Assembly: GCF_019634845.1 (NCBI RefSeq)
Contig: NZ_JAHCAQ010000006.1
Location: 124,001 to 188,000 of the forward strand
DNA from: Dokdonella sp.
Lineage (GTDB): Bacteria > Pseudomonadota > Gammaproteobacteria > Xanthomonadales > Rhodanobacteraceae
Length of the DNA: 64,000 nt
Reading direction: 5' to 3'
Shown: piece after piece, positions 1 through 64,000 of the stretch
Numbering within the stretch: the first letter of the stretch is position 1
Layout of the letters: each line of letters starts with the position of its first letter
The notes under the pieces: generated by a model
Told to the model about the DNA's origin: nothing
What the model saw: the letters and a program-made list of their open reading frames with translations, nothing else
Databases searched by the model: none
Position numbers and translations under genes: made by a program

Positions 1-998
1 CCGCAGTTGCCTGCATCCATGAGGTCGAAGCCCTTCTGGAAATCGTCGATGTGGATCTGGTGGGTGAGCACCTTCTGCAGCGGAAACCCGGTCAGCACCA
101 TCTGCGTCATCTTGTACCAGGTCTCGTACATGCGCCGACCGTAGATGCCGTGCAGCGTGAGGCCCTTGAAGATCACCTTGTCCCAGTCGATGCCGGCACC
201 GTTGGGCAGGATGCCGAGCAATGCGACCTTGCCACCGTGGTACATCACGTCGAGCATGTCGGCGAACGCGCGCGGGTTGCCGCTCATTTCCAGCGCGACG
301 TCGAAGCCCTCCATGTGGAGGTCCCTGACCACGTCCTTGAGCGACTGCTGCGACACGTTGACCACGCGGGTGGCGCCCATGTCGGCGGCGAGCTTGAGCC
401 GGTAGTCGTTGACATCGGTCACGACCACGTTGCGCGCACCGACATGCTTGCAGATGCCGGCGGCGATGATGCCGATCGGGCCGGCGCCGGTGATGAGCAC
501 GTCCTCGCCGATCACGTCGAATTCGAGCGCGCAGTGCGCGGCGTTGCCGTATGGATCGAAGAACGCGGCCAGTTCGCTCGGAATCTGGTCGGGGATAGGC
601 CACAGGTTGGAGGCCGGCATCGCGATGTATTCGGCGAAGGCGCCATTGCGGTTGACGCCGATGCCGATCGTGTGGGGGCACAGATGCTGCTTGCCGGCGC
701 GGCAGTTGCGGCAAACGCCGCAAACGAGATGTCCCTCGGCCGACACACGCTGGCCCAGCTCGTAGCCGCGCACGCCGGCGCCGATGTCGACGATGCGGCC
801 GACGAATTCGTGGCCGATCACGAGGCCGGGCTTGATCACGCGCTGCGACCATTCGTCCCACTTGTAGATATGCAGGTCGGTGCCGCAGATCGCGGTCTTC
901 TCGAGCTTGACCAGCACGTCATTGGGGCCGATCGTCGGCACCGGCACCTGTTCCATCCAGATCCCGCGCGCGGCTTCGCGCTTGACCAGGGCTTTCAT
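1..998 (-). CDS. tdh: L-threonine 3-dehydrogenase, 3' end cut by window edge
   Basis: Zinc-dependent medium-chain dehydrogenase that oxidises L-threonine to 2-amino-3-ketobutyrate with NAD+, the first step of threonine breakdown to glycine. The N terminus reads [14 protein letters not shown], followed by the catalytic-zinc stretch [18 protein letters not shown], the GHEFVGR motif, the structural-zinc cysteines in [15 protein letters not shown], and the nucleotide-binding GAGPIGI. It stops at the window start after [11 protein letters not shown], so only about six C-terminal residues are missing compared with the 341-residue E. coli enzyme. In-frame ATGs also lie at 1001 and 1010; 998 gives the family's usual N terminus. 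It is transcribed away from the response regulator at 1176. Confidence 0.93.
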
Positions 999-1175
999 CA
1001 TCTGCGGCATGGCGGGCTTCGGTCCGGGTGGGGGCGCAAGTATACGTCGCAGGCCCGCCGCTGGCCGCGTCGGCCCGCCCGCGGTGCGCCCAATCGCGTG
1101 CCGGCGCTTGTATGTGGTCCGGTCACGCGGGACACTAGCGGGCGCCGGCGAGGGGCACGGCAGGGGAGTAGCTGG

Positions 1176-1685
1176 ATGTTCGGGTTCCTGAAGCGATTGT
1201 TTGCGGGCAAGTCGGCGGCCAGCTTCGACGGTGCGCGTCGCCAGCACCAGCGCGTGAACGCACGCAGCGGCATGCGCGTGCTCGTGGTCGACGATTCGAC
1301 CACGATCGTCGCCACGCTGCGGCGCATGCTCGAACAGAACGGCTACGAGGTGGTCGAGGCGCTCAATGGCGAAAAGGGCGTCGAAGTGGCGACTGCCGAC
1401 CCGCCCGATCTCATCTTCCTCGACATCATCCTGCCCGGCATCAATGGTTTCGCGGCGCTGCGCCAGTTGCGCCGCAATGCCGCCACGCGCGACGTGCCGG
1501 TCATCATGATGAGCGGCAACGAGCAGGCCACCGAGCAGTTCTATGCGCAGCGCATCGGTGCCGACGACTTCATGAAGAAGCCGTTTTCGCGTGCCGAGGT
1601 GTTCTCGCGCATCGAGAAGCTGCTCGACATCTCGCTGATGCCGCGCCGCCGCCAGCATGCGGCCGACGCGCGCTCGACCGCCTGA
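1176..1685 (+). CDS. CheY/PilH-like single-domain response regulator
   Basis: A 169-residue receiver-domain protein. A short amphipathic N-terminal extension (about residues 1-32, starting MFGFLKRLF) precedes a complete receiver fold. Visible are the acidic pair in VLVVDDS (D39, D40), phospho-acceptor D83 in [11 protein letters not shown] in place of the usual T/S-bearing strand 4, and the conserved lysine in FMKKPF. There is no output domain, so it probably acts by protein contact like the PilG/PilH regulators of twitching motility, although no pil gene is nearby to confirm this. ATG 1176 is preceded by a purine-rich AGGGGAG. A much longer open frame runs in from position 51, but that part is antisense to tdh. 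Confidence 0.85.
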
Positions 1686-1726
1686 GCGGGCTTGACCGCG
1701 CCGCCGGGCGCAGTTGCAATGCCGCG

Positions 1727-2695
1727 ATGCGCGGCAGCGATCGACGGCCACCGGCGATATTCCTGATGGGGCCGACCGCGAGCGGCAAGACGGCCCTCGC
1801 CTGCGAGTTGGCCACGCATCTTGCGCTCGACCTGGTCAGTGTCGATTCGGCGCTCGTGTACCGCGGCCTCGACATCGGCGCGGCCAAGCCCGACGCGGCG
1901 ACGTTGGCGCGCCACCCGCATCGCCTCATCGACATCCGCGAGCCGACCCAGGCGTACTCGGCAGCCGATTTTCGCGGCGACGCGCTGGCCGCCATGCGCG
2001 AGATCAGCGCCGCCGGCCGCGTGCCGCTGCTGGTGGGTGGCACCGGGCTCTACTTCCGCGCGCTGGCACAGGGGCTGGCGCGCTTGCCCGACGCCGATCC
2101 ACAACTGCGCGCACAGCTCGCCGCCGAGGCAACGGCCAAGGGCTGGCCGCTGCTGCATGCGCGCCTGCTGCGACTCGATCCGGTGGCTGGTGCGCGCATC
2201 GGGCCCAACGATGCGCAGCGCATCCAGCGCGCACTGGAAGTCATCGAGCTCAGCGGCAAGCCACTGTCGCAGTTGCAGGATGGCGCGCTCGAACGGCCAC
2301 CGTTCCGCATCCTCAAGCTCGCGCTGCTGCCGGCCGCGCGCGGGCTGCTGCACGCACGCATTGCGGCGCGGGTCGATGCGATGCTGGCGGCAGGTCTCGT
2401 CGACGAAGCCCGCCGGCTGCGCGCGTTGCCGGGCTGGGATGCCGATCTGCCGGCGATGCGGGCGGTCGGCTACCGACAGGCATGGCCCTACCTGGCCGGC
2501 GCCTGCGACCTGGCCACATTCCGCGAGCGCGTCGTGTTCGCGACGCGCCAGTTCGCCAAACGCCAGTTCACCTGGCTGCGCGGCGAACTCGATGCACGGC
2601 CGCTCGATCCCGACGCCAGCGCGCTGCCAGACCATGCCGCGGCGATCATCGCGGCCTTTCTCGGACCCTGCCGCGGTGCCGTCGGCGAGTTGTGA
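1727..2695 (+). CDS. miaA: tRNA dimethylallyltransferase
   Basis: Transfers a dimethylallyl group to the N6 of A37 in tRNAs reading UNN codons. The 322-residue protein has the P-loop GPTASGKT near residue 15, the DSALVYRG substrate loop, PHRLID, the [10 protein letters not shown] motif, and the C-terminal [13 protein letters not shown] stretch that contacts tRNA. Length matches the family (about 310-320). The gene sits 41 bases after the response regulator and 167 bases before hfq; the miaA-hfq-hflX order is widely conserved in gammaproteobacteria. Confidence 0.95.
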
Positions 2696-2862
2696 AGCCG
2701 GTCATTTCTCTTTGTGCGGACAAACGCTTAAGATCGCCGTGCAAGTTTGGAACCGGGCGTGAGCGACGACGGGGAGTGCAGGGCGCCGGGGACGCCCCAC
2801 GCAGTGCGACGCGCGCGCGATTTGGCCGGTTCCGCGACACATCCAATTGGAGAACAAGACTC

Positions 2863-3135
2863 ATGTCCAAGGGGCAATCGTTGCAGGATCCATTCTTGAA
2901 CGCGCTGCGCCGCGAACGCGTGCCGGTGTCGATCTACCTCGTCAATGGCATCAAGTTGCAGGGGACCGTCGAATCGTTCGACCAGTTCGTGGTGTTGCTG
3001 CGCAATACCGTCAGCCAGATGGTCTACAAGCACGCGATCTCGACGATCGTGCCCACGCGCAACGTGCGGCTGGGAGTGGCCGACGCCGGCCATGCCGGTC
3101 ACGCGGCCGAAGCGGCGAGCGTCGACGAGGCCTGA
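2863..3135 (+). CDS. hfq: RNA chaperone Hfq
   Basis: Hexameric Sm-like protein that pairs small RNAs with mRNAs. The 90-residue product begins [18 protein letters not shown] and carries Sm1 with [13 protein letters not shown] and FDQFVVLL, and Sm2 with the [10 protein letters not shown] signature. The C-terminal tail is short and Ala/His-rich. A purine-rich GGAG lies about 10 bases before ATG 2863. It precedes hflX by 68 bases, as in E. coli. Confidence 0.97.
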
Positions 3136-3203
3136 GCGGGATGCCTTGAAACGGCGCCACGGTGGCCGCATCAAGGGTTGTCCCATCCGACGGGTGAATC
3201 GAG

Positions 3204-4583
3204 CTGTTCGAGCGATCAAAAAAAGGTGAGCGCGCGCTGCTGCTGCAGCCGCAGGCGCCCGGGCAGGCCGATCCGCAGGCGCTCGACGAGTTCGCCGAGC
3301 TGGCGCGCTCGGCCGGTGCCACCGTGGCTGGCCAGTTGCTGGCGCGCGTGGAACGCGCCAATCCGCGTTATTTCGTCGGCAGCGGCAAGGCCGAGGAGCT
3401 GCGCGAACAGCGCCAGGCGCTCGATGCCGACCTCATCCTCGTCAACCATGCGCTCAGCCCGGTGCAGGAGCGCAACCTCGAACAGTTGACGCAGTGCCGC
3501 GTGGTCGACCGCACCGGCCTCATTCTCGACATTTTCGCCCAGCGTGCGCGCTCGCACGAGGGCAAGCTGCAGGTGGAACTGGCCCAGCTCAAGCACATGT
3601 CGACGCGGCTGGTGCGCGGTTGGACCCATCTCGAACGCCAGCGCGGTGGTTCGATCGGCCTGCGCGGCCCGGGCGAAACCCAGCTCGAGCTCGACCGCCG
3701 GCTGCTCGGCGAGCGGGTCAAACAGCTGCAAAAGCGCCTCGACAAGGTCGAGACGCAGCGCGCCACCGCACGCCGTGCACGCCAGCGCAATGCGCTGCCG
3801 GTGGTGGCGCTGGTCGGCTACACCAATGCCGGCAAGTCGACCCTGTTCAATACGTTGACCGGTGCCGCGGTCTACGCCGCCGATCAGTTGTTCGCCACGC
3901 TCGACCCGACCTTGCGCCGCCTCGATGGTCTGGACTGTGGGCCGCTGCTGCTGGCCGACACGGTCGGCTTCATTCGCGAGCTGCCTCACGATCTCGTCGC
4001 CGCCTTCCGCGCCACGCTGGCCGAGGCACGCGACGCCGACCTGCTGTTGCACGTCGTCGATGCGGCCGATCCCGAGCGCGACGAACGCATCGCCGACGTG
4101 GAGCGCGTGCTGGCCGAGATCGGCGCGGCCGAGGTGCCGCAGGTGCTCGTGTACAACAAGATCGACCTGCTCGCTGCCGCGGACCAGGCCGACCATTCTG
4201 GCGCCGCGTCCGCGCCAGCGGCCGCCTATCGCCTCGATCACATCGACGGCGGCGAGTTGCCGCGCGCGTGGGTGTCGGCGCGCAGCGGCGCCGGGCTGGA
4301 GGGCCTGCGGCGCGCGATTGCGGCGCGGCTCGGCACGCAGCGCGTATGCGCCGATCTGTTGCTGCCACCGGTCGCGGGGCGACTGCGCGCGCGTCTGCAT
4401 GCGCAGGGCCTGGTCGCGCACGAGCGCGTCAGCGAGCAGGGCTGGCATGTGCACATCGATGCGCCCCGCGTGCTGGTCGAGCCCTTGTTCGGCATGCCCG
4501 ATGGTGACGGATCATGGTTGCGCGAGCATTTGCTTGCCGCAGTGCAGGGGGCTACCTACAATCCCGCGACGACTGCATCCTGA
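3204..4583 (+). CDS. hflX: Ribosome-rescue GTPase HflX, apparent CTG start
   Basis: GTPase that splits stalled ribosomes. The product is about 459 residues and contains the HflX N-terminal domain with PRYFVGSGKAEEL, the RGPGETQLE region, and the G domain with P-loop GYTNAGKST, DTVGFIR and NKIDLL. The open frame is closed by TGA at 3195-3197. The conserved family N terminus (FERSKKGERALLL, compare MFDRYDAGEQAVLV of E. coli) begins directly after CTG 3204-3206, with no ATG, GTG or TTG upstream in frame. A start at GTG 3324 would remove about 40 conserved residues. A GGGTGA stretch lies about 6 bases before the CTG. A run of seven A (3218-3224) falls inside the first codons. Confidence 0.88.
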   Translation: MFERSKKGERALLLQPQAPGQADPQALDEFAELARSAGATVAGQLLARVERANPRYFVGSGKAEELREQRQALDADLILVNHALSPVQERNLEQLTQCRVVDRTGLILDIFAQRARSHEGKLQVELAQLKHMSTRLVRGWTHLERQRGGSIGLRGPGETQLELDRRLLGERVKQLQKRLDKVETQRATARRARQRNALPVVALVGYTNAGKSTLFNTLTGAAVYAADQLFATLDPTLRRLDGLDCGPLLLADTVGFIRELPHDLVAAFRATLAEARDADLLLHVVDAADPERDERIADVERVLAEIGAAEVPQVLVYNKIDLLAAADQADHSGAASAPAAAYRLDHIDGGELPRAWVSARSGAGLEGLRRAIAARLGTQRVCADLLLPPVAGRLRARLHAQGLVAHERVSEQGWHVHIDAPRVLVEPLFGMPDGDGSWLREHLLAAVQGATYNPATTAS

Positions 4584-4694
4584 GGATGCGCCCACGCAAG
4601 CTGGCCGTGGCCTTCCGGCACGGCCCGTGACGATTCCACTGGCGTAGCGGATGGCGACATCGTCTCGCCCGACGCCGCGCGACAAGGCAGAACG

Positions 4695-5750
4695 ATGGCT
4701 TGGAACGAACCCGGCAGCGGCAAACAGCGCGATCCCTGGAAGGATCAGGGCGGTGACGGCCCGTCGCCCGATTTCGACGCCTGGTTGCGCAAACTGCGCG
4801 ACGCCGCACGCCGCGTGCTCGGTGGCGGTGGCGGCGGCATTGGCATTGCCATCCTCGGAATCGTGCTGGCATGGGTGGCCTTCGACAGCGTCGTGCGTGT
4901 CAATGCCGGCGATACCGGCGTGGTGCTGCGCTTCGGCCGCATGGCACGGCTGGCACCGCCGGGCCTGAGCTTCAAGTTCCCGCGGCCGATCGAGACCGTC
5001 ACCATGGTCAACACCGGCAAGACGCTGCAGACCAGCGACCAGGTGCGCATGCTCACGCGCGACGAGAACATCGTACTGGTCGACTTCTACGTGCAGTATC
5101 GGATCGACAACGCCAGACGCTTCCTGTTCGACGTCAAGGATCCCAACGAAACGCTCGGCCAGGCCGCCGAGAGCGCGGTGCGCTCGGTGGTCGGCAGCAA
5201 CGACATGGATTCGATCCTGACCGGCCAGCGCAACGAGCTGGTGGCCAAGGCGCGCGAGGTGCTGCAGCGAACGCTCGAGCAATACCAGACCGGCCTGGTG
5301 CTGATCGATCTCAACATCCAGAACGTGCGCCCGCCGGCCGAGGTCAAGGATGCCTTCGACGACGCCAGCCGCGCGCTGCAGGACAAGTCGCGCCTGGAGG
5401 AAGACGCGCGCGCCGAAGCCAGTCGCATCGTGCCCGAGGCGCGCGGCGAAGCCGCCGAGATCCGTGCGCGTGCCGAGGGCGACAAGAGCGAGCGCATCGC
5501 GCGCGCGCAGGGTGATGCGCAGCGCTTCAGCCTCGTTGAGGCGCAGTATCGTGCCGCGCCCGAGATCACGCGCAAGCGCCTCTACATCGAGACCATGCAG
5601 GACGTGCTGCGCAAGACGCCCAAGATCATCGACGGCACCGGCGGCAAGAATCTGCTCAACCTGCCGCCGCCGCTGCAGGCACCGCCACCGCATGCCACCA
5701 CGCTCGGCACCACCGTGGTCACGCCCGAATCCGGCAAGGCAGGCAACTGA
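4695..5750 (+). CDS. hflK: FtsH protease modulator HflK
   Basis: Membrane SPFH protein that forms a cage with HflC around the FtsH protease. The 351-residue product starts MAWNEPGSGKQRDPW, has a Gly-rich cytoplasmic N terminus and one transmembrane segment around residues 45-62 (GIGIAILGIVLAWVAF). The SPFH/Band-7 domain (RFGRMARLAPPGLSFKFP) follows, then a long charged coiled coil (about 210-290) and a Pro-rich tail. Its stop codon overlaps the hflC start by one base (TGATG), indicating coupled translation. Confidence 0.95.
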   Translation: MAWNEPGSGKQRDPWKDQGGDGPSPDFDAWLRKLRDAARRVLGGGGGGIGIAILGIVLAWVAFDSVVRVNAGDTGVVLRFGRMARLAPPGLSFKFPRPIETVTMVNTGKTLQTSDQVRMLTRDENIVLVDFYVQYRIDNARRFLFDVKDPNETLGQAAESAVRSVVGSNDMDSILTGQRNELVAKAREVLQRTLEQYQTGLVLIDLNIQNVRPPAEVKDAFDDASRALQDKSRLEEDARAEASRIVPEARGEAAEIRARAEGDKSERIARAQGDAQRFSLVEAQYRAAPEITRKRLYIETMQDVLRKTPKIIDGTGGKNLLNLPPPLQAPPPHATTLGTTVVTPESGKAGN

Positions 5751-6610
5751 TGCGTACCGTACTGCTCGCGATCGCCGCGATCGCGCTGTTCATCGTCGCC
5801 AGCTCGGCCTACGTCGTGTCGGAGGCGCAGACCGCGATCCTGTTGCAGTTCGGCCGCATCGTGCGTACCGACATCACGCCTGGCCTGCACTGGCGCATCC
5901 CATTCATGCAGCAGCCCAAGCGCTTCGACAAGCGCCTGCTGTCGTTCGACTCGCAACCCGAACGCTCGCTCACCGCCGAGAAGAAGGACGTCACCATCGA
6001 CTTCTTCGTCAAGTGGCACATCGTCGATGCCGCGCGCTACTACGTGGCGGCAGCCGGCGACGAACTGCAGGCGCGCGATCGCATCGCGCCCAAGGTCAAG
6101 GAAGGCCTGCGTCGCGCGGTCAACACGCGCACCCTGCAGGAACTGGTCGCCGGCGGTCGCGTCGACCTGACCAAGGAACTGGTGGCCGACGCCAACAAGG
6201 CCACCCAGGAGCTGGGCATCGAGATCGTCGACCTGCGCATCAAGCGCATCGACCTGCCCGAGGACGGCACCGTGATCGGCTCGGTCTACGAGCGCATGAA
6301 GGCCGAGCGCAAGAAGGTCGCCTCGCAGTTGCGCGCCGAAGGCGAGGAATCGGCGCGCACGATCCGTGCCGATGCGCAGCGCCAGGTGCAGGTGATCCGC
6401 GCCGAGGCCTCGCGTGACGCCGAGAAGACGCGCGGCGAGGGCGATGCGACAGCAGCGCAGACCTACGCCGCCGCTTACGGTCGCAACCCGGAGTTCTACG
6501 GCTTCTACCGCAGCCTCGAGGCCTACCGCGACGTGTTCGACGCCGGCAACGGCACCTTCGTGCTCGATCCCAGGTCGGAGTTCCTGCACTACCTGCAGGA
6601 CAGCAAGTGA
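5750..6610 (+). CDS. hflC: FtsH protease modulator HflC
   Basis: Partner of HflK in the FtsH-associated membrane complex. The 286-residue product has an N-terminal membrane anchor (residues about 3-22), an SPFH domain with ILLQFGRIVRTDITPGLHW, the ERMKAERKKVASQLRAEGEE coiled coil, and the GFYRSLEAYRDVF region typical of HflC. It is followed by an intrinsic terminator. The small DUF2065 gene often found between hflC and purA is absent; the repeat region lies there instead. Confidence 0.95.
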   Translation: MRTVLLAIAAIALFIVASSAYVVSEAQTAILLQFGRIVRTDITPGLHWRIPFMQQPKRFDKRLLSFDSQPERSLTAEKKDVTIDFFVKWHIVDAARYYVAAAGDELQARDRIAPKVKEGLRRAVNTRTLQELVAGGRVDLTKELVADANKATQELGIEIVDLRIKRIDLPEDGTVIGSVYERMKAERKKVASQLRAEGEESARTIRADAQRQVQVIRAEASRDAEKTRGEGDATAAQTYAAAYGRNPEFYGFYRSLEAYRDVFDAGNGTFVLDPRSEFLHYLQDSK

Positions 6611-6656
6611 GCCGCTGCGTGCTGGCCTGAGTCGGGCAAAAGCCGCATAATCCAGC

Positions 6657-6699
6657 AAAGCCGGTCGAGGCCCTGTGCCTTGCCGGCTTTTGTCTTGTC
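6657..6699 (+). terminator. Intrinsic terminator after hflC
   Basis: AAAGCCGG (6657-6664) pairs with CCGGCTTT (6683-6690), directly followed by a T-rich run (TTTTGTCTTGT). It would end the miaA/hfq/hflXKC transcript before the purA leader region. Confidence 0.7.
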
Positions 6700-6726
6700 T
6701 GCGTCCCGTCACCCGATGGGCGCCGC

Positions 6727-6851
6727 AGGCCGGGTGACCTGACGAGCGAGGAACGCGAGGCTGGTCACCGACGTCGCCCCACGGGTGGGGCACTGGATCG
6801 GAGTGGAAAGGTCATGGGTCAATCGGTAGTGGTGCTGGGTGCGCAGTGGGG
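6727..6851 (+). repeat. Copy A of purA-leader repeat (125 bp)
   Basis: First of three direct copies of the purA upstream region plus start. It matches copies B and C from AGGCCGGGTGACCTG through the purA start to GCGCAGTGGGG, then diverges. Inside it are an inverted pair GGTGACC/GGTCACC and the perfect hairpin GCCCCAC-GG-GTGGGGC. Offset to copy B is 193 bp. Confidence 0.9.
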
Positions 6852-6855
6852 GTGA
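6814..6855 (+). pseudogene. purA 5' fragment, 13 codons (copy A)
   Basis: Start of purA repeated ahead of the real gene. It reads [13 protein letters not shown] and then meets TGA at 6853-6855, where the copy runs into unrelated sequence. It keeps the same upstream GGAGTGGAAAGGTC context as the functional start at 7228, so it could be translated into a short peptide. It is not a functional gene. Confidence 0.85.
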
Positions 6856-6865
6856 GCCGGGGTTT

Positions 6866-6905
6866 CGCGCAATGCGATCGCGCATTGCGCGCCGGCGAAC
6901 GCCGG
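6866..6905. repeat. Two adjacent palindromes between repeat copies A and B
   Basis: An 11-bp perfect stem, CGCGCAATGCG (6866-6876) with CGCATTGCGCG (6881-6891) around a 4-base loop. It is directly followed by CCGGCG-AA-CGCCGG (6892-6905). Such GC-rich back-to-back palindromes resemble REP elements, which are common in this order. They lie in the 68-base stretch that separates copy A from copy B and have no T-tract. Confidence 0.6.
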
Positions 6906-6919
6906 AGGCAGGAAGCCGT

Positions 6920-8520
<1,601 letters not shown>

Positions 8521-8557
8521 AGCCGCGCCGCCACAGCGCGGTCGCTGTCGGCGCGCC

Positions 8558-9127
8558 TCAGCCTGAGCTGCGCCGCGCGTGCCAGCACCAGTGCCACGGT
8601 TCGTAGCTGATGCCGTGGCGATTGCCGCGCGGGTAGGACAACGCGAACCCGAAGCGTGCGGCGTGGCGTTGCAGCCACGCGAATGCGGCCGAGTGTTCGA
8701 ATTCCTGCTCGAGCGCGGCACAACCTGGCGTGGTGAGGTCGATGGCGCGCCCGCTGTGGTGTTCGCTGTAGCCCGGCGCCGCGCTCACGGCGAGGATGTC
8801 CTCGATCTCGATGCCGCGCTCGCGCTTGCGCGCGATGATGCCGAGCTGGTAGCGCGCCGAGCGGAACGCCGACACCGGCTGCAGGTCGATGCCATCGTCC
8901 TGCGCCGCCGCCCGCATGCGCCGCCAGGCGCGCGCGGCGCGCGGCAGCAGCCACTGCTCGCGGCCATGAACGTCGGTTCCTATCGAGGCCAGCATCGCGG
9001 GTTCGCGCACGAGACGCAGGCCGCGCCGACGTCCATAGTCGGCGGGTACGCCCAGCGCGATGGCCTGCTGCACGATGACGGCGCGTTCGCGCGCATCGCA
9101 GCGCTGCGGGGCTGAATCGGACGTCAT
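8558..9127 (-). CDS. VanY-like D-alanyl-D-alanine carboxypeptidase (M15)
   Basis: 189-residue zinc peptidase of the M15B (VanY) family, which trims D-Ala from muropeptides. The key motifs are visible: an SAFRS substrate loop, the zinc stretch SEHHSGRAIDL (usual SxHxxGxAxD) and the C-terminal YEPWHW with the third ligand histidine. No clear signal peptide is seen, so it may be cytoplasmic or use a route that was not recognised. Its ATG overlaps the stop of the DUF3887 gene (ATGA), so the two are probably translated together. Confidence 0.85.
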   Translation of the reverse strand: MTSDSAPQRCDARERAVIVQQAIALGVPADYGRRRGLRLVREPAMLASIGTDVHGREQWLLPRAARAWRRMRAAAQDDGIDLQPVSAFRSARYQLGIIARKRERGIEIEDILAVSAAPGYSEHHSGRAIDLTTPGCAALEQEFEHSAAFAWLQRHAARFGFALSYPRGNRHGISYEPWHWCWHARRSSG

Positions 9128-10515
9128 TGCGCGGCGGCGTCGATCGGTTTGATGTAGAAGCCGGCGATGCGGCCGTCGCTGCCGCAGGCCACCTGCGCAT
9201 AGAGGTTGCCCTTGTCGAACAGCAGCGGGATCGTGATCGCGATGTAGCCTTGGACGTCGGCGGCATGGCTCTGGCCGCGCGCCTGCAGCGTGCCGAACTG
9301 CGCCAGCGATTCCCAGGCCGCGCGGAACTTCGGCACCGGCAGCGCGCTGCGCATGGTGGCGTCGAAGTCGCGCGTGGCGGCGGTGAAATCACCCTTCTGT
9401 GCCGCATCGAGCAGGGCGGTGGCGCGCGCCTCGCAGCTCTTGACGAGTGACCGCGCCGCGTCGTCGGCACTCTCCGGCGCAATCGCTTGCGCATTCGTCG
9501 TCGGCGCCGCGGGCGCAGGCTCGACCGTGTCCGGTGCAGATGCGCCGGCTTCGCTGCCAGCGGTCGGCGCGGCGGCCGGTGCGTCGGCAGCGGCCTCATG
9601 CGTCGTGTCGGCTGTGGGCTCGACTGCGGCGGGCACGGCGGAGGCTGGTGCCGGTGCATCCGCTGCAGCGTCGTGAGTCGCAGCCGCTGCGGGTTCGACT
9701 GCGGTGGATGCGGGCGCTGGAATATCGGAGGCGGTTCCGTGCGTCGCTTCGGCTGCTGGTGCGGCGCTGCTGGCAGGTGCTGCGTCCTGCTTCTCGGCGG
9801 GTGCCTGGGCGGGCGTCGGCGCGGGCGCTTGTGCCGTCGGTGCGGCTGCGGTCGGTGTCGCGGTCGGTTTGGCGTCCTTGGCGCGCGCGAGCGCATCGCC
9901 GTCGATGTCCTGGGGGGCGGGCTGCGCTGCCGCCGTCGGCTCTCGTGTCACGTCGGCGGTTGCAGCCGCACTTGCTTCGGTGGCGACGGGCGCGTCGTCG
10001 GATGCAGGGTTGGGGGCTGCGGCTGGCGCTGCTGCGGCGGGCGGTGAGGCTTCGGTTGCCGGCGGTGTTGCTGCCGCGGATTGTGGTGTGTCGGCGGCTT
10101 GCGCTGCGTTGGTCACGCGTCTTGCCGCAGCGGGCCCGGCTGCTTCGACGGGTCGAACCGCGTCGGTGGCCTGCGCGCTGCTGGCAGCTTGCGATGTCGT
10201 GCCGGACTCCGCGGCGCTCATGTTGGTCGCGGCTTGAGTATTGCCGGCCGGCACTGGTGCAGCGGCCTCGGGCGGCGCGGCTTGCTTGTCGTCGGCGGGC
10301 GGTGCCGCCGGGCTCGGCTCGGCGCTCGTCGCGGCAGGCGTCGCTGTGCTGCCGGGCTTTGCGTCCTTGGCGCGCGCGAGTGCATCGACGTCGATGTCCG
10401 CGGGTGCCGTCATTGCAGCCGGTCGGCTTGCCGGAGTCGCGGATGGCGGCTTCACGGCAAGTGCGGGCGGGCCCACGACGAGCAGGCAGGTGGAGAGCAG
10501 GGCGCTGGCTTTCAT
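9124..10515 (-). CDS. Exported Ala/Pro-rich protein with C-terminal DUF3887 domain
   Basis: 463 residues. The N terminus MKASALLSTCLLVVGPPALA is a signal peptide. Residues about 25-355 are low-complexity Ala/Pro/Thr sequence, likely disordered, holding two copies of a short motif DID(V/G)DALARAKDAKP. The C-terminal ~105 residues (from SLVKSCEARATALLDAAQKG) form a folded unit that matches DUF3887, a domain found in secreted proteins often linked to the cell envelope. ATG 10515 is chosen because it starts the signal peptide; the open frame extends further upstream without support. It is translationally coupled to the VanY-like gene. Confidence 0.75.
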   Translation of the reverse strand: MKASALLSTCLLVVGPPALAVKPPSATPASRPAAMTAPADIDVDALARAKDAKPGSTATPAATSAEPSPAAPPADDKQAAPPEAAAPVPAGNTQAATNMSAAESGTTSQAASSAQATDAVRPVEAAGPAAARRVTNAAQAADTPQSAAATPPATEASPPAAAAPAAAPNPASDDAPVATEASAAATADVTREPTAAAQPAPQDIDGDALARAKDAKPTATPTAAAPTAQAPAPTPAQAPAEKQDAAPASSAAPAAEATHGTASDIPAPASTAVEPAAAATHDAAADAPAPASAVPAAVEPTADTTHEAAADAPAAAPTAGSEAGASAPDTVEPAPAAPTTNAQAIAPESADDAARSLVKSCEARATALLDAAQKGDFTAATRDFDATMRSALPVPKFRAAWESLAQFGTLQARGQSHAADVQGYIAITIPLLFDKGNLYAQVACGSDGRIAGFYIKPIDAAAQ

Positions 10516-10797
10516 CGGCGGATCTCGGGCTCGGCGGCCCGCGCAAGCTAGCACGATGGCGTGTGGCGTGCCGGCGATCATCATCACGCGCGAGCCGCCG
10601 AAGCCGGGTAAGTACATGGTGAGTCGGACCATCAGCACCGGACTGTGCGCCACTTGCTCGAGGAAACTTCCGCGGTCGCTGCCGAAGCGAGGTCGCACGA
10701 AATGGTTTGGGTACCGTCATCGAAGGCTTGCACGCGGCTGCTGGCGCCTTGCGGCTGATCCAGTAGAATCGTGTCGACTCTTGGCTAAGGACCAACC

Positions 10798-12966
10798 ATG
10801 AGGATTCGATCGTTGGTCGCGCAATTGATCGTTGCCGCGATTGCTGGCTTCTGCTTCAGCGCATTCGCCGCGCCGCCGGCCGGACCCGAGTTCCGGCCAC
10901 TGGGGCGCATCACCGACTACTTTCAAGGCGCCGGGTCGGGAGGGATTGCCAAGGCGGATTTCGATCAGGATGGCGCCGACGAGATGGTGTTCGGCGCGGC
11001 TTCCGGCGACCCCCTGCTCTATGTGGTCGGGGATGACGGTTCCGGCGTGCCCGGAATCAAGCAGTCATTGATCATCACGGGAACGAGCGGGCAGCCCGGG
11101 TATGCCCCTTATGCGACGATCCTTGCCTGGGAGCAGGGGGCCGGGGCCAAGCTCGTCGCGGTGACTCGGGATGGCACGGCGCTCGTTTTCTCGGGTTGGC
11201 CATTGGCCGAGGAGTACAGGTTCGCGGTGGCGGGTGCGGCGGTCGCAGCTGCCATTGGCGATGTGGACGCGGATGGCAACGATGAACTGCTGGTGCTGAC
11301 ACAGAACGGCGTCCATGTTTATTCGATGGCCAGCGGCGCTGCGTTGTGGAGCCATGCAATAACGACTGGCAGCGATATCGCGTTGGCGCAACTCGACGCT
11401 GATCCAGCACTTGAAATCGTCATTACCGGGTCGAATGTCGGCATCGTTCTCGATGGCGCGACCCGCGCCACGGAGTGGAGCTACGCCGACGGCTTCGGTC
11501 AGCGCCTCGCGACGGGTGTATTCACTGCCGGTGGCATGACGCAATGGGTGGGTGCCAAGGGCTGGTACTGGTTCTCCATTTTTGGTTCGAGTCCGTGGTC
11601 GCGACTGTGGGATTACGCGACCCAATCCGACATCGGTGCGATAGCGACCGGTGATCTGGATGGCGCCGGTATCGATTCGATCCTGTATGGGGATAGTCAG
11701 TGGGGCAAAGTCCACATCATCAATCCGGCAACGCATCAGGAACGTTTCAGCATACCCTACGACGGATTCTCGGTACGAGCGATCGCCATTGCGAACCTGC
11801 TGGGAGGCAACAATCCACAGATCGGCTTCCTGTCTGCTTCTACCGCTACGGATGGCGGCTTGTTCACGCTCGCCAGCGCCGCGACCGGCGGGACGGTCTG
11901 GCAGTTCGAATCGGTTGGCGGGCCGTATCGGGTTACCGCGGTCGGCGATGTGGACGGCGACGGCGCGGATGAAATCGTCGCCGCCACTGGCGGTAGTCAA
12001 TACAACTTGGGGGTGTCCGTCTACGACTTCGTGACCGGACAGAGGAAGTGGCAAAGCCCACCCCCCGCCCCCAATGCCGATGACCCGTTTTACATGTTGG
12101 TGCGGCGCATCAAGTTGGTACCGCGAGCGAATGCACCGGGCATGAACATCGTGCTTGCCGGGTCAGGAACCTACTACGGCAAGGCCGTGGTAATTGACGG
12201 CGTCGACAAGCATGTTATCCGGCAGATAGGTCACTACCAGACGCCGTCGATTCCGGACCGTGCTATCACCGGTATTGGCATGTTGGACTTCGATCATGAC
12301 GGCGTCGACGATTTCGTCTTCGCGACGGCGCCTTCGACCACCGCTACTTCCGGTGCCAAGTTGTTCGTCGTATCGGGCACCAGTGAGCAGATCCTGTGGG
12401 AATCGATTGCAATGGGCAGCGGTTTCAGTGACATCAACGATGTCCTGGTGATTCCGCCCCAGACTGCGGGGGCGGCCAGCGAGCTTGTGGCGGTACTGCC
12501 CGGGAGCCTGCGCGCGTACAACAGCCAGACGCTGCTGCTCGACTGGGTCATTCCCGCCACCAACACTGGCGCCGCCTACATCGCCGACGGGGTCGCGGGC
12601 CCCGAATTCGTGACGTGGCAGACCAATGGTGCGGTCACGTTCTACGACGCCGCGACACAAGCGTACCTGCGTGCGTTCTCGCTGGCTTCCCCCTTGAGTG
12701 CCCTGACGGTGCTGCAAGGCGGCGAAGGCAGCCTGTTGGCGGCCGCGGACAATCGCCTCGAGCTTGTGGCCGGCAACGACGGCAGTGTGCTGGCTGCGAG
12801 CGACCCGTTGGGCGAGTTGTGGTCGATGGCACCGCTCGCGGCACCGGCTGCAGTCCCGACGGGTACGTCGTCCTGGCATGTGGCGCTTGCGTCGCAGCCC
12901 GCGCTGTGGCGCATGCAGCTGGATGCGACCGACCGCATCTTCCTGGGCACCTTCGATTCGCCTTGA
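10798..12966 (+). CDS. Secreted FG-GAP/VCBS repeat beta-propeller protein
   Basis: 722 residues with a signal peptide (about 1-25, ending SAFAAPPAG). Repeated FG-GAP/VCBS calcium-binding motifs are visible: DFDQDGADEMVF, DVDADGNDELLV, DLDGAGIDSILYG, DVDGDGADEIVA and DFDHDGVDDFVF. They are spaced as expected for propeller blades. The function is unknown; such proteins are secreted or surface-exposed. The C terminus DRIFLGTFDSP faintly recalls the IF..GFD tails of other secreted proteins here. By eye the gene is less GC-rich than its neighbours, which may indicate acquisition. AAGGA lies about 9 bases before ATG 10798. Confidence 0.8.
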   Translation: MRIRSLVAQLIVAAIAGFCFSAFAAPPAGPEFRPLGRITDYFQGAGSGGIAKADFDQDGADEMVFGAASGDPLLYVVGDDGSGVPGIKQSLIITGTSGQPGYAPYATILAWEQGAGAKLVAVTRDGTALVFSGWPLAEEYRFAVAGAAVAAAIGDVDADGNDELLVLTQNGVHVYSMASGAALWSHAITTGSDIALAQLDADPALEIVITGSNVGIVLDGATRATEWSYADGFGQRLATGVFTAGGMTQWVGAKGWYWFSIFGSSPWSRLWDYATQSDIGAIATGDLDGAGIDSILYGDSQWGKVHIINPATHQERFSIPYDGFSVRAIAIANLLGGNNPQIGFLSASTATDGGLFTLASAATGGTVWQFESVGGPYRVTAVGDVDGDGADEIVAATGGSQYNLGVSVYDFVTGQRKWQSPPPAPNADDPFYMLVRRIKLVPRANAPGMNIVLAGSGTYYGKAVVIDGVDKHVIRQIGHYQTPSIPDRAITGIGMLDFDHDGVDDFVFATAPSTTATSGAKLFVVSGTSEQILWESIAMGSGFSDINDVLVIPPQTAGAASELVAVLPGSLRAYNSQTLLLDWVIPATNTGAAYIADGVAGPEFVTWQTNGAVTFYDAATQAYLRAFSLASPLSALTVLQGGEGSLLAAADNRLELVAGNDGSVLAASDPLGELWSMAPLAAPAAVPTGTSSWHVALASQPALWRMQLDATDRIFLGTFDSP

Positions 12967-13298
12967 GCGTGTGCGAGGCCCGCAATTCTTGCTGTGCCAC
13001 GCATCCGATGGCAAAAGCGATGCGGGGCGAAAACGGGGGCGTAGTCGGCTTTCTTTCGCCAGCCATGTGCAGTATTGCGCCAACCGTACGATCAAGAGCT
13101 TAAAGTACGCGAACGGGGTCCTGCGCGAGCTGCAGCTGAAGGGACGCAAGCCTCTTCAGGCAGGCGGGGATGGCGCGGTGCCGCCGCGCGGGGGCGGCTC
13201 GAACACGCTGCAGCCCACGCCGGGGGCGAGGTGGGCGCGGCGACGTGGGTGTTGAGGACATCGCCTGCGTGTGGCGGACAGCATTGGGGCGGGGCGGC
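12967..13298. other. Intergenic region, nothing recognised
   Basis: 332 bases between the FG-GAP gene and the M64 peptidase start. Small open frames here lack family resemblance or credible ribosome-binding sites. No T-tailed hairpin was seen. Confidence 0.4.
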
Positions 13299-14512
13299 AT
13301 GAAGATCGTGGATTGCGCCGTGGTCGGGTGGGTGTGTGCAGCTTTGGCGTGCCTGGGCAGCGTGGCTGCCGCGGCGACCCCGGTGCACTACGTGGTGTTC
13401 GAGATGAGCCAGGACGGCCGCGTCAGTCCGCTGCACTATGCGCGGGTGGAGATGCAGGCCGACGCGGAGGCGCTGCTTGCAGCGCAGACGGTCGCCGCAA
13501 GCGGCCACGATGCGGTGGTGGACTACCACCTGCGCCAGCATGGGGTGGACCTCGGCGCACGGCAGCTGCGACTGCCGCTGCTACGCGGCGAATTTGCCCG
13601 CGATCCCGGTCGCGACGGCAGCATCGTGGCGGCGTCGGTTGACGACTCCGCGCCGCGCGCGTTCGTGCTGCGCGTGCCGGTCGACGCGGCCGGTGCGATC
13701 GAGTTCGGTAGCGGCGCTGCCGTACAGACATTCGACCTGGCCACGCTGGCGCGGCAGGCCACGCAGTTGCGCGAGGCGCGGCTGCCGCAACTGCAGGTGC
13801 AGCGCGCCTCCGCCAGCGGTCCGGCCGCCAATCGCGTCGACCTGCTGGTGTTCGCCGAAGGCTACACCGCAGCGCAGCAGGCGCTGTTCAACGCCGATGT
13901 CGCGTTGCTGCACGATGGCCTGTTTGCGCTCACGCCGTACAAGGACTACGAGAGCCACATGAACTGGACGCCGGTTTTCGCCGTCTCGGCGCAGGCGGGT
14001 GCCGATCATCCGCCCTATCAGGCCGGCTGCACAGGCACGAACTGTTGCGCCGACACGGCGGCGCAGTCCGATCCGCGCGCGGGCCAGTTCGTGAACACCG
14101 CGTTCAATGCGCGCTTCTGCGCCTACCAGGTACACCGGCTGCTGACGGTCAACAATGCGCTCGTGCTCGCCGCGGCGGCGGCCTATCCAGACTGGGACGA
14201 GATCGTCGTGCTCGTCAACGATCCTGTTTATGGCGGTTCGGGCGGTGACCTGTCGGTGACTTCGACCAACACCTATGCCAGGGAGATCGTGCTGCACGAG
14301 TACGGGCACAGCTTCACCGGTCTGGCCGACGAGTACAGCGATCCCTACCCGGGCTTTCCGGCCTGCAGCGACCTTGCTGGCAGCGCGCAGTGCGAGGCCA
14401 ATGTCACCAACCAGACCAACGCCGCACTGGTGAAGTGGCGCGCCTGGTTCACGCCCGGCAATCCGATTCCGACACCGGCTGGCACGACCGGGGTTACCGC
14501 CAGCGTCGATTC
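13299..14512 (+). pseudogene. M64-family metallopeptidase, 5' part (gene interrupted)
   Basis: N-terminal about 400 residues of a secreted M64 (IgA-peptidase-like) metalloprotease. It has a signal peptide (MKIVDCAVVGWVCAALACLG...), a beta-rich propeptide region, FAEGYTAAQ, and the zinc motif HEYGHSFTGLADEY with the third-ligand region. Sequence agrees with the family up to PIPTPAGTTGVTA, then runs into sequence antisense to the M1 aminopeptidase end and stops artificially at 14618. The missing C-terminal part lies about 4.2 kb downstream at 18700-19194. The active-site residues are intact, so a truncated product could fold partly, but the gene is disrupted. Confidence 0.85.
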
Positions 14513-16691
14513 AACTGTCGGTTCCCGACAGCCAGGCGTCCACGGCCGGCAAGCGATCGCGACGCACCATCACGCGATATTCGACGTCGGCAATGGCAGT
14601 GTCCGCATCCTTGCGTGAAGTGGGCGCAAGGGTGGCCGCGTAGGCCTTGAGCTTGCCGATCATCGATGGGCTGGACGAGTTGCCGCCCAATCTCGGGTAG
14701 TAGCGGGCGAGCGAGGACCCTCCGACCAGCCTGTCCACTTGGGCGCGATGCGCCATTGCGAAGTCCCACGCGAGGTCGGGATGCAGCGCGGCCACATTCC
14801 GGATCATCTTCGCTCCGGTGGTGGCGCCGGGCTCGTCGGTCAGCGCCAACGCCAGCGCCCGCCCGGCAAGGGTCTCGTCCCCGACCGAGGCGAGCAAGGT
14901 GTACAGGTTGTCCTTGACCAGCGGCGTGGTTTCCGCCTGCGCCTCGGCGCGAAGCTGGTCCCACATGGGGGCATCGGCGTGCTGCGAGACCACCGCGAGG
15001 ATCACCTTGCGCAGTTCCCCCGGCACCGCATTTGGATCGCCTGCCTGCGCGGTGTAGCGTCGGTTCGCTTCGGCGATCACCGTCTGGTCGTCAAGGGCGG
15101 ACAAGGTGCCGATCAGCAGGCTGCGCAGGATCTTGGCCGATGCACCGTCATCCGCGCGTGGCTCCCAGCCGATGCGACGGAACACCGGCGACAAGCGCGC
15201 GATGGCGAAGCGCTGGAACGCTGCCTGACGCGCGGCATCACCGCGGTAATAAGCGTTCAGTTCGCCGAGCTTGCCGGTGATCGCCGCCCAGAGATACGGA
15301 TCCGCATCAGTGGGCATCGCCGTGGCCAGGTCCAGGAAATCGGTCACCGGCTGCAGCCCCGCCAAGCCAAGCGCATAGGTGTCCCCCAGCACGCCAAGTG
15401 CATCGACCGGGTCGAGCCTGGCTGCGTCGCGCCTGATCGCGCCGAATGGCGCCGGTGCGTACAACGTGCGGTAGTAGCCGCGCTGACCCGCATTGACCAC
15501 CAGGGTTCCGCAGCCGGGCACGCTGAAGTTCACGTCGCCGCCGCTGACCAGCATGCGCGCAGACGCGCCGCCTAGCGTCTGCGCGGTCACCGGCACCCGC
15601 CAGCGTAGCGGGGTCTTGTGGGGACGGTCCTTGGTGAACTCGGCCTGCGTCAGCCGAACCTCGGTGTCGCCATTCCGGCACGATGCCTCATCGACGCGGA
15701 TCAGCGGCACGCCCGACTGCAAAGTGAAGTCGTGCGCGATGGCGGTGACCGGTTTGTCTGGCGCGGCGCTTTCCATTGATCGCCACAAGTCGTCAGATAC
15801 TGCGTTGCCGTAGGCATGAGCCTTGATGTATCGGCGCACTCCACCACGCCAGGCATCCGGTCCGATCCAGCCCTCCAGCATCCGGATCACCGCTTCGCCC
15901 TTTTCATACGTGATTGCATCGAATGCCTGCGCGGCCTGCTCCACGGTTTCGACGTGCCGGACCACGGGATGGGTGCTGGCGGCCGCGTCCAGCGCCATCG
16001 CGCGCTCGCGGGTAAAAACGGGAAACAGTGCCGGATTCCATTCCGGATGCATCGTTTCCTGCGCGCGCTGCGACATCCACGAGGCAAAGCCCTCGTTGAG
16101 CCAAAGGTCGTCCCACCAGCGCATCGTCACGAGGTTGCCGAACCACTGGTGTGCGATCTCGTGGGCGGCGGTGTTGAACACCTCCTGACGGTCGTCCTGC
16201 GTAGAAATCGATGGGTCCAGCAGCAACCAGTATTCGAACGTGTAGATGGCGCCCCAGTTCTCCATGGCACCGGTGGACTCGGCCCGGCCCGGCGAGGCGA
16301 CGTTGTCGAGCTTGGGCAGTGGATACGGTACGCCGAAGTAGTCGTTGTACTCGTGCAGTACCGCTTTGCCCGATTCCAGCGCAAAGGCCGATTGATCGGT
16401 CTTGCCCTTCTGCGTGACCACGCCTATTTCGGTGCCATCCGAGGTGGCGGTGGCACGCTCGAAATCACCGAGGCCGAAGAACACCAGGTAGGTCGACATC
16501 TTCGGCGTGGTCTGGAACTTCACCCGCGCAAGGCCGTTGCCGAGATCGACGCGCGAAGCAACGGGCATGTTGCCGATCGCCATCTGCCCGGCGGGCACCG
16601 TCGCTTCGATTACGCCGTCGACGGCGAATCCAGGATTCGATCCGATGCGGAACCGACCCCGCAGGGCTGCGCTCGGCCCATTGTTGAGCAT
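14511..16691 (-). pseudogene. M1 aminopeptidase, 5'-truncated
   Basis: Gluzincin aminopeptidase of the M1 family. The substrate motif GAMENWG, the zinc motif HEIAHQWFGN with the following NEGFASW, and a complete ERAP1-like C-terminal domain ending AWLSGTDS are all present. Family members of this type are about 880 residues; here homology starts around ATVPAGQMAIGNMPV. About 180-200 N-terminal residues, including any signal peptide, are missing. The first ~30 residues of the open frame (MLNNGPSAAL...) do not resemble the family. The stop codon lies almost exactly at the left edge of the inserted segment. Probably not functional. Confidence 0.8.
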
Positions 16692-16958
16692 CGGTCAGAG
16701 TTGCCCAGGGATGGCGCCGATGAGCGGCCCCGATCTGCCGAAATCCAACGCGTGGTCGTCCGGTTCGGTGGCAGAACCGGCGCTTGCACGACCGCCGCCT
16801 GCCCGCCAGACTCCCCGAAAAGGCCGTTTGAAATTCCTACACTCGCACGACGATGCACGCTGCCTTTCAGTCGTCTGTTTCCGCGCCGTGCCGTCGCCGT
16901 CCCGCACACACCGGGACCGCATCGTGGTCGTCGCAGTGGGACGACGATCAGCACCTCA

Positions 16959-18131
16959 TCACGCCTCGAAACCGGATGCGAACAGGCGGTCGTCGTACGG
17001 CATGTCGAATTGAAGGATGATGAATTCCGCCGGTCGCACTGGCGCCACGCCGAAGAAACAATGCAACGTGTCGTCGGAATCCGTGCACTGCACGAAATAA
17101 CCCTGAGCAGGCGTGCTTCCCATCAATGCGCCGCGCTGCCAGTACGCGTGAAAATAACTCTCGATCAGACTTGAAATTTGCGCCGACGTCGGTCGCGGAG
17201 CGGCAACCGGAACCCACGAAAGCGAACGGCGAATCGAGAAGTCCAGCAATCGCACAAAACGCGATACCGACACATAGCGCCATTCCGGATTCTGGCTCAC
17301 CGTGCGTGCGCCCCAAACGAGGATGCCGTCGATCCCCACAAAGCGCCGCAGCACGTTGACGCTTGCGGGATTGAGCTGATCCTGTTCGGCCTGAGTGAAC
17401 GCTTGTTGCAGTTGCACATCGATGCTCGTGGACAGTGCGGCGTCGCGTCCGGACGGCGCTTTGAAAATCCCCTTGTCGTGATCGATGCGAGTGACCACGC
17501 CCGCCACGGCGGCGGAGGCTGGCATGGCGATCGTGGTACCGCCACCATCGATCGGCACATCCAGCCACGGCGCATAAAGGGCGGCGCGGGCGGATGACAG
17601 GGTCTGCGCAAAAGCCATCAGCGCATTCACATCGCTTCCTTGCGGTGCGTCGATGATGCCGAAACGATTGGCCGACGCATCGACATGCTCGATCAGCGCG
17701 GCGATCATCGCGCCATGTTCGACCGCACTGATTCCAGGCGTGGCCAGACCCGGCATGGCAACCAGATCCACCGGCAACGAGGCCGAGGCCATCAGCGCGC
17801 TGCGAACATGCTGTTCGGTGTTTCCGCGCGGGTCGATGACGTACAACACGCGCCCGCCATTGGCAAAGAACAAGCGTGCCGACTGATAGCCGAAATCGGC
17901 CGCCGGATCGGCGAGTCGGCCATACACCGCTTCATAGCTGGCGAGACTGGCAACTGGCACCGGCGGCGTTACCACCCGCGCGGTTCGGACCACGAACAAG
18001 GTCGCACCGTAATAGTGGTCTTCGATTGGCGGAAGCGCCGTTCCCATCGCCGGCATCGACATGCAGAACAGCGCAGCGACCAACAGCTTGTTGCGGAAAA
18101 CCAGTAGCCAGACCAATCGAAATGGATGCAT
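16959..18131 (-). CDS. Phage tail sheath homologue with signal-peptide-like N terminus and GFE tail
   Basis: 390 residues. The N-terminal part follows the tail-sheath fold pattern (PPIEDHYYGATLFVVRTAR, SYEAVYGRL, ARLFFANGGRVLYVIDP). The C-terminal domain has the sheath signature VLRRFVGIDGILVWGARTVS, NPEWRYVSVSR, and GVAPVRPAEFIIL. Two features are unlike phage sheaths. The first ~32 residues (MHPFRLVWLLVFRNKLLVAALFCMSMPAMG) look like a signal sequence instead of the usual PGVYVEE start. The end is DDRLFASGFEA, resembling tails of secreted proteins in this window. No tube, baseplate or other tail genes are near. No clear Shine-Dalgarno is seen at ATG 18131; internal ATGs exist. Confidence 0.75.
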   Translation of the reverse strand: MHPFRLVWLLVFRNKLLVAALFCMSMPAMGTALPPIEDHYYGATLFVVRTARVVTPPVPVASLASYEAVYGRLADPAADFGYQSARLFFANGGRVLYVIDPRGNTEQHVRSALMASASLPVDLVAMPGLATPGISAVEHGAMIAALIEHVDASANRFGIIDAPQGSDVNALMAFAQTLSSARAALYAPWLDVPIDGGGTTIAMPASAAVAGVVTRIDHDKGIFKAPSGRDAALSTSIDVQLQQAFTQAEQDQLNPASVNVLRRFVGIDGILVWGARTVSQNPEWRYVSVSRFVRLLDFSIRRSLSWVPVAAPRPTSAQISSLIESYFHAYWQRGALMGSTPAQGYFVQCTDSDDTLHCFFGVAPVRPAEFIILQFDMPYDDRLFASGFEA

Positions 18132-18333
18132 GGGATTCGTTGATGGCGGCGGATGTGGTCGGATGTTGGCCACATTGCGTGTGCAGAGCAAGCCCCTGCC
18201 AACACTGACAGATGCGGCTGATGGCGGATGCAACCCTGGTTTGCCGTCCCTGCATCGGAGCGCGCCGTGCCGTTCCTCGCCGCATTCTGTCGGCAGGCCG
18301 AGGTGAGGACAAAAGGGGGACGGAGGAATGATC

Positions 18334-18617
18334 CGCCGATGGCGTCGACTGAAGGCCGAGACGTAGCGCTGGTTCGGCAGTCGCATCGCGCGCGCAAGGT
18401 CGCTTAGGCGTGCCGGCGAGGCCAGGAGATGGACATGGTTGCTCATCAGGGCATAGGCGTGGACGCCGACCCCGTGGCTGGCGGCGATTTCGGTCAGCAG
18501 TTCGCGGTAAAGCAGAGGGTCTTCGGCATCGATGAAGGTGGCGCCTCGATGCACGCCACGCTGCGTAACGTGAAGCGGAACGCCAGCGACGAGCAGGCGT
18601 GGACGACGAGGCTTGAG
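18334..18617 (-). pseudogene. RAYT (REP-associated tyrosine transposase) fragment
   Basis: About 95 codons matching the N-terminal half of Y1-type REP-associated transposases: PRRPRLLVAGVPLHVTQRG, then ATFIDAEDPLLYRELL, then the metal-binding stretch YALMSNHVHLL. It breaks off after QRYVSAFSRRHR, before the region with the catalytic tyrosine. No credible start codon was found and the 3' half is missing, so it is a remnant. Next to the break is GGGGGACGGAGGAATG, a motif type often seen beside these genes (from memory). Confidence 0.8.
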
Positions 18618-18699
18618 GGAGCGCGGGCAGTGGGCTGAAGCACGAGCATGGCCCGGAGCCGGGTCATCGTCAGTGGCAGGGCGCCGCGAATGCGTGTAG

Positions 18700-19194
18700 G
18701 AGGGCGGCCTGTTCCAAGGCGCGCGTTACCTCAGCTCGGGCATGTATCGCCCAGTCGATAGCCAGTGCCAGATGCGGATGCTCGGCCAGCCGTTCTGCCC
18801 GGTGTGCCGGCAGGAATACGTGCGCAAGCTGTACGCCGGGGGGTGGGGCGTGCCGTCAGGCGGTATCAGCCCGATCGAGCCCGGCAGCGCGTCGCCGCCG
18901 ACCACGCAGCCGGTGGACTATGTACCCGGCACCACGCGCACCTTCAGCGTCGACCTGCTGTGGCCATCGGTGGGGACGCTCGACACGCAGTGGTGGCTCG
19001 ATGGCGTGCGCATCGTCGGGCCATGGACGGCCAGTTATCCGTTCGTGCAGGCGACGCCGACGCCGGCCACGCGCACGCTCGAAGTGCGCGTGCGCGATCC
19101 TTCGCCGTACGTGGCCGGCAACCTGCCCACCTACACGCGCAGCTGGACGATCCACGTCGATGCCGAGCGCATTTTCACCGATGGCTTCGACTGA
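18700..19194 (+). pseudogene. M64-family metallopeptidase, 3' part (separated)
   Basis: Continuation of the gene starting at 13299. It reads EGGLFQGARYLSSGMYRP, then MRMLGQPFCPVCRQEYVRKLY, both typical of M64 peptidases after the catalytic domain. An Ig-like C-terminal domain follows, ending AERIFTDGFD. A stop (TAG 18697-18699) directly precedes the homology. The left half is in frame 0 and this half in frame 1 (mod 3), so exact excision would need to remove a segment whose length leaves remainder 1. The ATG at 18742 is internal to the domain and not a natural start. Confidence 0.85.
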
Positions 19195-19215
19195 CGCGGG
19201 GCGTGACCGTGGCGC

Positions 19216-19989
19216 TCAGGCGCCGCCGAGCGGGGCGGCCACGTGCAGCACAAGATCGGCGCAGAAGTGCGCGAGCATCGCGTGCTCGAGGCCGCGGCGC
19301 CAGTACAGCCATCCAAAAACGAAGCCACCGAGCGCGTTGTAGCCGATCACGCGCATGACCAGGTCGGCGGTCAGCGGGGCGAGCCGAGCCGCCGCCGGCA
19401 GGTGGCCGAGGCCGAACACGAGGGCTGCCAGGATGATCGCAGCCAGCATGACCCAGCTGCGCGGCTGGCGGCCGCTGAAGCGGCTCAGCAGCCACGCGGC
19501 CAGCCCCATCACGAACGCGCGCAACATGACTTCCTCGGTGATCGCGCCATAGGGGGCGGCGAGCAGGCCCTTGAGCGCGAACGCGAGCGACGGCGGCGGG
19601 GTGGCGGTGGGGTGTTCGATCGGCGCCCCGAACAGCGCGATCGCGGCGAGTATTGCCAGCGCAGCAACGATGCCCAGCGCCGCGGCCTGCGCCCAGCCAG
19701 AGCGGGTCGGCCGTGGCCGGCCGTACAGCCAGGCCGCGAACCATGGCGCCCCCAGGCCGAGCGGTGCGCCGAGTTTGAGGCCGGCCCAGCCGAGCAGCAG
19801 GCACATGACGCCGGCCTGTGCGGCCTGCAGCGCGACCATGCCCCAGGCCGGCCAGCCCGTCGAGGTCTGCGCGAGCGCCAGCGCGTCGGGCTGCAGCGCG
19901 AGCACGTACGGGAACAGCAGCGCGGTGGCGATTGCGCTGGCCAGGCCGAGCAGGGCCGCCAGGCCCAGTTGCGGAGGCGACTCGTTCAT
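19216..19989 (-). CDS. CPBP-family intramembrane metalloprotease
   Basis: 257-residue polytopic membrane protein of the CPBP (Rce1/CAAX protease, ABI) family. Motif 1 is EEVMLRA (EExxxR), motif 2 is FGLGHLP, motif 3 is HFCAD. Six to eight hydrophobic segments are visible. Substrates of bacterial members are mostly unknown. Its start overlaps the stop of the upstream ribbon-helix-helix gene (ATGA at 19986-19989), in an operon with an SPFH protein. Confidence 0.88.
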   Translation of the reverse strand: MNESPPQLGLAALLGLASAIATALLFPYVLALQPDALALAQTSTGWPAWGMVALQAAQAGVMCLLLGWAGLKLGAPLGLGAPWFAAWLYGRPRPTRSGWAQAAALGIVAALAILAAIALFGAPIEHPTATPPPSLAFALKGLLAAPYGAITEEVMLRAFVMGLAAWLLSRFSGRQPRSWVMLAAIILAALVFGLGHLPAAARLAPLTADLVMRVIGYNALGGFVFGWLYWRRGLEHAMLAHFCADLVLHVAAPLGGA

Positions 19990-20177
19990 GTGGAATCATC
20001 CTCGATGGCAACCGGTGCAACCGGTGGCTTGAGACGCCCGTTCCTGCGCAGCGCATCGCGCAGCAGGTACTCGATCTGGGCATTGAGCGAACGCAGCTCG
20101 TCGTCGGCCCAGCGCTGCACGGCGTCGAGTACCGGCGCACTGATGCGCAGCGGATAGGCTTTCTTCTCGGCCGCCAC
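19986..20177 (-). CDS. Arc/MetJ-type ribbon-helix-helix small protein
   Basis: 63 residues. [28 protein letters not shown] fits the ribbon (beta strand YPLRIS) followed by two helices of Arc-like DNA-binding proteins, and [15 protein letters not shown] completes the second helix. The short tail is Pro/Asp-rich. It lies between the SPFH and CPBP genes and overlaps the latter by four bases. It may bind the palindrome at 21183-21205 as an operon autoregulator, which is inference. Confidence 0.75.
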
Positions 20178-20276
20178 GGACTCAGGGCCTGCGCAGGCGG
20201 GCGGCGGTGACCACGACGCGCACGGCGGGCAGGGCGGGAGTGGCGCAGGGCATGCAGGTGTGCTCCGGCCGCGGGC

Positions 20277-21155
20277 TCAGTACAGACTGCCGGTGTTGAC
20301 CACGGGCTGGGTCGCCCGCTCGCCACACAGCACCACGAGCAGGTTGCTGACCATCGCTGCGCGACGCTCGTTGTCGAGATCGACCACGCCGCGCTTGCCG
20401 AGCTCGGCCAGTGCCATCTCGACCATGCTCACCGCGCCTTCGACGATGCGCTCGCGGGCGGCAACGATCGCGCTGGCCTGCTGACGCTGCAGCATGGCCT
20501 GGGCGATCTCCTGCGCATAGGCGAGGTGACTGATGCGTGCCTCGGTGACCTTCACGCCGGCCTTGCCGAGGCGCTGCTGGATCTCGTTGGCCAGATGGGT
20601 GTTGACCTGGTCGCCGTGGCTGCGCAGCGCCGGCTTGCCCGCTTCGTGTGCGTCGTAGGGGTAGCTCTGCGCCATCTGCCGCAGCGCCGATTCGGACTGG
20701 ATCTGCACGAAGTTCTCGTAGCTGTCGACACAGAACACGGCTTCGGCGGTATCGACCACCTGCCAGACCACGATGGCCGCGATTTCGATCGGATTGCCGT
20801 CGGCATCGTTGACCTTGAGCTTGGACGACTCGAAGTTGCGCACGCGCAGGCTGATCGCCTGCTTGGCGTAGAACGGGTTAGTCCAGCGCAGGCCTTCCTC
20901 GCGCGCGCTGCCCGCGTAGCGACCGAACAGTTGCAGCACCTGGCCCTGGTTGGGTTGCACCTGGAACAGGCCCTTGGCGAGAAAACCGATGACGCCGACC
21001 AGCAGTGCCGGCACGAGGACACCGGCGGGACTCGGCGAGGCCGGCGCGGCGGTGACAATCGTGCGGATGATCCAGCCGATGCAGCCGATGCCGAGGGCGA
21101 GCAGGACGAGCAGGGTCGGGATGCCGGGCAGCGTGAAGGCATTGCGTTCGTTCAT
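20277..21155 (-). CDS. SPFH/Band-7 membrane protein
   Basis: About 292 residues from ATG 21155 (MNERNAF). Two N-terminal membrane segments (about 10-32 and 43-65) are followed by an SPFH domain with [35 protein letters not shown] and the C-terminal [19 protein letters not shown] coiled coil. Members of this group act as membrane scaffolds. GGAG lies 9 bases upstream of ATG 21155; an in-frame TTG at 21182 would add nine residues but lies up to the operator palindrome and is less likely. It is the first gene of the SPFH-RHH-CPBP operon. Confidence 0.88.
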
Positions 21156-21182
21156 GGCTGGCGCTCCGTGGGGTCGAGTCAA

Positions 21183-21205
21183 GTAGATATCAAAACGATA
21201 TCTAC
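21183..21205. promoter_or_regulatory. Perfect palindromic operator upstream of SPFH operon
   Basis: GTAGATATC (21183-21191) and GATATCTAC (21197-21205) form a perfect 9-bp inverted repeat with a 5-base spacer, 27 bases before the SPFH start. It is AT-rich in a very GC-rich context, which suggests a repressor site. The binding protein is unknown; the operon's own RHH protein is one candidate. Confidence 0.7.
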
Positions 21206-21284
21206 GTCAAGGAGCACTGCGCCGGGCGCGCGGGCGTCGCGCGCGGTCGAGTCCGCCATCGTGGCTGCCGGTCGCCATGGCCGA

Positions 21285-22730
21285 TCATGGCGTCGATGCG
21301 GTGGCCGGTACGGTTTCGATGCTGCGCAGTTCGAGGTTGCCGAGTTGTTCGACGCCGGCATAGAAGCGCCACGGATCGCCGTCGCCGACGCCCAGGGCGA
21401 GGTGGCCGGCATCGAACTGGCCGAGTGCGGCGTCATAGCTGCGCCAGCGTCCGTCGACGAAGGCCTGGGCCCAGGCATGCGGCACGAACACGTGGTCGTG
21501 GCCGGCAAAGGTCGGCGCATAGGCCAACCCGGTCACCACGCGCGTGGCAATGCCGCTGGCGCGGCCGAGCGCGGCGACGAGTACGGCGTGTTCGGTGCAG
21601 TCACCTTCGGGCTTGCGCACGATCTCGAGCGCCGAGGCGTAGCCGACACCGAGCGACTTGTCCTTGATGTAGCCGCGCACGAACTGCTCGATGTTGTGCA
21701 TCTGCTGCGCCGGCGCGCTCGCCTCGCCGGCGGCGCGGCGTGCCAGCGCGAGGACTTCGGGGGCATCGCTCTGCAGGTAGTTGTTGGGGGCGAAGTCGGC
21801 CGCCGTCGGCTGTTCGACCGGCGTGGCGCCCTGCGCCTGGGCGCGCACGATGACCACGCGCTGCGCGCCGCTGCCACTGCTGCGCTGTTCGTCGGTCGTC
21901 GTCGGCCCTTGCGTTGTGTGGCCGCGCAGCGTGAAGGTGTAGCGCAGCGTGCCGGCGAGTTCGCCGGGCGTCAGTGCGCGCGGTGCGCTCACGAGCGTGC
22001 GCGCGAAGATGTCGCTGCCCTGGTTGGGCGCCGTCGCGCAGGCGCGGTCGCACGACAGCAGCACCAGTTGCACGCCCAGCAGCGGCATCGTCAGCTTGTG
22101 GATCGTCTGCTGCGCATCGACCCAGCTTTGCGAGCGCATCGTGCCGAACGGCAACTGCATCGTCTGTTCGATGCGACTGAGCGGGCGCCGTCCGCCCGGC
22201 AGATCGACGCTCGTCACCGCGCCGACCTCGGTGATGACGCGCGCCGTGTCGAGGCTGGAGGGCTGGAACGCGAGAACCTCGTAGCGCGTGCCCGGCTCGA
22301 GACCGGCGCGCAGGCCGGCCAGACGCGCGCCTTCGGCAAGCACGGCGCCATCGGGCCAGGCCAGGCTGCGGGTCTGGCTGGCGCCGCCCGTGCGGGTCGT
22401 GACTTCGATGCGGCCGGCGGCGACGCGGCCGTCGACGCGCTGCTCCACGCCCGACAGCAGCGAGCGCGCGGCGAATGCGAGCGGCTTGCCGTCGCGCGTC
22501 TCGGTGGCGCTCTCGCTGCTGCGCAGGTCGATCGCAATGCCGGCGCGTTCGAGCGTGATCTGCAGGGTTTGCGTGGTCCGTACCTGGCCGTCGCGTTCGA
22601 TGCGCTCGGTCTGGAAGCTGCCGATCTTGCGTCCGTCGAGCTGCACGCTGAACCACTGCTCCTGCGGTGGCGTTGCGTGCGCCAGCGGAACGAGCGCGAA
22701 CAGCAGCAGGGCAAGGGCGAATGGGCGCAT
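21285..22730 (-). CDS. Exported transglutaminase-like protein
   Basis: 481 residues from ATG 22730, starting with a signal peptide (MRPFALALLLFALVPLAHA). The N-terminal half is a beta-rich domain with FSVQLDGRKIGSFQTER. The C-terminal half is a transglutaminase-like domain with the cysteine in GDCTEHAVLVAALGR, the histidine in VPHAWAQAFVDGRW and the aspartate in SYDAALG. Such periplasmic proteins are often peptidases or inactive scaffolds; all three triad residues are present here. The open frame extends about 165 bases upstream without support. Confidence 0.8.
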   Translation of the reverse strand: MRPFALALLLFALVPLAHATPPQEQWFSVQLDGRKIGSFQTERIERDGQVRTTQTLQITLERAGIAIDLRSSESATETRDGKPLAFAARSLLSGVEQRVDGRVAAGRIEVTTRTGGASQTRSLAWPDGAVLAEGARLAGLRAGLEPGTRYEVLAFQPSSLDTARVITEVGAVTSVDLPGGRRPLSRIEQTMQLPFGTMRSQSWVDAQQTIHKLTMPLLGVQLVLLSCDRACATAPNQGSDIFARTLVSAPRALTPGELAGTLRYTFTLRGHTTQGPTTTDEQRSSGSGAQRVVIVRAQAQGATPVEQPTAADFAPNNYLQSDAPEVLALARRAAGEASAPAQQMHNIEQFVRGYIKDKSLGVGYASALEIVRKPEGDCTEHAVLVAALGRASGIATRVVTGLAYAPTFAGHDHVFVPHAWAQAFVDGRWRSYDAALGQFDAGHLALGVGDGDPWRFYAGVEQLGNLELRSIETVPATASTP

Positions 22731-22878
22731 GGCGATGCCTGGGATGGTGATGGCAGGAGTCGGCATAGTGTGCCCGACCGGCGCGGCACGCTGCGTTACC
22801 ATGATGCATTCGCGGCCTGAGGCAGCGCAGGTGCCGGTCGCCGGCTGCTGCTGCGGCGCGCCAGCCATGGAGTCATGC

Positions 22879-23160
22879 ATGAGTGAGCCGGCCAATTATG
22901 CGGTGTTCCTGTTTCCGCAAGCGATCGAGGCGCTGGGCGAGGCGATCAAACCGTACCTGCGTGCCGGCAATGCGGGGCCGCACATCGTCTGCAGCGAGGT
23001 CGATGCCTCGGGACCGCTGTTCCAGATGACGCTGATCGGTGCCGGCCCGAACCAGGAACGGCTCGAACTGGAACTCATGCTGCCGGTGGCGATGGTCAGG
23101 CTCGTCATGTCGATGCACGGCGAACACGACATCGGCTTCATCGCGCGCGGCCAGGCTTGA
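22879..23160 (+). CDS. Conserved hypothetical protein, 93 aa
   Basis: Not recognised. It starts MSEPANYAVFLFPQAIEALG and is an acidic soluble protein with mixed alpha/beta character and no membrane segment or motif. Codon usage fits the genome. Its 3' end overlaps the convergent bpt gene by 23 bases. ATG 22879 follows two out-of-frame ATGs closely. Judged real from its clean position between genes and coding pattern. Confidence 0.6.
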   Translation: MSEPANYAVFLFPQAIEALGEAIKPYLRAGNAGPHIVCSEVDASGPLFQMTLIGAGPNQERLELELMLPVAMVRLVMSMHGEHDIGFIARGQA

Positions 23161-23866
23161 CGTCCTCGAGCGGTTTCCAGTCGCCGCCATCGAGGATCTC
23201 GAGCGGCCGGTAGCGCTTCTTGTAGTCCATCTTCGGGTGGCCGGCGATCCAGAAACCCAGGTACACGTAATCGAGTGCCTGTTGCCGTGCCAGTTCGATC
23301 TGGCTCAGGATCGCGCAGGTGCCGAGGCCGCGCTGCGCTTCGTCCGGATCGAAGAACGTGTACACCGCCGACAGCCCGCTGGCGCAGAAGTCGGTGACCG
23401 CGAGCGCGATCAGGCGCGTGCCCGCGCGCATCTCGAGGAAGCGCGTCGGACTCCAGGTGGTGTAGAGGAAGCGCGAGAAGTCCTCGGGGCGCGCATCGTC
23501 CATGCCGCCGCCGCGATGGCGCCCGCGCAGGTAGCGCTGGTACAGCGCGAAGTACTCCTCGGTGTAGCCGGCCGGTGCCAAGCGCAGTGACAGGTCGGCA
23601 TTGCGCGCCAGGCAACGGCGCTGCGAACGGTCGGGGCGGAATTGCGCCACCGGGATGCGGCAGGCGACGCAGGCGCGGCATCCCGCGCACTGCGGGTGGT
23701 AGACGTGGCCGCCGGCGCGACGGAAGCCGCGCTGCACGGCCAGGTCATACAACTGCGGCAGCTTGGGCGCGCTTGGATCGATGACGAGGTTTTGCGCCGT
23801 GCGTTCGGCAAAGTAGCCGCACGGATGCGGCAGGGTTTGGAACAGGCGGACGACGTCCGAGCGCAT
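23138..23866 (-). CDS. bpt: Aspartate/glutamate leucyltransferase
   Basis: Transfers Leu from Leu-tRNA to N-terminal Asp or Glu, marking proteins for ClpS/ClpAP degradation. The 242-residue product has the N-terminal PHPCGYF, the cysteine cluster HPQCAGCRACVACRIPV, the RYLRGRHRGGGMDD region, FFDPDEAQRGLGT and YLGFWIAGHPKMDYKKRY. The last of these is the ATE C-terminal signature with the acyltransferase fold. Bpt rather than Ate is chosen because of the short bacterial length. Confidence 0.92.
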   Translation of the reverse strand: MRSDVVRLFQTLPHPCGYFAERTAQNLVIDPSAPKLPQLYDLAVQRGFRRAGGHVYHPQCAGCRACVACRIPVAQFRPDRSQRRCLARNADLSLRLAPAGYTEEYFALYQRYLRGRHRGGGMDDARPEDFSRFLYTTWSPTRFLEMRAGTRLIALAVTDFCASGLSAVYTFFDPDEAQRGLGTCAILSQIELARQQALDYVYLGFWIAGHPKMDYKKRYRPLEILDGGDWKPLEDVKPGRAR

Positions 23867-24068
23867 GACGGTGATTCTAGGGACGCTGCGATCGATCCCG
23901 CAATGGCGTCATGGCGTGCACACGATCGGCCATGCCCGGTGGCTGTGGTCGGGTGCAGGCGGGCTGCCTCGATACGGCGCGCATGTCGCGCTGCGGAGCT
24001 TGCGGATGGCACGCCGGCGCGGCGCCGAGCGGGGCTTCGGCGGCGGCGCGCGAACCGACCGGCGCGCG

Positions 24069-24455
24069 TCAGGCGCCGAGCATGCGCAGCGCGATGAGCA
24101 CGCAGATGCCGACGATCAGCGCCAGCACCACGAGCTTGACGCGCGAGGATGCGCGCCGGTGGCGGGTCGGATCGGCCACGCCGCGGGCGGCGGCCAGTTC
24201 ATCGGCGAAGCGCGTCGCCGGCTCGATGCCGGCCTCGCGCAGCAGCTTGCGTGCCAGCGTCTGATCCGCCGCGCGCACCACCGACACGTTGGGCCAACTG
24301 TCGCGGTCGGCGCGTGCGGTGTACGAAAAGCGCTTCCAGTCGGCGCCCTGGTAGCCGCGACGGTTGCCGATCGAGGTCTCGATGCCGTGCTCGGCCATCA
24401 GCGCGACGACACGCTCGATGTTCTCCATGCGGGGCGAGGTGTAGATCTGGCGCAT
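24069..24455 (-). CDS. Small tail-anchored protein, DUF2007-like
   Basis: 128 residues. The N-terminal MRQIYTSPRMENIERVVALMAEHGIET has the pattern of DUF2007-type signal-transducing proteins and of proteins annotated pathogenicity-like in Xanthomonadaceae (from memory). WPNVSVVRAADQTLARKLLREAG completes the small alpha/beta domain. A charged linker leads to one C-terminal transmembrane helix (about 107-125). It starts 4 bases after the tesB stop, so it is co-transcribed with tesB. Confidence 0.65.
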   Translation of the reverse strand: MRQIYTSPRMENIERVVALMAEHGIETSIGNRRGYQGADWKRFSYTARADRDSWPNVSVVRAADQTLARKLLREAGIEPATRFADELAAARGVADPTRHRRASSRVKLVVLALIVGICVLIALRMLGA

Positions 24456-24459
24456 CGGT

Positions 24460-25335
24460 TCAGTCCTGGCCGCGCTCGGCGCGCACGCGCACGAGGCCTT
24501 CCTGCGTGGTCGAGGCGACGAGGCGCCCGTCCTCGCTGTAGATCGTGCCGCGGGCCAGGCCGCGCGCGCCCTGCGCGGTCGGGCTGTCGCAGGAATACAG
24601 CAGCCATTGGTCGACGCGGAACGGGCGGTGGAACCACATGGCATGGTCGAGGCTCGCCACCTGCACGTTGCTCTGCAGGAACGACACACCATGCGGCAGC
24701 ATCGTGGTGCCGATCAGGTGGAAGTCCGACGAGTAGGCCAGCAGCGCGCGTTGCAGGGCCGGATTGTCGGGCGCGCGCTCGGCCAGCCGGAACCACACAT
24801 GCTGGAACGGCGGTCGCTTGGGTGGGTTGAGTTCGTCGCGCGGGTAGACATGGCGGAACTCGAACGGTCCGTCGTTGCCGAACCAGCGTTGCAGCTTGGC
24901 TGGCAGCTTGTCGTAGACCTCGGCCGGCAGCGGCGCCGCGGGGTTGAGGTCGCCCGGCGCCGGCACGCTCGGCATCGGCAACTGGTGCTCGATGCCGTTC
25001 TCGGCGACCTGGAACGAGGCCGAGAAGTTGAAGATCGGCTGGCCGTGCTGGATCGCGGTCACGCGCCGCATCGAAAAACTGCCGCCGTCGCGGGTGCGCT
25101 CGACGCTGTAGATGATCGGGTGCTCGATGTCGCCGGCGCGCAGGAAATACGCATGCAGCGAATGTGCGGCGCGACTCGCGTCGACGGTCTGCTGCGCCGC
25201 CGACAGCGCCTGGCCGAGCACCTGGCCGCCGAACACGTAGCGCGTGCCGATGTCGCGACTCTGACCGCGGAACAGGTTGTCCTCGAGGCGTTCGAGCTGC
25301 AGCAGCGACAGCAGTTCCTGGACGGCGGAAGTCAT
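24460..25335 (-). CDS. tesB: Acyl-CoA thioesterase II
   Basis: Double-hotdog thioesterase that hydrolyses acyl-CoA. The 291-residue product shows LFRGQSRDIGTRYVFGGQVL, LHAYFLRAGD, SVERTRDGGSF in the first hotdog and VQVASLDHAMWFHRPFR with the catalytic aspartate in the second. GLARGTIYSEDGRLVASTTQEGL is the family C-terminal signature. It lies upstream of the DUF2007-like gene with a 4-base gap. Confidence 0.95.
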   Translation of the reverse strand: MTSAVQELLSLLQLERLEDNLFRGQSRDIGTRYVFGGQVLGQALSAAQQTVDASRAAHSLHAYFLRAGDIEHPIIYSVERTRDGGSFSMRRVTAIQHGQPIFNFSASFQVAENGIEHQLPMPSVPAPGDLNPAAPLPAEVYDKLPAKLQRWFGNDGPFEFRHVYPRDELNPPKRPPFQHVWFRLAERAPDNPALQRALLAYSSDFHLIGTTMLPHGVSFLQSNVQVASLDHAMWFHRPFRVDQWLLYSCDSPTAQGARGLARGTIYSEDGRLVASTTQEGLVRVRAERGQD

Positions 25336-25392
25336 CGGGCGCGAAAGTGGCGGTGGGGCCGGCCAGTATAGCGGCGCCGCGCGGCACGCCGC

Positions 25393-25965
25393 TCAGCGCG
25401 CAGTGGGCAGCAGGCGTTCGAGGCCGCTGCCGGCGAGCACTTCGGGCCAGGGAAACAGCGGCCCCGGATCCTGGCGTCGGCGCAGCATGATCGAAGGATC
25501 GTCCTGCGCCGGTTCGAGGCGCCGATCGAGATCCTCATGGCCGGCGATCCAGTGCAGGTTCGGCAGATCGTTGCGCAATTGGCCCAGCAGCGCGCGCAGC
25601 GCGTCGATCTGCGCCTTGGTGTAGGGCACCGTGAACGCCTGGTGACGGCTGTCGCCCCAGTGCGGATAGCGCCCGATGTTGCCCAGCTCGATGCCGATCG
25701 AACGCGGGTTGTAGCCGTAGGTGTGGTGCGCGACGCGCGTGTCGACGACGAAGCGCAGCACCTTGCCGTCGGTGTCGATGTAGTAGTGACCGCTGTTGCC
25801 GGTCTGCGATTGCTCGTTGCGGATGCGCTCGCCGAATTCGCGCGCCATCGCCATGTCGGGCAGCTCGGTGCAGTGGATCACGACCAGGTCGATCGCGCTC
25901 AGCGGACGCGCGGCGAGCCGGGATTCGTAGGGCAGGGGCCAGTAGTCGATGGCGAGGGCGGGCAT
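25393..25965 (-). CDS. N-acetylmuramoyl-L-alanine amidase (Amidase_2)
   Basis: 190-residue zinc amidase of the AmpD/PGRP fold, which cleaves the muramyl-peptide bond. Motifs include LVVIHCTE (first zinc histidine), GNSGHYYIDTDGKVLRFV, VAHHTYGYNPRSIGIEL, and the C-terminal WIAGHEDLDRR. No signal peptide is seen from ATG 25965, which suggests cytoplasmic recycling; a longer frame upstream is Arg/Ala-rich and not credible. Confidence 0.85.
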   Translation of the reverse strand: MPALAIDYWPLPYESRLAARPLSAIDLVVIHCTELPDMAMAREFGERIRNEQSQTGNSGHYYIDTDGKVLRFVVDTRVAHHTYGYNPRSIGIELGNIGRYPHWGDSRHQAFTVPYTKAQIDALRALLGQLRNDLPNLHWIAGHEDLDRRLEPAQDDPSIMLRRRQDPGPLFPWPEVLAGSGLERLLPTAR

Positions 25966-26259
25966 GGTGGTCGGCGTTGGGAAGCGGAATCGGGACGATG
26001 GGTCGCGCGCGGCCTCGGTCGACGACGCGGGCAGGTTGCCGGGGATCGGCCTGCCGCGAACCCGGCTCCGGCGGCGCGCCGGAGCGGGCGAAGCAGGGTG
26101 CCGGGCCATGGCACGGTGGCGACTGCCGGCGCAGGATACCAGTGCAGCGCGCCGCGGCGTGGCCGCTCGCCGCCCAGGCCACGCCCGCAAGCACGACGCC
26201 TGCCGCTATGCTGTCGCACTTCGCGCTGCCCAATCCCCGTTCCCGGTCGAGCCCCTGCC

Positions 26260-26772
26260 ATGAAAGGCACCATCATCCTGTCGCATGGCCTCGAAAGCGG
26301 GCCGCAGGCCACCAAGGTGGCTGCATTGGCGGCCGTGGCGAACCAGCTCGGCTGGGCCGAACTGCGCCCTGATTTCCGCGACATCGACGCGCGACGCGAG
26401 GTGCGCGACATCGATGCGCGCGTGGCACGCCTGCTCGATGCGCTGCCGGCCAGCGGGCGCGTGGTGCTGGCGGGTTCGAGCATGGGCGCGTTCATCTCAG
26501 GCCTGGCCTCGCTCGAGCGCGGCTGCGCGGGGTTGTTCCTGCTGGCCGCACCGATGGCGATCCCCGGCTACCGGCGCGCATTCGCCGCGGCCCGGGTGCC
26601 GCTCGGTTTCGTGCACGGCTGGCGCGACGAGGTGTGCCCGGTCGATGCCGTGATCCGCTGCGCGCGCGAGCACCAGGCCATCCTGCACCTGGTCGATGAC
26701 GAACACCGCCTGGCTGCGCATGTGGGCGAGTGTGCGCAGTGGTTTGCCCAGTTCCTGCAGCGGTTGGGTTGA
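26260..26772 (+). CDS. YqiA-like alpha/beta hydrolase
   Basis: 170-residue compact alpha/beta hydrolase. ILSHGLESGPQATK forms the oxyanion region. The nucleophile serine is in AGSSMGAF (GxSxG), the acid is likely in HGWRDEVCP, and the histidine in DDEHRL. The size and layout are those of small esterases such as YqiA and other UPF0227-type proteins; the substrate is unknown. The next gene, rlmKL, starts one base after its stop, so they are co-transcribed. Confidence 0.8.
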   Translation: MKGTIILSHGLESGPQATKVAALAAVANQLGWAELRPDFRDIDARREVRDIDARVARLLDALPASGRVVLAGSSMGAFISGLASLERGCAGLFLLAAPMAIPGYRRAFAAARVPLGFVHGWRDEVCPVDAVIRCAREHQAILHLVDDEHRLAAHVGECAQWFAQFLQRLG

Positions 26773-26773
26773 G

Positions 26774-28975
26774 ATGGCACGCTATTTCGCCACCTGCCCG
26801 AAGGGCATGGAGTACCTGCTGCGCGACGAGCTGAGCGCGCTTGGCGCGGGCGACGCCCACGAGGCGCTGGCCGGCGTCGCCTTCAGCGGCGAGCTGGCTC
26901 TGGCCTACCGCGCCTGCCTGTGGTCGCGCCTGGCCAGCCGCGTGTTGCTGCTGTTGGCCGACTTCGAGGCCGCCGATGCCGAGGCGCTGTATGCGGGTGT
27001 GCGTGCGATCGATTGGGAACAGCATCTGGCGGTCGATGGCAGTTTCGCGGTCGACGCGGTCGGTGGCGGCGATGCGCTGCGCAATTCCCAGTTCGTCGCC
27101 CTGCGCAGCAAGGACGCGATCGTGGACCAGTTCCGCGAACGCCATGGCACGCGTCCCGACGTCGACACCGAACGGCCGGCGCTGCGCGTGAACGTGCGTC
27201 TGCACAAGGGACGTGCCGGCGTCGCGATCGACCTTGCCGGCACGCCGCTGCATCGGCGCGGTTGGCGCCAGGGCACCGGCGAGGCGCCACTCAAGGAAAA
27301 CCTCGCCGCGGCGATCCTGCTGCGCGGCGGCTGGCCGGCGCTGGCCGCGACCGGCGCCGGCCTGGTCGATCCGATGTGTGGCTCGGCGACGTTGCTGATC
27401 GAGGGCGCCTGCATGGCTGCCGATGTCGCGCCGGGCCTGCAGCGTGACCATTTCGGTTTCCTCGGTTGGCGCGGACATGACGCGGCCAGCTGGCAGGCGC
27501 TGCGCGAGGAAGCCGAGCAACGTGCGCAGCACGGATTGCGCACGCTCGGTCGCGTGTTCCACGGTTACGACAGCGATCCGCTGGTGCTCAAGCAGGCGCG
27601 CCACAACGTGCAGGCGGCGGGCCTGGCCGGCTTCATCCAGCTCACGCGGCAATCGGTGGAGCGCCTGCAGCGTCCCGACGGCATGGCGACGGGGCTGGTG
27701 GTGTGCAATCCGCCCTATGGCGAACGTCTCGGCGAGCGCGAAGCACTGGCACCGCTGTACCGCAGCCTGGGCGAGCGCCTGCGTACGCAGTTCGTCGGTT
27801 GGCAGGCCGCCGTCATCGTCGCCGACGACGAGCTGGGTCATGTGCTGGGCCTGCGCGCGCACAAGCGCTACACCCTCTACAACGGCGCCATCGAGTGTCG
27901 CCTGCTCAACTTCGATCTCGCGCAGACGGCACCGGCCGAACGCGAGACACGGCCGTTGTCGGCCGGCGCGCAGGCATTGGCCAATCGTCTGGCCAAGACC
28001 TCACGCCACCAGCGCAAACAGCTCGCCCGTGAAGGCATCACCTGCTGGCGTGCCTACGATGCCGATCTGCCCGACTATGCGGCGGCGATCGACGTCTTCA
28101 CGGTGATCGGCCGCGATGACGCGCCGGCGCCGGTCGCGCCGGGATCGGCCCCGTTTCCGCAGACCTGGCTGCATGTGCAGGAATACGCGCCGCCGCGCGA
28201 AATCCCCGAGGACACCGCCCGCACGCGCCTGCGCGAGCTCGTGCGCGTGGCCGGTGAGACATTTGCAGTGCCGCGCGAACGCATCGCGCTCAAGACACGC
28301 TACAAGGCCAAGGGCGGCTCCAAGTACGGACGGCTGGCCCAGCGCGGTCAGTTCCTGCTGGTGGAAGAGGGCGGCCTGCGCTTTCGCGTCAACCTGTTCG
28401 ATTACCTCGATACCGGCCTGTTCCTCGATCATCGGCCGATGCGTGCGCAAGTCCGCGCGCGCGCGCGCGGGCAGCGCTTCCTCAACCTGTTCTGCTATAC
28501 GGGCGCGGTCAGCGTGTGCGCCGCGGCGGGTGGCGCCGCGACAACCACCAGCGTGGACCTGTCGGCGACCTATCTGGAATGGGCCACCCGCAACTTCACG
28601 CTCAACGCGATCGGCGGCCCGCACCACCAGCTCGTGCAGGCCGACGCGCTGGCCTGGCTGCGCCATGCACGCGGGCAATACGACCTCATCTACGTCGATC
28701 CACCGAGTTTTTCCAACTCCAAGCGCGCCGACGATTTCGACGTGCAGCGCGGCCATGCCGAGCTGCTGCTGCTGTGTGGCCAGCGGCTGGCTCCCGGCGG
28801 GGTGATCCTGTTCTCGAACAATCTGCGCCGGTTCCGCCTCGACGAGTCGCTGCAGCAGGTGTTCGAGGTGCGCACGACCACGGCGGCGACCATCCCGTTC
28901 GACTTCGCCCGCGACGGGCACGTGCACCATAGTTACGAATTGCGACAGCGTGCGGTCGAGCTTGCGAAAACTTAA
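26774..28975 (+). CDS. rlmKL: Bifunctional 23S rRNA methyltransferase RlmKL
   Basis: Fused enzyme that makes m2G2445 (RlmL part) and m7G2069 (RlmK part) in 23S rRNA. The 733-residue product has an N-terminal ferredoxin-like and THUMP region (residues about 1-155). The first methyltransferase has VDPMCGSATLLIEG and VVCNPPYGERLG. The second has FLNLFCYTGAVSVCAAAGGA and DLIYVDPPSFSNSKR. Length matches the gammaproteobacterial fusion. It ends before a Gly/Tyr-rich exported protein gene. Confidence 0.95.
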   Translation: MARYFATCPKGMEYLLRDELSALGAGDAHEALAGVAFSGELALAYRACLWSRLASRVLLLLADFEAADAEALYAGVRAIDWEQHLAVDGSFAVDAVGGGDALRNSQFVALRSKDAIVDQFRERHGTRPDVDTERPALRVNVRLHKGRAGVAIDLAGTPLHRRGWRQGTGEAPLKENLAAAILLRGGWPALAATGAGLVDPMCGSATLLIEGACMAADVAPGLQRDHFGFLGWRGHDAASWQALREEAEQRAQHGLRTLGRVFHGYDSDPLVLKQARHNVQAAGLAGFIQLTRQSVERLQRPDGMATGLVVCNPPYGERLGEREALAPLYRSLGERLRTQFVGWQAAVIVADDELGHVLGLRAHKRYTLYNGAIECRLLNFDLAQTAPAERETRPLSAGAQALANRLAKTSRHQRKQLAREGITCWRAYDADLPDYAAAIDVFTVIGRDDAPAPVAPGSAPFPQTWLHVQEYAPPREIPEDTARTRLRELVRVAGETFAVPRERIALKTRYKAKGGSKYGRLAQRGQFLLVEEGGLRFRVNLFDYLDTGLFLDHRPMRAQVRARARGQRFLNLFCYTGAVSVCAAAGGAATTTSVDLSATYLEWATRNFTLNAIGGPHHQLVQADALAWLRHARGQYDLIYVDPPSFSNSKRADDFDVQRGHAELLLLCGQRLAPGGVILFSNNLRRFRLDESLQQVFEVRTTTAATIPFDFARDGHVHHSYELRQRAVELAKT

Positions 28976-29054
28976 CGGGTCGCCGCACGATTTCAGTGCC
29001 GATTCAGCGCCGCGATCCCACGATGGCTGCGTCGTTACGGGAGGCATTGCAGAC

Positions 29055-29513
29055 ATGCGCAAACGGCTTGGCAACTGGGTACTGGGTGCGCTGCTCGCGG
29101 TGGGCGTTGCGTTTGCCCCGGCGGCATTCGCGCGCGGTCACGTCAGCGTCGGCGTCGGCATCAACCTGCCGGGCCTGAGCATCGGCTTCTCCGACTGCCG
29201 CCACTGCGGCCGCGGCTACGGCTGGGCCGGCAACTACGGTTACGGCGGCTATTACGCTGGCGGCTACTACGGTGGCGGCTACTACGGTGGCGGCTACGGC
29301 GGCTACTACATGCCGGCCTACTACTACACGAGTTATCCGGTCGCGTATGGTCCAGCCTGGTATGGGGCGGGCTACTACGACGATTACGGGCCGTCGTACT
29401 ACCGTGTGCGGGCGCCGCGTGTCGTGCAGCGCACCTACTATGGCGACCACTACCGCGGCGACTACGGCCATCGCGGCCGCTACTACGATCGCGACGGTTA
29501 CTACCGCCGCTGA
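29055..29513 (+). CDS. Exported Gly/Tyr-rich protein
   Basis: 152 residues with a signal peptide (MRKRLGNWVLGALLAVGVAFAPAAFA). The mature part begins RGHVSVGVGINLPGLSIGF, has a CRHC pair, then a strongly repetitive core of YGGYYAGGYYGGGYYGGGY units and a Tyr/Arg/Asp-rich tail. Similar proteins are usually uncharacterised envelope proteins. The repeats suggest a flexible or adhesive low-complexity region. A strong terminator follows 57 bases after the stop. Confidence 0.75.
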   Translation: MRKRLGNWVLGALLAVGVAFAPAAFARGHVSVGVGINLPGLSIGFSDCRHCGRGYGWAGNYGYGGYYAGGYYGGGYYGGGYGGYYMPAYYYTSYPVAYGPAWYGAGYYDDYGPSYYRVRAPRVVQRTYYGDHYRGDYGHRGRYYDRDGYYRR

Positions 29514-29570
29514 TCCGACCGGTCCAGCGCTGGCTGCCCCCCTCCCCCCTTCATGCAGCCAGCGTCCTCG

Positions 29571-29608
29571 CCCCGCGGCGATTTCCCCTGATCGCCGCGG
29601 GGTTTTTC
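29571..29608 (+). terminator. Strong intrinsic terminator
   Basis: CCCCGCGGCGAT (29571-29582) pairs perfectly with ATCGCCGCGGGG (29591-29602) around an 8-base loop, followed by TTTTTCTT. It ends transcription from the Gly/Tyr-rich gene. Confidence 0.92.
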
Positions 29609-29709
29609 TTGTCGCCCGGTCATCCCGGACATTGTGCAGGCCGGTTTTCGACCGGCGTACCGCGCCGCCGCCGCGCTATGATGCGCGCTCGGCGGTCCCC
29701 AGGAAGTGC

Positions 29710-30327
29710 ATGAACGAAGATGGCAGCGGCGGCGATATCGGCTTGCGGCAGTCGATACCCGCGACCTGGACGTTTTTCCGGCAATGGGTGCGACACCCGT
29801 TGTCGACCGCCTCGGTGGCACCGTCGGGCCGCCAGTTGACGCGCGCGATGATGCGGCAGTTGCCGAGCGATGCCCATTGCGTGGTCGAGCTTGGTGCCGG
29901 TACCGGCGTGTTCACGCGCGCGCTGCTCGAGCATGGCATCGCGCCACGCGACCTGCTCGTGGTCGAACTCAATGCGGAGTTGCATGCGCTGCTGCACCGG
30001 CGTTTCCCACAGGTTGCGATCGTCAATGGCGATGCACGCGACCTGCGCGCGATCGTCGCGCGCGCCCACTGCGAGCAGCCGGTCGATGCAGTGGTCAGTG
30101 GCCTGGGGCTGCTCGCAATGCCGCGCGGGGTGCAGAAGCAGATCCTCGATGCCGTATTCGCGGTGCTCGGGCCGGGCCGCAGCCTGATCCAGTTCAGCTA
30201 TGCACCGGCGGTGCCGGTCGCCAACGGCCTGCTCGATGACCTCGGGCTGCGCGCCGAACGCGTGGCGTTCGCGCCGTTCAATCTGCCGCCCGCCTTCGTG
30301 TTCAAGTTCTCGCGCCGCCAGGGCTGA
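29710..30327 (+). CDS. SAM-dependent methyltransferase, phospholipid N-methyltransferase-like
   Basis: 205 residues. An N-terminal helix-rich stretch (FFRQWVRHPLSTASVAPSGRQLTRAM) precedes a Rossmann methyltransferase with VVELGAGTGVFTRALL (motif I), VVELNAELHALLHRRFP and NGDARDLR. The end is PPAFVFKFSR. The overall pattern resembles PmtA-type phosphatidylethanolamine methyltransferases and the related KsgA-like group. The substrate is not proven by sequence. Confidence 0.75.
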   Translation: MNEDGSGGDIGLRQSIPATWTFFRQWVRHPLSTASVAPSGRQLTRAMMRQLPSDAHCVVELGAGTGVFTRALLEHGIAPRDLLVVELNAELHALLHRRFPQVAIVNGDARDLRAIVARAHCEQPVDAVVSGLGLLAMPRGVQKQILDAVFAVLGPGRSLIQFSYAPAVPVANGLLDDLGLRAERVAFAPFNLPPAFVFKFSRRQG

Positions 30328-30394
30328 GCGCGGCCCGCCGCGACGGTTCGGGTCGCCGCGGTACAATCACCTGTCTGGCAATCGAGGATCGATC

Positions 30395-31582
30395 GTGTCC
30401 GAGTGGTTCACTTCCGACGCACACAAGCAATGGCTGGCCTTCCTGCAGCAATCGGGCGGGCCGTGGGCGCAGTTCCTGCGCGGCGGGGCCCCGTCCACGG
30501 GTGCCTTCGAGCAATGGACGGCGTTGTTCGACGGCGCAGGCGGCATGCCGCGTGAGGCGATCGAGCGCTTCGTGCAGGGTGCGCGTGACTATGTCACGTT
30601 CCTGCAGTCGAGTCTGGGCAAGGCCGGTACGAGCGTGGAGGGCATGGCCGGTTGGGTCGAGCCGCTCAAGCGCATGTTTGCAGGGCCGGCTGCCGGTGGC
30701 GCCTTCGAGCATCCATTCGCCCGCCTGTGGCCGGGGCAGATGGCTGCGGTCAATCCGTTCGCGGCCGGTGTGCAGCTGCCCAGCCTCGATTTCACCGACC
30801 TCAAGTCATGGCTGGCGCTGCCGGCCTTCGGTCCGGCCCGCGAGCATCAGGAGACGCAGCAGAAAGCCGCGCTGGCCTGGTTCGAGTACCAGGAGCAGAT
30901 GGCGCGTCACAACGAGCTCATGCTCAAGGCGGCGCAACGTGGGTTCGAGCTGTTCGAGGGCAAGCTCGCCGAGCGCGAGCAGCCGGGTCGGCAGATCGAT
31001 TCGCTGCGGGCGCTGTACGACCTGTGGGTGGATGCCGCCGAGGAAGGCTACGCCGAAATCGCGCTGTCGCAGCAGTACCGCGAAGTCTACGGCGCGCTGG
31101 TCAACGCGCAGATGCGCGTACGCTCGCACGCGCAGCGCGAGGTCGAGCGCCTGAGCAGCGACCTGGGCATGCCCACGCGCAGCGAGATCGACAGCATCGG
31201 CGAGCGCCTGCAGGCGCTGCGCCGCGAAGTGCGCGCGCTGCGTGGCGGCGACGCGCTGGTCGACGAAGTCGCGCAGTTGCGCGACGAACTGGCGGCCGCG
31301 CAGCGCGCCGCCGCCGCACCGGCGGCCCGGGCGGCGGCGCCAGCGCCTGCGCAGCGCGTCGCCGCACGGCGTCCGGCACGCAAGCCGGCCACCACTGCGA
31401 ACAAGGCCGGCACCGCACGCAAGAGTGCGCCGCGCACGGCAGCGGCGACCGCCAGCGGCGGTTTCGCCACCCGCATCGCGCAGTTCGCCGATGCCTCGCT
31501 GGGCGGCAAGCGCAAGGCGCGCAAGGCCACCACCACCGTCGCCGGCGCCAAGCGCAGCGGCAAGCGTCCGGGCAAGAGGTAA
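30395..31582 (+). CDS. phaE: Class III PHA synthase subunit PhaE with basic C-terminal tail
   Basis: 395 residues from GTG 30395, with GAGG about 8 bases upstream. It is the non-catalytic partner of PhaC in polyhydroxyalkanoate synthesis. The PhaE core (about 1-300) includes LRALYDLWVDAAEEGYAEIALSQQYREVYGALVNAQMRVR, paired with a helical end (GMPTRSEIDSIGERLQALRREVRALRG). Residues about 305-395 are a Lys/Arg/Ala/Pro-rich tail (ARRPARKPATTANKAG, then KRKARKATTTVAGAKRSGKR), resembling histone H1 or the DNA-binding tail of the phasin PhaF. phaC follows 6 bases later. Confidence 0.9.
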   Translation: MSEWFTSDAHKQWLAFLQQSGGPWAQFLRGGAPSTGAFEQWTALFDGAGGMPREAIERFVQGARDYVTFLQSSLGKAGTSVEGMAGWVEPLKRMFAGPAAGGAFEHPFARLWPGQMAAVNPFAAGVQLPSLDFTDLKSWLALPAFGPAREHQETQQKAALAWFEYQEQMARHNELMLKAAQRGFELFEGKLAEREQPGRQIDSLRALYDLWVDAAEEGYAEIALSQQYREVYGALVNAQMRVRSHAQREVERLSSDLGMPTRSEIDSIGERLQALRREVRALRGGDALVDEVAQLRDELAAAQRAAAAPAARAAAPAPAQRVAARRPARKPATTANKAGTARKSAPRTAAATASGGFATRIAQFADASLGGKRKARKATTTVAGAKRSGKRPGKR

Positions 31583-31588
31583 ATCGCC

Positions 31589-32653
31589 ATGCAACCGATC
31601 CGCATCGAACCTGCCAAGGCAATGGACGAGGTGCTCACCACCCAGCGCAAGCTGGCCGCCGCGCTCGACACGCTGCGCTCGATGGATGACGTCGATTTCG
31701 GCGTCACCGCCAAGGAAGAGATCTACCGTGAGGACAAGGTCGTCGTGTACCGCTTCAAGGGCGAGCGCGCGCCGACCGCCAAGGTGCCGATCCTCATCGT
31801 CTATGCGCTGGTCAACCGTCCCTACATGGTCGACCTGCAGGACGACCGTTCGCTGGTCAAGAACCTGCTCGCCAAGGGCGAGGACGTGTACCTGATCGAC
31901 TGGGGCTATCCCGACGCCGCCGACCGCTGGCTCACGCTCGACGATTACATCAATGGCTACATCAAGCGCGCCGTCGACGCGGTGGCGCGCCATCGCCGCC
32001 TGCGCAAGATCAACCTGCTCGGCATCTGCCAGGGCGGCGCCTTCTCGCTGTGTTTTGCCGCGCTGCATCCCGCGCGCGTGCAGAATCTCATCACGATGGT
32101 GACGCCGGTCGACTTCCAGACGCCCGACAACATGCTGTCGAATTGGGTGCAGAAGCTCGACATCGACCTGTTCGTGGACACGCTCGGCAACGTCCCGGCC
32201 GACCTCATGAACCTGTGTTACCTCATGCTCAAGCCCGTGCGGCTCAACCAGCAGAAGTACATCGGTCTCGTCGACATCCTCGACAACAAGGTCGAGATGG
32301 AGAACTTCCTGCGCATGGAAAAGTGGATCTTCGATTCGCCCGACCAGGCCGGCGAGGCGTTCCGCCAGTTCCTCAAGGACTTCTACCAGGGCAACAAGCT
32401 CGTCAAGGGCGGGCTGCGCATCGGCGGGCAGGAAGTGCATCTGGGCAACATCACGATGCCGGTGCTCAATGTGTTCGCCGAGCAGGATCATCTGGTACCG
32501 CCGGCGGCCTCGCGCGTGCTCGGCGAGCACGTCGGCACCAAGGACTACACCCAGCTCGCATTCCGCGGCGGCCACATCGGCATCTACGTCTCGGGTCGTG
32601 CCCAGCGCGAGGTGCCGCCGGCGATCCACGACTGGCTTGCCGCGCGCTGCTGA
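31589..32653 (+). CDS. phaC: Class III PHA synthase catalytic subunit PhaC
   Basis: Polymerises hydroxyacyl-CoA into storage polyester. The 354-residue product matches class III length. It has the lipase-like box GICQGG with catalytic C147, FAEQDHLVPP with the aspartate, and RGGHIGIYVSG with the histidine. The N-terminal PILIVYALVNRPYMVDLQ is typical. The operon is phaE-phaC, with DUF488 15 bases downstream. Confidence 0.96.
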   Translation: MQPIRIEPAKAMDEVLTTQRKLAAALDTLRSMDDVDFGVTAKEEIYREDKVVVYRFKGERAPTAKVPILIVYALVNRPYMVDLQDDRSLVKNLLAKGEDVYLIDWGYPDAADRWLTLDDYINGYIKRAVDAVARHRRLRKINLLGICQGGAFSLCFAALHPARVQNLITMVTPVDFQTPDNMLSNWVQKLDIDLFVDTLGNVPADLMNLCYLMLKPVRLNQQKYIGLVDILDNKVEMENFLRMEKWIFDSPDQAGEAFRQFLKDFYQGNKLVKGGLRIGGQEVHLGNITMPVLNVFAEQDHLVPPAASRVLGEHVGTKDYTQLAFRGGHIGIYVSGRAQREVPPAIHDWLAARC

Positions 32654-32668
32654 GCACGCGGCGCCGCG

Positions 32669-33250
32669 ATGACCGCTCGTCACGCACCCGCCGCGCCGGC
32701 CGAGTGGCCGGCCGGCACGGTGTTCACGCTCGGCCATTCGACGCTGCCGATCGAGGAATTCATCGCGGTGCTGCGCGGCTACGGCGTGCAGTGCCTGGCC
32801 GACATCCGCACGGTGCCGCGCTCGCGCCACAACCCGCAGTTCAACGCCGATGCGCTGGCCGAAAGCCTGCCCGCCGCCGGCATCGAGTACCTGCCGCTGC
32901 CCGCACTGGGCGGCTTGCGCCATGCGCGCAAGGACTCGCCTAACGGTGGTTGGCGCAACGCGAGCTTTCGCGGCTATGCCGACTACATGCAGACGCCGGC
33001 GTTCGCCGCGGAAGTCGATGCACTCGTCGAACGCAGCCGCGTGCAGCGCATCGCGCTCATGTGCGCCGAGGCGGTGCCGTGGCGCTGCCATCGCTCGCTG
33101 GTGGCCGACGCGCTGCTGGTGCGCGGCGTGCCGGTGCAGGAGATCTTCTCGGCCAGTTCGTGCCGCCCGCACAAGCTCACGCCGTTCGCGCAGGTCGATG
33201 GCACGCGCGTGAGCTATCCGCCGGACGTGGACGCGACCGCGGCGCCGTAG
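32669..33250 (+). CDS. DUF488 family protein
   Basis: 193 residues. The DUF488 hallmarks are visible: FTLGHSTLPIEEFIAVL, LADIRTVPRSRHNPQFN, GGLRHARKDSPNGGWRN, FRGYADYM, and the C-terminal ALMCAEAVPWRCHRSLVADAL with the conserved cysteine pair. The biochemical role of the family is not established. It probably lies on the pha transcript. Confidence 0.88.
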   Translation: MTARHAPAAPAEWPAGTVFTLGHSTLPIEEFIAVLRGYGVQCLADIRTVPRSRHNPQFNADALAESLPAAGIEYLPLPALGGLRHARKDSPNGGWRNASFRGYADYMQTPAFAAEVDALVERSRVQRIALMCAEAVPWRCHRSLVADALLVRGVPVQEIFSASSCRPHKLTPFAQVDGTRVSYPPDVDATAAP

Positions 33251-33384
33251 CGGTGCGCAACGGCCGCGGCGTGCATGGCGCCGGGCGCGCAGCCGGTGGG
33301 CGTGTCCGCGGCGCGTGAACACCGCCAGCGGTGCGTTGCGCGCACTCCGCAGCTGCCGCCCGCGACTGCAAGGCCGGCCGCCGC

Positions 33385-33600
33385 TCAGCTGCGCAGCAGC
33401 GTGAGCGCCGCTCCCTTGTGCAACGCGACGTGGTCGGTCTTGTCGCTCGCGATCTCGTACTGCGGTTCGGCCGCGCTTGCGTGGTGGATGTAGCCCTTGT
33501 ACGGCGTGTCGCTGGTATGGATCTTGACGATGCGGCCGCTCACGCGGCCGGCTTCCGAATTCCAGGCGACATGGTCGCCGACGCGGAACTGCCGGGTCAT
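33385..33600 (-). CDS. DUF2945/HVA1-type tudor-like small protein
   Basis: 71 residues. FRVGDHVAWNSEAGRVSGRIVKIHT is the start of the DUF2945 (hypervirulence-associated, tudor-like SH3 barrel) family, and AAEPQYEIASDKTDHVALHKG its end. Members are small soluble proteins of unknown role, sometimes next to stress genes. The gene stands alone between DUF488 and the LAB_N gene. Confidence 0.8.
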   Translation of the reverse strand: MTRQFRVGDHVAWNSEAGRVSGRIVKIHTSDTPYKGYIHHASAAEPQYEIASDKTDHVALHKGAALTLLRS

Positions 33601-33696
33601 CGTGCTGCTCCCTCGCCGCACCGGTCGCGGAAACTGCCGCGAAAGCCGCGCCGCGGCATGCTGCGGCTCTCAGCCTTCGATTATCGCGAGCTTTCG

Positions 33697-34002
33697 ATGA
33701 ATGACGTCCTGTTGCAGTTTCACGGCCTCGTGATCACGCCGTGGAAGCTGATCGGCCTGGTCGGCACCTGCCTGTTCACCGCGCGCTGGTTCGTGCAGAT
33801 GTATGCGACGCGCAAGCTCAGGCGCGTCGTGATGCCGATGACGTTCTGGTATCTGTCGGTAGTCGGCAGCGTGATGACGCTGAGCTACTTCGTCTGGGGC
33901 AAGAACGACGCGGTCGGCATCATCCAGAACGCATTTCCGATGTTCGTCGCGTTCTACAACGTCTACGTGCACCTGCGCCACCGGGCCGCGACCGGGCAGT
34001 GA
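33697..34002 (+). CDS. LAB_N (lipid A biosynthesis N-terminal) domain membrane protein
   Basis: 101 residues with three membrane segments. WKLIGLVGTCLFTARWFVQMYATRK and PMTFWYLSVVGSVMTLSYF match the LAB_N domain, which in larger proteins sits beside lipid A or glycosyltransferase functions. Here it stands alone with no glycosyltransferase next to it. It converges with the methionine synthase gene. Confidence 0.8.
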   Translation: MNDVLLQFHGLVITPWKLIGLVGTCLFTARWFVQMYATRKLRRVVMPMTFWYLSVVGSVMTLSYFVWGKNDAVGIIQNAFPMFVAFYNVYVHLRHRAATGQ

Positions 34003-34013
34003 GCACTTCGCGG

Positions 34014-34055
34014 CGCGCCCGTGCGGGGCGGCGGCTGGGCCGCGTCACGGGCGCG
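34014..34055. other. GC-rich hairpin between convergent genes
   Basis: CGCGCCCGTG (34014-34023) pairs with CACGGGCGCG (34046-34055), with a 22-base loop. It lies between the convergent LAB_N and metH stops. No T-tract on either strand, so a terminator role is only possible. Confidence 0.4.
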
Positions 34056-34068
34056 TGCGGTCGCCGAG

Positions 34069-36759
<2,691 letters not shown>

Positions 36760-36805
36760 GGTCGTTGGCGTGATGACGGGGGGTGCGCGCGGCGCGCGGC
36801 GGCGA

Positions 36806-37849
36806 TCAGGCGGCCTGGTCGCACGGCACCGGCAGCGCGCGCGGCGGCAGCGCGGCGACAGCGGTGGCGATGGCCTTGATGTGGGCCGGCGTGGTGCCAC
36901 AGCAGCCGCCGATGAAATTGACGAGGCCGGCGCGCGCGAACTCGCCCAGCGACGTCGCCATCTGCTCGGGCGTCTCGTCGTATTCGGCGAACGCATTGGG
37001 CAGGCCGGCGTTCGGATGCGCGCTGACGTGGCACTCGGCAATGTTGGCCAGCATGTCCACGTACTGGCGCAGTTCGGTCGGGCCGAGCGCGCAGTTGAGA
37101 CCGACCGCGAGGGGGCGCGCGTGGCGCACCGAGGCGTAAAAGGCCTCGGTGGTCTGCCCCGACAGGGTGCGACCCGACAGATCGGTGATCGTGGCCGAGA
37201 TCATGACCGGCAGGCGGTCGCCACGCGCGTCGAATTCTTCCTCGATCGCGAACAGCGCGGCCTTGGCATTGAGCGTGTCGAAAATGGTTTCGACCATGAG
37301 GATGTCGGCGCCACCGTCGATGAGGCCGCCGGCCGCTTCGCGGTAGGCAACGCGCAGTTCGTCGAAGCTCGTGTTGCGGAAACCCGGGTCGTTGACGTCG
37401 GGGCTGATCGAGGCCGTGCGGCTGGTCGGCCCGAGCACGCCGATCACGAAGCGCGGCTGGCCTGGCGTGCCGGCTTCGGCAGCGTCGCAGCGCTCGCGCG
37501 CGAGGCGCGCGCCGGCGGTGTTGAGTTCGCGTGCCAGCGCTTCGAGCCGGTAGTCGGCCTGGCTGATCGTGGTGGAGTTGAAGGTGTTGGTTTCGATGAG
37601 GTCGGCGCCGGCCGCGAGGTAGGCGTCGTGGATCGCGCCGATCACGTCGGGGCGCGTCAGCGTGAGCAGGTCGTTGTTGCCCTTGAGGTCGCTGTCGTGG
37701 CCGGCGAAGCGCGCGCCGCGGTAGTCGGCCTCTTCGAGCCGGTAGCCCTGCACCATCGTGCCCATGGCGCCGTCGATGACGAGGATGCGCCGCGCGAGCG
37801 CGGCGAGGAGCGCGTCGACGCGCGCTGGATTGCGGTAGGGCAGGGTCAT
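36806..37849 (-). CDS. Methionine synthase, homocysteine-binding part
   Basis: 347 residues corresponding to the N-terminal module of MetH. Visible are [28 protein letters not shown], and the zinc cysteines in GLNCALGP and [11 protein letters not shown]. It binds and activates homocysteine, and must act with the product of the following gene for methyl transfer. Its ATG overlaps the stop of the upstream ArsR-methyltransferase gene by four bases, showing one operon. Confidence 0.93.
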
Positions 37850-38787
37850 GGTTTGCGGGCCAGCAGGCTCAGGACTTCGAAGTGGGGCGCGCGGCGTTCG
37901 CGCGTGAGGCGCTCGCAGGCGAGCACGGTCAGGCCGGCCTTGCGCGCGTGGCCGCGCAAGTCCTCGACGCTGAAGCCGAGGTTGCGGTGTTCGAACGGCT
38001 CCACCACCGCGCGATGGGCATGCTTGCCGAGCGTGGCGGCGAGCAGGCGGCCGCCGGGCCGCAGCACGCGCGCGGCTTCGGTCAGTACCCGCGCAGGCCG
38101 ATCGCTGTAGGTGAGCGCATGCATGAGCAGCACGAGGTCGAAGCTCGCGTCGGCCAGCGCCAGCGCATGCATGTCGCCACTGCGCACCTGCACGTTGGCG
38201 TAGCCCTTGAGGCGCTGGCGCGCGGCCTCGACCACGCGCTCGCTGGTGTCGACGCAGATGATCGAACGCGCGCGCGGCGCAAGCAGCTCGGCCAGCACGC
38301 CATCGCCTGAGGCGATGTCGAGCACGTCGCCGGTCTCGACCAGTTGGGTCATGCCGCGGGCGAGCGCTTCCCAGGTACGGCCCGGCGAGTAATGGCGCTC
38401 CATGTCGCCGGCAACCGTGTCGGCCCAGCCCTGGGCACGCGCACGCTTGGCCAGCAGCGCCGGCAGGCGGCGTTCGTCGTCACGCAGGATCGCATCGTCG
38501 ACGTTGTCGCGCAGCGCACGCAGCAGGGCCGATTCCTTGGGGTCGAGCTCGCCGTTGTAGCGGTAGTACGAGGACACGCCGGCGCGACGGTCGCGCACGA
38601 GCTCGGCCTCCTTGAGCTTGGCCAGGTGCGTCGACACGCGCGGCTGGGCCAGGCGCAGGATTGCCGACAGCTCGGCCACGGTCAGTTCCTCGCGCTCGAG
38701 CAAGGCCAGCAGACGCACCCGCGTCGGGTCGGAGAGCAGGCGCAGCAAGGCAGAGGTCGCGGCCAGGTCCACCAAATATCCTTTCAT
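37846..38787 (-). CDS. ArsR-family regulator fused to SAM methyltransferase domain
   Basis: 313 residues. Residues about 5-95 form an ArsR winged helix ([31 protein letters not shown], then [17 protein letters not shown]). Residues about 140-313 form a class I methyltransferase fold with [15 protein letters not shown] and the later [14 protein letters not shown]. No metal-binding cysteines are seen. The methyltransferase part may sense SAM or S-adenosylhomocysteine, like SahR regulators of methionine genes. It heads the metH operon. ATCTTGAT, a small palindrome, overlaps its start and could be an autoregulatory site. Confidence 0.88.
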
Positions 38788-38877
38788 CTTGATACAAAGA
38801 TTCGTGCAAGCCTAGCGCCGCTCCGGCGCGCGCGTCAACGTGGAACGGGCCGGTCCGGCGCCGCTATGCTGCACGTC

Positions 38878-39678
38878 ATGCGGGAGCCGTGCGCCGTCAT
38901 TGCGAGTGGAGCCTTGCTGCTGGCGGCGGTCTGCTGCGCCGCCGGCAGCGTGCCTGCGCGTCCGCTCGAGGACGACGCGCTCGGCAAGTACTGGACGGCC
39001 GATGCCCAACAGGTGCCTTATCGCGCGGTGCAAACGCCGGGGCGCCGCGACGGCGAGTTGCTGCCGCTCATCGTGTTCCTCGCCGGTGACGGGCAGGACG
39101 GCACCGACAATCAGGCGCAGCTCGATGGCCGCGGCAATGGGTCGTTCGAACTCGTCGATGCGGCGCTCGCCGGCGACATTCCTCTGGTCTACGCCGCGCC
39201 GCAGACCACCGGCGGCTATTGGCCGCCGCGCCGCGTGCTTGCGGTGATCGTCGATGCGATGAGGCATTGGCCGATCGACGCGCGCCGCATCTACCTCACC
39301 GGGCTGTCCGATGGCGCGACCGGCGTGTGGGACGCGCTCAAGACCTGGCCCGCCTGTTTTGCCGCCGGCGTGCCGATGTCGGGCATGACCGAGTTGGCCG
39401 GGCTGGCGCCGATCCGCGACGTGCCGCAGTGGATATTCCACGGCGGCAAGGACAACGATACCGACATCGAGACCGGCTACGGCGGGGCGATGGTCGGCTC
39501 GCGCGCGGTGGTGCGCGCGCTGCGCGCGATGGGTGCCACGCCGCGCTACACCGAATACCCCGACGGCGACCACGTGATCTGGCCGCGCGCCTACGGCGAG
39601 CGCGCGCTGCTGCCGTGGCTGCTCGACCAGCGCCTGCCCGGGCGGCCGTGCGATTTCGCTGCCTTGCAGGAGCACTGA
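38878..39678 (+). CDS. Exported carboxylesterase/PHB depolymerase-like hydrolase
   Basis: 266 residues from ATG 38878; ATG 38866 would add four residues. The N terminus MREPCAVIASGALLLAAVCCAAG is a signal peptide, possibly a lipoprotein. The alpha/beta-hydrolase core has LIVFLAGDGQDG, the nucleophile motif YLTGLSDGATGVW (GxSxG), FHGGKDNDTD with the acid, and PDGDHVIW with the histidine. Such secreted esterases include LpqC and feruloyl esterase-like proteins; the substrate is unknown. It converges with the TlpA-like gene. Confidence 0.8.
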   Translation: MREPCAVIASGALLLAAVCCAAGSVPARPLEDDALGKYWTADAQQVPYRAVQTPGRRDGELLPLIVFLAGDGQDGTDNQAQLDGRGNGSFELVDAALAGDIPLVYAAPQTTGGYWPPRRVLAVIVDAMRHWPIDARRIYLTGLSDGATGVWDALKTWPACFAAGVPMSGMTELAGLAPIRDVPQWIFHGGKDNDTDIETGYGGAMVGSRAVVRALRAMGATPRYTEYPDGDHVIWPRAYGERALLPWLLDQRLPGRPCDFAALQEH

Positions 39679-39694
39679 ACCGGTTGCCGCAGGC

Positions 39695-40528
39695 TCAGTG
39701 CGGCGCCGCCGGTTCGGCCACCGGCGGGAAGTGCCGCCGCAGGATGCGTTTGAGTCCGGCGCCGCTGAGCTCGCCCAGGTGCGAGTCGACGAGGCGCCCC
39801 TGCGCGTCGAAGAACAGCGTGCTCGGCAGGGCGCGTGCGCCGAGCGCGCGCATCGCCTGCATCTGTGGATCGAGCAGCACGTGCTCGATCGCCAGCTGCT
39901 CGTGTTCAAGGTAGCCGCGCACGGTGGCCGCGTCCTCGCCCTCGTTCACGAACAGGAACGCAACCTGCGGATGGTTCGGCGCGGCCTGTGCCAGCGCCGG
40001 CATCTCGCGCCGGCACGGCGGGCACCAGGTTGCCCACAGGTTGAGCACGACGGGTCGGCCGCGCTGCTGCGTCGGCGTGACGGGCTGTCCGTCGAGCGTG
40101 TGCAGCGCCAGTTCGGGCAGCGCGGGCGGCGCCGGCGCAAGCAGGTCGAACCCGCCCTGCGCGGCGAGCCAGGCGCCGCTGCCGAGCGCGATCGCGAGCA
40201 GGGCCGGTCGCCGCAGTGGCTGCTGCCGGCGCGTGCGCCACAGCACGAAGGCGCACGCCGCGGCAATGCCGAGCCATGCGCAGTAGCCGCCGTCGGCAAG
40301 GGCCAGCAGTGCACGCGGCGCGGCGAGGTAGTCGGGCCACCAGCGCAGCACGAAGCCCAGGCGCGCCGCCACGAGCCCGAACAGCAGCGCATCGAACACG
40401 TGGCCGGCCGTCTGCTGGCGTTGCTGCCGCGATGCATCGCGCGGCAGGTGGTACGGCAGGCGCCAGGCGATCACGACGCCGATCAGGACGGCGACGGTGG
40501 CGGTGGAGAAGGGGCCGAACGACGACAT
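39695..40528 (-). CDS. TlpA-like thioredoxin with Lgt-like membrane domain
   Basis: 277 residues from ATG 40528, preceded by AGGA. The N-terminal half has about four membrane segments. Its FDALLFGLVAARLGFVLRWWPDYL recalls part of prolipoprotein diacylglyceryl transferase but lacks most of that enzyme. The C-terminal half is a periplasmic TlpA/ResA thioredoxin fold with LNLWATWCPPCRREMPAL, holding the active-site WCPPC, and the cis-proline region ALPSTLFFDAQGRL. It probably reduces periplasmic disulfides, for example in cytochrome maturation. Confidence 0.85.
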   Translation of the reverse strand: MSSFGPFSTATVAVLIGVVIAWRLPYHLPRDASRQQRQQTAGHVFDALLFGLVAARLGFVLRWWPDYLAAPRALLALADGGYCAWLGIAAACAFVLWRTRRQQPLRRPALLAIALGSGAWLAAQGGFDLLAPAPPALPELALHTLDGQPVTPTQQRGRPVVLNLWATWCPPCRREMPALAQAAPNHPQVAFLFVNEGEDAATVRGYLEHEQLAIEHVLLDPQMQAMRALGARALPSTLFFDAQGRLVDSHLGELSGAGLKRILRRHFPPVAEPAAPH

Positions 40529-40654
40529 CGGAACATCCTGCAGGAGGTGGCGGCGCTGCCCGGTCGAGCGTGGCATGCGGCCAACGCGGCAGCGGGCCAT
40601 GCGCGGGAGCCGCTAGAATGGGCGTCTGCCCATTGTCATGCATTGGACCCCACG

Positions 40655-41815
<1,161 letters not shown>

Positions 41816-41900
41816 CGCAGGGCGGCGGCGACGGCTGGCGTGACTCCGCTGTCGCCGCGGGTCCGGTGCGTGGTGGCGCGATCGGCCGCGTGCGCGCCAG

Positions 41901-43616
41901 TCAGTTCGCGTCGAAGCCGTTGGCGAAGAGGACGTCGCTGCTGCTGAATTCGACCACATAACCGGTGCTGCCGCCGCTGACGTCGAGGCGCCAGCCGCGG
42001 TGGTAGGTTTCGTCATCGCCGCTGCGCGTGGTCCAGTCCAGCGCGCTCAACGTGGCGCCGGGCGGTGCCAGCACGCGGATCGTGAGCGGCCCGGCCTGCG
42101 CGGTGCGCCCGCTGATCACGGGCTGCAGCGGCGTGTTGACCTGGAAGGTCGCCGTGCTGCCACTGCCGAGCGTGAAGCTGTCGCTGACGGTGAGCTTGCG
42201 GGCGGCAAAGTCGATCGTGCGCTGCCACCCACCCACGGCCGCGTCGCCGGCGTAGGCTGGCGTGAGGTCGGCCACCGCGTGCACCGCGCCACCCGCGCCG
42301 GGCGTGACGCTCATCGTCGAAGTGGTGCCGTCGCGTTGCGGCACGATGTGGCCGTTGCGCTCGAAGCGCAGCACGTTGTGGGTGTCGGTGCCCTGCTGGA
42401 TGCCGCTGTGGGTCCAGATGTTCTCGGTGACCGCGAGCCAGGTGCCTTCGTAGAGCGTGAACGAGCCCTGGTCCTGGTGGGCATGGCTCTGCAGGTAGGG
42501 GCCGGCCGAGAAGTTGAGCCAGATCGCCGCCGTGTCCCAGCCACTGCGCGCGAACAGCTGCCCGGTGCCGGCGGCATGGTAGACGAGGGCGGTCGGTGCC
42601 ACGGTGTCGGTGCCGGCCGGCAGCAGGTTGTGGCGGTAGTTGAAGCCGCTTTCCATGTCCTGGTCGGAGATGCGGTGCAGCCACCACGCGGCATCGGCGC
42701 GGGCAGCGGCATCGAGGGTCTGTTGGCGCGCCTCCAGCACGAGGTGGCGGTGGTAGTCGTAGATGACGGGCTCGGACACGCGCGCCTGATCGCCGATCGG
42801 CGCGACCTTGTCGCGGGTCGGTACGGTGGCGTGGATCCACCAGCGGATGCTGTCGGTCAGGTGCGCGTTGGCATTGGCCAGGTCGGTGCCGGTCGAATCA
42901 CGCCACAGGCGATACAAGCCGAACAGGCTGCGATGCGACAGGCCGTAGCCGCTGCCTTCCTGGCTGCCGCCGCCGGCAATGGCGGCCACGTAGTCGCGCA
43001 GCGCCGGCAGCTTGTCGGTCGTCAGCAGATTGAGCCAGGTCGTGTCGTTGCTGGCCAGGCCCCAGTACATCGTCGCGGTGACGAAGCTGTAGTAGTAGTT
43101 GTTGGCCGGATCGGTGGTCGCCCAGCCCGACCACGGGAACGCCACGCCGCCCCAGCTCGCCTGCGCGTGGTGCCACACGTTCCACACCGCCTGCTGCGCA
43201 TAGGCAGCCCAGCGCGTGCGCTGCGTGCCGGTGGTGTAGGCCGCGCACCAGTCGTAGGTGAGGGCGAGATCGCCGATCATCGGGCCGACGTGGAGGTAGG
43301 AATCGCCGGCGACTTCGGGGCGTTGCTGGTTGGCGATGGCCTGTTCGGCGGCAACGACCTGGGCTTCGACCGTGGCGACGGCCAGCTGCGCATAGCGCGC
43401 ATCGTTGCTGAGGCGATACATCCAGGCCGCATCGGTGGCCGTGAATCCGTAGCCGGGATTGCCGGCCAGCGCCGCGTCGACGAAGCCCTTGAAGCGTTGG
43501 TACTGCGGCGAGGCCGTGTCGACCCAGGACAGGTCGAGCACGATCGTGGCGCGACACGGCAGCGCCAGCAGCGCCAGCGCGATGCCCAGCAGCCAACGCC
43601 TGTGGATCGGTTGCAT
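41901..43616 (-). CDS. Secreted heparinase II/III-like protein with GFD tail
   Basis: 571 residues from ATG 43616, with GAGGAA about 8 bases upstream. A signal peptide (MQPIHRRWLLGIALALLALPCRA) is followed by an alpha/alpha toroid region (YDWCAAYTTGTQRTRW, NNYYYSFVTATMYWGLA). A beta-sandwich with SHAHQDQGSFTLYEGTWLAV comes next; its HxHxD pattern matches heparinase II/III-type polysaccharide lyases. The C terminus reads SSDVLFANGFDAN, like other secreted proteins in this window. The substrate is unknown; alginate, heparin-like or other uronates are possible. Confidence 0.78.
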   Translation of the reverse strand: MQPIHRRWLLGIALALLALPCRATIVLDLSWVDTASPQYQRFKGFVDAALAGNPGYGFTATDAAWMYRLSNDARYAQLAVATVEAQVVAAEQAIANQQRPEVAGDSYLHVGPMIGDLALTYDWCAAYTTGTQRTRWAAYAQQAVWNVWHHAQASWGGVAFPWSGWATTDPANNYYYSFVTATMYWGLASNDTTWLNLLTTDKLPALRDYVAAIAGGGSQEGSGYGLSHRSLFGLYRLWRDSTGTDLANANAHLTDSIRWWIHATVPTRDKVAPIGDQARVSEPVIYDYHRHLVLEARQQTLDAAARADAAWWLHRISDQDMESGFNYRHNLLPAGTDTVAPTALVYHAAGTGQLFARSGWDTAAIWLNFSAGPYLQSHAHQDQGSFTLYEGTWLAVTENIWTHSGIQQGTDTHNVLRFERNGHIVPQRDGTTSTMSVTPGAGGAVHAVADLTPAYAGDAAVGGWQRTIDFAARKLTVSDSFTLGSGSTATFQVNTPLQPVISGRTAQAGPLTIRVLAPPGATLSALDWTTRSGDDETYHRGWRLDVSGGSTGYVVEFSSSDVLFANGFDAN

Positions 43617-43743
43617 GCGTGGATTCCTCGTTGCCTGGAGCCGGTGCGGGCTGCGCGCGTGACTGCCGGCGCCGCGCTGCGCACATGCTAGCCCACGTCG
43701 GTGCGACCCGAACGCGACCTGTGCCGCACTGTGCGGGCCGCGG

Positions 43744-45543
43744 TCATGGGCGCGGCCAGCGCAGCTCGGCGCAGGTGCCAATACCGTCGGCGCCGGCGCC
43801 GAGGCTGAAACGGCCACCCAGTGCGCGCATGCGCAGCTCGACATTGCGCAGGCCGCGCCCGCCGCCGGCGGCGGGTGCCACGCCACGGCCATCGTCGTTC
43901 ACCGCCAGCACGATCTGGCTGCCTTCGAGCTGTGCCGCCACCTGCAGTGTTCGTGCGCCGGCATGTTGTATCGCGTTGCTGAGCAGTTCCTCGATGCAGC
44001 GGAACAGTTCGGTGAGGCGCCGGCTGCTGCCGACCTTCACTTCGGCGACGGCATCGATTTGCCATTGGCTGCGCATGCCTGCGGCAGCCAGCGGTGCCTC
44101 CATGCGCCGACGCAAAGTCGACAGCGCAGTGCCGAGCGACTGGCAGGAGCCGTCGATCGCATCGATCATCAGACGCAGGTCGAGCAGCGCGCGCTGGATG
44201 TCGGTGGCAAGTTGCGAATGCGGAGTGTGCTGCCGGATCTGCGTCAGCACTGCGAGCAGGCGGGCGCCGAAGCCGTCATTGATGACATCGAGCATGTACT
44301 GCCGCTCGTCGTGTGCGAGCTCGCCCGACACCATGTCCCACACCCGGCCGCTGGCCGCCGGGCTGTTGAGCAGGCTGTCGTCGATGCGGTGTCCGAGCCT
44401 GCGTGCCGCCTGGCCGAGCAGACGCGTGCCGGCGCTGGCGCGACGCGCCAGAAGCACACCGAGCACGATGACGAGCACGGTGGTGCCGAGCGGGTAGATG
44501 CCGATGGTGCTGCGCAGCGGGAACACGAACTTGCTGGTGGTCTCGAGCACCGCGCAGGCGATCGCGAAACCGAGTGCCCAGCGCAGGCTGGTGCGTTCGG
44601 CCAGTGGGGCATGGCGTGCGCGCACGCTGAGCTCGATGATGAGGCCGCCAGCCAGCAGTGCCACTGCGATCCAGTAGCCCAGTTCCCAGTTGGGCGCGCT
44701 GACGAGTCCGGCCAGCGTCATCGCTGTGCGCACGACGATTGCACCGAGCAGCAGCAACGTGCTCCAACGGTGTGCCAACACCGCCCAGAACTGGCACAGC
44801 AGCCGATACATCGCGAACACGAACAGCAACACGCTCAGATCCGACAGCGCCCGCCAGCGGGTGGCATCGAGCGGCATCACGGGGCTCAGCACATACAACA
44901 TGCGACATGCCGCCAGCACGACGCACACGATGTACCAACGCCATATCGGCAGGTTGCGCTGCAGCGACGCCAGCGTCGTGGCGATGAGGCCGAGAATCAC
45001 GAGCAGGGCGAGGCAGGTGGCCGTGATCCCGGTCTGGCGCCACCAGTTGGCGAGCCAGACCCCGTGCAGGGCTGTGCGCTCACCGACGCAGACCTGGCCC
45101 AGCCGGGTGTCACCGAGCGTGCGCGCGACCGGCAGGCGCAGCAGCAACGTGTTGCGACCCTCGCGCAGCGCGTCGTTGGCCAACGGGTGCAGGTGTGGGC
45201 CGCGGCTGCGGTGCTCGTGGCGTGAAAAGTCGACTTCAGGAGTCAGATCACGGCCATTGAGCACGAGGCTGTAGATTGGTGCGGCGTGACTGATGTAGAC
45301 GGCCAGACCGCTGCTCGCAGCCGGCACCTCGAACACATGTTCCAGGCTCAGGGTGCGCGCGCTCGTCGCATCGGCCACGCGCAGCGGCAGGCGTGGTGTG
45401 GTTCCGCTTGCCAGGTCGGTCATGTGCTGGACGCACAGCACGGCCGGCGGCACGCTGTTGCGGTAGAGCAAGGCGACGCCGAGCATCGCCGCCAGCAGGA
45501 CGATTCTGCTCCACCACGGACGGAAGGCGAATGCGGCGGGCAT
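43744..45543 (-). CDS. Histidine-kinase homologue lacking the phospho-acceptor His (Asn422)
   Basis: 599 residues. An N-terminal membrane segment (about 11-27) and a periplasmic beta domain (about 30-165, with LNGRDLTPEVDF) precede about seven membrane helices (about 175-400). The cytoplasmic part begins with RQYMLDVINDGFGARLL: the position of the H-box histidine is asparagine, encoded by AAT at 44278-44280. The ATPase domain is intact, with N-box EELLSNAIQHA (Asn523), G1 box NDDGRG and G2 GRGLRNVELRM. It starts 5 bases after the stop of the paralogous kinase. It should bind ATP but cannot autophosphorylate on this residue. Confidence 0.88.
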   Translation of the reverse strand: MPAAFAFRPWWSRIVLLAAMLGVALLYRNSVPPAVLCVQHMTDLASGTTPRLPLRVADATSARTLSLEHVFEVPAASSGLAVYISHAAPIYSLVLNGRDLTPEVDFSRHEHRSRGPHLHPLANDALREGRNTLLLRLPVARTLGDTRLGQVCVGERTALHGVWLANWWRQTGITATCLALLVILGLIATTLASLQRNLPIWRWYIVCVVLAACRMLYVLSPVMPLDATRWRALSDLSVLLFVFAMYRLLCQFWAVLAHRWSTLLLLGAIVVRTAMTLAGLVSAPNWELGYWIAVALLAGGLIIELSVRARHAPLAERTSLRWALGFAIACAVLETTSKFVFPLRSTIGIYPLGTTVLVIVLGVLLARRASAGTRLLGQAARRLGHRIDDSLLNSPAASGRVWDMVSGELAHDERQYMLDVINDGFGARLLAVLTQIRQHTPHSQLATDIQRALLDLRLMIDAIDGSCQSLGTALSTLRRRMEAPLAAAGMRSQWQIDAVAEVKVGSSRRLTELFRCIEELLSNAIQHAGARTLQVAAQLEGSQIVLAVNDDGRGVAPAAGGGRGLRNVELRMRALGGRFSLGAGADGIGTCAELRWPRP

Positions 45544-45548
45544 GGCAT

Positions 45549-47339
45549 TCAAAACAGTGGCACGCTGAACTGCGCGTACCGCGTCGCTGCGTCCGCGGCG
45601 CACAGCGCGAAGTCGCCGTCGACGGCACCCATCACGCGGTGGACGCGATCGATGGTGGCTGCGCCCCAGTCGCCGCGACCACCGCTGACCACGAAGCGCG
45701 CATGGTGGCGCGAGGCCTCCACGCGGATCGTGAGCGCGGCGCGCGGATCGTGCTCGAAGCACTCGCCGAGCAGCTCCTCCAGGCAGCGGTATACCGCGAT
45801 GAGGCGGTGGCGGTCGCCGATGATGACCTCGTCGATTCCGTCCAGCCGCCAGGCACAGCAGTCGGCGGCCGGTGGATTGGCCTGCTCGATGCGATGCCGC
45901 AGGCGCGCCATCGCGCTGGCGAGCGTGGGCGAGGAATCGTCGAGCGCGTCGAGCATGAGACGCATGTCGACCAGCGCCCGCTGGATCTGCCGCTGCAGTG
46001 CCGTTTCGCCGAGTTCGCGGCGGGCGCGGGCCAGCACGCTCACCAGGCGCGAGCCGAAACCGTCGTGGATGTCGCGCAGCAGACGCCTGCGTTCGCGCTG
46101 GCTGACGCCGGCGGCGACCTCGGCCCACAGCCGCTCGGGTTGCAGCGCCTCGGCCGCGATGGCCTGATCGAGATCATCGGCCAGCGTCGCGGTGGCGGCC
46201 GCCAGCACGTAGCCGCCGACAGCCATGCGGCGAATCAGCAGATAGCCGAGCCCGAGCGCAAGCACCACCGTGGCGAGCGCGCTGCTCCACATCCAACGCT
46301 GTTCGAACGGCAGAACGAAGTAGCCGATCTCAAGCACACCGACCGCGGCCGCATAGGCGAAGATGCCGATCACCACACGTCGTTCCACGCGGTGCATGGC
46401 GCTCGCGTGGCGCACGGTGGCGATTGCGATGGCGGCGCCGTTGATGACGACGATGAGGAGTGGCCCCGCGTCGAGCAGGGCTGAAGGCAGCACGGCGGCG
46501 AGCGGCCCGCGCAGCGCACAACCGGCCAATGCCAGCGCACTGGTCGCGCCGATGAAGTATCCGAGCGTGCGGCTGCGGAACTGCCAGTGTGCACGCATCA
46601 GGTGGTACAGCGCGAGCGGGATCAGCAGCAGGCTCGCATCGTCGAGCCAGATCCACGCCAGCGGTCCACCCGGGCGATACGGCATCGACAGGTACAGGTT
46701 GCGCTCGGCCAGCGGCGTAAGGCACAGCGCATACCACAGGTAGGCGGGCTGGCGGTCGCTGATGAGCCACAGTACAAGCGCCAGCAGCGCCAGCGCGATC
46801 AGCAGCAGCAGGCAGGCGCGCGGCACCAGCACCATGCGCCACCAGTTGGCGCGGAACGCCGGTTCGAGCGCGCTGCGCGCGGCAACGCAGACCTGTTCCA
46901 GCCGCGTCGGCCCAAGTGCTGCGAGCTGCGGCAGCGTGATCCGCAACACGTTGTCGTTTTGACGCAGCAGCTCGTCCGGCAGGAATTGCAATTGCGGCGC
47001 CAGCTCACGGACGTCGCGCGCGGCAAGGTCGATTGCCGGGGTCAGGTCGGCGCCATTGAGTTCGATGCGCGCGAACGGCAAGGCAGCGCCGACCACCAGC
47101 GCCAACGAGGGTCGGGTGGCGCGCGGTGCATCGAAATGGAAGTCGTGGCGCAGCAACGGCACGCCACCTGCGCCGGCGAATCCGGCTGCCTGTGGCGGCG
47201 GGATCGGCAGGCAGTGTGCGTCCGCCGCCTCGCGGTAGCGCATCGTCGCTACGCTCAGCACGACTGCCGCCAGGATGCCGAGCCACCAGCACGCAGCGCC
47301 GAGGCGGCGGGCATGGGCGCGTCCGGCTGCTGGTTGCAT
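45549..47339 (-). CDS. Histidine-kinase homologue with H-box but degenerate ATPase domain
   Basis: 596 residues and a paralogue of the next gene: one N-terminal membrane segment, a periplasmic beta domain (LNGADLTPAIDL), about seven membrane helices, then a HisKA_3-like segment RRRLLRDIHDGFGSRLVSV with phospho-acceptor His425. The ATPase part is degenerate. The N-box reads EELLGECFEHDP, with Glu526 where Asn should be. The G1 box DDGxG is reduced to SGGRG, and the second Gly-rich box is absent. It is probably unable to bind ATP normally. It starts 7 bases after the response-regulator stop. Confidence 0.88.
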   Translation of the reverse strand: MQPAAGRAHARRLGAACWWLGILAAVVLSVATMRYREAADAHCLPIPPPQAAGFAGAGGVPLLRHDFHFDAPRATRPSLALVVGAALPFARIELNGADLTPAIDLAARDVRELAPQLQFLPDELLRQNDNVLRITLPQLAALGPTRLEQVCVAARSALEPAFRANWWRMVLVPRACLLLLIALALLALVLWLISDRQPAYLWYALCLTPLAERNLYLSMPYRPGGPLAWIWLDDASLLLIPLALYHLMRAHWQFRSRTLGYFIGATSALALAGCALRGPLAAVLPSALLDAGPLLIVVINGAAIAIATVRHASAMHRVERRVVIGIFAYAAAVGVLEIGYFVLPFEQRWMWSSALATVVLALGLGYLLIRRMAVGGYVLAAATATLADDLDQAIAAEALQPERLWAEVAAGVSQRERRRLLRDIHDGFGSRLVSVLARARRELGETALQRQIQRALVDMRLMLDALDDSSPTLASAMARLRHRIEQANPPAADCCAWRLDGIDEVIIGDRHRLIAVYRCLEELLGECFEHDPRAALTIRVEASRHHARFVVSGGRGDWGAATIDRVHRVMGAVDGDFALCAADAATRYAQFSVPLF

Positions 47340-47346
47340 CGGCTGC

Positions 47347-47991
47347 TCAGACGAGTCGCTGGCGCCGGGCCTCGAACAGGGCCTGGGCGAGATTGGAGAC
47401 CTGCAGCTTCTCGTACACGTGGCGCACGTGGGTGTAGATCGTCGATGGCTGGGTGCCAGTCAGTTGCGCGATCTGGCGGTAGTTGTGACCCTGCGCGGCC
47501 AAGTGCAGCACCTTGCGTTCGCTGCCGGTGAGTTGCGCGGCCGGTGCCGCCGGTGCGCCGGCCGCGGAGGCTGTGCGTCGCAGCAGGCCGACGAGCCGCT
47601 GCGCGATGGTCGGGCTGATGCACGATCCGCCGGCCAGCGTGATCCCGATCGAATGCGCGATCGTGCTCGCCGGATCGTGCTTGGACACGTAACCGCTTGC
47701 GCCGGCCGTGATCGCCTCGACCACGACGTCCTCGTCGGCGAGCGAGGAAATGACCAGCACGTTCGGCCGTGCCGCGAGCCTGGCTGCGTGGCGGATCGCC
47801 TCGATGCCACTGCCATCGGGCAGCGACAGGTCGGCCAACAACAGGTCGCAACGCTGCGTATCGAGCAGGCGCCGACACTGCGCCACGTGGTCGGCGTCCT
47901 GGATGCTGAAGGGGGGTGGCACGCAGGCGGCAATGGCCTCGTGAACGAGCTGGCGCGCGTCGGGATCATCTTCGAGCACGAGAATGTGCAC
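47347..47991 (-). CDS. NarL/FixJ-family response regulator
   Basis: 214 residues from GTG 47991, supported by a perfect AAGGAGG nine bases upstream; the longer open frame is unsupported. The receiver domain has VLEDD, phospho-acceptor D54 in LLLADLSLPDGSG, a serine in VISSLAD and the lysine in YVSKHDP. The C-terminal LuxR-type helix-turn-helix has LTGSERKVLHLAAQGHNYRQIAQLTGTQPSTIYTHV. It is the first gene of the operon with the two complementary kinase homologues. Confidence 0.93.
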   Translation of the reverse strand: MHILVLEDDPDARQLVHEAIAACVPPPFSIQDADHVAQCRRLLDTQRCDLLLADLSLPDGSGIEAIRHAARLAARPNVLVISSLADEDVVVEAITAGASGYVSKHDPASTIAHSIGITLAGGSCISPTIAQRLVGLLRRTASAAGAPAAPAAQLTGSERKVLHLAAQGHNYRQIAQLTGTQPSTIYTHVRHVYEKLQVSNLAQALFEARRQRLV

Positions 47992-48488
47992 GGCTGCGAA
48001 CCTCCTTCCCCGTTCGCGGACGATCCGCGCGGATGCGTATGCCGTCGCGGGCCGCGCGCCCTGCATGCGAGACGGTCAGCGGCGCATCGACGCGAACGCA
48101 TGATGATAATGAGCGCGGTGGCCGGCCACTGCCGATGACTTATCGCCACTCGTCATATCCAAACGCTGGATCTCCGCAGATTTGCCGATGGCAGGGCGGT
48201 GTGCTGCCGATAGGCTTGCCAGCGTTCTGCACCGAGCCGACCGCCACCGGAGGCGCGGGTTGGTGTGCCAGCACTCGGTGCCGGGCGATGCCCAGACAGC
48301 ATTCGCCAGGCACATCCACGGACGGATCGCCCACGGACCAGCTTCCCCCCGCTCGCACGGTTGGTCCGTGGGCGGCGAGCCCGGATGGCTCCCGCGCGTG
48401 CCCGACACGATCGGCAGTGGCTGGCAGCGGGCGCACGCGGTACTCCGGGCGCAATGCAAGTCGTCCCATCGCAGAGGGAGTCGATAGC
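47992..48488. other. Divergent intergenic region
   Basis: 497 bases between the response-regulator start and the GFA-family start. It presumably holds both promoters. The only feature seen is the long inverted repeat at 48328-48374. Open frames through it are not credible genes. Confidence 0.5.
48328..48374. repeat. 13-bp perfect inverted repeat
   Basis: CGCCCACGGACCA (48328-48340) and TGGTCCGTGGGCG (48362-48374) with a 21-base loop. It has no T-tract and lies about 115 bases before the GFA start. It could form a leader hairpin or a protein-binding site; the role is unknown. Confidence 0.7.
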
Positions 48489-49028
48489 GTGACCATGGTC
48501 TTGTCATGTCATTGCGGCGCAAGCCGCGTCCTCGCCACCGGCAAGGCCGTGCTGCATGCGTATTGCCACAGCCAAGTCTGTCGCGAATTGTTCGGTGGCG
48601 CCGTGGTGGCAGTCACGATGTGGCGCGGCGCCGATCTCTCGCTCGCGTCGGGCGCACGGGCAGCAGGCTGCTTCGTGCAGCCGCTGCTGGAGGCAACGCG
48701 GCACTTCTGCGCCGGCTGCGGCAGCACCCTGTTCCTGGTCGATGCGCTCGGGCTGCGCGTGGTGTCGCATGCGCTCATCGCCGCCTCGTACCGCGGCATC
48801 CTGCCGGCGCAGCACGCGCCGACCATGCACCTGCACTACGCGCAGCGCCAGCTCGACATCGACGACGAATTACCCAAACATCTCGAGCGGCCCGGTGGGC
48901 CGCAGTATCAGCCGCGTCCGCCGGTCGCGCCGCTCGCGGTGACGACGCCGTTCGTCGAACGGCGCTACGCGATGCCGGCTGCACCGCGGCGCAGCGGCTT
49001 CAGCGGACCAGGCTCAGAAACAGCGTGA
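48489..49028 (+). CDS. GFA-family (CENP-V/formaldehyde-activating fold) protein
   Basis: 179 residues from GTG 48489, with AGGGAG eight bases upstream; ATG 48495 is the alternative. The zinc-binding pattern is CHCGASR at the start, YCHSQVCREL and CAGCGSTLF later, as in GFA domains, though spacing is not typical of the glutathione-dependent enzyme. The C-terminal 50 residues are Pro/Arg-rich. Function is unknown. The 3' end overlaps the convergent DUF3187 gene by 29 bases. Confidence 0.75.
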   Translation: MTMVLSCHCGASRVLATGKAVLHAYCHSQVCRELFGGAVVAVTMWRGADLSLASGARAAGCFVQPLLEATRHFCAGCGSTLFLVDALGLRVVSHALIAASYRGILPAQHAPTMHLHYAQRQLDIDDELPKHLERPGGPQYQPRPPVAPLAVTTPFVERRYAMPAAPRRSGFSGPGSETA

Positions 49029-49983
49029 CGTCCTGCGCGTGCAGCGCCTGCACGTCCTCGACCAGTCCGGCGCGCAAGGTCCAGCCCGAGCGCATGCGCC
49101 AGCCCGAGGACAGCGCCAGCGTGGTGGCGTCGCGCAGATAGGGAATGCGGCTGTCGTACAGCGCAGCATGCCATTGCAGCTGGGCGCTGGCGTCCCAGGC
49201 CGGGGTCAACTGCCAGCCGAGGGCGACGTCGGCGAACGGAACCAGCCGCTTGCGGCGGGCTGGCAGCAGGTCGCCATCGCCGCGGCGCAGCGCGCCCAGG
49301 CGTGCACCCCATGACAGCGGGCTCTGCGTTGCGGTCGATTGCGCGGCCAGCCACACACTGGCATCGACGGCGCGGTCATCGACCAGCACGCTGGCGCGAC
49401 TGGTGGGCAGTTTGAGCGTGGCGCCGAGCATCCATTCGCTGGCCGCACCGGCCGGCGCGCGCCAGGCGAGATCGACCAGCAGCGGCGTGGCCGCACGCAG
49501 CCTGCGGTCCAGATGCAGGCTGGTGTCCGCGTCGTGGTAGTCGATGACGTGACCATCGCTGCCGAGCTGACCGCGATCGCCATTGCTCAGTCCGAACACG
49601 CGGTGCCAGTCCTGCAGAAATCCGTCGAGGAAGCCATCGTCGAGTGACACCGCCGCGAGCGAGACGCGCGCCAGCCAGTGCTCGCCCAGACCGCGTGTCA
49701 CCGCGATGCGTCCTTCGTGCAGCTCGGCGTCGTAGAGCAGGTGTTCGCTGCCGCGGTCGAACGCCAGTTCGGTGTTGCTGGCGCTGGCGACGAGGTCGAC
49801 GCGCCAGCCGTCGGCGGCCACCGAGGGCGGCGCCAGCGGCAACCCGCCGGCAGCGACGAACGGGTTGGCGTCACGGTAGGGCAGCCACGCCGCGCCAGCC
49901 GCGCGGGCGGCGCCCGGCGCCAGCCACTGCAGGGCCACTGCAAGGCCGGCGGCGGCCAGCGCGCGCGGCACCCGCTCAGCCAT
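49000..49983 (-). CDS. DUF3187 outer-membrane protein
   Basis: 327 residues with a signal peptide (about 1-28). The mature part begins WLPYRDANPFVAAGGLPL, typical of DUF3187. Alternating beta strands follow (ELAFDRGSEHLLYDAELHEGR and many more), ending FLSLVR, consistent with an outer-membrane beta-barrel. It overlaps the RND permease gene by 8 bases and is the last gene of the efflux operon, where an outer-membrane channel is often encoded. A transport role is only inferred. Confidence 0.8.
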   Translation of the reverse strand: MAERVPRALAAAGLAVALQWLAPGAARAAGAAWLPYRDANPFVAAGGLPLAPPSVAADGWRVDLVASASNTELAFDRGSEHLLYDAELHEGRIAVTRGLGEHWLARVSLAAVSLDDGFLDGFLQDWHRVFGLSNGDRGQLGSDGHVIDYHDADTSLHLDRRLRAATPLLVDLAWRAPAGAASEWMLGATLKLPTSRASVLVDDRAVDASVWLAAQSTATQSPLSWGARLGALRRGDGDLLPARRKRLVPFADVALGWQLTPAWDASAQLQWHAALYDSRIPYLRDATTLALSSGWRMRSGWTLRAGLVEDVQALHAQDVTLFLSLVR

Positions 49984-52900
49984 GGCGGTGTGGATCTGCG
50001 GTCTGGCCGAGCGTGGTCTCGGGCGGTTCGAGATGGTCGCCGAGCACGCGCCGCACCGCGACGTAGAACACCGGAATGAACAACAGTCCGAGCAGGGTGG
50101 CGAACAGCATGCCGCCGACCACGCCGGTGCCGATCGCGTGGCGCGAGTTGGCGCCGGCGCCAGTCGACACGGCCAGCGGCAGGCAGCCGAGGATGAATGC
50201 GAACGAGGTCATCAGGATCGGGCGGAAGCGCAGTCGCGCGGCATCGACCACGGCCACCCCGAGTGGGCGCCCTGCGCGCTGTTCGGCCACCGCGAATTCG
50301 ATGATGAGGATGGCGTTCTTGGCCGCCAGGCCGATGATCGTGATGATGCCGATCTTGAAGTAGACGTCATTGGTGAGGCCGCGCGCCATCGTTGCCACGA
50401 GGGCGCCGAGCACGCCCAGCGGCACCACCAGCAGCACCGACAGCGGAATCGACCAGCTCTCATACAGCGCCGCCAGGCACAGGAACACCACCAGCAGCGA
50501 CAGCGCGTACAGGATCGGTGCCTGATTGCCCGAGATGATTTCCTGCAGCGACTGGCCGGTCCAGTCGAAGCCGAAGCCCGTTGGCAGGTCACTGCGGATG
50601 ATGTCCTGCATGGCCTGCATCGCGGTGCCGGAGCTGGCGCCGGCGGCGGGACTGCCGACGATCTCGATCGCGCCGTAGCCGTTGTAGCGGCTCAGCGTGG
50701 GAGGCGCCATGATCCATTGCGACCGGACCACGTTCGACAGTGGGATCATCGCCGGCAGAGGGCTGCCACCGCTCGCGCCGGCTGCGGTCTCGTGACGGGT
50801 GGCGCTGGGCACGAAGAAATGGGACAGCGCCTCGGGCCCCATGCGGAACGGCGCATCGGCCTGCATCGTCACGCGCTGCACGCGACCCTGATTGAAGAAG
50901 TCGTTGGCGTACACCGGCGCCAGCATGAGCTGGATCGCGGTGTAGACGTCACTCAACGACAGGCCCATCGACTGCGCCTGCACGCGATCGACCTGCATCG
51001 ACAACTGGGTGGTCGGCGGCAGGATGTTGGGGCGCACGCCGGTCAGCACGTCGCTGCGTTGCGCCGCCTTGGCCAGCAGCGTGTCCTGCGCCTGCAGCAA
51101 AGCGTCGTGGCCGAGGCCGGCGCGATCCTGCAGGTAGAGGTCGAAGCCGCCGAACTGGCCCAGGCCACGGATCGTGGCCTGGTTCATCACGAATACCTGT
51201 GCGTCAGGGATCGCGGTGGACAGTGCGCCGTTGAGCTGGCGCACCACGGCGGTGGCGACGCGATCGGCCCGGGTGCGCTCGTCCCACGGCTTGAGGCGGA
51301 TGAATGCCATGCCGGTGTTGCTGCCATTGCCGACGAAGCTGAAACCCGACACCGCGATGACGCCTTCCACGGCCGGATTGGCCCGCACTGCCTCGGTGAC
51401 CTCGCGCATGACCTTGCGCGTGCGCTCGATGCTCGCGCCCGAGGGCAGGGTGACGATGCCAAACACCGAGCCCTGGTCTTCCTCCGGCACGAAGCTCGAC
51501 GGAATCTTCCAGAACAGGAATCCGCACAACACGGCGGCAATGACGAATGCCGCCATCCAGCGCGGCGCGTGGCGGATCGCGCTCAGTACGTGACCGGTAT
51601 AGGTCTGCTGCACGCGATTGAACATCCGGTCGAAGGCGCGGTACACGATGTTCTTTTTCTGCTCGTGCAGCGGCTTGAGCAGGGTTGCGCACAGCGATGG
51701 CGTGAAGACCAGGGCGAGGAAGGCCGAGAACGCCGTCGACAGCGCGATGGTCAGGCAGAACTGGCGGTAGATCACGCCGACCGAACCCGACTGCAGTGCG
51801 CTGGGGATGAACACCGCCATCAGCACCACCGCGATCGCCACCACCGCGCCGGTGAGCTGGCCCATGGCCTTGCGCGTCGCATCGCGCGGCGACAGGCCTT
51901 CCTCGCTCATGATGCGTTCGACGTTCTCGATCACCACGATCGCATCGTCGACCACGATGCCGATGACGAGCACCATGCCGAACAGCGTGAGCTGGTTGAT
52001 CGTGAAGCCGGCCAGCCACAGGCCGAGGAAGCCGCCCATCAATGCCACCGGCACCACGAGCAGGGCGATGATCGTCATGCGCAGGTTCTGCAGGAAGATC
52101 AGCATGACCAGGAACACGAGCACGATCGCCTCGCCCAGCGTCTTGATCACTTCGCGGATCGAGAACTGGATGAACGGCGTGGTGTCGTAGGGAACGAACC
52201 AGCTCACGCCGGGCGGGAATGCCGTCTGCAGTTCGTCGAGGCGCGCCTTGACCGCTTCGGCCACGCCGAGCGCATTGGCACCGGTCTGCAACTGCACGGC
52301 GAAGCCGGCCACGCTCTGGTTGTTGTAGGTGACGCTCACGCCGTAGGACGAGGGGCCGAGCTCGACACGGGCAACGTCGCCCAGGCGCACCGTGGTGCCG
52401 TCGGGGTCGCTGCGCAGGATGATGTCGGCGAACTGCGCGGGCGAGGTGAAGCGGCCTTCGGCGGTGACGGTGGCCGAAAAACCGTTGCCGGGTACCGCCG
52501 GCTCGGTACCGAGCGAACCGGCGGCGACCTGGATGTTCTGGTTGCGCACCGCGGCGAGCGCCTGCGCCGCCGACAGGTTGTAGCCGCGCAACTTGTCGGC
52601 ATCGAGCCAGATCCGCATCGCGTATTCCGACCCGAACTGGCGCACGTTGCCCACGCCCGCCACGCGCTGGATCTGCGGGATCACGCTGACCGCGGCAAGG
52701 TTGTTGAGCGCGCCCGAGTCGAGCTTGCCGTCCTCGGACTTGAGCATCGCCACCATGAGGAAGTCGGGGTTCTGCTTGGCGACGACGATGCCCTGCTGCA
52801 CGACCTCGCTGGGCAGGCGCGGCGTGGCCAGCGCGGCCTTGTTCTGGGTCTGCACCTGGGCGATGTCGGCATTGGTGCCCGGGGCGAAGGTCAGCGTGAT

Positions 52901-53167
52901 CGAGGCCGAGCCATCCGAACCGGAACTGGCGCTGAAGTAGCTGAGGTTGTCGATGCCGGTGAGCTGCTGCTCGATGACCTGGGTGACGGCTTTCTCGACG
53001 GTGGCCGCATCGGCGCCGGGGTAGCTGGCCGAGATCACCACCTGCGGCGGCGCGATCGACGGATAGGACTCGATGCCCAGGCGCGTGATGGCGAGCAGGC
53101 CCGCGAGCGTGATGAGGATCGCGATGACGCGCGCGAAGACCGGATGGTCGATGAAGAAATTGGACAT
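49976..53167 (-). CDS. RND efflux permease (HAE1/AcrB type)
   Basis: 1063-residue inner-membrane proton-driven drug exporter. The start MSNFFIDHPVFARVIAILITLAGL, the IAPPQV periplasmic entry, and TM4 with GIVVDDAIVVIENVER (the proton-relay aspartates) are canonical AcrB features. FVPEEDQG and the second repeat with AAKNAILIIEFA are also present. It forms a tripartite pump with the adaptor encoded 31 bases upstream. No OprM/TolC-type outer-membrane channel gene is present in the operon. Confidence 0.95.
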   Translation of the reverse strand: MSNFFIDHPVFARVIAILITLAGLLAITRLGIESYPSIAPPQVVISASYPGADAATVEKAVTQVIEQQLTGIDNLSYFSASSGSDGSASITLTFAPGTNADIAQVQTQNKAALATPRLPSEVVQQGIVVAKQNPDFLMVAMLKSEDGKLDSGALNNLAAVSVIPQIQRVAGVGNVRQFGSEYAMRIWLDADKLRGYNLSAAQALAAVRNQNIQVAAGSLGTEPAVPGNGFSATVTAEGRFTSPAQFADIILRSDPDGTTVRLGDVARVELGPSSYGVSVTYNNQSVAGFAVQLQTGANALGVAEAVKARLDELQTAFPPGVSWFVPYDTTPFIQFSIREVIKTLGEAIVLVFLVMLIFLQNLRMTIIALLVVPVALMGGFLGLWLAGFTINQLTLFGMVLVIGIVVDDAIVVIENVERIMSEEGLSPRDATRKAMGQLTGAVVAIAVVLMAVFIPSALQSGSVGVIYRQFCLTIALSTAFSAFLALVFTPSLCATLLKPLHEQKKNIVYRAFDRMFNRVQQTYTGHVLSAIRHAPRWMAAFVIAAVLCGFLFWKIPSSFVPEEDQGSVFGIVTLPSGASIERTRKVMREVTEAVRANPAVEGVIAVSGFSFVGNGSNTGMAFIRLKPWDERTRADRVATAVVRQLNGALSTAIPDAQVFVMNQATIRGLGQFGGFDLYLQDRAGLGHDALLQAQDTLLAKAAQRSDVLTGVRPNILPPTTQLSMQVDRVQAQSMGLSLSDVYTAIQLMLAPVYANDFFNQGRVQRVTMQADAPFRMGPEALSHFFVPSATRHETAAGASGGSPLPAMIPLSNVVRSQWIMAPPTLSRYNGYGAIEIVGSPAAGASSGTAMQAMQDIIRSDLPTGFGFDWTGQSLQEIISGNQAPILYALSLLVVFLCLAALYESWSIPLSVLLVVPLGVLGALVATMARGLTNDVYFKIGIITIIGLAAKNAILIIEFAVAEQRAGRPLGVAVVDAARLRFRPILMTSFAFILGCLPLAVSTGAGANSRHAIGTGVVGGMLFATLLGLLFIPVFYVAVRRVLGDHLEPPETTLGQTADPHRHG

Positions 53168-53198
53168 GGGCTCAGGTTCCTGGCGGGCGCGGCGCGGC

Positions 53199-54374
53199 TC
53201 AGCGCGCAGCCGGCGCCACGGCCGGCACGGTTGCCGCGCTGGCCTGGGCCTGCCACGGCGTCGCGGCGGCGGGCGTGCCGACCGTCACCTTCTGCAGGCC
53301 GCTCACGATGATGCGGTCGCCATCGTCGAGGCCGCTGGTGACGATCCAGTCGCTGCCTTGCAGCCGGTCAGCGGCGATGCGCTTGCGCGCCACCTTGTCG
53401 TCGCTGCCGACCACCATCACGTAGGCGCCCTCGGCGTCGCGCTGCACGGCGCGTTGCGGCACCAGCCAGGCGTGGTTGAGGGCGCCCAGTTCGAGCTTGA
53501 TGTTGACGAACATGCCCGGCAGCAGCGCGTGGTCGGGGTTGGGCACGCTGCCGCGCAGCGTGACGGCGCCGGTACCGGCGTCGACGGCGCTGTCGGAAAA
53601 GTCGACCGAACCGGCGTGGGCATAAGGCGTGCCATCGGGCAGCGAGACGACGATGCGCGCGGTGTTGGGAGCCGCCAGCGCCACTTCGCCACTGAGTGCA
53701 GCGCGGCGCATTTCGTCGTAGATCCCGACGGCCTGGGCGAAATTGACGTACAGCGGGTCGATCTGGTCGATCGTGGTGAGCAGGGTGGCCTCACCTTGGC
53801 CGACCAGTGCGCCCTCGGTGACCTGCTGCTTGCCGGCGCGACCAGCGATCGGTGCGGTGACGTTGGCGTAGCCGAGGTTGATGCGTGCGCTGTCGACATT
53901 GGCCTGGGCCTGCTTGACCGCGGCGGCGGCGGTGCGCTCGGCCGCTTCGGCGCTGTCGAGCGCGGCCTGCGACAGCAGGCCCTTGGCGGCCACCGATCGT
54001 GCGCGTTCGGCTGCGATGTGGCTGTTCTGGTATGTCGCCTGTGCCGCGGCCAGGTTGGCCAGTTGTGCATTGAGCGTGGCACGCAGCGGGGCCGGGTCGA
54101 TCTCGAACAGGGGCTGGCCCTGTGCGACGTCGCTGCCTTCGGTGTAGACGCGCTTGTGGAGGATGCCGGCCACGCGCGCACGCACGTCGGCGCTGCGCAC
54201 GGGCGACAGCCGACCGACCAGGTCCTGGGTCAGCGGCACGCTCTGCGCCTGGGCGCGGATCACGCTCACTGCCACCGGTGCGGCAGTGGATGAAGCGGCC
54301 TTGTTGCCGTTGCCGCAAGCCGTTGCCGCGAGCGCAGCAGCACACACACTCAATACACGAAGCGCCAGAGTCAT
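53199..54374 (-). CDS. RND efflux periplasmic adaptor lipoprotein
   Basis: 391 residues. The N terminus MTLALRVLSVCAAALAATACG ends in a lipobox, so it is anchored in the inner membrane. The membrane-fusion pattern is complete: LVGRLSPVRSADVRARVAGIL, a lipoyl-like half, an alpha-helical hairpin (about 100-165), TAPIAGRAG, and a beta-barrel with LLPGMFVNIKLELG. It resembles MexA/AcrA adaptors. It is the first gene of the operon and diverges from the glutamate dehydrogenase gene; the 239-base gap between them should contain both promoters. Confidence 0.94.
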   Translation of the reverse strand: MTLALRVLSVCAAALAATACGNGNKAASSTAAPVAVSVIRAQAQSVPLTQDLVGRLSPVRSADVRARVAGILHKRVYTEGSDVAQGQPLFEIDPAPLRATLNAQLANLAAAQATYQNSHIAAERARSVAAKGLLSQAALDSAEAAERTAAAAVKQAQANVDSARINLGYANVTAPIAGRAGKQQVTEGALVGQGEATLLTTIDQIDPLYVNFAQAVGIYDEMRRAALSGEVALAAPNTARIVVSLPDGTPYAHAGSVDFSDSAVDAGTGAVTLRGSVPNPDHALLPGMFVNIKLELGALNHAWLVPQRAVQRDAEGAYVMVVGSDDKVARKRIAADRLQGSDWIVTSGLDDGDRIIVSGLQKVTVGTPAAATPWQAQASAATVPAVAPAAR

Positions 54375-54613
54375 GGGCGTCCCTGAACCGAACGATGGAG
54401 GAAATGGATGCGAGCTTGGCAGGCCAGGCACGAATCGACAGTGCAGGAAGTTGGCCGCACGGCCAATTATCATACGCAACGGTACAGAAAGTGTCACGCG
54501 CAGGCGGTGCGCGCTCGCGCCGAGGCGCCTCGTTCAGGCGCGTGGCTGGCTACGCTGCTGGGGCGCGCGTATCCTAGCCGGTTTTCGATTCCCGCCCTTT
54601 TTTCGGACCCGAC

Positions 54614-57600
54614 ATGACCGACCCAGGCGCCTCGCGCGGTACGCAGTTCGACTCCATCCTGACGCAACTTGCCACGCTCGTCGACGCGACCGGCCAGGCC
54701 CAGGCGGCGCAATTCGCGCGGCGCTTCCTCGAACGCGTTGCGCCCGACGACATCGCCGCGCGGGCGCCGGCGGAGTGGGCGGCGCTGGTCGCGCGGGTGC
54801 TCGACTTCATCGGCACCCGTGCCGCGCAGTCGCCGCGGCTGCGGCTGACCCACGTGGGCAGCGGCAATCGCGCGCGTACTCTCGTCGACATCGTCACCGA
54901 CGACATGCCGTTCCTCGTCGATTCGGTCGGCATGGCCATCACCGCGGCCGGCCTCGGCACGCATCTGGTCATCCATCCCGTCATTGCGGTCCGTCGCGAC
55001 GGTGCCGGCCGCCTGCTGGCACTGGCCGACCATGACGGTGACGGAACGCAGGCCGAGTCGGTGATGCATCTGGAGATCGACCGCGTTGCCGACGATGCCG
55101 CGGCGCAGGCGCTGGAGCAGGCGATCGGTGCCGCACTCGCCGACGTGCGCGCCAGCGTGGCCGACTGGGCCGCGATGCGCGCCAGCATGCTCGCGATCGC
55201 CGACGATCTGCCGCGCCGCAAGATGCCGGTGCAGGCGGCCGGCGTGGCCGAGGCGCAGGAGTTCCTGCGCTGGGCGGTCAACGACAACTTCACGTTCCTC
55301 GGCTACCGCGAGTACGAGGTGGCCAAGGTTGCTGGCGACGAGGTGCTGCAGGCCGTCGAGCAGTCGGGGCTGGGCATCCTGCGCGGTGCCGAGCGCGCGC
55401 AGACGCCGCGTTCGCTGCGCACCCTGGTGGCGGCCGAGCTGCCGCAGTCCGGCGCGATGGACGCGATCATCCTCACCAAGACCAATGCCCGCAGCCGCGT
55501 GCACCGCGCCGGCTACATGGATTACATCAGCGTGCTGCGCTTCAACGACGCCGGTGTGCCGGTGGCCGAACAGCGCTTCCTCGGCCTGTTCACCAGCAGT
55601 GCCTACATGGCACGACCGCAGGAAGTGCCGCTGGTGCGGCGCAAGGTCGAAGCCGTGCTGGCGCGCTCCGGCCTGCGTCGCGATGCCCACTCGGGCAAAG
55701 CCTTGCGTCATGTGCTCGAGCAATTGCCGCGCGACGAGCTGTTCCAGTCGAGCGAGGACGAGCTGTTCGAGCTGGCCACCGGCGTGCTGGCGCTGCGCGC
55801 GCGGCCGCGCGTGCGCCTGTTCGTGCGCCGCGACAAGTACGGTCGGTTCCATTCCTGCCTGGTCTACCTGCCGCGCGAGAACCTGACCACGCCGGTGCGC
55901 GAGCGCATCACCGACACCGTGAGCCACGCGCTGCACGCCGAGCACGTCGATTCGACGCTGCAGATCGGCGACGCGCCGCTGGCGCTGCTGCATCTGGTGA
56001 CCCGGCCGCGGCCGGGCGAGCAGGTCGTTTGCGATCTGGCGTGGCTCGATCGCGAGGTCGCGGGCATCGTGCGCAACTGGCACGGCGAACTGCGCGAGGC
56101 ATTGATCGCGACCGAGGGCGATGGCGCCGGGCGCAGCCTCGCCGCGCGCTTCGCCGAGCTGCCGGCCGGTTACATCGAGCGTGCCACGCCGGCTGGTGCC
56201 GCGGCCGACGTGGTGCTCGCGGCGCAACTGCAAGGCAGCAACGACATCCGGTTGAGCCTGCGGCCGGCGCCGGGGCAGGCCGGACAGCTGCATTTCAAAA
56301 TCTTCCGCCACGGCGCGGACATCGCGCTGTCCGAGGCGATTCCGCTGCTCGAGAACATGAATCTGCAGGTGCTCACCGAGCAGCTCGATGAACTCGAGCT
56401 CGGCGGCGCCCACCTGCGCATCCAGGACATCGTGGCGCGGCCGCAGACGGCCTGCGCGTTCGACATCGCCACCATTGCGCCGGCGTTCGAGCAGGCATTC
56501 GAGCAGATCTGGCGCGGCAACGCCGAAAACGATGGCTTCAACAAGCTCATCCTTGGCGCACACATGAGCTGGCGTCAGGTGGCGATGCTGCGTGGCTACT
56601 GCAAGTACCTGCTGCAGACCGGCGTGCCGTTCTCGCAGGCCTATGTCGAGGAGACGCTCAACCGCTATCCGGCGCTGGCCGGCCTGCTGGTGGAGCTGTT
56701 CGAGGCCGGCTTCGATCCCGCGCGCGAGCAGGGTGGCGAGGCGGCCGACGATGCGGTGGCGCGCCTGCGCGGCAAGCTCGGTGCACTGTTGCCGGCCGCC
56801 GTGCTGGCCAAGCTGCCGGGCGATTACATCGATGCACTGGCCGCTGCCCGTGTCCAGCCTCGCGCGGAGCAGATCGCCGCCACGGTCGCGGCGATCAAGG
56901 CGCTGCTCGACCATGTGGCGAGCCTCGATGAGGACCGCATCCTGCGTGCCTATCTGGGCACCATCGGGGCGACGCTGCGCACCAACTATTTCCAGCTTGG
57001 CCGCAACGGCCGTCCGCACGATTACATCAGCTTCAAGTTCGATTCGGCCAAGGTGCCCGACCTGCCCAAGCCGCGGCCGTATCGCGAGATCTTCGTCTAC
57101 GGCGCACGTGTGGAGGGCATCCACCTGCGCTTCGGCGCCGTTGCCCGCGGTGGTCTGCGCTGGTCGGATCGGCGCGAGGACTTCCGCACCGAAGTGCTCG
57201 GTCTGGTCAAGGCCCAGATGGTCAAGAACACCGTGATCGTGCCGGTCGGCTCCAAGGGCGGCTTCTTCGTCAAGCGCCCACCCGCCGGCGGTGACCGCGA
57301 TGCGGTGCAGGCCGAGGGCATCGCCTGCTACCAGATGTTCATCAACGGCCTGCTCGACGTGACCGACAACCTCGTCGACGGCAAGGTGGTGCCGCCGCGC
57401 AACGTGGTGCGCCATGACGCCGACGATCCCTATCTCGTCGTCGCCGCCGACAAGGGCACCGCCAAGTTCTCCGACATCGCCAACGCGATCAGTGCCGAAC
57501 ACGGTTTCTGGCTCGGCGATGCGTTTGCCTCGGGTGGTTCGGTCGGCTACGACCACAAGGGCATGGGCATCACCGCGCGCGGTGCCTGGGAGTCGGTCAA

Positions 57601-59548
57601 GCGCCACTTCCGCGCCCACGGCCACGACACCCAGACGCAGGATTTCACCTGCGTCGGCATCGGCGACATGTCGGGCGACGTGTTCGGCAATGGCATGCTG
57701 CTGTCGCGTCACATCAAGCTCGTGGCCGCGTTCGACCACCGCCACATCTTCATCGATCCCGATCCCGATCCGGCGCGCTCGTTTGCCGAGCGCGAGCGCA
57801 TGTTCAAGTTGCCGCGTTCATCGTGGGAGGACTACGACACCACGCTGATCTCGGCCGGTGGCGGCATCTACCCGCGCAGCGCCAAGACCATCACCCTGTC
57901 GAGCCAGGCACGCGCCGTGCTCGGCATCAGCAGCGACGAGCCGCTGACGCCGACCGCGCTGATGAGCGCGGTGCTGCGTGCGCCGGTGGACCTGCTGTGG
58001 AACGGCGGCATCGGCACCTACGTCAAGGCCGAGGCCGAGTCCAACGCCGAGGTCGGTGACCGCGCCAACAATGCGCTGCGCGTCAATGGCGCGGAACTGC
58101 GCTGCAAGGTGGTGGGCGAGGGCGGCAATCTCGGCTTCACCCAGCGCGGCCGCATCGAGGCGGCGCGCAAGGGCGTGCTGCTCAATACCGACTTCATCGA
58201 CAACTCGGCCGGTGTCGACACCTCCGATCACGAGGTCAACATCAAGATCCTGCTCAATGACGCCGTGCAGCGCGGCGAACTCAAGCTGGAGCAGCGCAAC
58301 GCGCTGCTGGCGGCGATGACCGACGAGGTTGCCCACCTCGTGCTCAACGACAACTATCGCCAGAACCAGGCGCTGACGGTCATGGAGCACATGTCGGCGC
58401 AGCGCATCGGCTCCAACGCCCACTTCATCCGCACGCTCGAGGCCGAGGGACTGCTCGACCGCCAGATCGAGTTCCTGCCCAGCGAGACCGAGCTGGCCGA
58501 GCGCAAGGCCCGCCATCAGGGCATGACGCGGCCCGAACTGGCCGTGCTGCTGTCCTATTCCAAGCTCAAGCTGTTCGAGCAGCTGCTGCATTCGGACGTG
58601 CCGGAGGATCCGTTCCTGTCCAAGGAGCTGGCGCGGTATTTCCCCGCGCCGCTGCAGGGCACTTATGCCGAGCACATGCAGCGGCATCGCCTCAAGCGCG
58701 AGATCATCGCCACCGCGGTCACCAACTCGCTGGTGAACCGCATGGACGCGACATTCGTGTTGCGCATGCAGGAGGATACCGGCCAGCCGCCGGCGGCGAT
58801 CGCCAAGGCCTACAGCGCCGTGCGCGAGATCGTCGGTTCGCGCGAGCTGTGGGCCGACATCGAGGCGCTCGACGGCAAGGTGGCCGAGAGCGTGCAGATC
58901 GATGCGCTGCTCAAGATCTGGGACCTGCAGCGCAACCTCACGCGCTGGGTGCTCAGCCATCATGGCAACGCGCTCGACATCGCCTGGCTGGTCGATCGCT
59001 ACGGTCCCGGCATGGCCGCCCTCAAGGCCGCCCTGCCGCAGGTGCTGGTGGCGCACAGCCGCGCCGACTACGACGTCGACGTCGAGAAGTGGCAGGGCCT
59101 GGACGTGCCTGAGGCGCTGGCCGAGGCGCTGGCCAAGATCGCCGAACTCAGCCCCGCCTTCGATGTCGTCGCGGTCGCGCTCGACGTGGAGCAGCCGGTG
59201 GCGCGCGTCGCGTCGGTGTATTTCGAGCTGGCCCATCACCTCGACATGGCCGGCTTGCGGCGCCAGATCGAGGCGCTGCCGGTGGAGAGCCGCTGGCATG
59301 CGCAGGCACGCGGCGCGCTGCGTGATGAGCTGGCCGCGCAGCACTGTGCGCTGGTGCGGCAGGTGCTGGCGGGCGCCGCCGCCGGTGAGCCACATCCGGC
59401 GGCGCGCTGGATCGAGCGCGACGATCCCGCGCTCAAGTTCACGCTCGGCATGCTCGAGGAAATCCGCAGCCAGCCGGTCGACTATCCGATCGCCTCGGTG
59501 GCCCTGCGCCGGTTTGCACAGTTGGTGCAGGCCGGGGCCAAGGGCTGA
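54614..59548 (+). CDS. gdhB: NAD-specific glutamate dehydrogenase, 180-kDa type
   Basis: 1644 residues, the size of the large GDH class. The N-terminal ACT-like regions (about 1-600) lead to the catalytic domain with RFGAVARGGLRWSDRREDFRTEVLGLVKAQ. The lysine region VPVGSKGGFFVKRP, VVAADKGTAKFSDIAN and DMSGDVFGNGMLLS follow. The C-terminal ~450 residues form the regulatory helical region. It oxidises glutamate to 2-oxoglutarate, feeding amino-acid carbon to the TCA cycle. A GC-rich hairpin follows the stop. Confidence 0.95.
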   Translation: MTDPGASRGTQFDSILTQLATLVDATGQAQAAQFARRFLERVAPDDIAARAPAEWAALVARVLDFIGTRAAQSPRLRLTHVGSGNRARTLVDIVTDDMPFLVDSVGMAITAAGLGTHLVIHPVIAVRRDGAGRLLALADHDGDGTQAESVMHLEIDRVADDAAAQALEQAIGAALADVRASVADWAAMRASMLAIADDLPRRKMPVQAAGVAEAQEFLRWAVNDNFTFLGYREYEVAKVAGDEVLQAVEQSGLGILRGAERAQTPRSLRTLVAAELPQSGAMDAIILTKTNARSRVHRAGYMDYISVLRFNDAGVPVAEQRFLGLFTSSAYMARPQEVPLVRRKVEAVLARSGLRRDAHSGKALRHVLEQLPRDELFQSSEDELFELATGVLALRARPRVRLFVRRDKYGRFHSCLVYLPRENLTTPVRERITDTVSHALHAEHVDSTLQIGDAPLALLHLVTRPRPGEQVVCDLAWLDREVAGIVRNWHGELREALIATEGDGAGRSLAARFAELPAGYIERATPAGAAADVVLAAQLQGSNDIRLSLRPAPGQAGQLHFKIFRHGADIALSEAIPLLENMNLQVLTEQLDELELGGAHLRIQDIVARPQTACAFDIATIAPAFEQAFEQIWRGNAENDGFNKLILGAHMSWRQVAMLRGYCKYLLQTGVPFSQAYVEETLNRYPALAGLLVELFEAGFDPAREQGGEAADDAVARLRGKLGALLPAAVLAKLPGDYIDALAAARVQPRAEQIAATVAAIKALLDHVASLDEDRILRAYLGTIGATLRTNYFQLGRNGRPHDYISFKFDSAKVPDLPKPRPYREIFVYGARVEGIHLRFGAVARGGLRWSDRREDFRTEVLGLVKAQMVKNTVIVPVGSKGGFFVKRPPAGGDRDAVQAEGIACYQMFINGLLDVTDNLVDGKVVPPRNVVRHDADDPYLVVAADKGTAKFSDIANAISAEHGFWLGDAFASGGSVGYDHKGMGITARGAWESVKRHFRAHGHDTQTQDFTCVGIGDMSGDVFGNGMLLSRHIKLVAAFDHRHIFIDPDPDPARSFAERERMFKLPRSSWEDYDTTLISAGGGIYPRSAKTITLSSQARAVLGISSDEPLTPTALMSAVLRAPVDLLWNGGIGTYVKAEAESNAEVGDRANNALRVNGAELRCKVVGEGGNLGFTQRGRIEAARKGVLLNTDFIDNSAGVDTSDHEVNIKILLNDAVQRGELKLEQRNALLAAMTDEVAHLVLNDNYRQNQALTVMEHMSAQRIGSNAHFIRTLEAEGLLDRQIEFLPSETELAERKARHQGMTRPELAVLLSYSKLKLFEQLLHSDVPEDPFLSKELARYFPAPLQGTYAEHMQRHRLKREIIATAVTNSLVNRMDATFVLRMQEDTGQPPAAIAKAYSAVREIVGSRELWADIEALDGKVAESVQIDALLKIWDLQRNLTRWVLSHHGNALDIAWLVDRYGPGMAALKAALPQVLVAHSRADYDVDVEKWQGLDVPEALAEALAKIAELSPAFDVVAVALDVEQPVARVASVYFELAHHLDMAGLRRQIEALPVESRWHAQARGALRDELAAQHCALVRQVLAGAAAGEPHPAARWIERDDPALKFTLGMLEEIRSQPVDYPIASVALRRFAQLVQAGAKG

Positions 59549-59552
59549 GCAC

Positions 59553-59585
59553 GCTGCCGGTCCCGCCCCGCGCGGGACCGGCAGC
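59553..59585 (+). terminator. Perfect 14-bp hairpin after glutamate dehydrogenase
   Basis: GCTGCCGGTCCCGC (59553-59566) pairs with GCGGGACCGGCAGC (59572-59585), loop of 5. No T-run follows, so it may act as a 3'-end stabiliser or a Rho-linked site rather than a standard terminator. Confidence 0.5.
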
Positions 59586-59727
59586 GGGCGCGCCCGGCAC
59601 CATCAGCGCGGCGGCCGGGCTGCGCGCACCCCGGTTCATCGCATAAGCTGTGGCCAGGGCCGCCAGCGGCGTGCGTCGATGTCGCCGCGCTGCCGACCAT
59701 TGCCTGCTGACCGCCGGATTCCGCCCG

Positions 59728-60486
59728 ATGCGCATCGCCTTTGTCGCCGCCCAGACCGCAGACGCCCAGACCGCGCTGGCCAGCCTCGTTGCGCGCTATG
59801 GCGACGCGCCGCTCGATGCCGCCAGCGTGATCGTCGCGCTCGGTGGCGATGGTTTCATGTTGCGAACGCTGCACCGGCACATGCCGCGTGGCCTGCCGGT
59901 GTATGGCATGAAGCTCGGCACCGTCGGTTTCCTCATGAACCAGTATGCCGACGGCGACTTGCCCGAACGGCTTGCCCTCGCGCAGCCGACGCTGCTGCGC
60001 CCGCTGGAAATGGACGCGGTCAGTGAAGCGGGCAGCAGCAGCCGCGCGCTCGCGTTCAATGAAGTCTCGCTGCTGCGCCAGACCAAGCAGGCGGCCCACA
60101 TCCGCGTCTCGCTCAATGGCGTGGTCAAGATCGAGGAACTGGTCTGTGATGGCGTGCTGGTGTCGACCACGGCCGGCTCGACGGCCTACAACCTGTCTGC
60201 GCACGGACCGATCCTGCCGTTGGGCTCGCAGTTGCTCGCGCTCACTCCGATCAGTCCGTTCCGGCCACGGCGCTGGCGTGGCGCGATCCTGCCGGCCGTG
60301 ACCGAGGTGAGGTTCGAGGTGCTCGACCCCTACAAGCGACCGGTCAGTGCCACCGCCGACTCGCACGAGGTGCGCGACATCATCGAGGTATCGATCCGCG
60401 AGTCGCGCGAGCGCACGATGAGTCTGCTGTTCGATCCCGAACACAACCTCGAAGAGCGCATCCTCAACGAGCAGTTCGAGCCCTGA
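59728..60486 (+). CDS. nadK: NAD kinase
   Basis: Phosphorylates NAD to NADP. The 252-residue product has [14 protein letters not shown] (GGDG motif), [23 protein letters not shown] and the [19 protein letters not shown] motif. The N-terminal extension is short, as in the smaller bacterial NadK group. ATG 59728 starts MRIAFVA. Downstream lies a short minus-strand gene. Confidence 0.93.
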
Positions 60487-60540
60487 GGATCGATCGCGGC
60501 AGCGGCGACGGCCCGCTGGCGCAGCGGCGCGGAGAGCGCC

Positions 60541-60777
60541 TCAGGACGGATCGCTGGTCGGGTCCCAGGGTTCGGCCTCGGCCAGCCGCGCGCACAGGCC
60601 GGCATCGTCGAGACCGGCGAGCAGGTCCAGTGCCGCGGCGTAGTTCTCCACTGCCAGATGCAGGCGGCGCAGGCCCGCGCCATGCAGCGGCGTGAACACG
60701 AGCAGCGCCGCGCCGTAGGACGCATCGAGTACCGCTGCCTGCCAGGTCTGGCCTTGCGGGTCGTGGAAGCTGCGCAT
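60541..60777 (-). CDS. Small conserved hypothetical protein, 78 aa
   Basis: Not recognised with certainty. From ATG 60777 it reads MRSFHDPQGQTWQAAVLDASYGAALLVF, a compact beta-rich start, then a helical end (YAAALDLLAGLDDAGLCARLAEAEPW). A longer frame back to 60840 runs through the azurin terminator and is unlikely. Small proteins of this type occur in Xanthomonadales (from memory). Soluble, acidic, no motif. Confidence 0.55.
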   Translation of the reverse strand: MRSFHDPQGQTWQAAVLDASYGAALLVFTPLHGAGLRRLHLAVENYAAALDLLAGLDDAGLCARLAEAEPWDPTSDPS

Positions 60778-60824
60778 CGCTTGCCCCGTGTCGGCGCGCA
60801 GGCTGCCGGTATGGCACCTGGCGC

Positions 60825-60855
60825 AAAAAAAGCGCCGCACACGAGGGTGCGGCGC
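60825..60855 (-). terminator. Intrinsic terminator of azurin gene
   Basis: On the minus strand GCGCCGCAC (60855-60847) pairs with GTGCGGCGC (60840-60832) around a 6-base loop, followed by seven T (60831-60825). It lies 33 bases after the azurin stop. Confidence 0.93.
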
Positions 60856-60887
60856 TGTGCTGGAGTCCAGCAGGAATCGACTCGTGC

Positions 60888-61334
60888 TTATTCGCCGAGC
60901 GTGAGCGTGCCCTTCATCATCGTCGCGTGACCCGGGAACGTGCAGAAGTACGCGTACTTCTCGCCCGCCGCGAGCTTGGCCACGTCGATCTTGGTGCTGG
61001 CGGTTTCGCCGCCACCGATCAGCTTGGTGGCGGCGATGATGCGGGTGTCACCGGGCTTCTCGTAGCCGGCGGCCGCGCCGGCCTTGGCGCCGTCCATGAC
61101 CACGCCGTTCTCGTCGGAGGCCTTCGACAGCACCCAGTTGTGGCCCATCGCGGTGACCGGCAGCTTGCCGACGTGCTTGAGCGTGACTTCGAAGCTCGTG
61201 CAGCTCTTGGGCACCGTGATGGTCTTGAGGTTGAACTGCATCATGTCGTTGCCTTCGATCGTGGTGGCGCACTCGGCGGCCAGCAACGGGGAGGCGAACA
61301 GGGCGAGTACCGCAACGGCAAGCAACTTGCGCAT
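60888..61334 (-). CDS. azu: Azurin
   Basis: Periplasmic type 1 blue copper protein that carries electrons. The 148-residue precursor has a signal peptide (about 1-19, [19 protein letters not shown]) and mature start [16 protein letters not shown]. Copper ligands are visible: the histidine in MGHNWVL and cysteine, histidine and methionine in [14 protein letters not shown]. The mature length is close to the standard ~128. AAGGAGTG lies 7-8 bases before ATG 61334. A strong terminator follows, so it is monocistronic. Confidence 0.97.
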
Positions 61335-61490
61335 GAGAATCACTCCTTGGGTGAAAAGTGGGCAAATGGTAACGGATGCAATCACACTGGTTCCTGACCG
61401 GGATCAGCTCGCCACGCGCGCGGCCGAGGCGCGCTGCGGCGTGTTGTCGCAGGGCCTGTCAGGCGCGGCCCGCGCCGCGTGCCCGGCCGT

Positions 61491-61796
61491 TCAGTGCTGG
61501 TGTATCCAACGTTCGTATTCGGCTTTCGATATCCTGCCGTCGCGGTTGCGGTCGGCTTGGATGAAGTCGTTGGCGAGCGGCGGGTAGTGATCGGCCTGCG
61601 CCGCGGTGATGAAACCGGCGTGCGTGGCGTCAAGCTGCGCGAAGGGCGGCGGTGGACCATAGTCGTGCGCTGCGGGCTGGCTGGTGCGGACGAGCAACTC
61701 GCCCTGTGGCGTCTGGTACTGGGCGCTGCTGATGTCTTGCGCAAAGCTGGTGCTGCTGACGGCGAGCGCCAGCAAACCAATGAGTCGGGTGTACAT
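61491..61796 (-). CDS. Exported EF-hand protein
   Basis: 101 residues with a signal peptide (MYTRLIGLLALAVSSTSFAQ). The mature part is Pro/Gln-rich and ends in a canonical calcium-binding EF-hand loop, DRNRDGRISKAEYE. A weaker EF-like segment (LDATHAGFITAAQA) precedes it. This is typical of small periplasmic calmodulin-like proteins. It diverges from the lipoprotein gene at 61896. Confidence 0.8.
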   Translation of the reverse strand: MYTRLIGLLALAVSSTSFAQDISSAQYQTPQGELLVRTSQPAAHDYGPPPPFAQLDATHAGFITAAQADHYPPLANDFIQADRNRDGRISKAEYERWIHQH

Positions 61797-61895
61797 GGAA
61801 TGACCTCCATCGGGCTGTTCATGCGGCAGGGCGTGCCGCGGTGCGCAGGATGATCCGCCGATGGCGATTAACGCGAGCGAAGTCGGAGTTGCCAC

Positions 61896-63068
61896 GTGTT
61901 GAACTTTTCCCTGCATCGACACCACCGGCCTGGCGACGCGCAGGGCCGCGCGGTCCGCGTCGGGCTGGCGCTCGTGGTGCTCGCCCTGCTCGGTGGCTGC
62001 GGGCAGCGGGCGCCGACGTCGCCACCGTCGCCACCGGCTGCGGCCACCGGTGCCGACGCCGCGGCGAGCGTGCGCGTGGCGCCGCCACCGGCCGCGGCAG
62101 CGTCGGCGCCCGAGCGGGTGGGACCGGCGCCCGAGCAGCCGCGCATCGAGCCTGCGGCCGCCTGCCTTGCGCGCAGTGGCGCCAAGGCCGCCGCCGCGCT
62201 GGCCGTGCAGCGCTGGATCGACCGCAATGGCATCGTCCATTACTCGGATCGCCCACCGCCGGCCGACGCACGCGAGCTGCGCACGCTGAGTCTTGCCGCG
62301 CCGCCGCAGGTGACGGTCGAGGCCAGCGGCCACGACGTCAACCTGCCCGATCAGTTGCAGCAGCGCGCGGTCGCCGACGCGCTGGCCGTGGCGCGCGCGA
62401 TGCATGACTCACTCGGCGTGGCGATGCCGCAGGGCATGACGCTGCGCATCGTGTTCGTGCGCTCGGCGACGGCCTATGTGCAACTGGTCGGCGTGCCCGA
62501 GCTGGCCGCGTCGGCCGGCAGTTACGCCACGGCCACGCGCACGATCCACGTGCGCATGCAGGACGACGATGAACTCAACTTCGCCGTGCTGCGCCACGAA
62601 ATCGTGCATGCGATCGTGCACGAGGCCGTCGGCAACCTGCCGGTCGCCTTCAACGAGGGCCTGGCCGAGTACTTCGGTCGCTATCGGGCGGTCGGCATGG
62701 GTGGCCAGATCGACCTCGGACGCGAGCGCGCGCGCCTGCTCGCCGATGCACCCGGTGGCGATGGCGGCGAGGCGCTGGTCGACCTGCTGGCACCGGCGGG
62801 CGAGGACTTCTACCTCGTCGGTGGCACCTCGGCGGTCCCGCGCGAGGCTCGCTACCGGCGAGCGTTCGCCCTGGTGGCAATGCTGATGGGCAGCGCGCCG
62901 GGCCGCGCCACCTTGACCGGCCTGCTGGCGGCGCAGGTGGCCCAACCGTGCGCACCGGTGGCCAGCGAGCGCTGGCTCGACGAGCACCATCCCGGTGGTC
63001 TGGCCGCGCTGGCGCGCGACTGGGCGGCGTTCATGCGCAGCCCGCCCACGGAAGTGCGCACCTACTGA
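61896..63068 (+). CDS. Lipoprotein with DUF4124 and gluzincin peptidase-like domain
   Basis: 390 residues from GTG 61896, with GGAG nine bases upstream. The N terminus has a hydrophobic stretch ending in lipobox LLGGC. A Pro/Ala linker (about 38-95) leads to a DUF4124-like segment, VQRWIDRNGIVHYSDRPPP. The C-terminal half has a zinc-peptidase motif RHEIVHAIVHEA followed by FNEGLAEYFGRY, the HExxH and downstream glutamate of gluzincins (peptidase MA-like). It is probably an outer- or inner-membrane-anchored protease. Confidence 0.8.
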   Translation: MLNFSLHRHHRPGDAQGRAVRVGLALVVLALLGGCGQRAPTSPPSPPAAATGADAAASVRVAPPPAAAASAPERVGPAPEQPRIEPAAACLARSGAKAAAALAVQRWIDRNGIVHYSDRPPPADARELRTLSLAAPPQVTVEASGHDVNLPDQLQQRAVADALAVARAMHDSLGVAMPQGMTLRIVFVRSATAYVQLVGVPELAASAGSYATATRTIHVRMQDDDELNFAVLRHEIVHAIVHEAVGNLPVAFNEGLAEYFGRYRAVGMGGQIDLGRERARLLADAPGGDGGEALVDLLAPAGEDFYLVGGTSAVPREARYRRAFALVAMLMGSAPGRATLTGLLAAQVAQPCAPVASERWLDEHHPGGLAALARDWAAFMRSPPTEVRTY

Positions 63069-63294
63069 CCGTGCCGCGCGATGGCATGCTGCGCAGCAGC
63101 AGCGGCACCGCCACACGAGGCTGGCATCCGCAGCCGAGTCGAGTAGACTTGCGGCGCTGTGTCTGCACGGTTCGCCACGCGGCTGCTCGCCCCGCTGCGA
63201 AAGCTGATCTGCATCTTCGTGCCGCCGTCATACCCAGTGCATGACATCCCGCGAGGGGTGGAATTTCATGTCCAGCGCTGCAACGGAGAGTTTC

Positions 63295-63504
63295 ATGTCG
63301 GATCGTGAGTCGGGTACCGTCAAGTGGTTCAACGAGAGCAAGGGTTTCGGCTTCATCAGCCGCGAGAATGGCCCGGATGTGTTCGTGCATTTCCGCGCGA
63401 TCACGGGCACCGGGTTCAAGACCTTGCAGGAAGGCCAGAAGGTGACATTCAAGGTGGTGCAGGGCCAGAAGGGCCTGCAGGCCGAAGAAGTCGCCCCGGC
63501 CTGA
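63295..63504 (+). CDS. Cold-shock domain protein
   Basis: 69-residue CspA-family RNA chaperone. RNP1 is KGFGFIS and RNP2 is VFVHFRAI, with the start [22 protein letters not shown] lies 5 bases before ATG 63295; in-frame ATGs at 63268 and 63241 are possible but would add unusual N-terminal residues. About 225 bases of leader lie upstream, and csp mRNAs often use long leaders for temperature control. A strong terminator follows. Confidence 0.94.
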
Positions 63505-63526
63505 ACCGGTGGATCTGCGGTGATTC

Positions 63527-63561
63527 GGGGTCGCGGCTTGGCGCCGCGACCCCTTCTTGTT
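63527..63561 (+). terminator. Intrinsic terminator after cold-shock gene
   Basis: GGGGTCGCGGC (63527-63537) pairs with GCCGCGACCCC (63543-63553) around a 5-base loop, followed by TTCTTGTT. An 11-bp perfect stem. Confidence 0.88.
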
Positions 63562-63571
63562 GGTGGGCACG

Positions 63572-64000
63572 ATGGTGCAAAGCCGCGTGGGCGTGATCGC
63601 GCCGCGCCTGCATGATCTGGGCGACGGTGTCGTGGTGCGTCGCCTGTTGCCGTTTCGACTGCGCCGTCATGTCGGCCCGTTCGTTTTCTTCGACCATTTC
63701 GGGCCGATCGAATTTGCGCCGGGACGCGGGCTCGATGTACGGCCGCATCCGCACATCGGCCTCGCCACCGTGACCTACCTGTTCGAGGGTGCGATCCGGC
63801 ACCGCGACAGCCTTGGCAGCGACGTCGTGATTCGTCCTGGCGACGTCAACTGGATGACCGCCGGCCGCGGCATCGTGCATTCCGAGCGCAGCCCGGCGCC
63901 GCAACGCACGGCCGGACATCGCCTGCATGGCGTGCAGACCTGGGTGGCATTGCCGCGCGACGGCGTCGAGGTCGAGCCGCAGTTCCAGCATCACGCAGCG
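63572..64000 (+). CDS. Pirin family protein, 3' end cut by window edge
   Basis: The first 143 residues of a pirin-type cupin. [25 protein letters not shown] and [17 protein letters not shown] carry the N-terminal metal ligands (HPH). [15 protein letters not shown] and the [10 protein letters not shown] stretch are standard pirin motifs. Pirins include quercetinase-like dioxygenases and regulators; the exact role is open. The start codon lies 10 bases after the cold-shock terminator. Confidence 0.9.

Follow-up and report, generated by a model that had tools for sequence, protein, structure and literature searches.

A histidine kinase probably divided between two full-length paralogous membrane sensors in Dokdonella sp.

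In Rhodobacter sphaeroides, neither CheA3 nor CheA4 autophosphorylates alone; the one with the ATP domain phosphorylates its partner, and that partner in turn supplies a response regulator (PMC3591291). The same source also reported that 1556 of the 42417 HisKA proteins in SMART were without a HATPase domain, that 711 of these, having a phosphatase motif, might represent split bifunctional kinases, and that monofunctional split kinases show no bistability unless a dead-end complex forms (PMC3591291). For Hik36-Hik43 of Synechocystis, a split PilL/CheA, two-hybrid analysis showed that both proteins and the regulator interact (PMC7656254), and HK1-HK2-TcrA of Mycobacterium tuberculosis (Rv0600c-Rv0601c-Rv0602c) has been named as a trio (PMC8965865). 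Action of a kinase on or through another kinase, partly by heterodimers, has been described for DivL-CckA, RetS-GacS and the evolved ChrS-HrrS (PMC9491836, PMC12189002); native ChrS and HrrS heterodimerised in a two-hybrid assay, but truncated ChrS did not (PMC9491836). Phosphorylation in trans was reported when simplified DesK constructs were co-expressed with an H188V partner (PMC8301901), and CpxA was described as a trans-acting homodimer in which mostly a single phosphorylation takes place, trans action not being a generic feature (PMC3904827).

We analyzed a window of Dokdonella sp. DNA (the whole stretch of 64,000 nucleotides from contig NZ_JAHCAQ010000006.1), in which the original prediction had recognized an operon of a NarL-type response regulator and two membrane kinase paralogues of the same layout, here called K1 and K2. 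The open reading frames were present as predicted (Table 1), and the two kinases shared 34% identity over 543 aligned positions. The intergenic gaps, calculated from the coordinates, were 7 bases between the regulator and K1 and 5 bases between K1 and K2, and the three genes are therefore very likely co-transcribed. We consider it likely that one histidine kinase is divided over these two full-length paralogous membrane sensors, such that K2 would phosphorylate His425 of K1 in trans and K1 would pass the phosphate to Asp54 of the regulator.

Table 1. Features of the kinase pair and its regulator, with positions in the window
Feature	Positions	Strand	Remarks
Response regulator, receiver + GerE/LuxR HTH (NarL type)	47347..47991	minus	GTG start; acceptor Asp54 (ADLSLPDG)
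K1, membrane histidine kinase paralogue, acceptor kept, ATP domain degenerate	45549..47339	minus	596 aa
K1 DHp (dimerisation/phospho-acceptor) helices, about residues 401-466	45942..46139	minus	Model (low pLDDT, block means 46-61) and alignment
K1 His425 codon (DIHDGFG), the pair's only phospho-acceptor His	46065..46067	minus	His in 6 of 6 K1
K1 degenerate catalytic/ATP domain, about residues 473-596	45549..45923	minus	Without G1 Asp, without G2, no HATPase match
K2, membrane histidine kinase paralogue, ATP domain kept, acceptor His lost	43744..45543	minus	599 aa
K2 DHp helices without acceptor His, about residues 398-464	44152..44352	minus	Model (low pLDDT) and alignment
K2 Asn422 codon at the phospho-acceptor position (VINDGFG)	44278..44280	minus	N,Q,D,D,D,G in the six orthologues
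K2 intact catalytic/ATP domain, about residues 470-599	43747..44136	minus	HATPase_c match and fold match

As in CheA3/CheA4, the acceptor histidine and the ATP domain are on different proteins (PMC3591291). However, the cited part of that work describes proteins of the CheA type that have lost whole domains and are attached to a cluster by P5, whereas K1 and K2 are full-length DesK-like membrane sensors that have decayed at the level of residues. Hik36-Hik43 is likewise a kinase divided over two genes (PMC7656254), but it is a CheA homologue split in two according to the cited part, in contrast to two paralogous sensors. HK1-HK2-TcrA resembles the window in having two kinase genes beside one regulator. 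The ATP domain has been attributed to one of HK1 and HK2 and the histidine to the other, and their genes are described as incomplete; K1 and K2 are full-length duplicated membrane sensors. DesK and VraS (HisKA_3) share with the pair the ATP-domain fold of K2, the HD dipeptide and a NarL-type regulator. Kinases of this type are complete and act as homodimers, and unlike them K1 was below the HisKA_3 cut-off and K2 had no HisKA_3 match. In DivL-CckA, RetS-GacS and ChrS-HrrS, as the cited parts describe them, at least one partner autophosphorylates, whereas neither K1 nor K2 of the window has both an acceptor and an ATP site. No pair of paralogous full-length membrane sensors divided by complementary decay was found in the open-access literature (titles and abstract starts, among the matches listed). 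The original assessment of such a system as little or not described goes too far for the split-kinase principle, which is known (CheA3/CheA4, PMC3591291; Hik36-Hik43, PMC7656254); what sets this case apart is the reciprocal decay of complete-length membrane sensor paralogues, with a relative that keeps an intermediate state.

The distribution of the pair was determined with a K2 profile in 233 genomes of the family, up to five first-look candidates being scored per genome. Matches at E<=1e-40 were obtained in 9 genomes, and a K1/K2 pair was present in 6 of the 233, four of them from the Dokdonella group (that of the window, G085, G109 and G120) and two from Tahibacter (G036 and G065). The five genomes other than that of the window are presumably Lysobacterales bacterium PRO2, Lysobacterales bacterium Ru_enrich_XN, Dokdonella sp. 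ACE_PRO70, Tahibacter aquaticus DSM 21667 and T. harae P2K. Within the genus of the window, 4 of 16 genomes had the pair. In five of the six genomes, K2 followed K1 directly; in G085 the genes were at the ends of two contigs, and its K1 was cut off. An orthologue of the regulator (Response_reg 64.5 bits and GerE 39 bits in the window) was directly upstream of K1 in all six, with the receiver motif ADLxLPDG in the five other genomes. Wider samples of 398 genomes of the order (E<=1e-30), 369 of the class (E<=1e-30) and 398 of the phylum (E<=1e-50) were searched with profiles, at most three first-look candidates being scored per genome, and no further adjacent pair like K1/K2 was found among the candidates scored; in one wider sample, another four genomes each gave two matches, which were located on different contigs.

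The genes 3' of K2 varied between genomes. In the window, the gene product is heparinase-like (PF07940, 19 bits against a cut-off of 24), the Tahibacter gene encodes a beta-helix protein (26.8 bits, above the cut-off, and 22.8 bits, below it), in G109 and G120 the opposite strand carries a gene for an MscS-like channel, and none of three frames tried in G085 gave a Pfam match. The idea of a conserved target gene was dropped because of this variation, and we propose no target.

Judged from their sequences, K1 and K2 are paralogues of the same layout. Single-chain models (mean pLDDT 80.9 and 78.3, pTM 0.61 and 0.60; 11 sequences per alignment) gave both proteins a helix at the N terminus, a domain rich in beta structure, seven more long helices, a DHp domain and a C-terminal alpha/beta domain, with the DHp helices of low confidence in both. 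The Pfam cut-off of 7TMR-DISM_7TM (29 bits) was not reached by K1 or K2, one K1 (G120) scoring 12.6 bits, and neither protein gave a Pfam match to a CheA-type P1 HPt acceptor domain or to a P5 CheW-like domain. HisKA_3 (PF07730, cut-off 24 bits) was matched below its cut-off by all six K1 (12.0-18.5 bits; 15.3 bits in the window) and had no match at E<=1 in any of the six K2, which indicates that the DHp domains of both are divergent. HATPase_c (PF02518, cut-off 26.4 bits) was reached by all six K2 (29.4-46.2 bits; 34.4 bits in the window). In contrast, no K1 reached it; four had no match, among them that of the window, and those of T. harae and T. aquaticus scored 15.7 and 22.4 bits. The K2 model gave 286 matches at E<=0.001 among solved structures searched with Foldseek, DesK being first, and its ATP domain resembled the isolated ATP domains of DesK (3ehg, TMt 0.82) and VraS (4gt8, TMt 0.78; both by target length). 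The K1 model gave 51 matches at the same threshold, weaker than those of K2.

The motifs of the window pair agreed with the complementary losses that had been predicted. K1 had kept His425, but Glu526 (codon 45762-45764) occupied the position of the N-box Asn, and neither the G1 Asp nor the G2 glycines were left, with which the Pfam results agreed. K2 had Asn422 instead of the histidine and an intact N box (N523, 43975-43977), G1 box (DDGRG, residues 550-554, 43882-43896) and G2 box (GRGL, residues 562-565, 43849-43860). Across the six genomes, no K2 had histidine at the acceptor position, and the acidic residue at +1 was Asp in all K1 but D,Q,E,E,A,A in K2. All six K2 had the N-box Asn, the G1 Asp and the second G2 glycine; of the six K1, two had the N-box Asn (E,D,E,E,N,N at this position), two had the G1 Asp and one had the second G2 glycine.

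Thus, the ATP site of K1 was destroyed in the four Dokdonella-group proteins and damaged in T. harae, where the N-box Asn and the G1 Asp were kept but DADSG replaced DxGxG and G2 was broken; on these motifs the T. harae protein may retain some binding. The K1 of T. aquaticus kept its N, G1 and G2 boxes, yet its HATPase_c score was below the cut-off. When motif, Pfam and model results were taken together, the acceptor histidine and the ATP site were on separate proteins fully in four of the six pairs, partly in T. harae and not in T. aquaticus, and the T. aquaticus pair need not be obligate. The original prediction of a kinase split in trans survived the sequence tests that it had proposed and is the best reading of the locus, but its word "obligate" fails for T. 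aquaticus; in the same way, the absence of a functional K1 ATP site and the co-occurrence of both losses held for the Dokdonella-group pairs, only in part for T. harae and not for T. aquaticus.

For comparison, 60 relatives from elsewhere than the six loci were taken; these were open frames of 150 aa or more that matched a K1+K2 profile at E<=1e-10, the pair loci being left out and identical 300-residue C-termini being counted once. The acceptor His, the +1 Asp, the N-box Asn and the G1 Asp were present in all 60; in one relative Trp replaced the last G1 glycine, and another was without the first G2 glycine. No probability is attached to these counts, since the relatives were collected by similarity, irrespective of any partner kinase nearby, and are not independent. 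Hence the loss of the K2 histidine recurred in five other genomes, and neither loss occurred in the relatives outside the loci.

A usable histidine elsewhere in K2 had been named as a point against the prediction. Therefore, every column with a histidine in residues 396-599 of the six K2 proteins was listed, and no conserved alternative was found in the DHp domain. His527, the only histidine kept in all six cytoplasmic parts, lies in the ATP domain, within its N-box region. His411 of K2, which is followed by Asp-Glu, was rejected as an alternative acceptor, the other five K2 having Q,G,G,G,S at this position. Outside the histidine and the acidic residue the K2 DHp domain was conserved, with GFGAR and RALLDLRLM invariant in the six proteins, which fits a retained dimer interface.

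Bifunctional HisKA_3 kinases carry a DxxxQ/H phosphatase motif, in which Gln or His stands four residues after the acidic residue (+5). This motif was absent from the pair, the +5 residue being Ser in 6 of 6 K1 and Ala in 6 of 6 K2; among the 60 relatives it was Gly in 48, Ser in 7, Ala in 4 and His in 1. Phosphatase activity is therefore not predicted, and K1 differs in this respect from CheA3, which the cited part of its source describes as also being a CheY6-P phosphatase. Since the motif is absent, the bistability deduced for split kinases of the bifunctional kind (PMC3591291) is not claimed for the pair.

The history of the pair was investigated with two trees. In a tree of the 12 paired kinases and 20 other relatives, the support was 100/100 for the K1 clade, 92/83 for the K2 clade and 100/100 for both together apart from the others. 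A tree of the sensor and membrane part only, without the H-box and the ATP domain and with 10 others, gave 100/99, 86/81 and 100/99, although long branches among the others meet the pair clade there. Both trees indicate one duplication before the split of the two genera. The set is small, with six pairs and one duplication. In the simplest reading, the histidine would have been lost once on the K2 stem, the residue then drifting, and the K1 ATP site would have decayed later, once in the Dokdonella group and once in T. harae. Because the T. aquaticus K1 kept its boxes, the losses look sequential, with that of the K2 histidine first; the K2 clade is incompletely supported, so that the exact stem of this loss is less sure than the order.

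We also estimated dN/dS by the Nei-Gojobori method for three genome pairs, two genes and four domains. The values were 0.06-0.83, below 1 in 24 of 24 comparisons, and are rough because dS was 0.55-1.39. Identity was highest in the DHp domain in five of six gene-by-pair comparisons, the exception being K2 of G000/G085; the K2 DHp domain was thus kept despite its lost histidine, which fits a role in dimerisation. The dN/dS of the K1 ATP domain was 0.56 and 0.29 in two Dokdonella-group pairs and 0.83, near no constraint, in the Tahibacter pair. The constraint in the Dokdonella group fits a folded remnant, and the degenerate K1 domain probably persists as a folded scaffold.

Several other explanations of the locus were considered. 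That K1 and K2 form separate homodimers, with trans-phosphorylation between them in a higher oligomer or cluster, has a precedent in CheA3/CheA4, which are reported to function inside a cluster, where P4 and P1 meet transiently (PMC3591291). This arrangement is unlikely, and its odds overlap with those of the divided kinase; the acceptor histidine sits in the dimerisation helices and both partners keep a full DHp domain of common origin, which favours a shared four-helix bundle. As a pseudokinase, K2 might instead modulate K1 or some other kinase allosterically, with a purely conformational role for its ATP domain. Such partners have been described, evolved ChrS acting via HrrS and DivL on CckA (PMC9491836), and in T. 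aquaticus, where K1 is intact, K2 could be a modulator. However, the Dokdonella-group K1 proteins are without the N-box Asn, the G1 Asp and G2, so that another protein must supply the phosphate, and the catalytic motifs of K2 are intact in all six genomes while its acceptor residue drifts freely, which is the reverse of a mere scaffold. We regard a purely modulatory K2 as decidedly improbable.

Proteins of the ChpT/Spo0B type have a His-bearing DHp domain with a dead ATP domain. The layout of K1 fits this description, and K1 is still constrained after the loss of its ATP site, as judged by dN/dS, so that it could be a phosphotransfer protein fed by another kinase or receiver, with K2 as an unrelated modulator. 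However, K1 is a membrane sensor laid out like K2 and adjoins a partner with exactly the activity that it lacks, the receiver of the regulator was the only one seen in the operon (window open reading frames and Pfam), and among the six pairs the K1 ATP site was lost only alongside a His-less K2 with intact ATP boxes, which leaves this role very unlikely. The absence of catalytic residues from both genes would also fit a decaying two-component system in which both kinases are becoming pseudogenes. This is hardly credible, as the matched kinase frames were free of stops in all six genomes (the G085 K1 ends at the contig end), the pattern holds over two genera at 38-58% (K2) and 40-57% (K1) identity to the window proteins, and the dN/dS estimates were below 1 in all domains.

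In the divided kinase that we prefer, K1 and K2 would dimerise via their DHp domains and membrane parts, and the ATP domain of K2, by its motifs and predicted fold, would bind ATP. K2 would then phosphorylate His425 of K1 in trans, most likely within a heterodimer, and phosphorylated K1 would donate to Asp54 of the regulator, as His-Asp chemistry and the operon structure suggest. K1-K1 and K2-K2 dimers would be dead, and the mixed pair alone would signal, in one direction; going by the motifs, the window pair probably signals only as a mixed pair in this bacterium. The phosphate on K1 could in principle stem from a different kinase. An intact kinase would have been tandemly duplicated, after which the K2 histidine was lost and the K1 ATP site decayed, as it could do because K2 supplied the activity. 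We lean somewhat towards the stronger view that duplication and complementary decay produced an obligate one-directional heterodimeric receptor kinase, the series running from an independent pair in T. aquaticus to full interdependence. The pair may also be a naturally locked asymmetric kinase dimer that uses two different sensor domains as a coincidence detector.

Each of these genes, taken alone, would be labelled an inactive kinase. If the divided kinase is real, the pair would represent a naturally occurring heterodimeric sensor kinase with phosphate flow in a single direction, and a genetically fixed counterpart of the asymmetric homodimer action described in the cited part of the CpxA work (PMC3904827), with halves that can be mutated separately. 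Because the relatives supply the stages, from both functions in K1 through partial to full decay, the evolution of interdependence between duplicates would be experimentally testable in this family.

The tree placed L026 (genome G130), a locus from the window's own genus with an open frame of 666 aa, as a long-branched relative of the K1/K2 kinase pair. Its H-box, HDGIAGQL, is unusual, and the protein also carries DRGRG. Because L026 retains the acceptor His, the N-box Asn and the G1 Asp, it lies outside the split of acceptor and ATP site between K1 and K2.

A changed G1 glycine was found in only one of the 60 distinct relatives outside the pair loci, L098 (genome G285), the G1 box of which reads DNGRW instead of DxGxG. 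The ATP domain of K1 from T. harae (L037), a Tahibacter genome holding the pair, was partly decayed; DxGxG was replaced by DADSG, with the Asn and Asp retained, and its sequence possibly records decay in progress.

The surroundings of the pair in the window were also analyzed. The putative efflux pump gene adjoins the DUF3187 gene.

Genes near the K1/K2 pair in the window
Feature	Position	Strand	Basis
Candidate heparinase II/III-like protein, gene downstream of K2	41904-43620	minus	sub-threshold Pfam Hepar_II_III_C match, 19 bits
DUF3187 protein	49000-49983	minus	Pfam match, 66.8 bits
RND-type efflux pump gene, putative	49976-53167		judged from sequence alone

The gene that follows K2 appears to encode a heparinase II/III-like protein; the Hepar_II_III_C match scores 19 bits, below the Pfam cut-off of 24, and the start of the protein was judged by eye to be signal-peptide-like. 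In Tahibacter a beta-helix protein is encoded after K2, and thus the neighbour is not the same as in the window. Both neighbours resemble exported polysaccharide enzymes.
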